A stretch of DNA of 58,963 nt from Dietzia aurantiaca (GTDB taxonomy: Bacteria > Actinomycetota > Actinomycetes > Mycobacteriales > Mycobacteriaceae): positions 1 through 58,963 of the forward strand of contig NZ_JAIFXZ010000019.1 in assembly GCF_021033825.1 (NCBI RefSeq). The letters are read 5' to 3'. Made by a program: the position numbers and the translations under genes. A model generated the notes under the pieces. That model ran no database searches and was not told the DNA's origin. It saw only the letters and a list, made by a program, of their open reading frames with translations. Position 1 is the first letter of the stretch, and each line of letters begins with the position of its first letter. This document shows, piece after piece, positions 1 through 58,963 of the stretch.

Positions 1-23
1 CGAGCAGAGTTACTACGCCGCTC

Positions 24-851
24 TCAAACGAGAGCTTCAACCCACATAGGAGCGGCGGAGAACCTGGGGCGGTTCAGCTTCTTGTTGTCGGCGGTGGGCT
101 TCTTTGTGTGGTGGATACCGAGCCATTCGACACCGCTGTTGACGAGCAGTTGGGTTGCGCGGTTCAGTCCGGACCCAGCTCGGTCCTCGTTCAAGTTCGG
201 AACGAGGTCCTTGTACGAGTCAACAACGACGGTCCCCGGTTCCGCACCAGCGCGGTACTTGCTGACCTCCACGACCCACTCCGCAAACAGCTCCGGGGCA
301 TCGGCGGCATTGAAGTCGGGCGCTCCGGGATAAATCACCAAACGCTCCCCTACCAGACGCGCGGACGGCGAGTCCGGATCGACCATCCGCTTGATGGAGC
401 GGCGAATCTGCGCCACACGGTCCATCGCGAGGTAGACCACGGGCCGTTCGTCCACTTCAACCGGGAACCCGAGTAGTGCTCCATTCCCGGAGTAGCCGAG
501 CCTTGCGAGGACGAGCTGCTGCGCAAGCGTCGACTTCCCCACGCCGGGTGGACCTGCGATCATCAGCGACTCACCGGCAGCCCACAGCACCTCTGAACCT
601 CGCCCCCACACGGGATCAGGTTCTGGTGCGCTGAACAGGAATTCTAGGCCCGTGACCGCGTTGCTTACTGCCCGTGCCATCACCTCCTCGGCACGCTCGC
701 GCGCCAGCATCTCGCGGGCGAGTTCTCGGCGACGAAGCGTCGACAGTTCCAGTTGGAGCTTCTGGGCTTCGCCATCGTCAAGCGTTACATCGTCACCAGC
801 GGCAATCGCATCAGGCACCGCGGTGAGGGGCGTTCGAGAAGGCTTGGTCAT
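24..851 (-). CDS. RecA-fold replicative helicase ATPase of an integrated element (RepA-like), C-terminus probably frameshifted
   Basis: The 275-residue product has a Walker A loop GPPGVGKST at about residues 100-108, a beta-strand plus acidic motif GTVVVDSY at about 206-213, and the HHTKK motif at about 247-251. Together these are typical of RepA/DnaB-like hexameric helicase ATPases carried by integrative plasmids and actinophages. Its start overlaps the end of the primase gene by 4 bases (ATGA), so the two are translationally coupled and probably form a primase-helicase pair. Family members usually continue well past the HHT motif. Here the frame ends after NRPRFSAAPMWVEALV, while another frame continues to the left edge with SFESGVVTLL, which looks like the missing strand. 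A frameshift near position 45-70 is therefore likely (inference). Confidence 0.75.
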   Translation of the reverse strand: MTKPSRTPLTAVPDAIAAGDDVTLDDGEAQKLQLELSTLRRRELAREMLARERAEEVMARAVSNAVTGLEFLFSAPEPDPVWGRGSEVLWAAGESLMIAGPPGVGKSTLAQQLVLARLGYSGNGALLGFPVEVDERPVVYLAMDRVAQIRRSIKRMVDPDSPSARLVGERLVIYPGAPDFNAADAPELFAEWVVEVSKYRAGAEPGTVVVDSYKDLVPNLNEDRAGSGLNRATQLLVNSGVEWLGIHHTKKPTADNKKLNRPRFSAAPMWVEALV

Positions 852-2089
852 GACGCGTCCTCCGAACGGGTCCGGAAGATCAGCCGGCCATCCGGCCCTC
901 TGGGGACGACGCCGCGCCTGCGCCCTTCTGCGACCGCCCCGCGCACCGCTCGCATGAACTCGACTTCGGCTGTAGCCGCATCGCGGGCGTGCCCATTGAC
1001 CTCAGGGAAATCGGGGGAACCCCTCCGGGCCATCGTCTCGCCGTAAGACCACTGGATTGATATCAAGGCGCATGCCAGACCGGCGTGGCCCTCGGTCGCC
1101 ATCATGACCGCCCGCCAGACGAGCTTTGTCATGTGCTCGTAGGCCGATGCTGCTCCGTCCGCACCGAAGCAGAACTCATCGACCAACCGGTGACGGTCGA
1201 CAAGCTCCCGCAACTCTGGGGACATCTCGTGCGCGTCAGCGTCCGCCCCCGGCACCGAGTTCACCCAGTCGACAACCTCACTTTCGGGAATCGCCCGGTC
1301 CACGCTTCGCAGCACCGACCGCCTGCCTGAGATCGGCTCCGCGCCGACCTCGCGGAGGATTCGACCGAGGCGAGAAAGCCCGATTGCCGGGGCGCGACCG
1401 CGCTTGTCGCGGGCTGCGGGGTCGAGGAGGTCTACGACGACCGGGGCCGGGCTATCAGGGTCCTTCACGTTCATGGACCCTGGCAGCCGCATGATCCGGG
1501 CAAGGTCGTACACGTTGTCCACCCGCGCCCCCGGCTCGACGCTGTCGGCGACACGCTGGACGAGACCGCCCCACCGCAGCACGAGGTCAGCAACCCAACC
1601 ACGATTCCGGTCGGTGACGTCGGCGGAGTCGTCGGCGGAGTTGCGCACCCGCCAATAGGCGTGGACGCCGTTCCCGGTGTGAACGACGGCAGCACACGGC
1701 GAGTCGAGCACGTCCGACAGCGCGTCCACGACCGCGAGCGCATTGTCCTCGGTGTGAAGGGTCTTATAGTCGAGGTCGCACCATAGCGCGCGAATCTTCG
1801 CCACGTCCCCGGCAGCCCGCGACACGGCTTCATCCGCCAGCGGACACACGGAAAAGTAGACGTTGTGATCGTCGGGCGGATCAACCTCTCGGAGGTCGCG
1901 CACGGCCATGATATCCGTGGGGAATCCTCGGACGGTGTCGACGCAGTACGCGAGACGGTCTGACGGTCGGTAGCCCAGCACCCGCAGGACTTCCCCGAGA
2001 GTAGGGCTCAGTGGGCGAATCGGCGTGGACGAGTGACGCTTGCCGGAGACCGGCGTTCGGGCGGATCGGTTACGTTTCTTAGCGGACAC
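848..2089 (-). CDS. Primase-polymerase (RepB/AEP-type) replication protein
   Basis: This 413-residue protein carries the archaeo-eukaryotic primase signature: a DxD metal motif in WCDLDYK (about 103-109), the HTGNGVHAYW motif (about 137-146), and a downstream RIMRLPGSMNVK block like the R-x-x-R-x-P-G-x-x-N-x-K motif of PrimPol proteins. It probably primes replication of the excised element together with the coupled downstream ATPase. The C-terminal half (about 270-413) is a helical region I cannot assign. The start is the ATG at 2089. A strong hairpin lies just upstream, between this gene and the preceding minus-strand gene. Confidence 0.8.
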   Translation of the reverse strand: MSAKKRNRSARTPVSGKRHSSTPIRPLSPTLGEVLRVLGYRPSDRLAYCVDTVRGFPTDIMAVRDLREVDPPDDHNVYFSVCPLADEAVSRAAGDVAKIRALWCDLDYKTLHTEDNALAVVDALSDVLDSPCAAVVHTGNGVHAYWRVRNSADDSADVTDRNRGWVADLVLRWGGLVQRVADSVEPGARVDNVYDLARIMRLPGSMNVKDPDSPAPVVVDLLDPAARDKRGRAPAIGLSRLGRILREVGAEPISGRRSVLRSVDRAIPESEVVDWVNSVPGADADAHEMSPELRELVDRHRLVDEFCFGADGAASAYEHMTKLVWRAVMMATEGHAGLACALISIQWSYGETMARRGSPDFPEVNGHARDAATAEVEFMRAVRGAVAEGRRRGVVPRGPDGRLIFRTRSEDAS

Positions 2090-2107
2090 AGGGGTCCTTC
2101 CAGTAAT

Positions 2108-2157
2108 GCGATACCCCGCCGCCAGCCAACCGGGATCGGCTGACGGCGGGGTATCGC
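2108..2157. terminator. Large perfect palindrome, terminator/attenuator or replication dyad
   Basis: A 14-bp perfect stem (2108-2121 with 2144-2157) encloses a second 4-bp AGCC/GGCT stem (2124-2127 with 2138-2141). On the plus strand it is followed by GTGTTTTAC. It separates the 254-residue gene from the primase gene on the minus strand. It could limit readthrough into the replication genes or be the origin of replication recognised by the primase-helicase pair. The sequence alone does not decide. Confidence 0.6.
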
Positions 2158-2204
2158 GTGTTTTACGGGTGATGTGGCGGAGTCCGCCAGGGGCAGCGGT
2201 GGGG

Positions 2205-2969
2205 CTACTCGTCGTCCAGCTCGCTCAGCGGCGGGACCTCGGTGAGCTTCACGCCCGCCTCAGTCGCCTCCAGGCGGAGGATCGCGGCGTGGCGGCTACA
2301 CAGGACGACCGGGATATGGACCATTCCCACCGACACCACGAACAACGGGGCGTCGAGAACGACGGGTCGCCGGTGGTCCCCCTCGACGTGCTCGAACTGC
2401 CCCGGCGATACGCACCGGTCACACGCCACGACGCGCCCCCGATGACGGGCCTGAGTCCACGTCTCCCGGTCGACCAACCGTGCGTACCGCAGAGGGTTCA
2501 TACTGTGCGGGATGACGAGATGGTGTATCTCGTCGCGGATGTCGGTGTCCGAGCGTCCGTACTCCTCCTCCAGCGAGTCGTCCCCTTCGGCAAAGCCGGT
2601 CAGACGGGCCTTCACGAACGGACGGTGAACCAGCAGGCACGGCTGGGACGGGTCTCCCTCGGCGGACTGCGTGAGGAGACGCTGCACATCCTGGGAGTCG
2701 TTTGCGCCCCAGTCCGGCACGAACTCTCCCGAAGGAGGAGAGACACGCGCCCCGAGGCGTCCCGCTCGCGCCATCTCCACGAACCACCGGAGCCATTCGA
2801 CTCGCCGGAACCCAGGCGAGTAGCCAGGTGTGGCGAGCTGGTCCGTCAACGCAGACGCCAGCGGCTCGCCCAGCTTCGAGTGGTGGTCGAGTCCGACTCC
2901 GAACATGAGCGCGGACGCAGCACGCTCCGCTGGGGTGAACTCTCGTGGCGTGTGGTTGTTGGCGCTCAT
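2205..2969 (-). CDS. Unknown element protein with a possible zinc-binding C-terminal site
   Basis: I do not recognise a family for this 254-residue protein. Residues from about 184 hold CDRC, and a CSRH pair lies about 40 residues further on, which together could form one zinc site. The first 150 residues are mixed charged and helical. There is no signal peptide or membrane segment. The start overlaps the upstream excisionase-like gene by 4 bases (ATGA), so it belongs to the same early operon as the replication genes. An HNH-like role is conceivable because histidines flank the cysteines, but no complete HNH motif is visible. Confidence 0.65.
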   Translation of the reverse strand: MSANNHTPREFTPAERAASALMFGVGLDHHSKLGEPLASALTDQLATPGYSPGFRRVEWLRWFVEMARAGRLGARVSPPSGEFVPDWGANDSQDVQRLLTQSAEGDPSQPCLLVHRPFVKARLTGFAEGDDSLEEEYGRSDTDIRDEIHHLVIPHSMNPLRYARLVDRETWTQARHRGRVVACDRCVSPGQFEHVEGDHRRPVVLDAPLFVVSVGMVHIPVVLCSRHAAILRLEATEAGVKLTEVPPLSELDDE

Positions 2970-3211
2970 GCGGCGTCACCGCCCGTCCCGACTCGGCGCA
3001 TCGACTTGATCCAGTCGAGGACGTCAGCCTCGCTGTACCAGTTGGCCACGCCAATCCGGTGCGCGGCGAGTCGACCGTCAATGGTTGCGTACTTCACCAG
3101 TCGCTCGGTGATGGCGGGGACGCCATTCTCGCGGCAGAAGGTCGGGACATCTGCCTTTCGCATCGAAGGCATCTCCGAAGGAGTGCGTGTGGTTCCAGGG
3201 GCCTTGCTCAT
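2966..3211 (-). CDS. Excisionase/MerR-like winged-helix DNA-binding protein
   Basis: This is a small 81-residue protein. A predicted helix-turn-helix around residues 18-45 is followed by YSEADVLDWIKSM, the terminal strand-helix pattern typical of phage Xis and element-encoded AlpA/MerR-like regulators. It is the first gene of the minus-strand early operon (Xis-like, unknown, primase, helicase) and may control excision as well as expression. The ATG at 3211 has the Shine-Dalgarno sequence GAGAGG six bases upstream. That sequence lies in one arm of an inverted repeat. Confidence 0.6.
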   Translation of the reverse strand: MSKAPGTTRTPSEMPSMRKADVPTFCRENGVPAITERLVKYATIDGRLAAHRIGVANWYSEADVLDWIKSMRRVGTGGDAA

Positions 3212-3217
3212 CGTGGT

Positions 3218-3232
3218 CCTCTCATAGAGAGG
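3218..3232 (-). promoter_or_regulatory. Inverted repeat covering the ribosome binding site of the Xis-like gene
   Basis: The repeat is CCTCTC-ATA-GAGAGG on the plus strand. The GAGAGG Shine-Dalgarno of the minus-strand gene is the arm nearest its start. The hairpin could hide the ribosome binding site, or the repeat could be an operator for the encoded protein. Confidence 0.4.
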
Positions 3233-3263
3233 GGCGTTCGGTATCCAACAGCAAATTGCAGAT

Positions 3264-3336
3264 CACGAGACACCCCAAAGCCGTACTTGAGTACGGCAGT
3301 GAAGCGGGCAGAAGCCCGCTCTTGCGTTGTCTCGTG
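3264..3336. other. Three-way-junction palindromic structure (packaging site, origin or structured RNA)
   Basis: A 9-bp outer stem, CACGAGACA (3264-3272) with TGTCTCGTG (3328-3336), encloses two perfect 7-bp hairpins. These are GCCGTAC-TTGA-GTACGGC (3280-3297) and AGCGGGC-AGAA-GCCCGCT (3303-3320). Single-stranded joints separate the arms. The arrangement resembles a cloverleaf without an anticodon and does not fit a simple terminator. It lies in the noncoding gap between the divergent excisionase-like and capsid genes. Its role is unknown. Confidence 0.65.
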
Positions 3337-3718
3337 ACCCGACGAACCGTCCATTACCTGTAGGAATTAGCATCGCCGCGCTGGTTCACCATCCGTTGCG
3401 GAGAGACCTGAGGTACTCCACATGTGGCCTGAACAGTCACGCACTCTTCAGTTGTCCGCCCCGTTTCCGGGGCCGAGCTTTACTATACCGGTTCGATCCC
3501 GAACGGGCCTATAGCGACCTGAACCGTCTGGCCTGTCTGACCTGCGAAGACCTTACCGAACCGGATTCAGCCGTCTCGGGAGTACCGTTCCCTTCGTAGG
3601 CGTCGGAGACGCCGCAGGATATTCACCGCCAACCGTGCAGCCAGGGGCAGCCAAGACAGGGCGGATCAACGAACACTTCAGCCGATCCGGCTACCCACTC
3701 TTGATTCGAGGCTCACCC
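3337..3718. other. Gene-poor stretch upstream of the capsid gene with further hairpins
   Basis: I see no convincing gene here. The stretch holds three more short perfect hairpins: GCCCCG-TTTC-CGGGGC (3458-3473), GTTCG-ATCC-CGAAC (3491-3504), and GGCGTC-GGA-GACGCC (3599-3613). Together with the three-arm structure just upstream, the 0.5-kb gap is unusually rich in structure. It may act as the capsid leader, a packaging signal or an origin. Confidence 0.45.
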
Positions 3719-4870
3719 ATGAACACTTACCGCTACCCCCAACTGACCGGCAGCGACGGTACAGCCCCCGGCGGCTACGTCACCGAGGGCGACGTCCTCG
3801 TCAACTCCACCGCCGACGGCGTAGACCTCAACGCGATCTACTCCGAGTACCGCGAGTCGCTGGAGCTGTACAACGCAGAACGTTCCGCGCTGGTGTCGCT
3901 GCTGTCGTTCTCAACCACCCGCGCATTCGACACCGTGCCCCAGGGCGCTCTGTCCGAGGGCTTCGAACTGGCGTCAGAGTTCGGCGTGCCGAAGGCAGCC
4001 GGGGTGCCGGTCGATGAGCTCCGTCTCGCGTACACGTTCGAGGACTACGACCGCGCAAGTCGGTTCACTTGGCGGGCATTGCGAGACATGACCCAAGATC
4101 AGGTGGATTCCGTCCACCGCGGCATCCTGGAGGCAAGCAACCGCCTCGTCACGACCTCAATCCTGGCGCGGTTGTTCGACCCGACCCAGGGCATCTCCCC
4201 CGAGGGCAACGCGGTCTACGGCCTCTTTAATGCAGACGGGTCATTTGTGCCCCCGTTTCTCGGTCGGTCGTGGGACCCGGCGACCACGAGCCACTACCTC
4301 ACCTCCGGCTCCGACACCCTCGATCCGTCGGATGTGGAAAGCCTGATCCGCCTCGTCAAGCTCAAGGGCCACACCGCTTCCGGCCAGCGGCTCCTGCTGC
4401 TGGTGAACCCGAGCGAGTCCGAAACCATCGCCTCTTTCCGCGTGGGGGTCGAATCCGCCGACCTCACCCGCGCCCGCTACGACTTCGTGCCCTCCGGGAC
4501 CGCCCCGGCGAGGTACGTCACCGAGCGACTGGAGGGCGCGGCCCCGCCGGTCGAGTACGGCGGGCTGCCGGTCATCGGGTCCTATGGGGACGCGCTGGTG
4601 ATCGAGTCGATGTTCGTGCCGTCCGGGTACGTGGCGATGGCCGCCAGCGGCGGGCCGAACTCCGACCGCAACGTCGTCGGCCTCCGAGAGCACGAGAACC
4701 CCGCCTACCGGGGCCTGCGCCTCATCCCCGGCAACCAGCAGCGCTACCCGCTCGTGGAGAGCTTCTACGCCCAGTCGTTCGGCGTCGGCGTCCGTCGCCG
4801 GGGCGCAGCCGCCGTCATGCAGCTCACCGCAGACGCGGACTACACCGCGCCGACCGGCTGGAAGTGGTGA
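3719..4870 (+). CDS. Phage-type major capsid protein (HK97-like, putative)
   Basis: The 383-residue soluble protein has no signal peptide. Its layout is typical of actinophage major head proteins: a variable N-terminal region, a middle block with GLFNADGSFVPPFLGRSW, a RLLLLVNPSE core strand, and a C-terminal domain ending in a run of small and aromatic residues. The start is the ATG at 3719, with GAGG eight bases before it. It is the only structural gene in the window: no protease, portal, terminase or tail gene is adjacent. A lone capsid gene beside a replication module is what capsid-encoding satellites show. Assignment to the capsid fold is from sequence character only. Confidence 0.65.
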   Translation: MNTYRYPQLTGSDGTAPGGYVTEGDVLVNSTADGVDLNAIYSEYRESLELYNAERSALVSLLSFSTTRAFDTVPQGALSEGFELASEFGVPKAAGVPVDELRLAYTFEDYDRASRFTWRALRDMTQDQVDSVHRGILEASNRLVTTSILARLFDPTQGISPEGNAVYGLFNADGSFVPPFLGRSWDPATTSHYLTSGSDTLDPSDVESLIRLVKLKGHTASGQRLLLLVNPSESETIASFRVGVESADLTRARYDFVPSGTAPARYVTERLEGAAPPVEYGGLPVIGSYGDALVIESMFVPSGYVAMAASGGPNSDRNVVGLREHENPAYRGLRLIPGNQQRYPLVESFYAQSFGVGVRRRGAAAVMQLTADADYTAPTGWKW

Positions 4871-5272
4871 CGGCGATGATCGGCGGAGACTTCCGGCGAC
4901 AGTCCACCGAGGCCCAGCGCCCCCGCCGGGACGGTCGAACCCGGCGCGGGCGAGTTCTCCTGGGGGCCTGGGCTGGCTCCTCCGGGAGTTGCGCCCTACC
5001 GGGGCCGCGAGGCCTCCGAAACGCTCGCCGCAGCCCCTACGGGCAAGCGCACGAGCTAAACAATCACAGACTCCCGGCGGATACCTGCGTGCCCCGTCGG
5101 GCGCTCATGAGACTCCCTCTCAGAGCACGTCCCCCGGTTCTTGCCCCAAGCTCGCCGGGTGACGACGAAGGGCGGCTGGCCTGTTCGACTTGTCACAGCA
5201 GCCGCCCAAGCCGGAACGCCGGTCCGTCTGGTCCAGTTGACATGTCCTGGTCAGTGGCGGCGAGTCCGACAA
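4871..5272. other. Gene-poor stretch after the capsid gene with a possible decayed small gene
   Basis: A GTG at 4867 overlaps the capsid stop (GTGA). After about 10 codons the frame that looks coding is a different one. It runs through EFSWGPGLAPPGVAPYRG and stops near 5055 without an in-frame start. This suggests a frameshifted remnant of a small downstream gene. The rest, to the hairpin at 5273, shows nothing I can support. Confidence 0.3.
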
Positions 5273-5314
5273 AGCGACCCCGCTTCGGTATCGAGCCACC
5301 GGAGCGGGGTCGCT
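5273..5314 (-). terminator. Bidirectional hairpin terminator between capsid and lipoprotein genes
   Basis: A 12-bp perfect stem, AGCGACCCCGCT (5273-5284) with AGCGGGGTCGCT (5303-5314), has an inner CGGT/ACCG pairing. Read on the minus strand it is followed by TTTGTC. It lies just beyond the lipoprotein stop and at the end of the capsid transcript, so it probably serves both converging units. Confidence 0.7.
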
Positions 5315-5322
5315 GCCGTTCG

Positions 5323-6003
5323 TCAGGGCATGTGCCGTGGACAGTAGACCACCATCGACATCATCGCGATATATCGAGCGGATGTGTCCGAGAGCCAGCC
5401 GTCACCCTCTATGGATTGGGCAGCAGAGGCCACCTCATCCGCAACTTGGGCAGCTGGGACCCCGCCGTCAAGCGCAGCGCAGACGGCCTCCGCCATCCCA
5501 TCCAGTCGACTTAACGGAACATCTCCGGCAACTGGCCGAACGGCGGCCGCAAGCTCCGAGGCACTGCGGCTGCCGATCTCCGGCTCAACCGGTGGGCGCC
5601 ATGACGTTGACGACGGAGCCTGAATTTGCAGAAGCTCCGGGCAATATTCGGCCATCGAGGCTTCAAGCACAACCGCTTCGTTCGGATAGTTCCAAGTCTC
5701 GCCAAACATAAGGTCAATATTCTCGGCGGCCTCGGACATCAAGCTGCCGCGCTCGATGATGTCGCAGCTGAACTGGGCGAAAGACTCCAGCGCCTCGGGC
5801 GGCTGCTTTCCGATGTGTGGCTCCAGCTCTGAGGCAAGGCGTACAGAGTTCCCGGTATAACTGTCTGGCCCGGTCGTTGCCGTGCTCTGGACCTCGGTCG
5901 TAGTCGCCGCCGTCGAGCCTTCGCCAGAATCCCCCGACGATGAGCACCCCGCCACGGCGAGCGCCGCAATCAATGCGACTGACGCCGCCACAAGTCTTTT
6001 CAT
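5323..6003 (-). CDS. Element-encoded lipoprotein with two DUF732-like repeats
   Basis: The 226-residue product begins with a lipoprotein signal, MKRLVAASVALIAALAVAGC, with the lipobox cysteine at residue 20, then a Ser/Thr-rich linker. Two similar segments follow, each with a Cys near the start and a YCP near the end (C80 to YCP 120-122, C175 to YCP 220-222). This is the pattern of mycobacterial DUF732 secreted proteins, and each pair could form a disulfide. It lies next to the attachment site, the usual place for cargo or lysogenic-conversion genes. A role in blocking entry of related phages is conceivable but not shown. Confidence 0.7.
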   Translation of the reverse strand: MKRLVAASVALIAALAVAGCSSSGDSGEGSTAATTTEVQSTATTGPDSYTGNSVRLASELEPHIGKQPPEALESFAQFSCDIIERGSLMSEAAENIDLMFGETWNYPNEAVVLEASMAEYCPELLQIQAPSSTSWRPPVEPEIGSRSASELAAAVRPVAGDVPLSRLDGMAEAVCAALDGGVPAAQVADEVASAAQSIEGDGWLSDTSARYIAMMSMVVYCPRHMP

Positions 6004-6280
6004 GAGAGAAACCTTAACGGAATGTTGTCGCTGTCACTACATCGTGTCCGCACCCGCGATTAGCTCAGCGCCGCGTCTCCATCCCGCCGGTCCCCCAGCG
6101 CCGTCGTCCGCGAGGGCAAAACCCGGTGAAAACCCGTGACTGGGGGCAATTCGAGGGCGTTTCGGAGGGGTTCCGGGCCGGATCGAAGGCGACCCGAAAG
6201 CGTCTCAATCTATGCCTTGACCTGCGTGGACCCCAACAATCCTCGCAGGTCAGCGCGGTCCACACGAACCCACCCCGGTC
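6004..6280. other. Element right-end region with inverted and direct repeats, no gene
   Basis: I find no coding region here. There is a 9-bp inverted repeat TGACCTGCG (6218-6226) / CGCAGGTCA (6244-6252), interleaved with GTGGACC (6226-6232) / GGTCCAC (6257-6263). AAAACCCG occurs at 6118-6125 and 6129-6136 and again in the tRNA fragment at 6287-6294. Such spaced repeats beside an attachment core could be integrase or excisionase binding sites. The segment from 6129 (AAAACCCGTGACTGGGGGCA) also looks like a contracted copy of the tRNA 3' end. Confidence 0.4.
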
Positions 6281-6328
6281 GTTTTCAAAACCCGTCCAGT
6301 GTCGGTTCGAGTCCGACCGGGGGCACCA
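6281..6328 (+). repeat. tRNA 3'-half, probable attachment site (att) of the integrated element
   Basis: The sequence has an anticodon-loop-like GTTTTCAAAAC (6281-6291), a perfect T-arm GTCGG-TTCGAGT-CCGAC (6301-6317), an acceptor strand CGGGGGC (6318-6324), discriminator A, and an encoded CCA (6326-6328). No matching 5' half (GCCCCCG and D-arm) lies upstream, so it is not a functional gene. It fits the duplicated tRNA end left by site-specific integration. The intact tRNA and the integrase should then lie left of the window. The parent tRNA cannot be named with certainty. Confidence 0.65.
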
Positions 6329-6382
6329 CGTACGGCCGACCCTCTCCCGCCCTGTCCCACAGACGTGTCCCCGGACCGTCAT

Positions 6383-6415
6383 TTGACGTCGGACGGCATG
6401 GCCCCCACATATACT
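6383..6415 (+). promoter_or_regulatory. Candidate promoter of the DHA2 exporter gene
   Basis: TTGACG (6383-6388) and TATACT (6410-6415) resemble -35 and -10 elements. The 21-base spacing is long, so the -10 element is the more credible part. It lies about 80 bases upstream of the TTG start. Confidence 0.35.
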
Positions 6416-6493
6416 CGCGTGGCATACGGCTGCTTCCCGCCGCTCTCTGCAGGGCGCCGCTTCCCGGCTCCCTGATCCGTAAGAGGAGACTCG

Positions 6494-8383
6494 TTGACGA
6501 CCCCGAGATCCGCGGCACCCGACACAGGCGGCGACCGCGGTGGTACCGACCAGAGTGGTTCCGACGGCAGTGAACTGAGCCGCAGACAGATACTCGTCAT
6601 TCTCGCGGGCCTGATGGCCGCGATGTTCCTGTCCAGCCTCGACCAGACCGTGGTCTCGACGGCGATCCGGACCATCGCCGACGACCTGGACGGGCTCAGC
6701 GCCCAGGCATGGGTCACCACGGCGTACCTGCTGACGTCGACCATCTCGACACCCCTGTACGGGAAATTGTCCGACATCTACGGACGCAAGCCGTTCTTCA
6801 TCGTGGGCATCGTCATCTTCGTGGCAGGTTCGATACTGAGCTCGTCCTCCACGTCGATGTACGAACTCGCCGCGTTCCGCGGTTTCCAGGGCCTCGGCGC
6901 GGGCGCCCTGATGTCGCTGTCGCTGGCCATCCTCGGTGACATCCTCCCGCCCCGCGAGCGCGCCAAGTACCAGGGCTACATGCTGGCGGTCTTCGCCACG
7001 TCGTCGGTGCTCGGCCCGCTCATCGGCGGGTTCTTCGCCGCCACCAGCTCCATCCTGGGCATCGCCGGGTGGCGGTGGGTCTTCCTGGTCAACGTCCCGA
7101 TCGGGGCGATCGCACTGACAATGGTCATCCTCACCCTCAACGTGAAGAACGTGCGGGTGCAGCAGCGGGTGGACTGGGCGGGCGCGGCCGCCATCATCGT
7201 GGCGCTCGTCCCGCTGCTGGTCGTCGCCGAGCAGGGCAGCACGTGGGGTTGGGGCTCGCCCATCGCGCTGGTGTGCTACATCGTCGGTGTTCTGGGCATC
7301 GGCGTGTTCGTCATCGTCGAGGCCCGCGCCGGCGACCACGCCCTGATCCCTTTGAGGCTGTTCCGCGATCGCACGTTCACGATCATCACCATCGGCAGCG
7401 TCATCGTGGGCATGGCCATGTTCGGGGGGCTGATGACCCTGCCGCTGTACATGCAGATCGTGCACGGCGCCGACCCCATGAAGTCCGGCCTCATGATGCT
7501 GCCGCTCGTGGTGGGCATGATGGGCGCCTCGATCGTCTCGGGCCAGCTCATCTCCAAGACCGGCTACATCCGCGGGTACCCGATCGCCGGTACCGCCATC
7601 GCCGCGGTGGGGCTGTTCCTGCTGTCGACCATCGATGCCCACACCTCGCTGTGGCTGGTGATGGCCTACATGTTCATCATGGGGATCGGCCTGGGTAACT
7701 GCATGCAGCCGCTGACCCTGATAATCCAGAACACGGCGAGGCCCCAGGAGATCGGCGTGGCCACCGCCGCTGCCACGTTCTTCCGTCAGCTCGGCGGCAC
7801 CGCCGGCGTCGCGGTCTTCCTGTCCATCCTGTTCAGTCGCGTCGGAGGGGCGATCCGCGACCAGCTCGAGATCGCGGAGAAGAACGGCAGCCTCGCACGC
7901 GGGATCCAGGAAGGTCTGGCCGACCCGTCACTGCGGCAGGACAAGGAGGCCTACTCGATCCTGGAGGCCCTCGCGGATCCCGGCGGCGGGGCGGCGGCCG
8001 GCGCGCTCGAGGCCGCGACCAAGGATTCCGCGGTGATCAACCGTCTCCCCGCTGCCGTCGCGTACCCGTTCGAGCAGGGCTACGCGCTGAGCATGTCCAG
8101 CATCTACCTGGTGGCCGGGATCCTGGCCGTCATCGCCACGGTGGTCCTGTTCTTCCTGCCCCGCATCGTGCTGCGGACGACCTCACCGCAGGCGGACGCC
8201 GCCCGGGCCGCTGCAGCGGCCGCGGCCTCCAGCACACATCCGGAGGCCGCGGAGGTCGCCGCCAATTCAGCCCCGGTCGTGGCGGACGGTCCGCAGACTC
8301 CGGACGTGGGCGGAGCAGCCGACCCCAGCGGGGCCGGAGGGGCGACGACGACGAGCAGTTCCCCGCCCGACCCGGCACGCTGA
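6494..8383 (+). CDS. DHA2-family (14-TM) major facilitator drug exporter
   Basis: The 629-residue membrane protein has the DHA2 hallmark LSSLDQTVVSTAIRTI in the first helix, a GRKPFFIVG loop between helices 2 and 3, and about 14 hydrophobic segments. It probably exports drugs or lipophilic compounds using the proton gradient. The last 70 residues are Ala/Pro/Ser-rich and cytoplasmic. The TTG start at 6494 follows AAGAGGAG at 6481-6488; no better in-frame start has such a site. It is the first chromosomal gene after the att site and stands alone. Confidence 0.85.
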   Translation: MTTPRSAAPDTGGDRGGTDQSGSDGSELSRRQILVILAGLMAAMFLSSLDQTVVSTAIRTIADDLDGLSAQAWVTTAYLLTSTISTPLYGKLSDIYGRKPFFIVGIVIFVAGSILSSSSTSMYELAAFRGFQGLGAGALMSLSLAILGDILPPRERAKYQGYMLAVFATSSVLGPLIGGFFAATSSILGIAGWRWVFLVNVPIGAIALTMVILTLNVKNVRVQQRVDWAGAAAIIVALVPLLVVAEQGSTWGWGSPIALVCYIVGVLGIGVFVIVEARAGDHALIPLRLFRDRTFTIITIGSVIVGMAMFGGLMTLPLYMQIVHGADPMKSGLMMLPLVVGMMGASIVSGQLISKTGYIRGYPIAGTAIAAVGLFLLSTIDAHTSLWLVMAYMFIMGIGLGNCMQPLTLIIQNTARPQEIGVATAAATFFRQLGGTAGVAVFLSILFSRVGGAIRDQLEIAEKNGSLARGIQEGLADPSLRQDKEAYSILEALADPGGGAAAGALEAATKDSAVINRLPAAVAYPFEQGYALSMSSIYLVAGILAVIATVVLFFLPRIVLRTTSPQADAARAAAAAAASSTHPEAAEVAANSAPVVADGPQTPDVGGAADPSGAGGATTTSSSPPDPAR

Positions 8384-8398
8384 GGCGCGGACACCCGG

Positions 8399-8430
8399 CG
8401 GGCCTGCCCGGGCCCGACCGAGCAGGCCCG
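8399..8430. terminator. Hairpin terminator between convergent genes
   Basis: A 9-bp stem CGGGCCTGC (8399-8407) / GCAGGCCCG (8422-8430) sits between the converging exporter and SRPBCC genes. There is no T-run, as is common for high-GC actinobacterial terminators. Confidence 0.6.
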
Positions 8431-8482
8431 ACGGCCGGAGGAACGCTACCGTCCGGCGAGCTCCCCGTGCTGACTGCGCAGC

Positions 8483-8932
8483 CTACTTCTCGGCGTCGGC
8501 CTTGAGGTTGGTCAGCAGCTCGTGCTGGATCCGCTTGAGGCCGGCCGGGGCGAAGGTGCGCTCGAAGAAGCCACCGACTCCCCCGGCGCCGTCCCACGAG
8601 GTGGTCATCTCGACCAGCGAACCGCCGGTGGCCTCCCGCACGGTGTAGGTCGTGGCCATGGAGGAGTTCGCGTCCTGCTCCACGAGCGACCAGTGACCGG
8701 CGGCGTCCTCGACCGTGACGCTCACCTTGACGTCGCGGCTGCGCTTCTTGGTGGCCTGGAGGTGCCAGGCGGCGACGGTGCCCTGGCCCTGCCCGCCCTC
8801 AATCAGCCGGTAGGCACTGAACTGCTCGGGCTGGATGCGCGGGCGCACGCCCGCATAGTCGGCGATAGCCGTGGTCACGGCCTCGACTGGCGCCTCGATG
8901 ACGATGGTGTTGGTGGCGGTGACCCTGGCCAT
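8483..8932 (-). CDS. SRPBCC (START-like) family protein
   Basis: This is a 149-residue polyketide-cyclase/dehydrase-type SRPBCC protein. It opens with the IVIEAPVEAVTTAIADY strand-helix and has alternating strands and the long C-terminal helix that closes the ligand cavity. Mycobacterial relatives of this size are of unknown ligand. The ATG at 8932 is preceded by GAGGAGG. It is separated from the mscR operon by a strong terminator, so it is probably transcribed on its own. Confidence 0.8.
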   Translation of the reverse strand: MARVTATNTIVIEAPVEAVTTAIADYAGVRPRIQPEQFSAYRLIEGGQGQGTVAAWHLQATKKRSRDVKVSVTVEDAAGHWSLVEQDANSSMATTYTVREATGGSLVEMTTSWDGAGGVGGFFERTFAPAGLKRIQHELLTNLKADAEK

Positions 8933-9002
8933 GTGTGGTGTTCCTCCTCGCGAGGCCCGACCTGGTCGCGGACCGGTGTTCGCCGGACCGGCACCCACGG
9001 AA

Positions 9003-9040
9003 GGGCGCGTCGGACAGGAACCATCCTGCCCGACGCGCCC
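9003..9040 (-). terminator. Strong hairpin terminator of the mscR operon
   Basis: An 11-bp stem GGGCGCGTCGG (9003-9013) / CCGACGCGCCC (9030-9040) continues, past an A-C mismatch, into CAGGA/TCCTG with an ACCA loop. It lies immediately after the metallo-hydrolase stop. Confidence 0.75.
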
Positions 9041-9060
9041 ATCACCGTGCGAGGTGCGGA

Positions 9061-9720
9061 TCAGTGCCCGCGCCGGATCCACTCCTCCAGGTGCGGGGAC
9101 TCGTCCCCGACCTTGGTGCCGTCGCCGTGCCCGGTGTGCACGAGCGTCTCGGCGGGCAGGGTGAGGATGCGCTCCCGGATCGAGGTGATGATGGTCGGGA
9201 AGTCCGAATACGAACGGCCGGTGGCGCCCGGCCCCCCGGAGAACAGGGTGTCGCCGGAGAACAGGACTCCCGCCTCGGGGACATGGAAAACACATGATCC
9301 CGGCGAATGACCGGGGGTGTTCATGACGTTGACCCGCGTGCCCGCGATCTCCAGTTTCTGACCGTCCGCGAGGTCTCCGTGGGATACGTCGGGATGGGTC
9401 TCGTCCCACAGCATCTGGTCACCGGGGTGCACCAGAATCGGGGCGTCGAGTTTCTCGGACAGCTCTGGGGCCACCGTGATGTGGTCGTTGTGGGCGTGCG
9501 AACACAGGATGCCCTTGACCTTGCGCCCGGCCACCGCGTCGATGATCGGCTGAGCGGTGTGGGCGGCGTCGATCACGTACACCTCGGAGTCGTCACCGAG
9601 GATCCAGATGTTGTTGTCCACCTCCCATTCGCCGCCGTCGAGCGCGAAGATCCCGCTCGTGACGACCTTCTCGATCCGCAGCCCTCCGGTGTGACCGGCA
9701 CTGGTGTAGGTCTCGCTCAC
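9061..9720 (-). CDS. Metallo-beta-lactamase-fold hydrolase partner of mycothiol dehydrogenase
   Basis: This 219-residue hydrolase has the HAHNDH zinc motif, further metal ligands in TPGHSPGS and SGDTLF, and TGHGDGT near the end. These are glyoxalase II-like features. The GTG start at 9720 overlaps the dehydrogenase stop (GTGA), so it is translationally coupled. The same pair is adjacent in Mycobacterium (Rv2259-Rv2260). Its likely job is to hydrolyse the acyl-mycothiol produced by the dehydrogenase, for example S-formylmycothiol. That substrate is inferred from context. Confidence 0.85.
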
Positions 9721-10802
9721 AACGTCACCACCGATCGCAGGACAGAGCCCGCCTTCATCGCATCGAACGCCGCCTCGACCGCGTCGATACCGATCCGCTC
9801 CGAGACGAACTTGTCCAACGGCAGACGTCCCTGCAGGTGCAGATCGACGAGCATCGGGAAGTCGCGCTCCGGCAGGCAGTCCCCGTACCACGAGGACTTG
9901 AGGGAGCCGCCACGACCGAAGAAGTCGAGCAACGGCATCTCGAGTCGCATCTCCGGGGTCGGGACGCCGACCAGGACCACGGTCCCGGCGAGGTCTCGCG
10001 CGTAGAAGGCCTGCTCGTAGGTCTCCGGGCGACCGACCGCATCGATCACCACGTCCGCGCCGAACCCTCCGGTGAGCTCCTGGATCGCCGTCACCGGGTC
10101 CGTCCCGCGCGAGTTGACCGTGTGGGTGGCGCCGAAGTCCTTGGCCCATTCGAGTTTGGTGTCATCGATATCGACCGCCACGATCGTCGAGGCGCCGGCG
10201 AGCCGGGCGCCGACTATGGCCGCGACGCCCACTCCGCCACACCCGATGACCGCGACCGACTGGCCACGGCTCACGCCGCCGGTGTTGACGGCGGCGCCGA
10301 TGCCGGCCATCACGCCGCATCCGAGCAGGCCCGCCACGGCCGGATCGGCCGACGGGTCCACCTTGGTGCACTGACCCTCGTGCACGATCGTCTTGTCGAT
10401 GAACGCGCCGATACCGAGCGCGGGCGTGAGTTCGGTGCCGTCGGTCAGAGTCATCTTCTCGGAGGCGTTGTGGGTCGCGAAGCAGTACTGCTGCTGGCCG
10501 CGCTTACAGGCCCGGCACTCGCCGCACACCGCGCGCCAGTTGAGAACCACGAAATCGCCCTCGGCCACGTGTGTCACTCGCTCGCCCACGGTCTCCACGA
10601 TTCCGGCGGCCTCGTGGCCGAGCAGGAACGGGTACTCGTCATTGATACCGCCGTCGCGGTACGCGAGGTCCGTATGGCAGACACCACACGCCTGTACGCG
10701 GACGATGACGTCGTTCGGCCCGGGGTCGGGGACCACGATGTCGACCAGCTCGACCTCGGCCCCCTTGCTGCGGGCGATGACGCCCTTGACGGTCTGCGAC
10801 AT
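9717..10802 (-). CDS. mscR: S-(hydroxymethyl)mycothiol dehydrogenase / S-nitrosomycothiol reductase
   Basis: This is a zinc-dependent class III-type alcohol dehydrogenase of 361 residues, the length of mycobacterial MscR. Catalytic zinc ligands lie in GVCHTDL and GHEAAG, the structural zinc loop in [15 protein letters not shown], and the NAD site in GCGGVGVAA. It oxidises the formaldehyde-mycothiol adduct and reduces S-nitrosomycothiol in the cytoplasm. The ATG at 10802 follows GGAGAGG; longer in-frame extensions lack a ribosome site. It heads a two-gene operon with the metallo-hydrolase. Confidence 0.9.
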
Positions 10803-10876
10803 TGATCGCCTCTCCGCTAGATCTGAATACTCCCGCACCACTGTGTCAGAAAGCCCGACCGGTGGCGCGACAACGG

Positions 10877-10914
10877 CTCGCGCCCCGCCTCCCGGGTGGG
10901 AGACGGGGCGCGAG
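10877..10914 (-). terminator. Hairpin terminator of the M23 peptidase gene
   Basis: An 11-bp stem CTCGCGCCCCG (10877-10887) / CGGGGCGCGAG (10904-10914) has an inner CTCCC/GGGAG stem and a GGGT loop. It lies 25 bases beyond the peptidase stop. Confidence 0.7.
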
Positions 10915-10939
10915 ATCAGGTGTCGAGCCGGTCGAAGTA

Positions 10940-11668
10940 TCAGACGACGACGCCGTTGCCGCGCAGCCACGGCACCGGATCGATCCACTGGCCGGCGGCG
11001 TTGCGGACACCGAAGTGCAGGTGCGGGCCGGTCGAGTAACCACGGTTGCCGACGGTGCCGATGACCTGGCCGGCGTTGACGCGCTGGCCGACGGAGACGT
11101 AGTTCGTGTCGTTGTGGCCGTACTCCAACAGCTCGCCGTCATCGGTCTGGATACGGATCCACAGGCCGTAGCCGGACGCGGGCCCTGCGGCGACGACCTG
11201 GCCGGACTTGGCTGCGTACATCGGGGTTCCGATGGGCGCCCCGAAGTCGGTGCCGTTGTGGAACGTGCCCCACCGCGGGCCGAAGCCCGAGGTGATGGGA
11301 CCGTGGGTGGGTGCGTGTGCGCCCCCGACGCCCGGGATGCCCAGCGAGCCGAGCATGGACGGATCGATCGCGAAGTCGTTCGCGTAGTCCCGCAACTGCT
11401 GCTCGTTCAGCCCGATGCCCTGGATCACGCCCTGTGCCATCTCGGCGAGCTGGTCAGGATTGACCTCCGCCGACTGCGCGGAGGCGGCGGGGGCGGCGGC
11501 CATGGCGACGCCACCGGAGAGGGCTGCACCGGCGACGGCGCCGGCGACGAGGCGACCCATCCGGGCCGACGAACGAACTGCACGGTGACGGCCGGTGGCC
11601 GCGACGGAGGCATCGACACCGAGCCGGTCGGCGAGCTCGGCGAAGGGGATGCGAGTGGCGTCGGTCAT
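10940..11668 (-). CDS. Secreted M23-family peptidoglycan endopeptidase
   Basis: The 242-residue exported protein has a long arginine-rich leader, a hydrophobic segment at about 40-60 and a likely cleavage after APAASAQ. A C-terminal LytM/M23 domain follows, with the zinc-binding HNGTD (HxxxD), a YGHN motif and HLHFG (HxH). All expected metal ligands are present, so it should cleave peptide cross-links of the cell wall. The ATG at 11668 follows GAGGTTT. The leader region shows no c-di-AMP riboswitch that I can recognise, although such genes often have one in actinobacteria. Confidence 0.85.
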
Positions 11669-11792
11669 CAGGGAAACCTCAAAGTCTGTTGCGGGGTAGA
11701 GCAGAGGGCCGACCGGCTTCCCCGGTGGCCTCCAAAAAGGTAACAGAACTATATCGGCGCTGTCACGCCAAAAAAACAAATAGGCACAAAGA

Positions 11793-11819
11793 TGCCGGTC
11801 AGCGAACTGCTGACCGGCA
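11793..11819 (-). terminator. Hairpin terminator of pyk and the supra-operon
   Basis: An 11-bp perfect stem TGCCGGTCAGC / GCTGACCGGCA with a GAACT loop lies 25 bases after the pyk stop. On the minus strand a T-rich run (TTTGTTTTTTT) follows further downstream. Confidence 0.8.
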
Positions 11820-11844
11820 CCTACGTGACGTTATCCGACAGTGA

Positions 11845-13263
11845 TCAGTGGTCGGCCTCGCCCATTCGGTGAACCAGGATGAAGTTCGTGGACCCCTCGA
11901 CCCCCGGCACATTCCCGGCCACGAGCACGATGAGATCGTCCTCGTTGTACCCCTCCAGCGGGAGCAGCATCTCGTCGGTGACCTTGACGACCTCCGCGGT
12001 GTCGTTGATCCGATCGGTGAGGAACGTCTCGGTGCCCCACGTCAGCGCCAGCTGGCTACGGATCCTCGGGTCGCCGGTGATCGCGATGAGCGGCAGGTGA
12101 CTGTGCAGACGCGCCAACCGCCGCACGGTGTCGCCGGTCGAGGTGACCGCGACCAGAGCCTTCGCCCCCAGCCGCTCGCCGATCTCCTTGGCCGAGTACG
12201 AGATCACGCCGCGCTTCGTGCGCGGGATGTGAACGAGGTCCGGCGCCGCGGTGGAGTCCGACTCGACGGCGAGGGCGATCGACGACATCGTCCGAACCGC
12301 GTCGATCGGGTACTTGCCCACGGACGTCTCCCCGGACAGCATCACCGCGTCCGCGCCGTCGAGCACCGCGTTGGCCACGTCCGACGCCTCCGCCCGGGTC
12401 GGCCGGGAGTTCCCGATCATCGACTCCAGCATCTGGGTCGCGACGATCACGGGCTTGGCGTTCTCACGGGCGATCTGGATGGCCCGCTTCTGGACGAGCG
12501 GCACCTCCTGGAGCGGCAACTCCACGCCGAGATCGCCACGGGCGACCATGATCGCGTCGAACGCCAGCACGATGGCTTCGAGGTTCTTGATGGCCTCGGG
12601 CTTCTCCAGCTTGGCGATGACGGGCGCGTGGATGCCGACCTCGTCCATGATCTCGTGCACCAGGTCGACGTCGGCAGGCGAACGGACGAACGACAACGCG
12701 ATGAAGTCCACGCCCAACTCGAGCGCGAAACGCAGGTCCGCGATGTCCTTCTCACTCAGCGCGGGGACGGAGACGTTCATTCCGGGCAAGGAGACGCCCT
12801 TGTTGTTGGAGACCGTTCCGCCCTCCGTGACCAGGCAGTGCACATCCTCGCCCTCGACCCGCTCAACGGTGAGGCCGATGTTGCCGTCATCCACGAGCAG
12901 ACGGTCGCCGGGGCGCGCGTCATCCGCGAGCCCCTTGTAGGTGGTGGAGACGCGCTCCTTGGTGCCCTCGACCTCCGCGACGGTGATGACCACGCGGTCA
13001 CCCTCCGCCCAGACGTGGCTGCCCTCGATGAAGCGGCCGAGGCGGATCTTGGGCCCCTGGAGGTCGGCGAGCACGCCCACGGCGCGGCCGGACTCGTCCG
13101 AGGCCTGACGGACCCAGCGGTAGTTCGTCTCGTGATCGGAATGCTCGCCGTGACTGAAATTCAGTCGCGCGACGTCCATTCCGGCGTCGACGAGTTCACG
13201 GATGCCGGCTTCGGAGGCGACGGCGGGACCCAGGGTGCAGACGATCTTCGTACGACGGTTCAC
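11845..13263 (-). CDS. pyk: Pyruvate kinase
   Basis: This glycolytic enzyme converts phosphoenolpyruvate and ADP to pyruvate and ATP. The 472-residue length equals that of the M. tuberculosis enzyme. Visible motifs are KIVCTLGPA and RLNFSHG at the N-terminus, ADLQGPKIRLG, the catalytic lysine region ISKLEK-like VIAKLEKPEA, MVARGDLGVELP, and ATQMLESMI. The GTG at 13263 starts at VNRRTKI; the upstream extension has no homologous character. It is 79 bases after lgt and is probably the last gene of the his-trp-lgt unit. It ends at a strong terminator. Confidence 0.95.
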   Translation of the reverse strand: MNRRTKIVCTLGPAVASEAGIRELVDAGMDVARLNFSHGEHSDHETNYRWVRQASDESGRAVGVLADLQGPKIRLGRFIEGSHVWAEGDRVVITVAEVEGTKERVSTTYKGLADDARPGDRLLVDDGNIGLTVERVEGEDVHCLVTEGGTVSNNKGVSLPGMNVSVPALSEKDIADLRFALELGVDFIALSFVRSPADVDLVHEIMDEVGIHAPVIAKLEKPEAIKNLEAIVLAFDAIMVARGDLGVELPLQEVPLVQKRAIQIARENAKPVIVATQMLESMIGNSRPTRAEASDVANAVLDGADAVMLSGETSVGKYPIDAVRTMSSIALAVESDSTAAPDLVHIPRTKRGVISYSAKEIGERLGAKALVAVTSTGDTVRRLARLHSHLPLIAITGDPRIRSQLALTWGTETFLTDRINDTAEVVKVTDEMLLPLEGYNEDDLIVLVAGNVPGVEGSTNFILVHRMGEADH

Positions 13264-13342
13264 CCGGACCAATCTAGTCCCCTCGGTCGGACTGCCGGTG
13301 AACCGGACGTCAACGACCGGCCAACGGGGGTGCTTCCCCCGA

Positions 13343-14284
13343 CTATCCGGTGCCGTCGCCTCCCTCCGGGCGGTGCGAATCGGCGCCGGCACGGCCGGGT
13401 GCCGAGTCGTCGGTGTTGTCCGAGGCGACGGCGTCGATCTCGTCCGCAGCCCGCAGATCCGCGGGTTCCTCGCGGCCCCGACGGGCCCGCCAGACGTAGA
13501 TCAACGCCACCAGCATCACGACCACCGAGACGATGGTGTTGATGCGGAGACCGAACACGAGGGTCGCCTCGTCGGCGCGCATGAGCTCCACCCAGAACCG
13601 ACCGAAGCAGTACAGCGCCACGTACAGGGCGAAGACCCGGCCGTGGCCGAGCTGGAATCTGCGGTCGACCAACACCAGGACGACCGCCACGAGGACGTTC
13701 CACACCAGCTCGTAGAGGAACGTGGGGTGGACGGTCGCGAGCACCTGGCCGGTGGATCGCCCGATGGTCTCGGAGTAGCCGTAGGTCTCGTCGTAGCGCT
13801 GATAGATCTCCAACGCCCACGGGACATCGGTCTCGCGACCGTAGAGCTCCTGGTTGAAGTAGTTGCCCAGTCGGCCGATGCCCTGCGCCAACACGATGCC
13901 GGGAGCCACGGAGTCGCCGAACGCGCCGATGGCGCGGATGCCCTGCTGCCGCAGGCCGATGTAGGCGCCGAGCGCGCCGAACAGGACGGCGCCCCAGATA
14001 CCGAGGCCGCCGTCCCAGATCTTCAGCGCGTCGACGGGGTTCTTCCCCTCACCGAAGTAGCGGTACCAGTCGGTCGCGACGTGATAGATGCGGCCGCCGA
14101 TCAGCCCGAAGGGAATGGCCCACAACGCGGTGTCGATGACCACGCCGGCCCGACCGCCGCGGGAGACCCAGCGCCTCTCGCCCCACCAGATCGCGACGAC
14201 GATGCCGAGGATGATCCACAGCGCATAGGCGCGCAGCGGCAGCGGTCCGATCTCCCACACCCCCTGCGGTGGGCTGGGGATCAT
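13343..14284 (-). CDS. lgt: Prolipoprotein diacylglyceryl transferase
   Basis: This integral membrane enzyme adds diacylglycerol from phosphatidylglycerol to the lipobox cysteine of prolipoproteins. The 313 residues include about seven membrane segments and the Lgt signature [20 protein letters not shown], with a conserved HPTFLYE block. The acidic C-terminal tail after about residue 275 is typical of actinobacterial Lgt. The ATG at 14284 overlaps the trpA stop (ATGA). The trpA-lgt link is conserved in Mycobacterium. Confidence 0.95.
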
Positions 14285-15072
14285 GACGGACGCCCCGGCC
14301 GGCGCACGCCCTCGGCGAGCTCGGCGGTGAGACGGCCCAGTTCCCCGAGTCCCTCCGACGCGGCGGTGATCAACGCCGAACCGACGATTACGCCGTCGGC
14401 GTACGAGGCGATCTCGGCGGCCTGGTCGCCGTTGCGGACCCCGAGTCCGACGCCACAGGCCAGACCCGAGAGCTCGCGCACACGGGCCGTGAGCACCTCG
14501 GGGGCGTCCGTGACGACGTCCCGGGCGCCGGTCACCCCCATGACGGCCTGGACATAGACGAACCCACCGGTCTGTGCCAGCGTCATGGCGAGGCGTTCCG
14601 GCGTGGACGATGGCGCGACCAGGAATACCCTGTCCACGCCATGTGCGTCGGTGGCCGCGATCCACTCGTCCGCCTCGTCCGGGATCAGGTCCGGGGTGAT
14701 CACTCCGGCTCCACCGGCCTCGGCGAAGTCGGCGGCGAACCGCTCGACGCCGTACTGCAGGATCGGATTCCAGTAGCTCATCACCGCCGGCACGGCGCCG
14801 GCCTCGGCGACGGCGCGGACCACCTCGAAGGTGTCGCGAACCCGGAAGCCGGCCTCGATGGCAGTGTTGGCGGCCGCCTGGATGGTCGGGCCGTCCATCA
14901 TCGGGTCGGAGTACGGGATGCCCACCTCGACGACATCGCAGCCATTGGCCACCATCGAGCGCACGGCCTCGATCGATCCCTCCAGCGTCGGATACCCGGC
15001 CGGGTAGTACCCGATGAGCGCGGCCCGGCCCTCGGCCCGGCACCGCTCGAACACGTCACTGAGAACGCTCAT
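14281..15072 (-). CDS. trpA: Tryptophan synthase alpha subunit
   Basis: This subunit cleaves indole-3-glycerol phosphate to indole and glyceraldehyde 3-phosphate, passing indole to TrpB. The 263 residues show the catalytic Glu and Asp in [16 protein letters not shown] and the phosphate loop GLGVRN. It overlaps trpB by 4 bases at its start and lgt by 4 bases at its end. Confidence 0.95.
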
Positions 15073-16397
15073 CCCTCGACTCCCCCGTCCGCGTACGCAC
15101 CCTCGCCGTCGTCGTCGGCCTGGTGTGAATCAACCCCGGCCTCGGGCGGGGCGCCCCCGTCCAACAAGCCGAACCACCGCGCGGCGGTGTCGACATCCTT
15201 GTCTCCTCGACCCGACACGTTGACCAGGATCAGCCCGACGCCCTCGGCGGCGAGCTGGGCCGCGCCCGCGACCGCGTGCGCGGACTCGATCGCCGGGATG
15301 ATGCCCTCGGTGCGGCACAGCTGGGCGAAGGCATCCATGGCCTGCGAATCCGTGACAGGGCGGTACTCGGCCCGGCCGACCTCGGACAGGTGTGAGTGCT
15401 CCGGCCCGACGCCGGGGTAGTCCAGGCCCGCGGAGATGGAATGCGACTCGATGGTCTGGCCGTCCGCGTCCTGCATCAGGTGCGCGTACGAGCCCTGGAA
15501 CACGCCCGGGCGGCCGGCGTTGACGGTGGCCGCGGTCCGCCCGGTGTCCACGCCGTCCCCGCCGGCCTCGCAGCCCACGAGTCGTACCGAGGCGTCGTCG
15601 ATGAACGGATGGAACAGGCCGATCGCGTTGGAGCCGCCGCCGACGCACGCGACCGCCGCGTCCGGGAGCCGGCCCGCCTGGTCGAGCATCTGCGCTCGCG
15701 CTTCCGTTCCCACGATCCGCTGGAAATCACGGACCATCGCGGGGAACGGGTGGGGCCCGGCGGCCGTGCCGAAGGCGTAGTAGGTGTCATCCGCCCGGGA
15801 CACCCAGTCCCGCATGGCCTCGTTGATGGCGTCCTTGAGCGTGGCCGAGCCGATCTCCACCGCCTCGACCTCCGCGCCCAGCAGCCGCATCCGGGCCACG
15901 TTCAGCGCCTGGCGCCGCACGTCGACCGCGCCCATGTAGACCTTGCACTCGAGCCCCAGCAACGCGCACGCGGTGGCGGTGGCGACACCGTGCTGACCGG
16001 CGCCCGTCTCGGCGATCACCCGCGACTTGCCCATCCGCTGGGCCAGCAGCGCCTGCCCGAGAACGTTGTTGATCTTGTGCGAGCCCGTGTGGTTGAGATC
16101 CTCACGCTTGAGGAACACGCGGGCTCCCACCTCGGCGCCGAACCGCTCCGCTTCGTACAGCGGTGACGGGCGTCCGGAGTAGTGACGCTGCAACCGGTCC
16201 AGCTCCCCGAGGTATTCCTCGTCTGCGCGCGCCTTGCCGTAGGCGTCGGTCACCTCGTCGATCACCGCCATGAGCGCCTCGGGGACATAGCGTCCGCCGA
16301 ACAGCCCCCAGTGGCCCCTCTGATCGGGCTCGTGGCCGGTGGGGGTACGCAGAACGTCCCCCATCGTGGGAAGTGGTGGCAGATCGTAGGAAGTCAC
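15069..16397 (-). CDS. trpB: Tryptophan synthase beta subunit
   Basis: This PLP enzyme condenses indole with serine. In its 442 residues the PLP lysine lies in HTGSHKINN, followed by [10 protein letters not shown] and the phosphate-binding [10 protein letters not shown]. The last ~35 residues (after about 405) are acidic and extend beyond the usual TrpB end. The ATG at 16397 is 33 bases after trpC, and the end overlaps trpA by 4 bases. Confidence 0.95.
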
Positions 16398-16430
16398 GAT
16401 CCCAGTCTGCCGGAAGCCTGCGCAGAAGGC

Positions 16431-17243
16431 CTACCGGGGTCCCTGCGGGCAGGAGGGGTGAGCACCCGCCGTGGCCAGCGAGTTGCACGCCGCCCGCGGA
16501 TCGCCCTGGGTCACCAGGCCCTCGCCCACGAGGACCGCGTCCGCGCCCACGCTCGCGTACGCCAGCAGATCCGAGGCGTCGCGAACGCCGGACTCGGCGA
16601 TCTTCACGACCCCCGACGGCAGGCCCGGTGCGATGCGGGAGAACACGTCACGGTCGACCTCGAGAGTCTTGAGGTTGCGGGCGTTGACGCCGATGACCGT
16701 GGCACCGGCCTCGAGAGCGCGGTCCGCCTCCTCCTCGGTGTGCACCTCCACCAGGGCGGTCATGCCCAGGGACTCCGTACGGTCGAGCAGCGAGACCAGC
16801 GCCTCCTGCTCGAGCGCCGCGACGATGAGCAGGACCAGGTCCGCTCCGTGCGCCCGGGCCTCGTGGATCTGGTACGGACCCACGACGAAGTCCTTACGCA
16901 GGACGGGGATGTCCACGGCACGACGCACGGCGTCGAGATCCGCCAGGCTGCCGTTGAACCGGCGCTCCTCGGTCAGGCAGGAGATGATCCGCGCGCCACC
17001 GTCCTCGTACATCCGGGCCAGCACGGCGGGATCCGGGATGTCGGCGAGCTGCCCCTTGGACGGGCTCGCCCGCTTCACTTCGGCGATGACCCCGACTCCG
17101 GGGTCACGCAGCACCTTGAGCGCGTCGCGCGGTGCCGGGGCGGATTTGGCCGCCTTCTTCACCGACTCCAGGTCGATAACCGCCTCGCGGGCCGCGACGT
17201 CCTCGCGGACCCCGTCGAGAATCGAGTCGAGCACGGTGCCCAC
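16431..17243 (-). CDS. trpC: Indole-3-glycerol phosphate synthase
   Basis: The 270-residue TIM barrel has the catalytic lysine region [17 protein letters not shown], and the late ESGVRDASD and LVGEGLV blocks. It closes the indole ring from carboxyphenylamino-deoxyribulose phosphate. The start chosen is the GTG at 17243, five bases after GGGAGG; upstream codons in frame lack a ribosome site. There is no fused TrpF domain. The isomerase step is presumably done by PriA. Confidence 0.92.
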
Positions 17244-17275
17244 CGTGACCTCCCTCAGTAGAAATGGGGGAAAAG

Positions 17276-17291
17276 TGTGATCGAGATCAAC
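17276..17291. promoter_or_regulatory. Weak GlxR/CRP-like half-palindrome upstream of trpC
   Basis: TGTGATCGAGATCAAC matches TGTGA-N6-TCACA well on the left and only partly on the right. It lies 33 bases upstream of the trpC start in the 98-base gap after the membrane protein gene, one of the few gaps in the supra-operon. Confidence 0.25.
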
Positions 17292-17341
17292 AATAGAGGT
17301 CCGCGGCGAGGTTCCCGAATCGGGTCCGCCCGGCGGGCCCG

Positions 17342-17989
17342 TCACACTGTCGGATCGCGCCCGTCATCCAGGTCCTGCCACAGGTCACGGCCGGAGTCGG
17401 GATCCGGCTCAACAGTCGTAGCAGCGTCCTGTCGGCGGGCGGCGGGCGTGACGTACCGATCGTCGCGGCTCACCGCCCGCGCCGGCCGGAGCATGACCAC
17501 GACGCCGGCGGCCAGGAGCGCGAACGCGCCCGCGCCGGTCGCCGCGGGCCCTGCCGCCCGGGCGGAGATCTCGGTGATCTGCGACCACTCCGGGACCGCT
17601 GCCGACCCCTCGGCGCCCGGTCCCGCGTCCGTACGGGCCTGCCCCTCGCTGCTCGTGACGACCGAGTGGGCTCGATCAGTGTCGATATCGCCCACGCCGG
17701 AGAGCACCAGCAACACTGCCGCGAGCCCCAGCAGTGCGATGACCGCGCCGATCACCCGTGCACCGATGCCCCGCACCAGGGCGACGGCGGCGATCGCCGC
17801 GACCGCACCGAGCGCCAACGGCACCAGGGCGGGTTGCCAATCGCTCCCGGTCAGGCTCCGGACGACCTCGCCCGACTGGTCGTTGAAGGCAACCACCTCG
17901 AGCCAGGTGGCCCGGGAGGCCAGCCACAACAGAACCGCGGCCACGAGAAGCAGAACGACGGGGACCAGAAGGCGGGCACGCTGCGTCAC
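17342..17989 (-). CDS. Tryptophan-biosynthesis-associated membrane protein (TIGR02234/Rv1610 type)
   Basis: The 215-residue protein has about four membrane segments (about 8-25, 55-73, 78-98, 145-165) and a charged cytoplasmic tail after [13 protein letters not shown]. Position between trpE and trpC and size match the actinobacterial Trp-operon membrane protein, whose molecular role is unknown. The GTG at 17989 overlaps the trpE stop (GTGA). Low similarity between species is normal for this family, so the assignment rests mainly on context. Confidence 0.75.
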
Positions 17990-19560
17990 CGCGACTCCCC
18001 CTCGCCGATTCGGTCCGCGGAGCCCGGGTCCGCGGCGTCCCGCAGCGTCTCCGCGGACGCCACGGCGCGCAGGACCGCCATCGCCTTGTTGCGGCACTCC
18101 TCGTCCTCGGCGGCCGCCACGGAGTCCGCGACGATCCCCGCGCCCGCCTGGACGTAGGCGGTGCCGTCCTTGATCACCGCCGACCGGATAGCGATCGCCT
18201 GATCGGTGTTGCCCGCGAAATCGACGTATCCGACCACTCCCCCGTACACCCCACGGCGGGTGTCCTCGAGATCCTCGATGATCTGCAGTGCACGCGGCTT
18301 GGGCGAGCCGGAGAGGGTGCCGGCCGGGAAGCAGGCGGTCACCGCGTCGATGCCCGAACGTCCGTCGGTCAGCCTCCCGGTCACCGTGGACACGAGATGC
18401 ATCACGTGGCTGTACCGCTCCACCTGACGGAACTCGGTCACGGTCACCGTGCCCGGCTCGCAGACCCGGCCCAGGTCGTTCCGGCCGAGGTCGACGAGCA
18501 TGAGGTGCTCGGCATTCTCTTTGGCGTCATCCACCAGGTCCTTGGCGAGCAGGGTGTCGTGCTCGTCGTCGTCGCCCCGGGGCCTCGTCCCCGCGATCGG
18601 GTGCGTCGTCGCCATCCGGTCGGTGACCGTCACCAGGGCCTCGGGACTCGAGCCGACGATCGTGAACGCCGTGCCACCGAACCCGTCCTCGCCGGAGCCG
18701 TCCGGGATGGCCATCAGGAACATGTACGGGCTGGGGTTGGTGGTGCGCAGGATGCGGTAGACGTCCCGCGGCGAGGCCGAGGTGTCCACCTCGAACCGCT
18801 GACTGATCACCACCTGGAACGACTCGCCGGCGTGGATCTGCTCGATGATGTTCGCGACTCGGGAGTGGTAGGTCTCCTCGTCGGTACGGCGTCGTACCTC
18901 GGGCGTCGCGGCGTCGAACACGCTGACCCCCCCGCTTCCGGGAGCGGCAAGTCGGGCCGTCATCGACTCCACTCTCGCCACCGCGTCCTCGTACGCCTCC
19001 TCGATCCGCTCGTCGCTACCGTCCCAGTTGACGGCGTTGGCGATGAGATGGATGCGCCCCTCGTGGTGATCGAACGCGGCCAGGTCCGTGGCCAGCAACT
19101 GCACCAGCTCGGGCACCTGCAGGTCGTCTGTCGTGTCCGGCTCGATCCGTTCGAGTCTGCGCACGATGTCGTAACCGAGATAGCCCACCATGCCGGAGGT
19201 CAGCGGTGGCAGGCCCTCGATCTGATCCGTACGCAGCAGTTCGAGGGTGCGACGCAGCGCCGTCAACGGGTCGCCGCCCGTCGGCGCCCCGGCGGGCACG
19301 TTCCCCCACCAGGTCGCCTCACCCGCTTCATCGACCGTCAGCGCGGCGGCCGCACCGCAACCGATGAACGACCACCGCGACCACGACCTGCCGTGCTCGG
19401 CCGACTCGAGCAGGAACGTGCCCGGCCTGTCGTCGGCGAGCTTGGCGTAGGCCGACAGCGGGGTCTCGGAATCGGCGAGGACCGTACGGACGACCGGCAC
19501 CACACGGTGTCCGGCCGCCAGGGCCCGGAACTGCTCGAGAGTCGTGGTCCGGGTGCTCAT
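17986..19560 (-). CDS. trpE: Anthranilate synthase component I
   Basis: The 524-residue chorismate-utilising enzyme catalyses the first committed step of tryptophan synthesis with a glutamine amidotransferase partner not found here. Visible motifs are the N-terminal feedback site LLES, then [28 protein letters not shown] and [14 protein letters not shown] near the C-terminus. The LLES at about residues 50-53 suggests normal feedback inhibition by tryptophan. The ATG at 19560 overlaps the tautomerase stop by 4 bases. No tryptophan leader peptide precedes it; regulation must come from elsewhere. Confidence 0.95.
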
Positions 19561-19736
19561 CCGAGAACCCTGCCCCCGACGCCGAAGGAGTCGTGAGGCA
19601 TGTCAGCGACATGGACCCACACCTTGGCCGCGTCCTTGCCCGCTGCCTCGGCGTAGGCCGCGGTCACCGCGTCGATGACACGGGCCTTGTCCGCGGCGGG
19701 CATGCCGGCGAGCTGGTTGATCTGGATGAAGGGCAC
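19557..19736 (-). CDS. 4-oxalocrotonate tautomerase family enzyme
   Basis: This tiny 59-residue protein has Pro as the second residue (GTG CCC), which becomes the catalytic N-terminal proline. [26 protein letters not shown] follows in short blocks characteristic of the 4-OT fold, and VWVHVADM gives the second strand. Such proteins form dimers or hexamers and tautomerise enol acids. It lies 5 bases after hisI and overlaps trpE by 4 bases, so it is co-expressed with amino acid synthesis genes. Its substrate there is unknown. Mycobacterium has other genes at this position. Confidence 0.8.
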
Positions 19737-19741
19737 TGGGT

Positions 19742-20095
19742 TCAGTCCTCCCGGAGAAGTGTGGCGGTGTCGAAACAGCTGGTGGTGCCGTTGTGACAGG
19801 CTGCGCCCGTCTGGTCCACGCGCAGTAGCACGGTGTCGCCGTCGCAGTCGATCTCGACGCTGCGAACGGTCTGGACGTGCCCGGAGGTCTCGCCCTTCAC
19901 CCACCGCTGCCCACGGGAGCGCGAGAAGTACACCCCGCGACGGGTCGCGAGGGTCTCGGCGAGGGCGGCGTCGTCCATCCAGGCCATCATGAGCACGCGA
20001 TTCGACGTCGCGTCCTGGACGACCGCCGCGACAAGGCCGTCATCCGTGCGGGAGAGTCGCCCGGCGATCGCCGGGTCGAGGACGTGGTCGCTCAT
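19742..20095 (-). CDS. hisI: Phosphoribosyl-AMP cyclohydrolase
   Basis: The third step of histidine synthesis opens the adenine ring of phosphoribosyl-AMP. The 117-residue enzyme has the zinc and magnesium motifs [27 protein letters not shown] and the cysteine pair in [12 protein letters not shown]. It is the single-function form without HisE. The ATG at 20095 overlaps hisF by 4 bases. Confidence 0.95.
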
Positions 20096-20865
20096 CGGAC
20101 CGTGATCCCCTCGGACGCCATCGCCTTCTTGACGTCCCCGACGGTCATGTCCCCGAAGTGGAAGACGCTGGCCGCGAGCACCGCGTCGGCGCCCGCGTGG
20201 ACGGCGGGCGCGAAGTGTTCCACCGCCCCGGCCCCGCCCGAGGCGATGACGGGGATGCTGACCGCCTCGCGGACCGCGCGCAGCATCGCCAGATCGAAAC
20301 CCGCCTTGGTGCCGTCCGCGTCCATCGAGTTGAGAAGGATCTCGCCCACTCCGAGCTCCTGGCCGCGCTGCGCCCACTCGACCGCATCGATGCCGGTACC
20401 CCGGCGCCCGCCGTGGGTGGTGACCTCCCAACCGGACGGGGTGGGCTGCTCACCCTCCGGAACGGTGCGCGCGTCGACCGACAGGACGATGCACTGCGAG
20501 CCGAAGCGGCGGCTGAGCTCGCCGAGCAGCTCGGGGCGGGCGATGGCGGCGGTGTTGACGCTGACCTTGTCGGCGCCGGCGCGCAGCAGCTGGTTCACGT
20601 CGTCCTCGGTCCGGACGCCGCCCCCGACGGTGAGCGGGATGAAGATCTGCTCGGCGGTCCGCCTGACCACGTCGAGCATGGTGCCGCGCCCGGACGACGA
20701 CGCGGTCACGTCGAGAAACGTCAGCTCATCGGCTCCCTGCTCGCCGTAGGCGGCCGCCAACTCGACCGGGTCGCCGGCGTCACGCAGGTCCAGGAAGTTG
20801 ACCCCCTTGACCACACGGCCCGCGTCGACGTCCAGGCAGGGGATCACTCGGGTTGCAAGAGTCAT
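20092..20865 (-). CDS. hisF: Imidazole glycerol phosphate synthase cyclase subunit
   Basis: The 257-residue half-barrel repeat protein uses ammonia from HisH to form imidazole glycerol phosphate. Catalytic Asp lies in [15 protein letters not shown], with the phosphate motifs VGGGVR and ASGGAG and the second catalytic Asp in LNSMDADG. The ATG at 20865 has only a weak ribosome site and lies 7 bases after impA. It completes the glutamine amidotransferase complex with HisH encoded 2 kb upstream. Confidence 0.95.
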
Positions 20866-20872
20866 GATCGGT

Positions 20873-21787
20873 TCACCGTCCTCCCTCGAGCCACGGACGA
20901 GGGCTCTCGGGTTCCGGGGCCGCCCGTCGACGACCCGCTTCGAAGAAGTTGCCCGGCTCGCCGAGCTGCGTGACTGTGTCCAGGACCTCGGCATGGGCCC
21001 GCGAGGACGCCGCCAGCATCGACTGCGACCGGGTGGACCACTGCTCACCCGCAAGGTCCGTGACCACACCCCCGGCGGCCCGGATATGCGACGCGCCCGC
21101 CGCGTTGTCCCAGGCGTGGTTCCCGAAGCTCACCGCGGCCGACAGCCTGCCCGAGGCCACGAACGCGAGGTCCACCCCGGTGGAACCGAACTTCCGAGTC
21201 CGGGCGGCGGCCAGTGTGAGCTGCTCGAAGACCTCGCGCCGGTAGGCCGGAGGGTAGGTGGCCCGGGCCCCGGTGTTGAGGGAGCCCAGACCGAGCGCGA
21301 CGTCGCGGATCGACACGTCGGGCAGGGCCGGCACGATCTCGTCGTTCTCGCGCAGCCGGCCGCCGGCCACGGACGTGAAACGCAGCCCCAGCAGTGGCAG
21401 CCACGTCAGGCCCAGAACTGGTTGGCTCTCGTGGACCAGCGAGACCAGGATTCCCGTCGTGGGGATGCCGAGTGAATAGTTGGCGGTGCCGTCGATCGGG
21501 TCGACGACCCACAGCGTGCCCGTGTTGATGGGAGGGCCGCCGTACTCCTCCCCGTGGACCTCGAGCCCGGTGCCCTCCCGCAGTGCGTCGGAGATGCGGC
21601 GCTCGAGTTCCAGATCGAGCTCGGTGGCGAAGTCGGTGCGACTGCTCTTGGTCTGGACCCCCGGCGCTCCGAGGCCCTCGATGAACCGGGGCGTGGCCTC
21701 GTCGAGGACCCGGGTGGCGAGCGCGAGCGCCTCGTCCGGGTCGACGGGGAGATCCGTCGGCAGGGTGTTTCCGGGTTGATCTTCCAT
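20873..21787 (-). CDS. impA: Inositol monophosphatase family / histidinol-phosphatase-like protein
   Basis: This is a 304-residue FIG-type magnesium phosphatase. Metal motifs are visible as DFATELD, HGEEYGG (atypical glycines in place of the usual GEE block), [12 protein letters not shown] and the late [17 protein letters not shown]. It occupies the place of ImpA (Rv1604) between hisA and hisF in Mycobacterium, where a role in inositol or histidinol phosphate hydrolysis is suspected. I chose the ATG at 21787 because AGCAGGAGG precedes it; an ATG 24 bases upstream lacks such a site. Confidence 0.85.
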
Positions 21788-21842
21788 CTCGGGCCTCCTG
21801 CTCGAGGTCATGCTGCGGGTGCCTACCAGGTGGTCGTGGCGC

Positions 21843-22592
21843 TCAGCGGGTGCTTACCGCAGCGAGCGCCTCGGGCAGCGTGAAGCGGCCGGCGTACAGC
21901 GCCTTCCCGACGATCGCCCCTTCGACGCCCTCCGGGACGAGCGAGGCGATCGCCTCGAGGTCCGCGACCGAGGACACGCCACCGGAGGCGACGACCGGCG
22001 CGTCGGTGGCCGTGCACACCTGCGAGAGCATCTCGAGGTTGGGGCCGCCCAGCATGCCGTCCTTGGAGACGTCCGTCACGACGTAACGTGCGCACCCGTC
22101 ACGGTCCAGGCGCTCGAGCACCTCCCAGAGGTTGCCGCCGTCGGAGACCCAGCCGCGGCCACGCAGCCGGGGGTCGCCGTCCACGACCCGAACATCCAGC
22201 CCCACTGCGATCCGGTCACCGTGGCGGGCGATCGCCGAACGGCACCAGTCGGGGTTCTCCAGGGCGGCCGTGCCCAGGTTCACTCGCGCGCAGCCGGTCG
22301 CCAGAGCGGCCTCCAACGACTCGTCGTCGCGGATACCCCCGGACATCTCGACCTTGACGTCGAGCGTGCCCACCACCTCGGCGAGGATCTCCCGGTTGCT
22401 CCCGCGGCCGAACGCCGCATCGAGGTCGACGAGGTGCACCCACTCGGCTCCATCGCGCTGCCACTGCATCGCCGCGTCCAGCGGTGATCCGTAGGAGGTC
22501 TCTGTCCCCGCCTCGCCCTGGACGAGGCGGACGGCCTGCCCGTCCGCGACATCGACAGCGGGCAGGAGTTCGAGGTAAGAAGCGTTGCTCAC
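21843..22592 (-). CDS. priA: Bifunctional HisA/TrpF isomerase (PriA)
   Basis: The 249-residue TIM barrel isomerises ProFAR. It starts [19 protein letters not shown] with the catalytic Asp, and has MSGGIRDD, the second Asp in TDVSKDGML and ASGGVSS. In actinobacteria this protein also performs the TrpF reaction, and no trpF is visible in the trp genes here, so dual function is likely (family knowledge plus context). The GTG at 22592 starts it, 5 bases after the small membrane protein gene. Confidence 0.92.
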
Positions 22593-22597
22593 GGGGG

Positions 22598-22858
22598 TCA
22601 GCCTAGTCCGTGCGGGCCGGGGTCACCGTCATCGGCCACCTCGCCCGAGGGGTCATCCCCGTACTCCGCGCGGATCGCGCGATCGGTGATCCTTCTCGAC
22701 GCCACACCCATCGCCACGATGGTCAGGACGATCCCGGCGAGCGCCGCCACGGCACGGCCGACCGGGCCTACCGGGAGCACCGCCACCACGACCGCGGTGA
22801 GCGCGAGTCCGAGCACGCCCGCGCCCGCCACCCACAGAGCGAGCGAGGCGAACGACAC
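22598..22858 (-). CDS. Small two-helix membrane protein in the his operon
   Basis: The 86-residue protein has two hydrophobic helices (about 2-24 and 30-52) and a charged tail. I do not recognise a family. The GTG at 22858 comes 15 bases after GGGGAGG, a long spacing. An alternative ATG at 22927 would overlap the end of hisH by 47 bases. It sits between hisH and priA, so it is co-transcribed with histidine genes. Nothing in it suggests catalysis. Confidence 0.6.
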
Positions 22859-22880
22859 CGGCGCCGGGGACTTTCCTCCC

Positions 22881-23546
22881 CTAGCCAATGGCGCGGATCC
22901 AGTTCTCGAGAAGCTGCAGCCCGGCATCCCCTGATTTCTCCGGGTGGAACTGGGTGGCGGTCAGTGGTCCGTTCTCCACCGCGGCCACGAACCGGGTCCC
23001 GTGCGCCGCCCAGGTGACGTCGGGCGCGCGCAGGTGATCGGACGTCTCCATCACCCAGTCCCTGACCCCGTAGGAGTGGACGAAGTAGAAGCGCTCGTCG
23101 GCGGGCATACCGGCGAACAGGACGGAGTGCTCCGCCGCCTCGACCGTGTTCCAGCCCATGTGCGGCAGGACGGGCGCCTCGAGCCTCTCGACGACCCCCG
23201 GCCATTCCCCGCAGCCCCTGGCCCCGGCGGACTCCGCGTGCTCGCCGTCGGCGAACTCCGTGCCGCGGTCGAACATCACCTGCATTCCCACACAGATGCC
23301 GAGCACCGGGCGGGAGCCGGCGAGACGTTCGCCGATGATCCGGGGGCCTTTGACGGCCTCCAGACCCTGCATGCACGCGGCGAACGCACCGACACCCGGA
23401 ACCACCAGCGCCTCTGCCTCGGTGGCCACACGCGGATCGGAGGTGACGTCGACGGTCGCTCCGACGCGCTCGAGGGCACGCCGGGCCGACAGCAGGTTGC
23501 CGGATCCGTAGTCCAGAATCGCCACCCGCGTGGCCGTTGAGCTCAT
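22881..23546 (-). CDS. hisH: Imidazole glycerol phosphate synthase glutaminase subunit
   Basis: This 221-residue class I glutamine amidotransferase supplies ammonia to HisF. It has YGSGNL, the nucleophile cysteine in GICVGMQ and the catalytic His-Glu in FHPEKSG. The stretch around 100-110 ([10 protein letters not shown]) is slightly longer than usual. Its start overlaps the MFS gene by 4 bases. Confidence 0.95.
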
Positions 23547-24790
23547 CCGTTCACCTTATCGCCGGAATCGAGCAGGGGCAGTTCGCGAGGGGGTCGGGTG
23601 CGCCTGGCGTTCACGGCGGCAGGGCCGCCCACGACGAGGACGATCCCGGCGGCCACGGTGAACAGGACCACGTAGCCGAAGCCCGCGAGCCCGCCCATGA
23701 CGATCGAGCCGAGGCCGGTCCCCGTGTCGAACGAGATGTTCCACGACGCCGACGCCGTCCCCAACCGGGACCGCGGCATCCGTTCGAACGAGCCGACCAG
23801 GGCGTCGTTCTGTACCGCGCCGAACCCGAGTCCGAAGACCACGGTGGGCACGAGGAACCACCACGGATTCACCCCGATCGACAGCAGTACGGCGATGCCG
23901 GCCATGCCGAGGGCCGCGAAGCCCAGTCCCGGCCAGACCAGGGCGCCCGGGCCCTGCCGGTCCGAGATCAGCCCCGCGAAGGTGCGACCGATGATCACAC
24001 CGACCCCGAGGAGACCGAGTCCCACACCGGCGACGACCGCCCCGCTGCCATGGACGATCTCATCGAGCGCGGGCGACAGGAACGAGGCCGCGGCCCCGTA
24101 GGGAAGAGAGACCGCGAGCATCACCAGGAACGGCCCGGCCAGAAGCACGAGGACCTGCCTCGAACTCATGGCGGCGATGTCCGAGGGCTCCGGTGGGGTC
24201 GGGTAGACCCGCGGCAGCCGGGCCGCGGCGACAAGCCCGACGACCCCGAACGCCGTCGCGCTCCAGGCGACCGCCGGGAGGCCGAACCCATCGAGAAGCC
24301 ACAGTCCCGCCGGGAGGAACAGCGCCTCGGAGATCCCGATCGCCAGGCCGATCAGCGAGGTGGCGCGGCCGAGCATGCCCGGCGGTGCGAGCTCGGCCAC
24401 CAGGGCCGACCCGGCGACGGTCATCATGCCGAATCCGGCCCCGCGGACCCCGCTGATCGCGAGTACCGCGAACGGCCCGTCGAACACCGCCAACAGCCCG
24501 GAGGGCACACCGAGGAGCGAGCTGCCGATCGCGAGAACCCAGCGATAGCCGATCGCCGCGGTGATCCGCGGGGTGATCAACTGGAACAGGACGGTCACCG
24601 TCATGAACACGCCGGTCGTCGCGCCGGCGACGACCTCGCTGCCACCACCGCGGACCACCGCGAGCGGCACGACCGGCAGCAGCAGCGAGAACCCACCGAA
24701 GGCCAGCAGGACCAGAGCGAAGGCCGCGAGGACCCCGGGGGTCCGGGTCAGTTGCGACAACGCACCCGGCTTGGCGCCACGCGGGGTCAC
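23543..24790 (-). CDS. Major facilitator transporter embedded in the his operon
   Basis: The 415-residue protein has about 12 membrane helices and the MFS loop pattern around GRATSLIGL and [11 protein letters not shown]. The family is that of actinobacterial exporters of unknown substrate. It lies between hisB and hisH, with a 4-base overlap to hisH and a 7-base gap to hisB. An MFS gene at this point is seen in some other Mycobacteriales. A link to histidine or a pathway intermediate is inferred only from position. The GTG at 24790 is the first start in frame after hisB. Confidence 0.8.
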
Positions 24791-24797
24791 GCCGGCA

Positions 24798-27891
<3,094 letters not shown>

Positions 27892-28064
27892 GGGCATGGC
27901 CTTTCCTAGAGTTCACCAGGTCACGGGCGACCCCGGATCGGTTGAGACCCCGGAACCGGCGCGATGCGCCCTCGAGGCACGCGACCACCGCGAACCAGTC
28001 TAGTTGCGCTGTCTGCCGTCGCGATCCGGCACACCTGAGAGGGTGCCCGGGGACGGTGCTCCCG

Positions 28065-28811
28065 TCAGACCACGGCTCCGTCGACGAGCTCCACCTTCGC
28101 ATCGCACCGTGCGGCGTTGCTCGCGTCGTGGGTGACCAGCATCAGGGCCACGTCGAACTCGCGCGCGGTCCCCAGCAGAAGGTCCATGACCGCCTCACCG
28201 GATTCTGAATCCAGGGCGCTCGTCGGCTCGTCGGCCAGGAGCAGGGACGGCCGCCCCATCAGCGCGCGGGCGACCGCGACCCGCTGCCGCTGCCCGCCGG
28301 ACAGCGCTCCGACGGATCGTCCGGCGGCGCCGCCGAGACCCACCACGTCGAGCAGTTCGTCGGCCCGACGCCGTGCGGCACGACGTGTCCGACCCGTCGG
28401 CCGGGCCCCCAACCAGACCATGGCTTCGAGCTGTTCGCGGGAGGTGAGCGAGTCGATGAGGTTGGCCTGCTGGAACACGATCCCGATCTCGGTGCGTCGC
28501 AGCTCGGCGGCCCGGCCGCGGTCGACCATCGCCAGGTCGACGAGCGAGTCGGGGGTCCGGAGCCACACCTGCCCGGAGTCGGGGCGGGTCAGCGTGGCGG
28601 CCACCGCGAGCATGCTGGACTTGCCCGACCCTGAAGGGCCGGTCACCGCCAGGCTGCGGCCGCGATCGATCTCCAGGCTCACGTGGTCGACGGCGGTGAC
28701 GCGCCCCTGTCCGTCCGGGTAGGTCAGGACGACGTCCTCCATCCGGAGAGTGGGGGCGGTGGCACCGGCCCGGTCGGTGGGGGCGGTGGTCGCGGCGTAG
28801 GCGGTGGTCAT
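28065..28811 (-). CDS. ABC transporter ATPase (MacB/LolD type)
   Basis: The 248-residue ATPase has Walker A GPSGSGKSS, Q-loop FQQANLI, signature LSGGQRQRVAVARAL, Walker B LLLADEPTSALD and H-loop VTHD. It pairs with the FtsX-like permease encoded 119 bases upstream. This MacB-like class exports peptides, lipids or antibiotics or acts as a mechanotransmitter. The ATG at 28811 follows AGGAGAA. The neighbouring divergent two-component system suggests it responds to envelope stress or an antimicrobial. Confidence 0.88.
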   Translation of the reverse strand: MTTAYAATTAPTDRAGATAPTLRMEDVVLTYPDGQGRVTAVDHVSLEIDRGRSLAVTGPSGSGKSSMLAVAATLTRPDSGQVWLRTPDSLVDLAMVDRGRAAELRRTEIGIVFQQANLIDSLTSREQLEAMVWLGARPTGRTRRAARRRADELLDVVGLGGAAGRSVGALSGGQRQRVAVARALMGRPSLLLADEPTSALDSESGEAVMDLLLGTAREFDVALMLVTHDASNAARCDAKVELVDGAVV

Positions 28812-28930
28812 GGCGGTTCTCCTGGTGGTGTCGATGGACGAGGAGTGGGTCGGGGAAGGTGACGTGAGGCGCGACGGGGTGGCTGGCGACGACGACAACG
28901 ACGTCTGCAGCCGGCGCGCGGGGAGCGGAC

Positions 28931-29986
28931 TCATCGCGCGGCGCCCAGGGCGGAATTGGGGTCGGCGGTCACGACGGGCCGCAGCGACACGGCGGCTCCG
29001 GCCAGACCGAGAGCCACGAGGATCGCGGCCGGGAGCAAGGTCGTTCCGGCGGACACCACGAACGGCACGGCTCCGGCCACCGCGAGTCCGAAGAGCGCGG
29101 CGATCGCGACCCCGCCGCCCACCCCGACGACCAGCACGATCGCGGCCTGTCCCACCGAGTCCCTGACCACCGCGACGGTGGAGGCGCCGAGGGCCTTGAG
29201 CACGGCCACGTCCCGGCGACGCTGCATACCCCACACGGCGAAGAACGCGCCTACGACCAGTGCGGTCACGGCCAGCAACATGTAGGTCATCGTGTTGAGT
29301 GAAGTGTTCTCGGCCCGGTGCGAGGGCAGTGCGCCCACGAGCCCGTCGTCGTCGACGAGCGCCAGCCCCGAGCCGTCGACCACCAGGTCCGGGTCGACCA
29401 CGTCCGCGTTCACCGCCATCGCCGTGGCGGGCCCGCCCCTGGGGGCCAGGCCGCGCCAGGTCTCGAGATCGGTCACCACGACCGGGGTGTGTGAATGCCA
29501 GAGGCCACCGGCCTGACCGGCCACCGCGAGGTCCGTTCCGTCGGCTGCGATCGAGCGGACGTCCGCGCCCAGCTCGTCGTCGATCCCGTCGGAGACCAGG
29601 GCCTGGCCGCCTGCGGGCGGAGACACCGATCCCACCGGTGCGGACAGACCCACGGCGACTGCCGATACGCCCGTCTCCGTCCCGTCGTCCAGGTTGATCC
29701 GCGCGATCCCCACGGGCACGGCTGCGGGGTCCGACGCGATGACGGCGTCGATCTGCTCGCCGGTGAGGGCGGCGCGGTCGAGATCGACGGGGCCGGACTC
29801 GTCGGCCGGGAGCACGAACGACGCGCCGCCCGACCCGAGAGACCGGAGCGCGGACACGCTCTGGTTGGCCAGGCCGGCGGTGAGGCCGAGAAGGCCGGCG
29901 ACGAGGACGGACAGCAGCAAGACGACGCCCGTGATGAGGGCGAAGCGCCACCGGGCGGTGCGCAGGTCACGCAGTGCGAAGAACAT
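28931..29986 (-). CDS. FtsX-like ABC transporter permease
   Basis: The 351-residue protein has one N-terminal membrane helix (about 15-37), a roughly 190-residue extracytoplasmic domain, then three helices at about 235-260, 285-305 and 315-340. This is the four-helix MacB/FtsX layout. The WGMQRRRDVAVLKALGAS segment is the coupling region typical of the family. The ATG at 29986 begins MFFALRDLRTARWRF. It is the first gene of a two-gene operon with the ATPase and diverges from the histidine kinase gene. Confidence 0.85.
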   Translation of the reverse strand: MFFALRDLRTARWRFALITGVVLLLSVLVAGLLGLTAGLANQSVSALRSLGSGGASFVLPADESGPVDLDRAALTGEQIDAVIASDPAAVPVGIARINLDDGTETGVSAVAVGLSAPVGSVSPPAGGQALVSDGIDDELGADVRSIAADGTDLAVAGQAGGLWHSHTPVVVTDLETWRGLAPRGGPATAMAVNADVVDPDLVVDGSGLALVDDDGLVGALPSHRAENTSLNTMTYMLLAVTALVVGAFFAVWGMQRRRDVAVLKALGASTVAVVRDSVGQAAIVLVVGVGGGVAIAALFGLAVAGAVPFVVSAGTTLLPAAILVALGLAGAAVSLRPVVTADPNSALGAAR

Positions 29987-30141
29987 CGGGTTTCCTCTCG
30001 TGAAGGTCTGTCTCCACCCTCGTCGCGTCCTCGCGGATCCGAATCGGCCGTGGGGTTGGTTCCGCGGGCACGAACGGAGGACGCCCCGCTCCACCTTTCG
30101 ATGGATGCGCGGGCCTCGCCGAAGCGACTAGCGTCGTCGGC

Positions 30142-31359
30142 GTGACCTCTGTGCCCGCGCCCGACATGGAGCTCCCGCCCGAGTCCGCGGGGGTGCGCGC
30201 GGTGTTGGCGCAGCTGCAGGTGGCGTTGCACACGTTGGTGGCCGCGTTGCTGGTCCTCACGCTGGTCAGCGCCCATCGTGACGCGGCAGGCGGGCCCAAT
30301 CTCCCGGCCGTCACCGCGGCGATCGGGTTTGCGGTCGTGTACGTGGCCGGGACGGTGTGGGAGCGGCGGCGGCACACCGGCCGCGCCGCCCGGCTCGGAT
30401 GGTTGGCCGCCGTCCTCGCGTTGTGGGCGGCATTGGTGGTGCAGGTCCCGGAGGCCGCCTACCTGGTTTTCCCGCTGTTCTTCCTCGCGATGTTCCTGCT
30501 CGGTTCCTGGGCCGGGGCGGCGGCGGTCGCGGGCCTGGCCGCGGTCGCTGTGGTCGCACTGGGCGTGCATAACGGCTTCACACCCGCCGGCGTGGTGGGG
30601 CCCGTCGTCGGCGCACTCGTCGCCCTGGGGCTGGCCGCCGGGGTCCGGGCGCTGTACCGCGAGTCCCAGGCCCGTCGCGAGGTGATCGCCGAACTGGTGG
30701 CCGCACGATCCGAGCTCGCCTCGAGGGAGCGTGAGGTGGGCCGTGAGACCGAGCGGGCCCGTCTGGCGGGCGAGATCCATGACACCGTGGCGCAGGGCCT
30801 GGCCAGCATCGGGATGCTGCTGCACGCCGCCGAGCGCGCCGATCCGGGGCATCCCGCGATCGAGCAGATCCGCCTGGCCCGCGAGGTGGCCGGTGAGAAC
30901 CTCACCGAGACCCGGCGGCTGATCGAGGCACTGCGACCGGCACCGCTGGAGGGGGTCTCGCTCGACGGCGCACTGCACCGGGTGGCCGGGCGGGTCCGTG
31001 CAGAACACCCGCGGGTGGAGGTGTCGGTGACGGGCGAACTGCCCTCGGAGCCGCCGGCCGAACTCGCGGCGGTGTCAGTGCGTGTGGCGCAGGAGGCCCT
31101 GGCCAACGCGGTCAAGCACGGCATGCCTTCGCGGATCGTGATGACGATCGCCGAATCCGCCGACCACATCGCGCTGACGGTCACGGACGACGGCCGCGGA
31201 TTCGACCCGGAGGCCCCGCGGGCCGCCGCCTCCTTCGGCCTCGACGGTATGGCGCGTCGCGTGGCCGACCTGGGCGGGACGCTCACCGTCGACTCCGAGG
31301 TGGGGCGGGGCACGACGGTGCGAGCGGTGTTGCCGTTGCCGGTGGAGCGGACGAGATGA
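30142..31359 (+). CDS. NarL/DesK-type sensor histidine kinase
   Basis: The 405-residue kinase has about five N-terminal membrane helices (to about residue 170), a short coiled linker, the HisKA_3 phosphoacceptor GEIHDTVAQGL (His near 212) and an HATPase domain with NAVKHG, DDGRGFD and GLDGMARRVADLGG. With almost no extracytoplasmic loop it probably senses within the membrane, as LiaS and DesK types do. It overlaps the response regulator gene by 4 bases. The GTG at 30142 has no strong ribosome site; an ATG 24 bases later is an alternative. Confidence 0.88.
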   Translation: MTSVPAPDMELPPESAGVRAVLAQLQVALHTLVAALLVLTLVSAHRDAAGGPNLPAVTAAIGFAVVYVAGTVWERRRHTGRAARLGWLAAVLALWAALVVQVPEAAYLVFPLFFLAMFLLGSWAGAAAVAGLAAVAVVALGVHNGFTPAGVVGPVVGALVALGLAAGVRALYRESQARREVIAELVAARSELASREREVGRETERARLAGEIHDTVAQGLASIGMLLHAAERADPGHPAIEQIRLAREVAGENLTETRRLIEALRPAPLEGVSLDGALHRVAGRVRAEHPRVEVSVTGELPSEPPAELAAVSVRVAQEALANAVKHGMPSRIVMTIAESADHIALTVTDDGRGFDPEAPRAAASFGLDGMARRVADLGGTLTVDSEVGRGTTVRAVLPLPVERTR

Positions 31360-31985
31360 CGACGACGATCCGGATTCTGATCGCCGACGATCACGCGGTG
31401 GTACGCACCGGCCTGCGGGCGCTCCTGACCTCCGACCCGGCGATCGAGGTGCTGGCGGACGTCTCCGAGGCTTCAGCCGCGGTGGAACGTTCGCGGGTCG
31501 GGGACGTGGACGTGGTCCTCATGGATCTGCGATTCGCCGGCGATGCCACCGCCGGCGTCCGCGCCACGGCCAGTCTCCGCGAACTCCCCGACCCGCCGCA
31601 GGTACTGGTGTTGACCAGTCACGACACTGATGCCGACATCGTGGGCGCGATCGAGGCGGGGGCGTGCGGATACCTTCTCAAGGACGCCGGGCCCGACGAG
31701 CTCCTCGGCGCGGTCCACGCCGCGGCGGCCGGGGAGAGTGCGCTCTCCCCCACCGTCGCGGCGACTCTCATGGGCCGGTTACGCAATCCCCGGCCGGCCC
31801 TGACCGAGCGCGAGGCGGAGGTCCTGCACGCGGTGGCCGAGGGATCGACCAACCGGCAGGTGGCGGCCTCTCTACATGTGTCGGAGGCGACCGTGAAGAC
31901 CCATCTGGTGCATGTCTTCGACAAGCTCGGGGTGACGTCTCGGACGGCCGCGGTGGCCCGGGCCCACGAACTCGGCCTGCTGTAG
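31356..31985 (+). CDS. NarL/LuxR-family response regulator
   Basis: In this 209-residue regulator the receiver domain has the acidic pair in ADDHAV, the phosphorylation Asp in VVLMDLR, a Thr/Ser in LTSHD and the Lys in LLKDAG. The C-terminal LuxR helix-turn-helix is LTEREAEVLHAVAEGSTNRQ and onward. It is coupled to the kinase by an ATGA overlap. Its likely target is the divergent ABC transporter operon. Confidence 0.9.
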   Translation: MTTTIRILIADDHAVVRTGLRALLTSDPAIEVLADVSEASAAVERSRVGDVDVVLMDLRFAGDATAGVRATASLRELPDPPQVLVLTSHDTDADIVGAIEAGACGYLLKDAGPDELLGAVHAAAAGESALSPTVAATLMGRLRNPRPALTEREAEVLHAVAEGSTNRQVAASLHVSEATVKTHLVHVFDKLGVTSRTAAVARAHELGLL

Positions 31986-32251
31986 GCGGCTCCGGTGGTT
32001 CCACCGGTGGCGTGCTCGTCTTACACCTGGACGACTTTCGTCATCCTGGTCTCCGACGGCGACAGCGAACCCCCCGGTGTCTAGCGCAACCGCGCTGGTC
32101 GACCGCCGGCTGCGTAGTGCGTGCGTGGGCAGATTCGCAGGCCCGCTGACGCCTGCTCACCAGTTCTGCTCCGGGCAATCCGGTACCGCCGGCGGATGCC
32201 ACGACGAGCACACCCGTCAATGGCCCGCGGCGCCAGCGCCCGCAAGCTGCC

Positions 32252-32266
32252 TTGCCGGAGTGGCAA
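32252..32266. promoter_or_regulatory. Inverted repeat, possible operator of the XRE-cupin gene
   Basis: TTGCC-GGAGT-GGCAA lies 9 bases before the ATG of the regulator gene. Its position at the ribosome site would suit autoregulation. The 290 bases between the response regulator and this gene show no other feature I can support. Confidence 0.35.
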
Positions 32267-32275
32267 ACTGTCGAC

Positions 32276-32893
32276 ATGAGCGCCAGTGACGACAGGTCGG
32301 ACTCCGCCACGGGCGACCCCGACCTCCAGACCCTCGACGCGGTGGGACCGCGCCTCAAACAGTTGAGACAGCGACGGAACCTCACCCTCTCCGACCTCGC
32401 CGGACGGACCGGAATCTCCAGCAGCACGCTGTCCCGGCTCGAATCCGGCGGACGCAGGCCCACCCTCGAACTCCTCCTCCCTCTGGCCCGCGCGCACGGC
32501 GTCACTCTGGACGAGCTCGTCGACGCGCCGCCCACCGGCGATCCGCGGGTGAACATGCGCCCCATCGCGACCGACTACGGCGCGACCGTCATCCCCCTCA
32601 GCCGGCGGCCCGGCGGGATCCAGGCCTACAAGTTCGTACTACCGCGGGGAAGGGACGACGACGAGCCGCATATGCATGTGCACGACGGATACGACTGGGT
32701 GTTCGTCCTCGACGGGCGCCTCCGGCTGGTCCTGGGCGAGCACGATCTGATCCTCAAGCCCGGCGAAGCCGCCGAGTTCGACACCCGCACCCCGCACTGG
32801 TTCGGCGCCACCAGCGCGGGCCCCGTGGAGTTCCTCAGCCTCATCGGCAAGCAGGGCGAACGGGCCCACGTGCGCGCTTCGCCGGCACACTGA
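32276..32893 (+). CDS. XRE-family regulator with C-terminal cupin domain
   Basis: The 205-residue protein joins an N-terminal helix-turn-helix (about 28-80, LSDLAGRTGISSSTLSRLESG) to a C-terminal cupin barrel with the metal-type motif PHMHVHDGYDWVFVLDGRL at about 124-142 and a second PHWFGA block. This class often senses a small metabolite and controls an adjacent catabolic or transport gene. The next gene is bioY, 127 bases downstream, but that has its own BioQ-like site. The target is therefore unclear. The ATG at 32276 lacks a close Shine-Dalgarno. Confidence 0.85.
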   Translation: MSASDDRSDSATGDPDLQTLDAVGPRLKQLRQRRNLTLSDLAGRTGISSSTLSRLESGGRRPTLELLLPLARAHGVTLDELVDAPPTGDPRVNMRPIATDYGATVIPLSRRPGGIQAYKFVLPRGRDDDEPHMHVHDGYDWVFVLDGRLRLVLGEHDLILKPGEAAEFDTRTPHWFGATSAGPVEFLSLIGKQGERAHVRASPAH

Positions 32894-32971
32894 TCGCGGC
32901 TGGGGCGCGGGGATGCGTCAGCCCGACGGACCCACCCCGGATGTGCGCTGCAGCACTGCGTCCTGACACAA

Positions 32972-32984
32972 TGAACACTGTTCA
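32972..32984. promoter_or_regulatory. BioQ-like operator upstream of the biotin transporter
   Basis: TGAAC-ACT-GTTCA is a perfect 5-bp inverted repeat with a 3-base centre. It matches the corynebacterial BioQ motif TGAAC-N3-GTTAC except for the two last positions, where it is fully symmetric. It lies 36 bases upstream of bioY. BioQ represses biotin genes when biotin is plentiful (family knowledge). Confidence 0.65.
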
Positions 32985-33020
32985 GGTCGCGCCGCGGCCG
33001 TCACGCGTCCAAGGAGTGTC

Positions 33021-33632
33021 ATGAGCATGTCGATCGACAGGGCTCCCGCCCGCAGCGCCACCCGCGATCTCGCGCAGATCGCGGTGTTCGCGGCCCTCAT
33101 CGTCGTCCTCGGCCTCCCCGGCCAGATCAGCATCGGCTCGGCGGGCGTGCCCATCACCCTCCAGACGCTCGGCGTGATGCTGGCCGGCTCGTTGCTCGGC
33201 TGGCGGAAGGGAGTCCTCTCGGTTCTCGCCGTGATGGTGATCGGCCTGGCACTGCCCGTGCTCGCCGGCGGCCGCACGACGCTGACGTCCCTCGCCAGCC
33301 CCACCGCGGGCTTCCTCATCGGCTGGATCCCCGCGGTCATCGTGATCGGTCTGCTGACCGCCTGGCTCATGCCGCGCTACCGCCTCATCCCTGGCCTGCT
33401 CATCAACATCCTCGGCGGCATCGTCGTGATCTACGCCGTCGGCGTGATCGGCATGCTGTTGCGCACCGACCTCACAATGGGCGCCGCCATCGCCGCCATC
33501 GCCGCGAACGGCGTGTTCCTGCCCGGCGACCTGGCCAAGGCGGCCGTCACCGCGGTGGTGGCGCAGCAGGTCCACAAGGCGCGCCCGGGCCTGATCGCGC
33601 CGCTGCGGCGACGCCGCCCGGCGGCGGCGTAA
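33021..33632 (+). CDS. bioY: Biotin ECF transporter substrate-binding subunit
   Basis: The 203-residue membrane protein has about six helices and the BioY signature around ISIGSAGVPITLQTLGVML and LASPTAGFLIGW. It binds biotin at the outer membrane face and is energised by the following ATPase and transmembrane subunits. The ATG at 33021 follows AAGGAG. It heads the bioYMN operon. Confidence 0.93.
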   Translation: MSMSIDRAPARSATRDLAQIAVFAALIVVLGLPGQISIGSAGVPITLQTLGVMLAGSLLGWRKGVLSVLAVMVIGLALPVLAGGRTTLTSLASPTAGFLIGWIPAVIVIGLLTAWLMPRYRLIPGLLINILGGIVVIYAVGVIGMLLRTDLTMGAAIAAIAANGVFLPGDLAKAAVTAVVAQQVHKARPGLIAPLRRRRPAAA

Positions 33633-33642
33633 CGTACCCGGC

Positions 33643-34389
33643 GTGACCGATCCCAGCGCGCCGCAGCCGGCGTCGTCGAACCAGACGGAACCGACGGGCA
33701 CCGGGGTCGAGATCCGGTTCAACGACGTCGGCCACGACTACGGCGACCGCACGGTCCTGTCCGGCGTCGACCTGAGCCTGACCGAGCGCCGCATCGGGAT
33801 CGTCGGCGTCAACGGCGGCGGCAAGTCCACCCTGGCGCGGATGATCAACGGGCTCGTCGTCCCCACCTCAGGCACTGTCACCGTCGATGGACTCGACACC
33901 CGCCGCAAAGGCGCGAAGGTCCGTCGCAAGGTGGGCTTCTGCTTCACTGATCCGGACACCCAGATCGTCATGCCCACGGTGGCGGAGGACGTGGATTTCT
34001 CCCTCCGCCGTTCGGGATTGTCGAAAGAGGAACGACGACGACGCATCGACCGGGTACTCGACACCTACGGCCTGGCGGGGCACGCCGACCATCCCTGCCA
34101 TCTGCTCTCCGGCGGCCAGAAGCAGCTGCTCGCCCTGGCCGCGGTACTGGTCATGGAGCCCACACTGGTCGTAGCGGACGAGCCCACCACGCTGCTCGAC
34201 CTACGCAACCGGGCGCTGGTCGCGGAAACGTTCGCCGCCCTGCCCCAGCAGCTGGTCGTGGTCACGCACGACCTGGACCTGGTCGCCGACTTCGACCGCG
34301 TCCTGGTGGTCGACGGCGGGCGCGTGGTGATCGACGATTCCCCCGGGCCGGCACTGGCCGGATACCGCCGTATCGCGCTGGAGCGCTAG
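33643..34389 (+). CDS. bioM: ECF transporter ATPase of the biotin system
   Basis: The 248-residue ATPase has Walker A GVNGGGKSTL, Q-loop region CFTDPDTQIVMP, signature LSGGQKQLLALAAVL, Walker B LVVADEPTTLLD and H-loop VTHD. The DPDTQ stretch is typical of ECF ATPases. The GTG start at 33643 is 10 bases after bioY, and the TAG stop is directly followed by the ATG of bioN. Confidence 0.92.
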   Translation: MTDPSAPQPASSNQTEPTGTGVEIRFNDVGHDYGDRTVLSGVDLSLTERRIGIVGVNGGGKSTLARMINGLVVPTSGTVTVDGLDTRRKGAKVRRKVGFCFTDPDTQIVMPTVAEDVDFSLRRSGLSKEERRRRIDRVLDTYGLAGHADHPCHLLSGGQKQLLALAAVLVMEPTLVVADEPTTLLDLRNRALVAETFAALPQQLVVVTHDLDLVADFDRVLVVDGGRVVIDDSPGPALAGYRRIALER

Positions 34390-34989
34390 ATGTTCGCCAC
34401 CTACCAGCCGGGGAACTCGCTCCTGCACCGACTTCCGGCGGGATGGAAGATCCTGCTGGTGTGCGTTCTGATCGTGGCAGTCTCGGTCATGGTCCGCGAG
34501 CCCTGGCACGTCCTCCCCGCCCTGGCCCTGACGGTGGCGTTGTACGCGATCGGTCAGATCCCGCCGCGCGCCGCCTGGGACCAGGTTCGCCCGGTGCTGC
34601 CGATGCTCATCGCGATCCTCGCTCTGCAGTGGATCGTCGCCGATCTCGACACCGCCCTTCGCGTGACCGGGGCGCTGCTGGTGGCGGTGGCGGTTGCGGG
34701 GCTCGTGGCGCTGACGACCCGCGTTGCGGACATGCTCGATGCAGTCACCCGCGCGGCCGGACCGCTTCGCCACGTCGGCGTCTCCCCGGACCGGGTCGCC
34801 CTCGTACTCGTGCTGACGATCCGCGCGATCCCCCTGCTCGCTCGGCAGCTACGCCAGGTCACCGAGGCCCGCAAGGCCCGCGGCCTGGGCATGTCGATCC
34901 GTGCGCTCGTCGTCCCGACGGTGCTCGGTGCGCTCTCCACCGCCGACCAGCTCGGCGACGCGCTGGCCGCGCGCGGCGTCGACGACTGA
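34390..34989 (+). CDS. bioN: ECF transporter transmembrane coupling subunit of the biotin system
   Basis: The 199-residue protein has four to five membrane helices and the coupling Ala-Arg motifs, visible as EARKARGLG near residue 160 and [10 protein letters not shown] at the C-terminus. It links BioY to BioM. It starts immediately after the bioM stop. Confidence 0.9.
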
Positions 34990-35049
34990 ACCTCCTGGGC
35001 CGCCGAACCTGACCGGTGTCCTTTCACGCGAGGCAGGCCTACCGTGGGA

Positions 35050-35065
35050 TGTGACTGAACTCACA
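35050..35065. promoter_or_regulatory. GlxR/CRP-type cAMP-receptor box upstream of acnA
   Basis: TGTGACTGAACTCACA has both half-sites of the TGTGA-N6-TCACA consensus without a mismatch. It is centred about 80 bases before the acnA start, in the 150-base gap after bioN. Confidence 0.65.
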
Positions 35066-35137
35066 GGAAAGGCGACCGGCGGCTCGGAGACCCCGGACGC
35101 CCCGGCTGTCGCCGGACGCATGGAAGGTGGACGTGCG

Positions 35138-37966
35138 ATGTCACTGAACAAGGCGGAAGCAGGACCCGACAGCTTCGGAGCCCGAGGCGAACTCTCCGTC
35201 GGTGGGACCTCCTACGAGATCCACCGGCTCGACCGGATCGAGGGTTCCGGGCGACTCCCGTATTCACTGAAGGTCATGCTCGAGAACCTCGTGCGCAACG
35301 AAGACGGACGCCTGGTGACCGCCGCGCAGATCGAGGCGCTCCGTGACTGGCAGCCGGAATCCGAGCGCAATCCCGAGGTCCAGTTCACACCGGCACGTGT
35401 GCTCATGCAGGACTTCACCGGCGTACCCTGTGTGGTCGACCTGGTCGCCATGCGCGACGCCATGACCGAACTCGGCGGGGAGCCGTCCACGATCAATCCG
35501 CAGATCCCGGCCGAGCTGGTCATCGACCACTCCGTTATCGCCGATTCGTTCGCCAGTCCCGACTCTTTCGGCATCAACGCCCAACTCGAATTCGAGCGCA
35601 ACCAGGAGCGGTACCAGCTACTGCGCTGGGGGCAACAGTCCTTCGACGACTTCCTCGTGGTCCCGCCCGACACCGGCATCTGTCACCAGGTCAACCTCGA
35701 GTACCTGTCCCGCGTCGTCTTCACCCGGGAGCAAGCCGGGAAGCGGCAGGCGTATCCGGACACCCTCGTGGGCACCGACTCACACACCCCGATGGTCAAC
35801 GGTCTGGGAGTGCTGGGCTGGGGTGTCGGCGGCATCGAGGCCGAGGCGGCCATGCTCGGGCAGCCCATGAGCATGCTGATCCCCCAGGTCGTCGGTATCC
35901 GGCTCAGCGGCGAGCTGCGGGAGGGCACCACCGCAACCGATCTCGTACTCACGGTCGCGGAGCTTCTGCGCGGTCTCGGTGTGGTCGGCAAGTTCGTCGA
36001 GTTCTTCGGGCCCGGTGTCGCCAATGTCCCGCTCGCCACGCGAGCCACCATCGGCAACATGAGTCCGGAGTACGGCTCCACGGCCACGATGTTCCCCGTC
36101 GACGCCGAGACGATCGACTACCTGCGCCTGACCGGCCGTGAAGACCACCAGATCGAGCTGGTCGAAGCCTACGCACGCGAGCAGGGTCTGTGGCACGACC
36201 CCGACCACGTGCCCGATTTCACCCGAGTCGTCGACCTGGACCTGTCGACCGTCGAGCCGTCCATCTCCGGCCCTCGACGCCCCGAGGACCGCATCCCACT
36301 CGGCGACGCCCCTCGGACTGTCCTCGGACTGCTCGCGGGCGAGCACGAGAAGTCCGATTCCGACGAAGGCGGCGTCGACGACACGTCGGCCGACTCCTTC
36401 CCGGCCTCCGACCCGGTCTCGCCGGGAGCCAAGCCGGGGAGAGACGCGCCTCCCCGGCACCTGACCGAGGAGCAGCTCACCGCGAACGAGAAGCTCGGTT
36501 GGCCCAGCGACCCGACCGAGGTGGTCATCGACGGCACGGAGGCGATCGTCGACCACGGAGACGTGGTGATCGCCGCGATCACCTCGTGCACGAACACGTC
36601 CAACCCGTCGGTCATGCTCGGTGCGGCCCTGCTGGCGAAGAAAGCCGTCGAGCGCGGACTGCGGACCCGGCCGTGGGTCAAGACCACCCTCGCCCCGGGA
36701 TCACGCGTCGTCACCGATTACTTCGAGCGCTCCGGGCTCACGCCGTATCTCGAGGAGCTCGGCTTCCACCTGGTCGGCTACGGCTGCACAACGTGCATCG
36801 GAAACTCCGGACCGCTCATCCCCGAGGTCAGCGCCGCCGTCAACGACAAAGACCTCAACGTCTCGTCGGTACTGTCGGGAAACCGCAACTTCGAGGGGCG
36901 GATACACCCCGAGGTCAAGATGAACTTCCTCGCCTCCCCGCCGCTGGTGATCGCCTACGCACTCGCCGGCAGTCTGCACACCGACCTCCTCACCGAGCCG
37001 CTCGGCAGGAACAACGACGGCGAGGACGTGTACCTCCGCGACATCTGGCCCAGCAGCGCGGAGATCAAGGAGGCTGTCGATGCCAACGTCGAGGCGACGA
37101 TGTTCACCGAGGGCTACTCGGATGTCTACGCCGGTGACGACAACTGGCGCGGAATGCACATCCATGAAGGCGAAGTCTACGACTGGGACGACACGTCCAC
37201 CTATATCCAGCGGCCGCCGTACTTCGACGGGATGGAGGCCGAGCCGGCGCCGATCCGCGACATCGCCGGCGCACGGGTGCTCGCCAAGCTGGGTGACTCG
37301 GTGACCACCGACCACATCTCCCCGGCCGGCGCGATCAAACGTGACAGCCCGGCCGGGAAGTACCTCATCGACCAGGGCGTCGACCCGAAGGACTTCAACT
37401 CCTACGGTTCGCGCCGCGGCAACCACCACGTGATGATCCGCGGCACGTTCGCGAACATCCGGCTCCGCAACGAGCTCGTCCCGGGTGTCGAGGGCGGCGT
37501 CACCAAGCACTGGACCAGCGGCGACGAGATGAGCATCTTCGACGCCGCGATGGCCTACCAGTACGAGGACGTCCCCCTGGTCATCATCGCGGGCGCCGAC
37601 TACGGCTCCGGTTCCTCCCGTGACTGGGCCGCCAAGGGGACAACCCTGCTCGGCGTCAGAGCGGTACTCGCGGTCTCCTACGAGCGCATCCATCGTTCCA
37701 ACCTCATCGGGATGGGAGTGCTGCCGCTGCAGTTCCCCGACGGGCAGGACGCGGAGTCGCTGGGACTCACCGGCGACGAGGTGTATTCCGTCACGGGGCT
37801 GGAAGGTGCCGACAGCGTCCCGGACGAGGTCACGGTCACCGTCGAGAAGGACGGGCGGTCCCGCGAGTTCTCGGCCACGGTGCGGATCGATACCCCGGCA
37901 GAGGAGGCGTACTACGTCAACGGCGGCATCCTGCCGTATGTGTTGCGTCAGCTGCTCCGCGCGTGA
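35138..37966 (+). CDS. acnA: Aconitate hydratase A
   Basis: This TCA-cycle enzyme isomerises citrate to isocitrate using a 4Fe-4S cluster. The 942 residues include [11 protein letters not shown], with the first cluster cysteine, and [14 protein letters not shown], with the other two. The swivel domain contains the [12 protein letters not shown] substrate motif. An insert of about 40 acidic and Pro-rich residues (around 405-445) is typical of actinobacterial AcnA. I chose the ATG at 35138, seven bases after AGGTGG. In Corynebacterium and Mycobacterium a TetR gene (acnR) follows. Here the Wadjet operon does. Confidence 0.95.
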
Positions 37967-37979
37967 CCTGAGCCGGCTC

Positions 37980-37998
37980 GGCCGCGGCCTGCGCGGCC
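37980..37998 (+). terminator. Possible terminator of acnA
   Basis: A 7-bp stem GGCCGCG / CGCGGCC with a GCCTG loop starts 13 bases after the acnA stop. No T-run follows. Confidence 0.4.
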
Positions 37999-38003
37999 CG
38001 GTG

Positions 38004-38022
38004 TCGTGGTCACGTGCCACGA
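38004..38022. promoter_or_regulatory. Inverted repeat in the leader of the Wadjet operon
   Basis: TCGTGG-TCACGTG-CCACGA ends 7 bases before the jetA ATG. It may be an operator or a structure limiting translation of the defence operon. Confidence 0.35.
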
Positions 38023-38029
38023 TGAGACC

Positions 38030-39517
38030 ATGTCCGCGCTGGCACGCTACCTCGCCCTCACCCGTCTGGGTGGCGAGTCACCGGCGCTCGCGCTCCTGCG
38101 CAGCCCGCTGTGGCCGTTGATCGTCGCGGTGCTGACCCAGGTGTTCGAGAGTTCGTCCCGGCGGGTCGCGTCCTCGGAGTTCTACGAATACCTGGACCGG
38201 ACGCTGGTGGCGGTCCGCGATGCGGGCGCCGAGGTATCCGGGAACGCCCAGTCCTATGTCCGCACCTGGGTGGACGCCGGCTGGATGCTCCGGCGACCCG
38301 GTACCGCCGCCACCGGAGAGACCCTCGAGCCGACGCAGTCGGCGCTCGTGGTAGTGGATTTCCTGGAGAGCCTGCAGACACCGCGACGAGGCCTCACCGT
38401 GTCGCGGGTCGAGACGCTGACCCGGCAACTCGAGGATCTCGCCCGTGACACCGACCCCTCCGTGCAGGGCCGTCTGGCCGCGCTTACCCGGGAACGCGAC
38501 CGCATCGACGCCGCCATCGCCAGGGTGCAGGCAGGGGATCTCGAACTCGTCGACTCCGAGCAGGTCGGCGAGAAGATTTCGGAGATCATTCGTGGAGCCG
38601 ACGACATCCCCGCGGATTTCGCTCGCGTGAGAGCCGAGTTCGACTCGCTCAACCAGGATCTCCGTCGTCGTCTCCTGGATCAGGACGGGGCCCGTGGTGA
38701 CGTCCTCGACGCGGTGTTCGGCGGGGTCGACCTCATCGGGGACTCCGAGGCCGGCCGCAGCTTCTCGTCCTTCTACTCGGTCCTGCTCGATCCTGAGCGC
38801 TCGGCTTCGGTGGATACCTGGATCGACGACATCCTGAGCCGGCCGCAGGTGGCCGACCTACCCCCGTCGGCCAAGCGCGCGTTGCGTGAGGTTTTCGCGG
38901 AAATGGAGACCGCAGGCGCCGAGGTCAATGGGGTCCTCACCTCGCTGTCCCGCAGTCTGCGTCATTTCGTGACCACCGACGCCTATGTCGAGCACCGGCA
39001 GATGCTCGCGCTCATCCGCTCGGCCAGGTCCGGCGCCGCCGAGGCCAGCCGGAGCCGCGCGGTGCGACCGACCAGCCAGATGTCGGTGCCTCTGCGCCGG
39101 GTCGGCATGTCCGTACGATCCGTCGGCGCCCTACGGCTGCGCAATCCGGGTGAGGAGCGCGTGGCTCGTGAGGTCTCGAGGAATGAGGCAGGCACAGCGG
39201 ATCTACAGGCGCTCACCGCACTGGTCCGGGCATCGGAGATCGACGAGGGCGAGCTCCGCGCCCACGTTGACGACGTGGTGGCCAGGCTGGGCCCCTCGTC
39301 GATCGGTACCGTGTTGCGTGAACACCCCGCCACCCAGGGAGTCGCCAGCGTCGTCGGACTGCTCAACCTGGCGATCACCACCCGGGCCCGGCCGCCGACC
39401 GGCGAGGCCGACGCCGCTGAGACCATCTCGTGGACGAGCGGTTCCGAGACCACCCTCAGCGCCCGGATACCCACGCTGGTGTTCACCGCAGACCGGCTCC
39501 GGGAGGAGAACCAGTGA
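38030..39517 (+). CDS. jetA: Wadjet anti-plasmid defence protein JetA (DUF3375)
   Basis: This 495-residue MukF-like kleisin of the Wadjet SMC complex has an N-terminal winged-helix region (to about 100), long helices (about 130-215, with heptad-like spacing) and a C-terminal winged-helix segment. It joins the heads of the JetC ATPases. Identification rests on the DUF3375 character together with the three following genes in the fixed order jetABCD. The ATG at 38030 follows a weak GATGAG. The end overlaps jetB by 4 bases (GTGA). Confidence 0.85.
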   Translation: MSALARYLALTRLGGESPALALLRSPLWPLIVAVLTQVFESSSRRVASSEFYEYLDRTLVAVRDAGAEVSGNAQSYVRTWVDAGWMLRRPGTAATGETLEPTQSALVVVDFLESLQTPRRGLTVSRVETLTRQLEDLARDTDPSVQGRLAALTRERDRIDAAIARVQAGDLELVDSEQVGEKISEIIRGADDIPADFARVRAEFDSLNQDLRRRLLDQDGARGDVLDAVFGGVDLIGDSEAGRSFSSFYSVLLDPERSASVDTWIDDILSRPQVADLPPSAKRALREVFAEMETAGAEVNGVLTSLSRSLRHFVTTDAYVEHRQMLALIRSARSGAAEASRSRAVRPTSQMSVPLRRVGMSVRSVGALRLRNPGEERVAREVSRNEAGTADLQALTALVRASEIDEGELRAHVDDVVARLGPSSIGTVLREHPATQGVASVVGLLNLAITTRARPPTGEADAAETISWTSGSETTLSARIPTLVFTADRLREENQ

Positions 39518-40224
39518 CAATGACCGGATCGGACGACGCCGACCCGGGAACCGAAGACCGGGCCGACCACGACGGGCTCTGGCCCGGCGACGCCGGAACG
39601 CTGTCCTTCGCGTCCAGGCGTGCGCTGTCGCGCCTGCTCACCGGTCCTCTGGTGCAGTCCCACCGCCAACCGGAGATCTGGGCGGCGGTGGTGTCGGATG
39701 AGCCCGCACTCCGGTCCCGGCTCGCGGATGTGTTCCTCGACCTCGTCCTGGACCACGACGCGGGGATCGCGTTCACCCGGCAGGTCGACACCGGTGGCCG
39801 GGTCGATGTCCCGGCGGTGCTCCGGACGGAGACGCTGTCGCACATGGACACCGTGCTGCTCCTCCACCTCAGATCCGAACTGTCCGTGGCCCAGCCCGGC
39901 GAGCGGGTGATCGTGGACTGCGAGGACGTCGCCGAACAGATCGACGTCTACCGACCGGTCGTTGATTCGGATCGAAGCCGCTACGTCCGCAAGTTCGATG
40001 CGTCGTGGAACCGCCTGAAGACCTACTCCCTGCTCTCGGACATCGAGACCGAGGGGCGGGCCGAGGTCTCCCCGGTGCTGCGCCACCTGTTCGACGCGAA
40101 CGTCGTCGCGGGGATCCGGGATGAGTACCGTGCGCTGATCGAGGCGCTCGACGGGTCCGCGGCCGGCGTCGACCCGCTACTCGAAGGCGATGACGACGAC
40201 AACGACGAGGGCGGCGATGTCTGA
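39514..40224 (+). CDS. jetB: Wadjet anti-plasmid defence protein JetB (DUF4194)
   Basis: This 236-residue MukE/KITE-like winged-helix protein binds the kleisin JetA. LSFASRRALSRLLTGPLV opens the first domain, and the C-terminus is a run of acidic residues. The GTG at 39514 follows GGGAGGAG and overlaps the jetA stop. Its end overlaps jetC by 8 bases. Confidence 0.85.
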   Translation: MTMTGSDDADPGTEDRADHDGLWPGDAGTLSFASRRALSRLLTGPLVQSHRQPEIWAAVVSDEPALRSRLADVFLDLVLDHDAGIAFTRQVDTGGRVDVPAVLRTETLSHMDTVLLLHLRSELSVAQPGERVIVDCEDVAEQIDVYRPVVDSDRSRYVRKFDASWNRLKTYSLLSDIETEGRAEVSPVLRHLFDANVVAGIRDEYRALIEALDGSAAGVDPLLEGDDDDNDEGGDV

Positions 40225-43200
40225 CACCCTGCAGCTCCCCGGCACGCCGGAACACCCGGGCCAGATGCGGCTGTCCCGGATCCAGGTGTGCAACTGGGGC
40301 ACGCTCGACGGGTACCACGACGTCGACGTACCCCGGAAAGGCTTCCTCGTCACCGGCGGATCCGGCTCCGGCAAGTCCACCCTCATCGACGCCGTGTCCG
40401 CCGTCCTCGTGCCGCCGACACATCTCCGGTTCAACGCCGCCGCCCAGGAGGAGGCCGGCCGCGGGTCGGGGCGCAGCCTCGTGTCGTACATCCGCGGTGC
40501 CTGGCGCCGAGGCGCCGACGACGAATCCGGGGATCTCGCGTCCGTCTATCTCCGCCCCAAGGCCACCTTCTCCGCGATCGCGCTGACCTACGCCGACGGC
40601 GCCGAACGCTGTGTGACCCTGCTGCTCCTGCTCTACCTGCGCTCCGGGGACAACTCGGCGACCGGGGTCAAACGCCTCCACGGGGTCGGCGAGCACTCAC
40701 CCGACGACCCGCTGGATCTTCCGGACCTGTTCGGTTACCTCCGCGGCGGCATCGACAAGCGGGCACTGAAACGCGAGATTCCGGCCGTCAGGTTCCATGA
40801 CAGCTACTCGGCGTTCGCGGCGGCCTTCCGGCGCCGACTCGGTATCGCCTCGGAGGCGGCGCAGCTGCTGCTGCACCGGACGCTGTCGGCCAAGTCACTG
40901 TCGAGTCTCGACCAGCTGTTCCGGGACTTCATGTTGGATGAGCCGGATACGTTCGCCATCGCCGACCGTGCGGTGGAGCAGTTCGCCGAGCTGCGCCAGG
41001 CCCACCGCTCCGTGGTCGATGTCCGCAGGCAGATCGCCCACCTCGGCCCGCTCGCCGAGCTCGCGTCGGCCCGCGACCGGGTGCTTGCGCGGGAGAGCGA
41101 GCTCGACGCCGAGAGCAGGGCGTTCCCCGCGGTGCAGTCCGCCGTCACCACCGAGCTCGTCGAGGAGGAGCTGCGGACCGCACGCGGCGCACTCGTGGCC
41201 GCGGAGTCGACCGTCGCCTCCGCCCGCGAGGAGGTGAACGCGCAGCAGGCGACCTCCGAGGACCTCCGGGCCCGGCTCCGGGGCAGCGGCGGCGCGGGCC
41301 GCGACGAGCTCGCACGCGACCTCGAGCGGGCCCGCGCCCACGCCTCCGCCGTCACGGCCCGACGTGATCGCGCTGCCGGCGAGGTGGAGCGACTGGGCGG
41401 CTCGCTGCCGACCTCCGCCGAGCACTTCGCGGAACTGCTCGCCCGCCTCGAACGCGAGGACGCCGAGCAGGAGACCGAACGCGCGCGGGAACGCGAGACC
41501 CTCCGCGACGTGGCGGGCTCACTCAACGAGGACCAGCGGGCCCATGCGCGGGCAGAGGCGCAGCTCCAGTCGGTGCTCCGACACCGCTCCAACATCGACT
41601 CCCGGTTGCTGACCGCCCGGGACCTCGTCAGCGGCGCCGCCGGGGTCAACGCCCGCGAACTCCCCTTCGCGGGAGAACTCCTCGACGTACCCGCCGAGCA
41701 CGCCCGTTGGCGCCCGGCGATCGAGCGCGCCCTCTCCGGCATCGCCCGCACCATGCTCGTCCCCGCCCATCTGCGCGACCGGGTGGCCGCCGCCGTCGAC
41801 TCCACCCATCTGGGCGTGCGGCTGATCTACGAGGTGGTCGACCACGGCGACGCCAATCCGGCTCGACGGACCGGACCTCACAGCCTGGTCCGCAAGGTCC
41901 GTTCGGTGGCGGGCCCGTTCCAGCCCTGGCTCAACCGTCGGCTCGCGAGCGAGTTCGACATCGCGTGCGTGGAGACGGCGGACGAGCTCGACCACCACGA
42001 CAAGGCCGTGACCCTGCACGGTCTGATCAAACGCGGGGCGCGATTTGAGAAGGATGATCGTCGGCGGATCGACGACCCCACGGCCTTCCAGCTCGGCGGC
42101 ATGGATGACGCCAAGGTGGAGGCCCTCACCTCCCTCCGCGACGAGATCGCCTCGCGAATCGAGGCCCACGAACGGCGGTGGACGTCGCTGGAGCAGGTGG
42201 ACGCCGACCGCCGCGAGCACCAGCGGGCAGCGGCCCTGCTGCAGAGTCTGAGCTGGGAGGAGATCGACTCCACCACCGCCCGCGATCGGGAGGCGGGCGC
42301 GCACGATCGTCTCGAGCGGTGGCGCGAGGACAACCCGCAGGTGGCGGAGCTGGAGCGCGCCCTTCGAGACGCCGAGGAGTCGCATCACCGAGCGCAGGCC
42401 GCCTACGAGTCTGCGACCGGGGCGCGCGCCGTCGTCCGCAGCATCGTCGACGGACTCCAGGCCCGGCTCGCCACGCTCGCCGGCTCCGCATCAGACGAGC
42501 CGGACGAGGACGCCGCCGCACGGATCGGCGTCCGACTCGACGCGGCCACCCGCCGCCTGACCGCCGACAACGTGCAGGACATCTGTCAGCGGACCGAGCG
42601 GGCGATCGCCGCCGAGCAGGTGGCCGCCGCGGGCGAGCGTGACCGGATCCACCGCCGGATCACCACGGTACTCACGTCGTACCTCGAGATCTGGCCGGCG
42701 AAGAAGTCCGACCTGCGGTCCGAGCCGGAGTTCGTCGGGGAGGCCGTGGAGTGGCTGGTCCAGCTGCGTCGCGATCGCCTGGCCGAGTTCGAGGACCGCT
42801 TCCTCGGACTCATCGGCGACATGCAGACCCGGAACCTGGGCGAGCTCGCCCGCCGGGTCCGGCGCGCCCGGTCCGAGATCGAGTCCCGGATCAGGCCGGT
42901 GAACGCCTCGCTGCGCCGATCGGAGTTCCAGAGCGGACGATGGCTGCAGATCGAGGTGCGCGATCGCCGCTCCGAAACGGTCACCGACTTCCTCGCCGAC
43001 CTCGAGAAGGCGGTGACCGGCGCCCTCGACAAGCGCACCGTCGACAGCGCCGAAGCCGGGTTCGCCGTGATGTCCCGACTGCTGGACCGACTCGGCTCGG
43101 CGGACGCCGCGGACAGGAGTTGGCGCAGGACCGTGCTGGACACCCGTCGGCACGTCGGGTTCATCGGGGTCGAGATCGATACCGCGGGCACGCCGACCAA

Positions 43201-43549
43201 CTACCACGATTCGTCGTCCGGCCTCTCCGGCGGGCAGGCCCAGAAGCTCGTGTTCTTCTGCCTCGCAGCAGCACTGCGGTTCCAGCTCGCCGACGTCGAC
43301 GCGGACGTCCCCGGCTACGGCACCGTCGTGCTCGACGAGGCCTTCGACCGGGCCGATCCCGACTACACCCGCCGAGCGATGGACGTGTTCACCGACTTCG
43401 GGTTCCACATGGTCCTGGCCACCCCGCTCAAGCTGCTGCAGACACTCGAGTCCTATATCGGAGGCCTCGTCGTGGTGGGCAACGAGGACGGCAGCCGCTC
43501 CCGCATCGAACGCGTCACCTGGGAGCAGGGGCACGATGACGGGTCCTGA
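40217..43549 (+). CDS. jetC: Wadjet SMC-like ATPase JetC
   Basis: This 1110-residue MukB/SMC-like ATPase has Walker A GGSGSGKST at about 46-54, long coiled-coil arms (about 280-440 and 640-900) around a hinge, signature LSGGQAQKLVFF near 1003 and Walker B TVVLDEAFDRAD near 1034-1045. In Wadjet it extrudes DNA loops and senses small circular DNA. The ATG at 40217 follows GAGG and overlaps jetB by 8 bases; an ATG 27 bases upstream is less well placed. All ATPase residues look intact, so it should be active. Confidence 0.92.
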   Translation: MSDTLQLPGTPEHPGQMRLSRIQVCNWGTLDGYHDVDVPRKGFLVTGGSGSGKSTLIDAVSAVLVPPTHLRFNAAAQEEAGRGSGRSLVSYIRGAWRRGADDESGDLASVYLRPKATFSAIALTYADGAERCVTLLLLLYLRSGDNSATGVKRLHGVGEHSPDDPLDLPDLFGYLRGGIDKRALKREIPAVRFHDSYSAFAAAFRRRLGIASEAAQLLLHRTLSAKSLSSLDQLFRDFMLDEPDTFAIADRAVEQFAELRQAHRSVVDVRRQIAHLGPLAELASARDRVLARESELDAESRAFPAVQSAVTTELVEEELRTARGALVAAESTVASAREEVNAQQATSEDLRARLRGSGGAGRDELARDLERARAHASAVTARRDRAAGEVERLGGSLPTSAEHFAELLARLEREDAEQETERARERETLRDVAGSLNEDQRAHARAEAQLQSVLRHRSNIDSRLLTARDLVSGAAGVNARELPFAGELLDVPAEHARWRPAIERALSGIARTMLVPAHLRDRVAAAVDSTHLGVRLIYEVVDHGDANPARRTGPHSLVRKVRSVAGPFQPWLNRRLASEFDIACVETADELDHHDKAVTLHGLIKRGARFEKDDRRRIDDPTAFQLGGMDDAKVEALTSLRDEIASRIEAHERRWTSLEQVDADRREHQRAAALLQSLSWEEIDSTTARDREAGAHDRLERWREDNPQVAELERALRDAEESHHRAQAAYESATGARAVVRSIVDGLQARLATLAGSASDEPDEDAAARIGVRLDAATRRLTADNVQDICQRTERAIAAEQVAAAGERDRIHRRITTVLTSYLEIWPAKKSDLRSEPEFVGEAVEWLVQLRRDRLAEFEDRFLGLIGDMQTRNLGELARRVRRARSEIESRIRPVNASLRRSEFQSGRWLQIEVRDRRSETVTDFLADLEKAVTGALDKRTVDSAEAGFAVMSRLLDRLGSADAADRSWRRTVLDTRRHVGFIGVEIDTAGTPTNYHDSSSGLSGGQAQKLVFFCLAAALRFQLADVDADVPGYGTVVLDEAFDRADPDYTRRAMDVFTDFGFHMVLATPLKLLQTLESYIGGLVVVGNEDGSRSRIERVTWEQGHDDGS

Positions 43550-44738
43550 GGGCAAGGGACCGCGCACCCCCGATGCGCTGATCGACGCCTGTGCCACCCG
43601 ATTCGGACGGCGGCACCGCGACTGGCTCGCGGACCCGGACGCCGCGGCAGCCGACACCGTCCGGTTCGCGACCTCGATGCCGACCGCGGCGCGCGCGGCC
43701 GACGACCCGACGGGGACGGCGGAGTGGATCAGGACGTGGCGGGACTTCGACTCGGCGCACTCGGCGCCGGGCGTACAGGTGACCTGGGCAGAACGTCGAC
43801 TCGCCGGTTTCGGGGTGGTGTCGCTCCCCCACCGCGTGGAAGTACGAGGTGCCCACGACATCGCCCGACTCGGCGGTCAGTTCGCGCGGTGGGGCACACT
43901 GCTCGACCGGACGCACCGGATTCGCGCACTGGGACCGGACCACGTCGCGCTTCGACGTGCCGCCGCGGGCACCGCGCCGCTGTGGGAGAAGCTCGACGAC
44001 GAGGACATGGCCCGCCTTCTCACCGTCTGTCGCTGGGCGAGCGACAACCCCACCACCGGCCTCACTGCGCGCGAGGTCGCCGTGCCGGGCATCGACACCA
44101 AATGGATCGAATCGCGGATCCGTATGATCGAGCAGCTCGTCGACGCGGCCAGATCGGGACGGGACGGTAGCGCGTCCGGCTCCGGCCTCGGGCTCCGCGG
44201 CCCCGGACCGCGGCTACGCCTGCGCATTCTGGACCCCCTGATCGGCTTCCCGCTGCGCGACGTGGAGAGCCCGGTCGATCAGCTCGCCACGCTGTGGGCC
44301 GACTCGACGGGACCGCGTCACCTTGTCGTCGTCGAGAACCTCACCACCTTCCTCGCGCTTCCCGCCCTGCCCGGCGCGGTCGCATTGTTCGGCCGTGGAT
44401 ACGCCGTCGACGCGGTGGCCGCGCTCCCCTGGGCGCTCCGGGCGCACATCGTCTACTGGGGCGATCTCGACTCACACGGTTTCGCAATCCTCGACAGGCT
44501 GCGCCACCACGCACCCCACGCCGCCAGCGTCCTCATGGACGGCGAAACACTCGACGCCTGGCGGCAGTTCACCGTGTCTGACCCCACGCCGACCCGAGCC
44601 GCCCGGGCCCGGCTCACGGCCGACGAGCTCGACACCTTCGAGGCCCTCACGGCAGCCGGGGATCTCAGGTTGGAGCAAGAGCGCATCCCGTGGGACTGGG
44701 CGCTCCCCCGTCTGACTGACGCACTCCGCGCCCTGTAG
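43536..44738 (+). CDS. jetD: Wadjet nuclease subunit JetD (DUF3322/DUF2220, Toprim)
   Basis: In this 400-residue protein the N-terminal DUF3322-like part (about 10-190) is followed by a Toprim-like DUF2220 domain. The catalytic Glu lies in VVENLTTF near 265 and the DxD in YWGDLDSHGF near 307-316. JetD cuts plasmid DNA after loop extrusion. It overlaps jetC by 14 bases, so all four genes are translationally linked. The catalytic residues are present. The gene ends at a convergent boundary with the DUF2236 gene. Confidence 0.9.
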   Translation: MTGPEGKGPRTPDALIDACATRFGRRHRDWLADPDAAAADTVRFATSMPTAARAADDPTGTAEWIRTWRDFDSAHSAPGVQVTWAERRLAGFGVVSLPHRVEVRGAHDIARLGGQFARWGTLLDRTHRIRALGPDHVALRRAAAGTAPLWEKLDDEDMARLLTVCRWASDNPTTGLTAREVAVPGIDTKWIESRIRMIEQLVDAARSGRDGSASGSGLGLRGPGPRLRLRILDPLIGFPLRDVESPVDQLATLWADSTGPRHLVVVENLTTFLALPALPGAVALFGRGYAVDAVAALPWALRAHIVYWGDLDSHGFAILDRLRHHAPHAASVLMDGETLDAWRQFTVSDPTPTRAARARLTADELDTFEALTAAGDLRLEQERIPWDWALPRLTDALRAL

Positions 44739-44744
44739 GCAACT

Positions 44745-44767
44745 CCCCGCCCCACGCTGGGTGGGGG
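44745..44767. terminator. Hairpin between the convergent jetD and DUF2236 genes
   Basis: CCCC-GC-CCCA-CGC-TGGG-TG-GGGG forms an interrupted 8-bp stem between the two converging stops. Confidence 0.45.
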
Positions 44768-44793
44768 CTATCGCTGCCTGGCGCTCCCGCAGG

Positions 44794-45840
44794 TCATCCG
44801 GCCTTGGCCCGCGGTGCCACGAACTCGAGCGGCGCATCGTGGTGGTTGTGCTCGTACGGGGAAAGAGCCTCGTCAGCGCCGCGAGTCGCGAGCTGGTCCG
44901 CATACTGCTCGAGCGGCGTGCGCGGATCGCCGAACTTCTTGCGTGCCTCCGCAGGCGAGTAGACGCTCGAGGACTCGGCCGGCAGACCACGGATATGGCC
45001 CGTGAGCACCGGGCCCCCGCGTGGGGCGACCCGCTCGAGGAACCACATCTGCGCCCGTGGACTGCGGGCGAGGGCGGCCATCCCGGGCCGGATCACAGCG
45101 GTCACGGCGGTGTCGGCGAGCCTCGACTGCCGCACGCCCATGAGCGGCCGCATCCACCGCGGGTACGTGGCGATCACGCCGGAGCGGATCACCGGACCCA
45201 GCACCGCCCGGAGCGGGGCCGGCAGGGTGGTGAAGATCGTGTCCATGCCGTGGAGGATGAAGTCGACGTTGTGGACGGCCGCCTCGGACGCGGCGAGGCG
45301 GTCGCGCCAGTCGTCGAAGTACTTCTGGACCTCGCCCCGGGACGTCGGGACGTCGTCGAGGCGAATGGGCTGCACGGCAGCGGCGATCGCGCATTCTCGC
45401 CAGTACTCGGTCTCCTCGGCGCGGGAGAGCCTGCCGGGGCCGTACTTCTCGTAGACGTAGAGGATCGAGTGCCAGGCCGTCATGTGGATCCACAGCTGGG
45501 AGTCCGGGTCGTTGGAGTCGAATGTCCCGCCTGTCACGGGGTTCGGGCCGTGGGCTCGGGCGTGGATCTTCATGAGGACGTCCGAGGACTTGATCACCGA
45601 CGCGGCGTCCCCGAACAAAACCGTGGCGAAGTACTGCACGGTCCGGTCGTAACGCAGTGCGGGCCGCTGGAGCACCTGGCCGCTGGCGTCGACCGCCGCG
45701 GTGAGATCGGGATCGAGGTGCTCGATGGTCACCGCGCGGATGAAGCCCAGAAGCGCCGAGGTCGGGTACGCCCACACCCGGCGCGCCACCGAATCGGCGG
45801 GGAAGAGGCCTTCGTCCGGGCGAAGGTACTGACTCGTCAT
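44794..45840 (-). CDS. DUF2236 (MpaB/latex-clearing-like) oxygenase family protein
   Basis: The 348-residue protein is of the oxygenase MpaB type. The pattern includes RYDRTVQYFATVLFGDAASV and the IHARAHGPNP and WIHMTAWHS blocks, whose histidines could bind haem. Relatives act on peptides or hydrocarbons, or have no known substrate. The ATG at 45840 is preceded by GGTGG. The upstream 100 bases contain a short imperfect CGCCACTAC repeat. It sits between the Wadjet and siderophore operons without obvious linkage. Confidence 0.8.
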   Translation of the reverse strand: MTSQYLRPDEGLFPADSVARRVWAYPTSALLGFIRAVTIEHLDPDLTAAVDASGQVLQRPALRYDRTVQYFATVLFGDAASVIKSSDVLMKIHARAHGPNPVTGGTFDSNDPDSQLWIHMTAWHSILYVYEKYGPGRLSRAEETEYWRECAIAAAVQPIRLDDVPTSRGEVQKYFDDWRDRLAASEAAVHNVDFILHGMDTIFTTLPAPLRAVLGPVIRSGVIATYPRWMRPLMGVRQSRLADTAVTAVIRPGMAALARSPRAQMWFLERVAPRGGPVLTGHIRGLPAESSSVYSPAEARKKFGDPRTPLEQYADQLATRGADEALSPYEHNHHDAPLEFVAPRAKAG

Positions 45841-45943
45841 GGTTGACACCACCCTAGGTTTTGTCCAGTCGGTGTCGTGACCGTAGCACCGTGGCGTGGT
45901 CTACGCCACTACTCGCGCCACTACTCTCGCCACTGGCCGGACC

Positions 45944-46891
45944 CTAGGACTCGGCGGCACCGCGCCGCCAGTAACCCATGAAAGCCACGGAACCCTTCGT
46001 GATCCCGGCCGCGTCCACGGCGAGCCGGCGCATCGCCTTGACCAACGCGGCCTCGCCGGCGAGGAACACGTACGGATCCCCCTCCGACACGGCCGTGGCC
46101 GGCTGCCACTCACGCTCGGAGGGCCGGCGTCCGCCCATCACGGTCTCGACGCACCCCGCGCCCAGATCGAGGACGCCCGCCAGGTGACGGAGCACTGCCT
46201 CACCGGGCTCACCCGACCGTGCCAAGACGGTGACGAACCCGGGCGCGCCGTCCGCCATCGCGACCACATCACCCTCGGTGGGCACCTCGATCACGATGCT
46301 CACCTCGCGCGCAGCCGACGCGTCGGCGTCCTCGGCTCCGGCCGGCCCTGCCGCGAGCTCGTCGGCGATCGCCAGCAACGCGGGCGCGGCGGTCTCGTCC
46401 CCCGCGCACACGATGCGTCCTGCCTCTCCGGGCGCCCAGGCGGCCCACGGCGCATGCCCCCGCCCCGGTCCGGCGATCCGCAGCTCGTCCCCTACCGCGA
46501 CGCTGCGCGCCCAGCCGGAACCGGGCCCCTCGTCGTCACCGGGGTGGACCACCATATCGATGGTCAGGGCGGGCACCTGCTCACCGTCGAGATCCACCGT
46601 GTCGGCCCGCCGCACCGTGTACGTACGCATCCAGCCCCGCTCTGCCTCCGGCAGAGCGAGCCAGGCCCGGATGTCCTCCGGATCCGGAACGACCCCGGGC
46701 CCACCCGGCGGCGGGATGAAGAGCTTGACGTACGCGTCGGCCACGGTTCCCGGGTCCACCACCTCGGCGGACCACCTCAGCAGGTCGGGACCGGCCACGA
46801 CGAGCCGGATGTACGACTGCCCCACACGTCGCACGTCGATCACCCGGGTCTCCGAGCACACGATCGGTGCCTCTACAGCCATAGCGGTCAT
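45944..46891 (-). CDS. Siderophore-interacting protein (FAD-dependent ferric-siderophore reductase)
   Basis: The 315-residue reductase of the SIP family has an FAD-binding barrel (to about 150) with the RTYTVR motif and a nucleotide-binding half with CAGDETAAPALLAI, then FLAGEAALVKAMRRLAV. It reduces iron in imported ferric siderophores to release it in the cytoplasm. Its start overlaps the ATPase gene by 4 bases, so it is the last gene of the uptake operon under iron-box control. Confidence 0.88.
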   Translation of the reverse strand: MTAMAVEAPIVCSETRVIDVRRVGQSYIRLVVAGPDLLRWSAEVVDPGTVADAYVKLFIPPPGGPGVVPDPEDIRAWLALPEAERGWMRTYTVRRADTVDLDGEQVPALTIDMVVHPGDDEGPGSGWARSVAVGDELRIAGPGRGHAPWAAWAPGEAGRIVCAGDETAAPALLAIADELAAGPAGAEDADASAAREVSIVIEVPTEGDVVAMADGAPGFVTVLARSGEPGEAVLRHLAGVLDLGAGCVETVMGGRRPSEREWQPATAVSEGDPYVFLAGEAALVKAMRRLAVDAAGITKGSVAFMGYWRRGAAES

Positions 46892-47799
46892 GCTGTCCCC
46901 TTCCGTCGGCTCCGTGGCAGCACCACGGGATGTCCCGTCACCGGGTCGGTGATGATGTCTGCGTCGAGGTCGAACACCCTGCGCAGGGTCGCGCGCGTGA
47001 TCACCTCGTCGGGCGGCCCGGCGGCCACCACACCGCCCTCGGCGACCGCCACGAGATGATCCGCGACGCGCGCGGCGAGACTGAGCTCGTGCAGGACGGC
47101 CACCACGGTTCTTCGTCCGGCACCGGGCTCGCGCGACCCGCCGGGCATCGGTAGATCGTGGACCAGGTCCAACACGTCGAGCTGGTGCGCGAGATCCAGG
47201 AACGAGCACGGCTCGTCCAGCAACAGGGTGGGCGTCGACTGGGCCAGTACGAGCGCCACCCAGACGCGCTGCCGCTGCCCGCCGGACAGCTCATCGACGC
47301 GACGATGCGCCAGTCCGGCCGTGTCGGTCAGCGTCAGCGCTTCGGCGACGACCCCCTCGTCGTCGTCACCACCTCCCCACCACCGGCGGTGAGGATGCCG
47401 CCCCCGGGCGACCAACTCGGCGACCGTGAGCCCCTCCGGCACCAACGGCGACTGCGGCAGGAACGCCACCGACCGGGCATGCTCGCGCGCCTTGATCTTG
47501 GCCAGGTCCCGCCCGGCGACCTCGATCGTTCCCGACATCGGGTGCAGGTGGCGGCCCAGCGCGCGCAGGATGGTGGACTTGCCGCATCCGTTGGCGCCGA
47601 TGAGGACGGTGGTCCGGCCTGCGGGGATATCGAGGTCGAGATCGCGGATCACCGGGTCTGCGCCGTAGCCGAGCGTCAGACCCCGCATGCGGAATGCGGG
47701 CTGTGCCTCCGGTCCGGCCGCGGGAGCCGGCCGAGAGGATGTCTCTGCGACGGGCGTGGGCGCCGGCGCGCGGTCGGCGGTGTTCGCGGGAAGGGTCAT
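46888..47799 (-). CDS. Iron-siderophore ABC transporter ATPase
   Basis: This 303-residue FepC/FhuC-type ATPase has Walker A GANGCGKST, Q-loop LPQSP, signature LSGGQRQRVWVALVLAQ, Walker B LLLDEPCSFLD and the H-loop in VAVLHELSLA. An Ala/Pro-rich N-terminal extension of about 35 residues precedes the domain. The aspartates and cysteine around DEPCSFLDL are family variants. The start overlaps the permease stop by one base (TGATG). Confidence 0.92.
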   Translation of the reverse strand: MTLPANTADRAPAPTPVAETSSRPAPAAGPEAQPAFRMRGLTLGYGADPVIRDLDLDIPAGRTTVLIGANGCGKSTILRALGRHLHPMSGTIEVAGRDLAKIKAREHARSVAFLPQSPLVPEGLTVAELVARGRHPHRRWWGGGDDDEGVVAEALTLTDTAGLAHRRVDELSGGQRQRVWVALVLAQSTPTLLLDEPCSFLDLAHQLDVLDLVHDLPMPGGSREPGAGRRTVVAVLHELSLAARVADHLVAVAEGGVVAAGPPDEVITRATLRRVFDLDADIITDPVTGHPVVLPRSRRKGTA

Positions 47800-48857
47800 C
47801 AGACCACCTTTCTCGAGCGCAGGAGGATCCACAGCATGGCGGGGGCGCCGAGCGCGCCGGTCACCACGCCGGTGGGCAGGTCTACGGTGCTCAGCGCCTC
47901 GGAGGCCACGATGTCGGCTGCCACGACGATCACAGCGCCGACCAGCGCGGCGGTGAGCAGGCGGGGCCGTCCGCGGCCGAGTGCACCGGCGATGGGAGTG
48001 GACAGTAGTGCGACGAAGGCGAGCGGCCCCGCTACAGCTGTAGCGGCAGCGGCGAGCATCGTGCCGACCCCGAGAGCGGCGGCGCGGGTCGGCGCGGGAC
48101 GTGAGCCCAGTCCCACGGCGAGTTCGGGGCCCAACTCGGCGGGCCGGAGCGCCGAGTGCAGCCACACCCCCGCAGGGATGAGCAGGACCAACGTCGCGGC
48201 GAGCCAGGTGATCCGCTGGCCGGAGGCGCCCGAGAGCGATCCGACCGTCCACACCGCGGCCTCCTGGGCGCCGCTGAGTGTCAGACGGGCGATGAGCTGG
48301 GTGACCACAGCGGTGCCGAGCGCGGCGACGGCCACGCCGCCCAGCAGGAACCGTTGGCCGACGATCCCGGTGTGCCTGCCGGCGGAGGCGGCCAGCACGA
48401 TCGCCAGCGCCACGCCCGAGCCGACCAGCGCCGCGGGCACGATCGCGATCCCGCGCAGGCCCCACAGGGCCATGCCGGCGACCGCACCGGCCGAGGCCCC
48501 GTGCGCGATGCCGAGGATGTCCGGACTGGCCAGGGGGTTGCCGAGCACGCGGCGGAACAGCGCCCCCGACGCGCCGAACGCGAACCCGGCGAGCGCCCCG
48601 AGAACAGCACGCGGAAGCTTGTCCTCCATGACGACGAACGTCGCGCCGGGGATCCGCGCCCCGCCGAGTATCGCCAGGAAGTCGGGGATGGTGACGGTGT
48701 AGCGGCCGAGCAGGATCCGCACCGCCATGACGGCGAGGAGAACCACGACGAGACCGACGACCACACGGAACGCGTGACGCCGACGGCGCGCGGAGAGCTC
48801 GCGGACGATCTGAGCCGTATCGGCGTGCGTCGTCGGCTTCTCGAGGACCGCGGTCAC
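47799..48857 (-). CDS. Iron-siderophore ABC transporter permease (FecCD family)
   Basis: The 352-residue permease has about nine to ten membrane helices and the FecCD motifs LASPDILGIAHGAS and GPLAFVALLSTPIAGAL. It forms a heterodimeric channel with the preceding permease. The GTG at 48857 overlaps the upstream permease gene by 4 bases. Confidence 0.92.
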   Translation of the reverse strand: MTAVLEKPTTHADTAQIVRELSARRRRHAFRVVVGLVVVLLAVMAVRILLGRYTVTIPDFLAILGGARIPGATFVVMEDKLPRAVLGALAGFAFGASGALFRRVLGNPLASPDILGIAHGASAGAVAGMALWGLRGIAIVPAALVGSGVALAIVLAASAGRHTGIVGQRFLLGGVAVAALGTAVVTQLIARLTLSGAQEAAVWTVGSLSGASGQRITWLAATLVLLIPAGVWLHSALRPAELGPELAVGLGSRPAPTRAAALGVGTMLAAAATAVAGPLAFVALLSTPIAGALGRGRPRLLTAALVGAVIVVAADIVASEALSTVDLPTGVVTGALGAPAMLWILLRSRKVV

Positions 48858-49963
48858 GAGGTGCTCACCCCCTGGCCCGCGCGAAGGAGCGCGATGAGGA
48901 ACGGGACGCCGATCGCCACGGTCATCACGCCCACCGCGATCTCACCGGGCGGGGCGATGACCCGCCCGGCGGTGTCCGCGATGAGCAGGACGACGGGTCC
49001 GACGATCACCGACAGCCCCAGGACCACGCGGTTGCCGACGCCCACCAGGCGACGGAGCAGGTGCGGGACGAGCAGTCCGAGGAACGCGATCGGGCCGGCG
49101 AGCGCGGTGGCGACCCCGGACAGGATCACCACCCCGGACAGCACGACCGCCCGGCCGGCGGCCGGGCCCACGCCGAGCCCGCGGGCGAGGTCGTCGCCGA
49201 GCGCGAGCGCGTCGAGAGTGGCGGCCCCGGCCAGGACCAGCACCAGGCCGAGCAGGATGAACGGCAGGGCCGCCCCGATCTCCGGGATCCCGGAGCGGTC
49301 CACCGACCCGAGGCCCCAGAAGCGGAAGCGGTCGAGCACTGCGGGCAGGGCGATGACCAGTGACGAGGTCACGGCCGTGCAGCCGGCGGTCACCGCGGCT
49401 CCGGCCAGTACGAGGCCCGTGCCCGAGTCCGCCCCGAGCCTTCCCGCGCCGGTCACCACCAGTCCTGCGGCGAGGGCGCCCGCGACGGCGAACAGGGAGA
49501 CGACCGACGGCGCTGCGGCGGGCGCGAGAGCGAGCCCCAGCACCACGCCGAGCGCGGCGCCGGCGGTGAGGCCGAGCAACCCCGGGTCACCGAGTGGGTT
49601 CCGGGTGGCGCCCTGGAGGCCGGCCCCGGCGACCGCGAGCGCCGCTCCCACGAGGATGGCGGTGATCGTTCGCGGCACCCGTGCGGCCACCACGACCTCG
49701 TCCATCGAGGCGTTCGAACCGGGAGCCAGCGCCGCGGCCAGATCACCGGAGAGCACCTGGCCCGGCAGGGCGGTGAGGGCCGACCACACCACCGCCGGGT
49801 CGACCGTGCGGGCACCGATGAACAGCGACCCCGCGATCGCCACGGCGAGCAACGCCACCGACACCACCGTGCCCACCACTGCCCGACTCGGGCCGTGGCG
49901 GGGCGGCCGGGCGGTTACCTTTGTGGTGACCGACGGCGTGGTGGGATCGTCGATGGTGATCAC
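48854..49963 (-). CDS. Iron-siderophore ABC transporter permease (FecCD family)
   Basis: The 369-residue partner permease has about ten helices and the motifs NPLGDPGLLGLTAGAALG and GPIAFLGLLVPHLLRRLVG. The chosen GTG at 49963 lies 4 bases after the binding-protein stop. An upstream TTG at 50005 would overlap that gene by 38 bases and is less likely. Confidence 0.9.
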   Translation of the reverse strand: MITIDDPTTPSVTTKVTARPPRHGPSRAVVGTVVSVALLAVAIAGSLFIGARTVDPAVVWSALTALPGQVLSGDLAAALAPGSNASMDEVVVAARVPRTITAILVGAALAVAGAGLQGATRNPLGDPGLLGLTAGAALGVVLGLALAPAAAPSVVSLFAVAGALAAGLVVTGAGRLGADSGTGLVLAGAAVTAGCTAVTSSLVIALPAVLDRFRFWGLGSVDRSGIPEIGAALPFILLGLVLVLAGAATLDALALGDDLARGLGVGPAAGRAVVLSGVVILSGVATALAGPIAFLGLLVPHLLRRLVGVGNRVVLGLSVIVGPVVLLIADTAGRVIAPPGEIAVGVMTVAIGVPFLIALLRAGQGVSTS

Positions 49964-49967
49964 GTGA

Positions 49968-51071
49968 TCAGGACTGCTGTGCTGCGGTGATGATGTCGGG
50001 GACAACGTTGTCGAGCGCCCACGGCAGGCTCAGCGGGGATGCCGCGGAGATCGAAAGCACCTGCTGCTCGTCGGTCTGGAGAACCATGCGACCGGCTTCG
50101 ACGGCGGGGATCCGGCCGAGCAGCGGGTCGGACTCGATCGCCTCACGCACCTGCGGCGAGGTCGCGTACGTCACGAGGATGTCCGACTCCAGCTCGTCAG
50201 CGCGCTCGGGCGACCAGGTGACGGCGAACTCGTCGGGCGACCCGCTGGAGGCCTCGGAGACCACCGGGGCCTGGACCATGCCCAGCTCGGTGAGGAATCG
50301 GGGGCGGTTGTCGACGTCGGTGAAGGCGTAGATCTTCTCAGCGGCCTCGGGGTCGACGGTTCCGTACACGAAGGTCGTGCCCTGGATGTCCGGGCTATCC
50401 GTCGCGACCTGCTCGATCTGGGATTCGACATCGGTGATGAGCTCCTCGGCCGCCTCGGACCGCCCGAGGGCCTCACCGATGAGCCGGGTGGAGTCCTGCC
50501 ACGCGGTGCCGAACGCCACATCGCCCTCGGGCATCGCGATGGTGGGGGCGATCTTGGAGAGCGTCTCGTACTCTTCGGCGGTCATACCGGAGTAGGCGCC
50601 CAGGATGAGGTCGGGCTGCAGTGCGGCGATCGCCTCGGTGTTGATGCCGTCGGTCTCGGAGTACAGCTCGGGCATCGTACCGCCCATCTCCTCGAGCTTC
50701 GAGTCGAACCAGTCCGTCGAGCCGGCGGCGTTGGCCCCGAACGAGTTGCGGGGCATCCCGACCGGGACGACGCCCAGCGCGAGAGAGGTGTCTGCGTTGA
50801 CCCACGAGACGGTGGCGACGCGGGTCGGCGCCTCCGGGATCTCGGTCTCGCCGTAGGCGTGGGTGACGGTCCGCGGGAAGCTCCCCTGGCGCTCGACATC
50901 TCCTGTCACCGCCTGGTCACCGCCACCGTCGACCGCACCGGTCGAGCAGCCGGCCACCAGCGCGATGAGGGCGACCATCACACCGAGAACGAGCAGGATG
51001 ACCCGCCCGCCGGGGCGCGCGGCGCCGGATGGGGCGACGTCGAGCCGGGATCGTGCGGCGGGTGTGGTCAT
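49968..51071 (-). CDS. Iron-siderophore binding lipoprotein
   Basis: This 367-residue periplasmic-type binding protein (FepB/FhuD fold) has a hydrophobic segment and lipobox LVAGC with the cysteine near residue 42. TRVATVSWVNAD and LQPDLILGAYSG follow, characteristic of iron-siderophore binding proteins. It delivers the ferric siderophore to the two permeases. It is the first gene of the five-gene uptake operon, starting at the ATG at 51071 after GGAGAA, with an iron box 36 bases upstream. Confidence 0.9.
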   Translation of the reverse strand: MTTPAARSRLDVAPSGAARPGGRVILLVLGVMVALIALVAGCSTGAVDGGGDQAVTGDVERQGSFPRTVTHAYGETEIPEAPTRVATVSWVNADTSLALGVVPVGMPRNSFGANAAGSTDWFDSKLEEMGGTMPELYSETDGINTEAIAALQPDLILGAYSGMTAEEYETLSKIAPTIAMPEGDVAFGTAWQDSTRLIGEALGRSEAAEELITDVESQIEQVATDSPDIQGTTFVYGTVDPEAAEKIYAFTDVDNRPRFLTELGMVQAPVVSEASSGSPDEFAVTWSPERADELESDILVTYATSPQVREAIESDPLLGRIPAVEAGRMVLQTDEQQVLSISAASPLSLPWALDNVVPDIITAAQQS

Positions 51072-51106
51072 GGGTTCTCCGTCCCTGAGTGTCGCAGCCA
51101 GTCCGC

Positions 51107-51125
51107 TTAGGCTTGGCTAACCTTG
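51107..51125. promoter_or_regulatory. IdeR/DtxR iron box for the uptake operon
   Basis: TTAGGCTTGGCTAACCTTG matches 15 of 19 positions of the TTAGGTTAGGCTAACCTAA consensus by my count. It lies just upstream of the binding-protein gene. IdeR with iron would repress transcription here. Confidence 0.75.
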
Positions 51126-51228
51126 GTGCGCGCAACAGTAGAGGCCAGACGGCGCCCGACGCAAGCGCCTGAATGCGCATTCCCACTTCACCTCCCCAAC
51201 AATGTGATTCATCCCACCCCACCCTTGC

Positions 51229-51247
51229 TTAGGCAAGCCTAACCTCC
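51229..51247. promoter_or_regulatory. IdeR/DtxR iron box for the siderophore synthesis operon
   Basis: TTAGGCAAGCCTAACCTCC contains the perfect palindrome TTAGGC-AA-GCCTAA and matches 14 of 19 consensus positions. It lies about 45 bases before the decarboxylase start. Confidence 0.75.
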
Positions 51248-51292
51248 CTACCGTTCGCCGGTATCCAAGTCCCCGAGTAGGTCGGAGAGCCT

Positions 51293-52783
51293 GTGAACGA
51301 TCCATTGTTGAGCCGCCACAGCCGCGAGGAGCATGCCGCCGCCCTGGCCGCGGCAACCGCTGAAGTGGGTCGATATCTCGATGACCGGGCGACGCCCCGG
51401 TCCGCGGCGTCGCCGTCACACCTGGCCGCACGCACCGCCGCTGTCGACCTCTCGGTACCGCTCGGCACCCTCGACAAGGCCTTCGAGGAGGTGCGCGAGC
51501 TCTATCTCGACCACGCGGTGGGGTACCACCATCCGCGCTACCTGGCCCACCTCAACTGCCCCATCACCATTCCGGCCATCGCCGCGGAGGCTCTCGCCAC
51601 CTCGGTCAACACCGCGGTCGAAACATGGGACCAGGGGACATCGGCCTGTCTCATCGAACAGAAGCTCATCGACTGGGTCGCCGACCTCATCGGGTTCGAG
51701 GCGCCGGCGGGGACGACGTCGCCGGACGGGGTGTTCACCACCGGCGGCACCGCCTCTAATCTGCAGGCGTTGTTCACCGCCCGCGAGAACCGTCTCGGAC
51801 GCTCGGGCGACCGCTGCTCGAGGCTCGCCCACCTGCGCATCGTCACCGGCGAGCACGCCCACCTCAGCGTGGTCAAGGCCGCACGACTGCTCGGACTGGC
51901 GCCCGACGCGGTGATCGCCCTGCCCGGAGACGGCGACCGCATGGATCCGGCGACCCTCGACCGCACTCTCGCCTCACTCGCCGACGCCGGTCACGAGGTC
52001 GCGGCCGTCGTGGCCCTGGCCGGCACCACCGACCACGGCGCGATCGATCCGCTCCGTGCGATCGGCGAGGTCTGCGACCGACACGACGTGTGGCTGCACG
52101 TGGACGCGGCCTACGGCGGCGGGCTGCTCGTCTCCCCCGCACACCATGCACTCCTGGACGGGATCGGCGCCGCCGACTCGGTGACGGTCGACTTCCACAA
52201 GACCTTCTTCCTCCCCGTCGCCGCCTCCGCCCTCCTCCTGCGCGACGGCGCCGGCTTCCGCCACTCCACCGTCAGCGCCGAGTATCTCAACCCGGCTGAT
52301 GGCGACCACCACGCCTCGGGCAGCGGGGACCTCGCCGCCGTCGACAAATCGCTGCAGACCACCCGCCGCTTCGATGCCCTCAAGCTCTGGATGACGCTGC
52401 GGGTACTGGGCGCCGACGGCATCGGACGCCTACTCGACGCATCGATCGATTCGGCCCGCAGAATCGCGCGGATCATCGAGGAGGATCCCGAACTGGAACT
52501 GGTGCGCCGGCCGGACCTGTCGACCGTGCTGTTCCGGCCGTGCCCGCGACCCGACGGCCCCCTCGACTCCCTGGTCCGCCCGGTGCGCGACATCCTCTTC
52601 GCCGAGGGCCACTCCCTCGTCGCGGCGACAGTGGTCGACGGCCGCCCCTGCCTCAAGCTCACCGTGCTGGACCCGAATCTGACCGACGTCGACGTCGAGA
52701 TCGTCCTCGCCGATGTCCGCGCCGCCGCCCGCCGCATCGCCGACGGGCTGCGCCCGGCCCCGGCCGCGGAGGTGCTCACGTGA
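51293..52783 (+). CDS. desA: PLP-dependent amino acid decarboxylase of siderophore synthesis (DesA-like)
   Basis: This 496-residue group II decarboxylase has the PLP lysine in VDFHKTFFLP, the cofactor Asp in LHVDAAYGG and GGTASNLQALF. The likely reaction is lysine to cadaverine, the first step of desferrioxamine-type siderophores. A diaminobutyrate or ornithine substrate cannot be excluded by eye. The GTG at 51293 follows GGAGAG. The end overlaps the hydroxylase gene (GTGA). It is expressed under low iron through the adjacent box. Confidence 0.85.
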   Translation: MNDPLLSRHSREEHAAALAAATAEVGRYLDDRATPRSAASPSHLAARTAAVDLSVPLGTLDKAFEEVRELYLDHAVGYHHPRYLAHLNCPITIPAIAAEALATSVNTAVETWDQGTSACLIEQKLIDWVADLIGFEAPAGTTSPDGVFTTGGTASNLQALFTARENRLGRSGDRCSRLAHLRIVTGEHAHLSVVKAARLLGLAPDAVIALPGDGDRMDPATLDRTLASLADAGHEVAAVVALAGTTDHGAIDPLRAIGEVCDRHDVWLHVDAAYGGGLLVSPAHHALLDGIGAADSVTVDFHKTFFLPVAASALLLRDGAGFRHSTVSAEYLNPADGDHHASGSGDLAAVDKSLQTTRRFDALKLWMTLRVLGADGIGRLLDASIDSARRIARIIEEDPELELVRRPDLSTVLFRPCPRPDGPLDSLVRPVRDILFAEGHSLVAATVVDGRPCLKLTVLDPNLTDVDVEIVLADVRAAARRIADGLRPAPAAEVLT

Positions 52784-54222
52784 GCGAGAAGATCCACGAC
52801 CTGCTGGGAATCGGCGTCGGCCCGTTCAACCTCGGCCTGGCCTGCCTCGCGGAACCGCTGGGCCTGGACGCCGTATTCCTCGACGCCCGCGACGGTTTCG
52901 CCTGGCACCACGGGCTCATGTTCGACGACGCGACCATCCAGGTGCCGTTTCTCGCCGACCTGGTCACCCTGGCCGACCCGACATCGCCGTACTCGTTCCT
53001 GGCCTACCTCAAACAGGCCGGCCGCCTGTACCCCTTCTACATCCGTGAAGACTTCCAGCCGCTGCGCGCCGAGTACGACGCCTACTGCCGCTGGGCCGCC
53101 GAGCGTGTGGGTGGCCTGCGGTGGGGGCGGGAGGTGGTCGACGTCCGCCGCGAGGATGAGCTCACCGCGCCGGGCGACAACAACTATGCCGACGGTTATG
53201 ACGACGACAACCGCATCGACCCGGCGCCCGTCTACCGGGTCACGGCCATCACCTCCGAGGGCACCGAGGTCTACCGGACCCGGCATCTGGTGCTGGGAAT
53301 CGGCACCACCCCGTGGACCCCGATCGACCCTGCCCCGCTGGACACCGGTGGGACGGTGGCACTGCACGCCTCCGACTACCTGCACCGGCGCGATGAACTG
53401 CTGGCGCTGGAGTCGGTGACCGTGGTGGGCAGCGGCCAGTCCGCAGCGGAGGTCTACCACGATCTGTTGTCCGCGTCCGGCGGTGGTCCGCGCTCCGACG
53501 CAGGAGGTCCACGCGTGGACTGGGTGACGCGCTCCCCGAGATTCTTCCCGATGGAGTACACCAAGCTCACCCTCGAGATGACCTCTCCGGAGTACGTCGA
53601 CCACTTCCACGCCCTGCCCGCCGACCAGCGGGACCGCATGCTGCGCGAGCAGCGCTCGCTCTACAAGGGCATCGACTCCGAGCTGATCAACCGGATCCAT
53701 GACCTGCTCTACCAGCGGTCCGTCCACGGACTGGAGCCCGGCCTCCTGGCGGCCGCCACCACGCTCGACGGAGCCGGGGTGGATCGATCGATCCGGCTCG
53801 ACCTGCACTGCAACGACACAGGTCGACAGTGGTCACACCACACCGCCGGACTCGTGCTGGCCACGGGTTACTCCCCCACGCCACCGCGATTTCTCGAAGG
53901 GGTCGCCTCCGACATCGACCGCGAGCCCTCCGCGGGCGCCGGCCCAGGCCGCTACCGCGTGGCCCGGGATCACACCATCGACCGCGCGCACTCCTTCATC
54001 CACGTCCAGAACGCGGAGGAGCACACCCACGGGCTGACAGCACCGGATCTGGGCATGGGCGCCATGCGCAACAGCATCATCCTGCGCACCATCTGCGGCC
54101 GCGAGGTCTACCCGATCGAGACCAGCATCGCGTTCCAGCAGTTCGGCGCACCCGCTGCGGCGCCCGGCCGGCTGCGCGCCCCGTCCTTCGTTCCGGCGAC
54201 CCGACCCCAGGAGGTCCGATGA
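52780..54222 (+). CDS. desB: FAD-dependent amine N-hydroxylase (DesB/lysine N6-hydroxylase family)
   Basis: In this 480-residue flavin monooxygenase the FAD loop is GIGVGPFNLGLA, the NADPH loop VVGSGQSAAEVY, and the late motif LATGYSPTPP. It hydroxylates the terminal amine, probably of cadaverine, to make the hydroxamate precursor. A short acidic and Asn-rich insert lies at about residues 125-145. The GTG at 52780 and the end at 54222 both overlap the neighbours by 4 bases. Confidence 0.88.
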   Translation: MSEKIHDLLGIGVGPFNLGLACLAEPLGLDAVFLDARDGFAWHHGLMFDDATIQVPFLADLVTLADPTSPYSFLAYLKQAGRLYPFYIREDFQPLRAEYDAYCRWAAERVGGLRWGREVVDVRREDELTAPGDNNYADGYDDDNRIDPAPVYRVTAITSEGTEVYRTRHLVLGIGTTPWTPIDPAPLDTGGTVALHASDYLHRRDELLALESVTVVGSGQSAAEVYHDLLSASGGGPRSDAGGPRVDWVTRSPRFFPMEYTKLTLEMTSPEYVDHFHALPADQRDRMLREQRSLYKGIDSELINRIHDLLYQRSVHGLEPGLLAAATTLDGAGVDRSIRLDLHCNDTGRQWSHHTAGLVLATGYSPTPPRFLEGVASDIDREPSAGAGPGRYRVARDHTIDRAHSFIHVQNAEEHTHGLTAPDLGMGAMRNSIILRTICGREVYPIETSIAFQQFGAPAAAPGRLRAPSFVPATRPQEVR

Positions 54223-56810
54223 GCATCACCGACCAGACCGACGCCGCCCCGCTTCGCGCCACGCACCGCCCCGCGGCCGGCACCCCGGTCAGCGCACACC
54301 GCACGCCGGCGGGCATCGTCACGCTCGAACCCCTGGACCTCACCCGCCCTGACGGCGCGGTCCGCACCCTGCACGCCTGGTTGAACCACCCCGAGTCCGA
54401 GTACTGGGGTATGCGCGGTACGACGCCCGAGCAGGTCGAGGAGTTCTTCGCGGACTGGACAGCCTCGCCCCACCGTCGGGTGCACGTGGTCCGGATCGAC
54501 GGCCTGCGTGTGGGCCTGGCCGTCTTCTACGACCCGGCGATCCTCGAGCTCGCGGGCCACTATCCGCACCAGCCGGGCGACCTCGGGATGCACCTGCTGG
54601 TCGCGCCCACCCGCACCCCGGTGCCCGGCACCACGGCCGCCGTCATGGGGGCGATCTGCGGCACCGCGTTCGCGGCGCCCCCCGTTTCCGAGCATGCCGG
54701 TGCGCCGGATCATGCCGCGGCGCCCGATCCCGCGACCCCGGTCGGGCAGCCCGTGCGCCGATTGGTGGTCGAGCCCGACCTCCGGAACACCGCCGTGCAC
54801 CGGCTCAACGCCCGGGCCGGCTTCGGAGAGGACGGACCGGTGGCCCTGCCCGACAAGACCGCCCTGCTCTCCACCTGTAGAGCCGACGATTTCGTGCGGT
54901 CCGAAATCGGGCGCGGGACGTGGCCGTTGGTGCCGGGAGCGCCGTTGTCGTCGTCGTACTCACACGCGCCGTCACACACCCACCTGACGGGCCACGCGAT
55001 GCGGCGCGCCCACCGCCATCTGTGCGCGAAGATCCTCGCCGAGTTCTCCCACGAACGGCTCCTCTCCCCCACGCCCATCGCCGAGGCTGCCGCCGGAACC
55101 TGCCGGTACGAGGTCCGCGCCGGCGACGAGCGCTGGACCTTTCTCGCCCGCGTGCTGCCGCTGGAGCACTGGGTGATCGACGCCGGATCGCTACGCCGCC
55201 AGGTCGACGGTGGCGGCGCTGCAGGTCTGGAACCCGGAGCTGATTCCGGGATCGGAGGCGGCGCCGTTGCCGAACCGGATGCGCAGGCGCTGGTGATCGC
55301 GCTCGCGCCGTCGCTGGGGATCCCCGCCGACCTGATGGGCACCTACCTCGAGGAGATCGCCGCCACCCTCGGCTCGGCCGCGTTCTGCCTGCACCACCGC
55401 GACCGGCCCGCCCAGGAGCTCGCCGAGGCCGGGCTCCAGGAGGTCGAGGCCGCGATGACCGAGGGACACCCGGGGTTCGTGGCCAACAACGCGCGGATCG
55501 GGCTCGGACTCGGCGACCGGCACCGCCTGACCCCGGAGTCCCCCGCCCCGACCCGCCTGGTGTGGCTGGCCGCGCGCCGCGGCCTGAGCCACCTGTCGAC
55601 CGTCGACGGCCTCGACGAGGACACCCACTACCGGCGCGAGTTCGGCGACGACACCCTGGATCGCTGCCACGCCCACCTCCGAGCCCTGGGCCTGGACCCC
55701 GGCGACTACCGGCTCCTGCCGGTCCACCCGTGGCAGTGGGAGCACAAGATCGCTGTCGCGTTCGCGCCGGATCTGGCCCGGCGTGACCTCGTCCACCTGG
55801 GCGAATCCGAACACGAGTATCGGCCCCAGCAGTCCGTGCGCACGTTCTTCGACGTCACCGATCCGCAGCGCGGCTACGTCAAGACCGCGCTGGCGGTGCA
55901 GAACATGGGCTTCACGCGCGGACTGTCGCCGAAGTACATGCGCGACACCCCGGCGGTCAACGACTGGGTGGCCGGCGTCGTCGACTCCGACCCCGTGCTG
56001 CGACGGCTCGGCCTCGGGCTCCTGCGCGAGGTCGCGGCCGTCGGCTACACCGGCGACGCCTACCACCGGGCCGCCACGGCCGGCGTCTCCGACGAGGGGC
56101 CACACACCAAGATGATCGCCGCCCTCTGGCGTGAGAGTCCGATCCCACGCCTGGCCCGGGGCGAGCGTGCGTTCACACTGGCCTCGCTCCTGCACGTGGA
56201 CCTCCATGGGCGGCCGCTCGTCGTCGAACACATCGAGCGTTCCGGCCTACCCGCGCGTACGTGGGTGCGGGCGCTGCTCGACGCCTACCTCGCCCCGGTC
56301 GCCCGCTGCCTGCTCGCGCACGGGCTCGTGTTCATGCCGCACGGCGAGAACGTGATCCTGGTGATCGACTCCGCGCATCGGCCGAGGCGCGCCCTGTTCA
56401 AGGACATCGGCGAGGAGGTGGCCGTGGTGCGCGAGCGGGACCTGCCCGAGCGGATCGGCCGGATCAAGCACGTGGTGGACGCCGAAACCGCCGCCCTGTC
56501 GGTCCACACCGACGTGATGGACGGGGTACTGCGCCACCTGGCGGGCATCCTGGACGGAGCCGGTGTGCTCGCCGCCGACGCCTTCTGGGACGAGGCACGG
56601 CGGTGCCTGGAGGAACTCGACGACGACGGACGCGTGCATGAACCCACACGGGACGCGCTCTTCTCGCCACGGTTCGAGCACTCGTGCCTCAACCGGCTGC
56701 AGCTGCGCAACACCCGACAGATGGTCGACCTCACCGACCAGGCGGGCTCACTCCAGTTCGCGGGGCATCTCGACAACCCGTTGGCCCGGATGGGTGCCGT
56801 AACCTCCTAG
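54219..56810 (+). CDS. Fused acyltransferase (DesC) - NIS siderophore synthetase (DesD, IucA/IucC)
   Basis: The 863-residue two-part protein starts with a GNAT acyltransferase (about 25-215) containing YWGMRGTTPEQVEEFF and the acyl-CoA region VVEPDLRNTAVHRLNARAGF. After a Ser/His linker comes an IucA/IucC-type synthetase (about 240-860) with HPWQWEHK near 502, QSVRTFFDV near 537 and HGENVILVID near 707. In Streptomyces DesC and DesD are separate, so this is a natural fusion. It would acylate N-hydroxycadaverine and condense the units. The ATG at 54219 follows AGGAGG. Confidence 0.88.
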   Translation: MSITDQTDAAPLRATHRPAAGTPVSAHRTPAGIVTLEPLDLTRPDGAVRTLHAWLNHPESEYWGMRGTTPEQVEEFFADWTASPHRRVHVVRIDGLRVGLAVFYDPAILELAGHYPHQPGDLGMHLLVAPTRTPVPGTTAAVMGAICGTAFAAPPVSEHAGAPDHAAAPDPATPVGQPVRRLVVEPDLRNTAVHRLNARAGFGEDGPVALPDKTALLSTCRADDFVRSEIGRGTWPLVPGAPLSSSYSHAPSHTHLTGHAMRRAHRHLCAKILAEFSHERLLSPTPIAEAAAGTCRYEVRAGDERWTFLARVLPLEHWVIDAGSLRRQVDGGGAAGLEPGADSGIGGGAVAEPDAQALVIALAPSLGIPADLMGTYLEEIAATLGSAAFCLHHRDRPAQELAEAGLQEVEAAMTEGHPGFVANNARIGLGLGDRHRLTPESPAPTRLVWLAARRGLSHLSTVDGLDEDTHYRREFGDDTLDRCHAHLRALGLDPGDYRLLPVHPWQWEHKIAVAFAPDLARRDLVHLGESEHEYRPQQSVRTFFDVTDPQRGYVKTALAVQNMGFTRGLSPKYMRDTPAVNDWVAGVVDSDPVLRRLGLGLLREVAAVGYTGDAYHRAATAGVSDEGPHTKMIAALWRESPIPRLARGERAFTLASLLHVDLHGRPLVVEHIERSGLPARTWVRALLDAYLAPVARCLLAHGLVFMPHGENVILVIDSAHRPRRALFKDIGEEVAVVRERDLPERIGRIKHVVDAETAALSVHTDVMDGVLRHLAGILDGAGVLAADAFWDEARRCLEELDDDGRVHEPTRDALFSPRFEHSCLNRLQLRNTRQMVDLTDQAGSLQFAGHLDNPLARMGAVTS

Positions 56811-56813
56811 GCC

Positions 56814-57200
56814 ATGAACGGACAGGAACTCCAGCGTCTTGCGGCGGAGCGGGCACGCGAGCTCCCCGCCTCCACGTTGGAGTTCCCGTTCGGACCCGAA
56901 TACGAGGTGTACAAGGTCGCCGGGAAGATCTTCCTGTTCCTCGTCGACCACCGCGGCGAACCGATCGTCACCCTCAAAGCGCTACCGTCGGACAGCATGG
57001 CGCTACGCGAGGCGCACGCTGACATCACACCCGGTTATCACATGAACAAGCGGCATTGGATCTCGCTGCGTCCGGGCCGGTCCCTGACAGCCGACGAGGT
57101 GTCCGAACTCGTGACGGAGTCCTACCGACTGGTCGTGGCGGCACTGCCGCGAGCGATGCAGCCGGTCGAACCGCACGCCTTCGGCCGGGGTCAGCGATAG
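56814..57200 (+). CDS. MmcQ/YjbR family protein
   Basis: The 128-residue YjbR-fold protein has FGPEYEVYKVAGKIFLFL and a TPGYHMNKRHWISL block like the double-wing DNA-binding-like fold of this family. Its function is unknown. It begins 4 bases after the siderophore gene, so it may be co-transcribed, though it has no obvious role in iron uptake. Confidence 0.8.
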   Translation: MNGQELQRLAAERARELPASTLEFPFGPEYEVYKVAGKIFLFLVDHRGEPIVTLKALPSDSMALREAHADITPGYHMNKRHWISLRPGRSLTADEVSELVTESYRLVVAALPRAMQPVEPHAFGRGQR

Positions 57201-57262
57201 GTGCGCCTCGGGAACGCCCGGCCGCGTCACGTTCGCTGACCGAGCCCGCCCCGCGGGCGCCC

Positions 57263-57757
57263 CTAGCTGCCGGGCAGCTGGGAAGCAATCGAGTCGAACG
57301 AGAGCTGCCCCGTCGTGCCGCCGGACCCCTGGTTCGCCGCGGTCCCCACGGCGTCGACCGCCGAATCGGTGGGCACGACCTCGGCCAGGAGGCTGCCGAC
57401 GTACGGTACTCCGCTGATCATGGTCTCCACGGACCCCCGGTGGTCGCCGTTCATGAACTGGTCGATCGACTCGCCGATCGCCGGCCCGACCATACAGACG
57501 GGCCGGACGCTTCCGGGCACGCCGACTCCCGCGAGCCCGGCGACGCTGCCGGCGCTGCAGACCGCAGTGGCGACGGAGCCGACCGGCCCGGTGGCGTAGC
57601 CCGGCAGCGACCCGGTCACCGACCCCGGGAGAACCTCCCCTGCCGAGCCCAGGTAGTCGTCAGGGGCATCCGAGGAGAGCTGGGCGTGTGCCGGCGCGCT
57701 GGACAGCACGAGTAGCCCCGCCGCTAAAGCTCCTACAACCGCGGTGGATCTGAACAT
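57263..57757 (-). CDS. Secreted small protein with DYLGS/PGYATG motifs (paralogue 1)
   Basis: The 164-residue exported protein has signal peptide MFRSTAVVGALAAGLLVLSS and cleavage near APAHAQ. The mature part starts with DDYLGSAGEVLPGSVTGSLP and GYATG, and contains two cysteines about 20 residues apart that could form one disulfide. I do not recognise a family. The next gene encodes a clear relative. The ATG at 57757 follows GGAGG. Confidence 0.75.
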   Translation of the reverse strand: MFRSTAVVGALAAGLLVLSSAPAHAQLSSDAPDDYLGSAGEVLPGSVTGSLPGYATGPVGSVATAVCSAGSVAGLAGVGVPGSVRPVCMVGPAIGESIDQFMNGDHRGSVETMISGVPYVGSLLAEVVPTDSAVDAVGTAANQGSGGTTGQLSFDSIASQLPGS

Positions 57758-57878
57758 GGTCGACCTCCAGGTGGAACATTCTGTGTGCGCCCCCAGGTGT
57801 GGACCGCACCTGACCTGGACCAACCCTAATCAGACCCCGTCACGATGAACAGTGTTTTACTGTATTGAGATAGCCGGA

Positions 57879-57909
57879 CAGCCGCCGGGCCGAACGGACC
57901 CGGCGGCTG
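57879..57909 (-). terminator. Hairpin terminator of the second secreted-protein gene
   Basis: An 11-bp perfect stem CAGCCGCCGGG / CCCGGCGGCTG with a 9-base loop lies 21 bases after the stop. Just beyond it, toward the first paralogue, is a separate ACAGT-GTTTT-ACTGT repeat (57849-57863) that could be an operator for that gene. Confidence 0.75.
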
Positions 57910-57929
57910 CCGATACGACTTTCGTTGAG

Positions 57930-58511
57930 TCAGTTCTGCGGTGACAGCGAGGTCTCCGCGAGGGACCCGAGACGGTCACCCACGATCTCCTCGACCTGCT
58001 CGGTCACCGAGGAGGTGTCCACGTGCTTCGTGACCGAGGTGCCGACGACCGGCACGCCCCCGATCACCGCGTCGACCGACCCCTGGGTGTCGCCACCCAT
58101 GAGGGCATCTCCCGACTTCGCCAACGGGTTGACGACCGAACAGATGCCACTGATCGGGATCGGCAGCGGCACGCCGGCCAGCCCGGCGGCAGCGGTCGCG
58201 GCGGAGCCGACGTTGCACGTCAGCGTGGCCGTGGAACCGAGGACGCCGGTCGCGTAGCCGGGCAGCGAGCCGGTCACCGACGCCGGAGCCATCTCACCGA
58301 CCGAGCCCAGGTAGTCACCGTCCATGTCGGACGAGCCCGTCAGTGATCCCAGCGACCCCGATTCCAAACCGGAATCGGAGCCGGACACAGATCCGGTCGC
58401 CGACCCGATCAACTCGGAGCTCTGTGCGCCCGCGGTTCCTGCCGAGGCGACGAGCAGCGCGGCAGCGAGTGCGCCGACATAAGCGGTGGTCTTGGACATG
58501 GACTGGGACAT
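57930..58511 (-). CDS. Secreted small protein with DYLGS/PGYATG motifs (paralogue 2)
   Basis: The 193-residue exported protein has a signal peptide to about residue 30 (cleavage near AGAQ) and a Ser/Gly-rich linker. GDYLGSVGEMAPASVTGSLP and GYATG follow, clearly related to the neighbouring product. The same two-cysteine spacing is present (CNVG and GIC). The C-terminal 60 residues differ more. The ATG at 58511 follows GGAGG six bases upstream; another ATG four codons later lacks such a site. Likely a surface or cell-wall protein of unknown role. Confidence 0.75.
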   Translation of the reverse strand: MSQSMSKTTAYVGALAAALLVASAGTAGAQSSELIGSATGSVSGSDSGLESGSLGSLTGSSDMDGDYLGSVGEMAPASVTGSLPGYATGVLGSTATLTCNVGSAATAAAGLAGVPLPIPISGICSVVNPLAKSGDALMGGDTQGSVDAVIGGVPVVGTSVTKHVDTSSVTEQVEEIVGDRLGSLAETSLSPQN

Positions 58512-58648
58512 GGGCTGCCTCCGTTGTGGGAATTCGGGACGTCCGCCCCGGCTCGTAACAAATATTAGGCCCACCACATATACCTCAGCATCTTCTGAGC
58601 GTTACCCTCACAGCCGAACTCAGCCCCCACACGGATTCGAAATAACCA

Positions 58649-58692
58649 TTGCACAGCACGAGTGATGGGCGTAAAATAGAACACACATTCGA
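58649..58692 (+). promoter_or_regulatory. Promoter with overlapping LexA-like SOS box upstream of the HNH gene
   Basis: TTGCAC (58649-58654) and TAAAAT (58672-58677) are spaced 17 bases apart, a good SigA-type promoter. TAGAACACACATTCGA (58677-58692) begins at the end of the -10 element and agrees with the mycobacterial SOS box TCGAAC-N4-GTTCGA at 10 of 12 fixed positions by my count. LexA bound there would block transcription. Confidence 0.55.
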
Positions 58693-58730
58693 TGTGAGCG
58701 CGGAGCGGAAAGGAACGGAGGTGGGGGCTG

Positions 58731-58963
58731 ATGGGGAGGGATGACGACGACAAGGCGGGCCCTTCGACTTCGCCCACCGGTCCGGCCGCATCTGCTGCTC
58801 CTGCGGCGATCTCGGCCGCGGCTGATGCTGCGCGTGCGGGGTGGGAGGCCGAGAACCGTGCGGCGGCGCAACGACTGTCGGCAGCGCACCAGTTGATGAC
58901 CGCAAGTCTGGACTACCCGGGCTGCGGTACCGACCCCGACGATCCCCGGCCCGGATACTCGAT
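58731..58963 (+). CDS. DUF222/HNH endonuclease (13E12 repeat family), N-terminal part, truncated by window end
   Basis: The open frame starts at the ATG at 58731 after GGAGG and runs off the window. The 77 visible residues begin MGRDDDDKAGPSTSP, then an Ala-rich helix, WEAENRAAAQRLSAAHQLM and SLDYPGCGTDPDDPRPGYS. This is the N-terminal pattern of DUF222 proteins that carry a C-terminal HNH nuclease in Mycobacteriales. The nuclease part lies outside the window. The upstream SOS-like box suggests DNA-damage control. Confidence 0.65.
   Translation, partial: MGRDDDDKAGPSTSPTGPAASAAPAAISAAADAARAGWEAENRAAAQRLSAAHQLMTASLDYPGCGTDPDDPRPGYS

What the first reader, a model, noticed from the sequence alone, without database searches (positions are those of the whole stretch)
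24..6328. Integrated element with primase-helicase replication and a lone capsid gene: candidate capsid-encoding satellite
Between the left edge and a tRNA fragment are a PrimPol, a coupled RecA-like helicase, an excisionase-like regulator, a phage major-capsid-like protein and a lipoprotein, but no portal, terminase or tail genes. Known phage-inducible satellites that encode their own capsid have this reduced content. If confirmed, this would be a Dietzia-type actinobacterial example that takes tails from a helper phage. The integrase and possible further head genes may lie left of the window.
Basis: partly seen in the sequence, partly recalled or inferred. Interest (0 to 1): 0.75.

Follow-up and report, generated by a model that had tools for sequence, protein, structure and literature searches.

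The report
Phage satellite with a lone capsid gene
A roughly 12-kilobase piece of parasitic DNA in an actinobacterial chromosome carries a single virus-shell gene; many relatives of the host carry the same kind of shell gene, often with a DNA-packaging starter, which suggests a family of parasites that repackage themselves with parts of the viruses infecting their bacteria.

Summary
The window starts at a contig break; the rest of the element is on contig C13: an intact tRNA-Leu(CAA) with a 46-bp att copy identical to window 6284-6329, an integrase and the other helicase part. Contig ends lie in an insertion-sequence copy. In four of eight congeners the site's flanks are 0.7-2.7 kb apart. The 383-aa protein is a Patience-like HK97-fold major capsid protein (MCP). 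No terminase, portal, protease, scaffold or tail gene was detected.

It is not alone. In 80 bacterial loci with this MCP no other head or tail gene was detected; recombinases and primase occur in 60-62 each, a relative of the phages' small terminase subunit (TerS) in 65. One fully supported branch separates satellite from phage MCPs. Twelve related phages lack integrases.

Best reading: a PICI-like satellite family that brings its own shell protein, usually its own TerS, and borrows the rest from virulent phages. Precedents exist (SaPIbov5 Ccm; candidate Mycobacterium PICIs). This copy lacks TerS and looks damaged. Helper, induction and particles are untested.

The parts
1..75 (.). End of a multicopy insertion sequence at the contig edge (IS3-like: a label recalled from its terminal repeat, from no call); it interrupts the helicase gene
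   Evidence: The same ~76 bp stand at the ends of contigs C33, C35 and C37 (95% identity); the four copies diverge right after the terminal repeat, and C13 ends in a sequence closed by the same repeat, inverted in element orientation
24..851 (-). N-terminal part of a RecA-like (AAA_25) replicative helicase; the C-terminal part is L010:2-667(+)
   Evidence: AAA_25 1.4e-16; phrog_6012 positions 104-300 of 447 here and 310-425 in the C13 part
848..2089 (-). PrimPol-type primase
   Evidence: phrog_2478 DNA polymerase/primase 3.6e-30
2205..2969 (-). 254-aa protein of unknown function, shared with the G008 element (there read as two overlapping ORFs)
   Evidence: 73-87% identity in the G008 island; no significant Pfam, PHROG or PADLOC hit; 3 of 397 genomes of the order match: its own and two weakly
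2966..3211 (-). Excisionase-like small protein
   Evidence: Profile of 51 proteins from 43 of 61 islands matches at 6.3e-18
3212..3718 (.). Divergent intergenic region between the replication operon and the capsid gene; promoters or operators would be expected here (inference)
   Evidence: Only weakly scored frames in the gene caller
3719..4870 (+). Lone HK97-fold major capsid protein, Patience-like family, 383 aa
4871..5060 (+). Remnant of a small gene that follows the capsid gene in 14 of 61 islands; open in G008, frame-broken here
   Evidence: Profile hit 4.3e-6 at window 4880-5056 and 4.1e-5 in G008; frames compared
5323..6003 (-). Cargo: DUF732 lipoprotein
   Evidence: PF05305 2.3e-12
6284..6329 (+). 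attR: 46 bp identical to the 3' end of tRNA-Leu(CAA); attL with the intact tRNA gene is L010:5653-5698

Best explanation
The element is one member of a widespread actinobacterial family of phage satellites of about 12-13 kb that sit in tRNA genes. Shown by sequence: it lies between att copies of a tRNA gene, encodes a tyrosine integrase, a primase/helicase module and an excisionase-like protein, and carries one phage virion gene, a Patience-like MCP; most relatives also carry a TerS homologous to the TerS of phages with the same MCP type. Inferred: on infection by a Patience-like virulent phage the island excises and replicates. Its MCP then replaces or co-assembles with the helper's MCP around helper portal and scaffold, giving shells of different (probably smaller, T=3 or T=4) size. 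The satellite TerS directs the helper's large terminase to load satellite DNA, and helper tails complete the particle. This copy has an IS in its helicase, no detectable TerS and a broken post-capsid gene, so it is probably impaired, or relies on helper TerS and replication proteins.
For: att site, tRNA, and flanks 0.7-2.7 kb apart in four of eight congeners. Capsid family and fold. In 80 genome loci, 0 with a detected head or tail gene besides the MCP; serine recombinase 62, tyrosine integrase 61, primase 60, TerS 65, all four 36. A satellite-only TerS profile finds the annotated TerS of Patience (3.4e-12) and Onyinye (3.5e-11) and 11 further phage ORFs, 1.2-5.1 kb upstream of terL centre to centre. 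One change separates satellite from phage MCPs on the tree, SH-aLRT 100. 25 rows of tRNA-anchored islands of 8.5-13.7 kb, median 12.7 kb. MCP under purifying selection. 0 of 12 related phages matches Phage_integrase or Resolvase.
Against: No helper, induction, excision or particle has been observed. TerS was not detected in the window element or G008, nor in 15 of 80 loci, among them six islands inspected in Rhodococcus, Gordonia and Williamsia, so it is not universal. The TerS profile hit only 11 of 79 phage loci, of which 34 show terL; cut-off contigs may explain part of this. No Dietzia phage is among the hosts listed for this MCP. The helicase of this copy is interrupted. The profiles used for absence were trained on Patience-like head modules and the protease profile was weak (3 loci); the PHROG scan of 105 further island proteins printed only 25 of 58 matching families. 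A foreign head gene in some island is therefore not strictly excluded.
Confidence: 0.7

Rival explanations
1. Anti-phage interference island: the lone MCP is a dominant-negative subunit that poisons the assembly of infecting Patience-like phages, and the island spreads only by ordinary means.
For: A capsid homolog can block helper reproduction (SaPIbov5 Ccm, passages of PMC6092414 and PMC8569155); cargo genes flank the core, and the G008 island carries an HNH gene resembling restriction enzymes.
Against: 65 of 80 related loci also carry a TerS homolog, which is useful for packaging own DNA; excisionase-like and replication genes recur; spread across many genera.
Confidence: 0.13
2. Decayed prophage in which only the capsid gene survived.
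For: This copy is damaged: IS in the helicase, broken small ORF.
Against: Recombinase and primase genes recur in 60-62 of 80 loci and none of the 80 has a detected head or tail gene besides the MCP; satellite MCPs lie apart from all 72 phage MCPs in the tree, whereas decay would scatter them; tRNA-anchored islands cluster near 12.7 kb. dN/dS is about 0.12.
Confidence: 0.04
3. Self-sufficient capsid use (encapsulin-like container or gene-transfer shell) with no helper head parts.
Confidence: 0.05
4. Capsid-forming PICI (cf-PICI) whose remaining head genes were missed at the contig break.
For: The window does begin at a contig end.
Against: The other half is on C13 up to the intact tRNA and holds only an integrase, two ORFs that look like membrane proteins and the helicase C-part; the two helicase pieces match one profile with a gap of about 10 positions; no head genes were found in G008 or in 80 related loci.
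Confidence: 0.03

Closest known systems
SaPIbov5-type PICI with Ccm (capsid homolog); abstract, outline and first part of the Discussion of PMC8569155 read
   Same: A satellite that carries a homolog of a helper major capsid protein while relying on helper proteins for the shell; Ccm enters the pentamers and shifts the helper shell from prolate to a T=4 isometric shell; [quoted passage not shown]
   Different: Different MCP family (Patience-like; several of its phages have an annotated scaffold); the relatives here are phages without integrases; islands have PrimPol, and serine plus tyrosine recombinases; most have TerS. Ccm is described as lacking a long N-arm and unable to form shells alone; this MCP aligns with phage MCPs from residue 19 to 382 in the best hits
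Candidate Mycobacterium PICIs (integrase plus major capsid protein), incl. phiRv1/phiRv2; section 9 and passages of PMC10654092 read
   Same: Small integrated elements in mycobacteria defined by integrase and MCP, some with helicase or terminase genes, some integrating at tRNA genes
   Different: That set has highly diverse capsid genes and some elements have scaffold genes. The single capsid lineage, the TerS link, the integrase-free relatives and the range beyond mycobacteria are not described in the section read. Relation to phiRv1/phiRv2 not tested
PmCI172 and EcCICFT073 (passages of PMC6092414)
   Same: PICIs said to encode a capsid protein homolog; PmCI172 makes small heads
   Different: Gram-negative hosts; sequences not compared here
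Capsid-forming PICIs (cf-PICI); passages of PMC10690885 and PMC10803314
   Same: Satellite of about 14 kb with its own capsid gene
   Different: cf-PICIs encode capsid, protease, portal, connectors and terminase; here MCP with or without TerS
Patience-like actinophages (structures 8giu, 8saj; passages of the preprint PMC10635136)
   Same: Same MCP family and fold; TerS homologous to the island TerS
   Different: Phages of 65-70 kb with complete head and tail modules; their MCPs are on the other side of the tree
PICMIs, marine satellites of virulent phages; passages of PMC10803314
   Same: Small satellites of virulent phages with excision and replication genes
   Different: PICMIs encode no capsid-remodelling gene

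Membership tests
[quoted passage not shown]
   phrog_3990 2.1e-103; at least 80% of the query covered in 152 of 152 phage records matched
[quoted passage not shown]
PICI-like satellite | Integrase with att site, size well below the phages | tested here: met
   46-bp att, tRNA-Leu, about 12.0 kb plus one IS; related phages listed are 56-72 kb
PICI-like satellite | Own replication module | tested here: met
   PrimPol and AAA_25 helicase; the helicase is interrupted in this copy
PICI-like satellite | Packaging redirection gene (TerS or similar) | tested here: inconclusive
   Not detected in the window element or G008; present in 65 of 80 related loci
PICI-like satellite | Master repressor (Stl-like) or activator that senses the helper | not tested
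   No repressor assigned in the window element; a HTH regulator occurs in 9 of 61 islands
PICI-like satellite | Induction by, and packaging with, a helper phage | not testable with these tools
   Needs infection experiments
cf-PICI | Full set: MCP, protease, portal, connectors, TerL and TerS | tested here: not met
   No hit for terL, portal, protease, connectors in the window or C13 parts, nor in 80 genome loci
SaPIbov5/Ccm-type satellite | Homolog of a phage major capsid protein as the only head protein | tested here: met
   (homology to a phage MCP family; the actual helper is unknown; relation to Ccm itself not compared)
SaPIbov5/Ccm-type satellite | Capsid homolog occupies pentamers and shrinks the shell | not testable with these tools
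   Needs cryo-EM of particles
Ordinary prophage | Complete head and tail genes in one element | tested here: not met
Encapsulin | Closer in structure to encapsulins than to phage capsids | tested here: not met

The most novel reading that the evidence does not exclude
An old satellite lineage owns its own capsid: a single Patience-like MCP lineage, captured once from (or ancestral to) virulent T=7 actinophages, has since travelled in PrimPol/TerS satellites across many actinobacterial genera and has evolved to build small shells on helper portals, so that the satellite swaps the whole shell protein rather than remodelling the helper's.
Probability: 0.35. Interest if true: 0.75.

Novelty: new variant of a known kind. 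Interest (0 to 1): 0.56.

Why it matters
Known satellites remodel a helper's shell with a small protein, add a capsid homolog (SaPIbov5), or build whole heads (cf-PICI). A widespread family that pairs just two virion genes, TerS and MCP, and whose sampled phage relatives lack integrases, would fill the gap between those strategies and point to satellites of virulent phages in Mycobacterium, Gordonia, Rhodococcus and relatives, where large phage collections exist for testing. The Patience-like family has solved capsid structures, so how one MCP lineage changes shell size becomes directly testable. It could also bear on phage resistance of these hosts.

Tried and rejected
Single-protein scans of genome contigs and viral contigs with the window MCP found nothing; alignment A1 (14 island MCPs) was needed. 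No plasmid in PLSDB matched the MCP. The first structure model, from 14 sequences, was poor (pLDDT 55); with 80 sequences it was good. A TerL query found nothing in the window's own genome, but the tool warns that an empty answer without a positive control shows nothing, so absence of a resident helper prophage is not claimed. Residues that separate satellite from phage MCPs (21 positions; 63, 66, 70 and 71 lie at the E-loop by my reading) may reflect changed shell geometry; this is not a test. The 254-aa protein, the two C13 ORFs that look like membrane proteins, and island families of 240, 239 and 128 aa found no function. Decayed prophage, encapsulin and cf-PICI readings were set aside for the reasons given under rivals.

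Limits of the counts: the genome scan kept the best 80 of 109 relatives and the viral scan the best 80 of 332, both ranked by likeness to an island alignment; 24 of 80 genome loci have under 8 kb on one side of the MCP. The 90 satellite and 79 phage loci include islands fetched twice from two collections. Rows dropped from the tree: MCP under 300 aa, loci L036-L048, and rows with identical tails, 163 to 145; then 10 reference phages were added. The tree is a quick search, without bootstrap, with long-branch warnings. Four unclassified rows fall among the satellites, so that the satellite label alone needs 5 changes, and one phage row (L206) stands nearest the satellites. Of 448 unassigned proteins from 61 islands, 249 clusters were formed and 105 representatives scanned. 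Of 85 loci given to the att search, 28 gave a repeat and 25 rows were tRNA-anchored.

Most subscription papers are not in the library, so this does not show that it is unpublished. Read in parts: PMC10654092, PMC8569155, PMC10690885, PMC10803314, PMC6092414, PMC10635136, PMC10023795; other papers only as listings.
Full report
WHAT IS THERE. The window is the whole of contig C11 of a 37-contig genome of 3.77 Mb. Its first 6.3 kb hold part of a RecA-like helicase, a PrimPol-type primase, a 254-aa protein and an excisionase-like protein (all minus strand), a capsid gene (plus strand), a DUF732 lipoprotein (minus strand) and a 46-bp copy of a tRNA 3' end. The same 46 bp end an intact tRNA-Leu(CAA) gene on contig C13 (L010:5653-5698; tRNA 5654-5730). 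From that tRNA to the end of C13 come two ORFs that look by eye like membrane proteins, one 803-aa ORF with a Resolvase domain and a Phage_integrase domain, and the C-terminal part of the helicase. The two helicase parts match neighbouring positions of one profile, phrog_6012: 104-300 on the window and 310-425 on C13. The window begins in a repeat that also ends contigs C33, C35 and C37, and C13 begins in a sequence closed by the same terminal repeat. The simplest reading is one insertion sequence in the helicase gene, which broke the assembly. The element is then 5.65 kb plus 6.33 kb plus one IS copy. Its G+C is 63-65%, against 68-70% in the flanks.

IT IS INTEGRATED. The element lies between the tRNA end of C13 (next gene by eye: polA) and a transporter gene (by eye) that follows in the window. 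In five of eight congeneric genomes searched, both flanks were found on one contig: 0.7 kb apart in G019, 2.4 kb in G012 and G016, 2.7 kb in G002, and 35.6 kb in G015, where something else occupies the site and an extra att-like copy lies between. In the other three (G008, G020, G022) the transporter flank was not found beside the tRNA.

IT IS ONE OF MANY. Of 23 genomes of the genus (its own included), one other (G008) has the gene, 93% identical, in an island with a serine recombinase, a tyrosine integrase, a different primase and different cargo. Between these two capsid genes dN is 0.044 and dS 0.379, so the gene is kept by selection. Among 397 genomes of the order, 16 had a match, its own and three short or weak ones included. 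A scan with 14 island MCPs gave 109 loci in named genomes, of which 80 were kept: mostly Mycobacterium and relatives, Rhodococcus, Tsukamurella, Gordonia and Williamsia, and farther out Nocardia, Hoyosella, Micromonospora, Nocardioides, Demequina and Agromyces.

THE TWO KINDS OF NEIGHBOURHOOD. Profiles for terL, portal, protease, the gene two before the capsid (gp10; the genes in this position are annotated as scaffold in Patience, Onyinye and others), two connectors, major tail protein, tail chaperone and tape measure were built from phage members and run on all ORFs. The protease profile was weak (3 loci). In the 80 genome loci: 0 with any of these; serine recombinase 62, tyrosine integrase 61, primase 60, TerS 65, all four 36. 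In the 56 loci with at least 8 kb on both sides: 0, 48, 50, 48, 50 and 30. In the 80 viral loci: 77 with head or tail genes; the other three (L131, L132, L138) carry an integrase instead. Of 175 loci with a long MCP, 90 were satellite-like, 79 phage-like, 6 had neither module and none had both (some islands counted twice). As a further check for foreign head genes, 105 representatives of 249 clusters of unassigned proteins from 61 islands were scanned against PHROGs. Of 58 matching families the 25 printed are primases, helicases, regulators, transposases and unknowns; 33 were not shown.

TerS. The gene between primase and serine recombinase has weak PHROG matches to terminase small subunits (best 1.1e-5; best match overall phrog_3678, unknown). 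A profile made from 63 satellite members only, run on 5,799 phage ORFs, finds the annotated TerS of Patience (3.4e-12) and Onyinye (3.5e-11) and 11 other ORFs (1.4e-16 to 1.6e-4), 1.2-5.1 kb upstream of terL, centre to centre (annotation). These 11 are from 79 phage loci, 34 of which show terL, so many phages gave no hit. The islands thus share two virion genes with one phage group: TerS and MCP. The window element and G008 have no TerS hit in six frames, nor do six islands of Rhodococcus, Gordonia and Williamsia that I inspected; 15 of 80 loci have none.

ONE LINEAGE. On a tree of 155 MCPs (79 satellite, 72 phage, 4 unclear), satellite and phage labels need one change, and the phage set is one side of a branch with SH-aLRT 100; shuffled labels need about 52. 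An earlier tree of 145 rows gave the same. These are quick searches without bootstrap, with long branches, and the root is unknown, so the direction of capture is open. Decaying prophages would not be expected to give this pattern.

SIZE AND SITES. In 25 rows with a repeat of at least 18 bp anchored on a tRNA gene, islands measure 8.5-13.7 kb, median 12.7 kb (L037 and L060 are the same island). They use tRNA-Leu, -Gly, -Met, -Lys and -Arg. If capacity scales with T to the power 3/2, a T=7 shell for 65-70 kb corresponds to 28-30 kb at T=4 and 18-20 kb at T=3, so a single island would suit T=3, or two copies T=4. This is inference.

THE PHAGES. None of 12 phages with this MCP, from nine named genera and two unclassified, matches Phage_integrase or Resolvase, while the control genomes ring (14 of 14 and 10 of 14; taxonomy). 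They look virulent; other lysogeny systems were not tested. No Dietzia phage is among the organisms listed.

MECHANISM. Shown: integration, replication genes, lone MCP under selection, TerS homology in relatives, one MCP lineage in the sample. Inferred: helper-triggered excision; satellite MCP building or co-building the shell on helper portal and scaffold; satellite TerS steering helper TerL; helper tails. The SaPIbov5 protein Ccm shows that a lone capsid homolog can do such work: it takes the pentamers of the helper shell and turns a prolate into a T=4 isometric shell (PMC8569155, abstract and first part of the Discussion). The full set in cf-PICIs (PMC10690885, passages) is clearly different. 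This copy has an interrupted helicase, no TerS and a broken small gene after the capsid; it may no longer be able to move alone.

NOVELTY. PMC10654092 (section 9 read) already lists candidate Mycobacterium PICIs defined as integrase plus major capsid protein, some with helicase or terminase genes, and says that induction by phages has not been demonstrated. Some islands here may be among them; their coordinates are in supplements I could not open. I rate it a new variant of a known kind.

Noticed in passing
L010:1544-3955(+): One 803-aa ORF joins a serine recombinase (Resolvase, 4e-37) and a tyrosine integrase in frame; no other ORF in the set was hit by both profiles. Why most islands keep both recombinase types is unexplained.
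   Followed up: partly
window 2205-2969(-), L016:13739-14478(-): The 254-aa protein is intact in the window and split into two overlapping ORFs in G008; no significant family match; next to the excisionase-like gene in both.
   Followed up: partly
L017:1711-2601(-) and 2672-3421(-): The G008 island carries a ParB-like gene and an HNH endonuclease resembling type IV restriction enzymes: possible defence cargo.
   Followed up: no
G015:C1 about 1538531-1574151: In this congener the same tRNA-Leu site holds about 36 kb of other DNA with an extra att-like copy at 1559444-1559489: stacked elements, possibly another island or prophage.
   Followed up: no
L047, L108, L116, L118, L121-L123, L125, L128-L130: In a subgroup (Rhodococcus, Demequina, Nocardioides, Piscicoccus, Agromyces, Cryobacterium) the TerS hit lies 0.8-1.5 kb from the capsid gene instead of beside the recombinases.
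   Followed up: no
window 2108-2157: A 50-bp imperfect palindrome (84% match to its own reverse strand) just upstream of the primase gene; terminator- or origin-like.
   Followed up: no
L081:11101-11394(+) and 13 other islands: A small protein of about 97 aa follows the capsid gene in 14 of 61 islands, with no PHROG hit; it could be a decoration or scaffold-like partner of the satellite capsid.
   Followed up: partly
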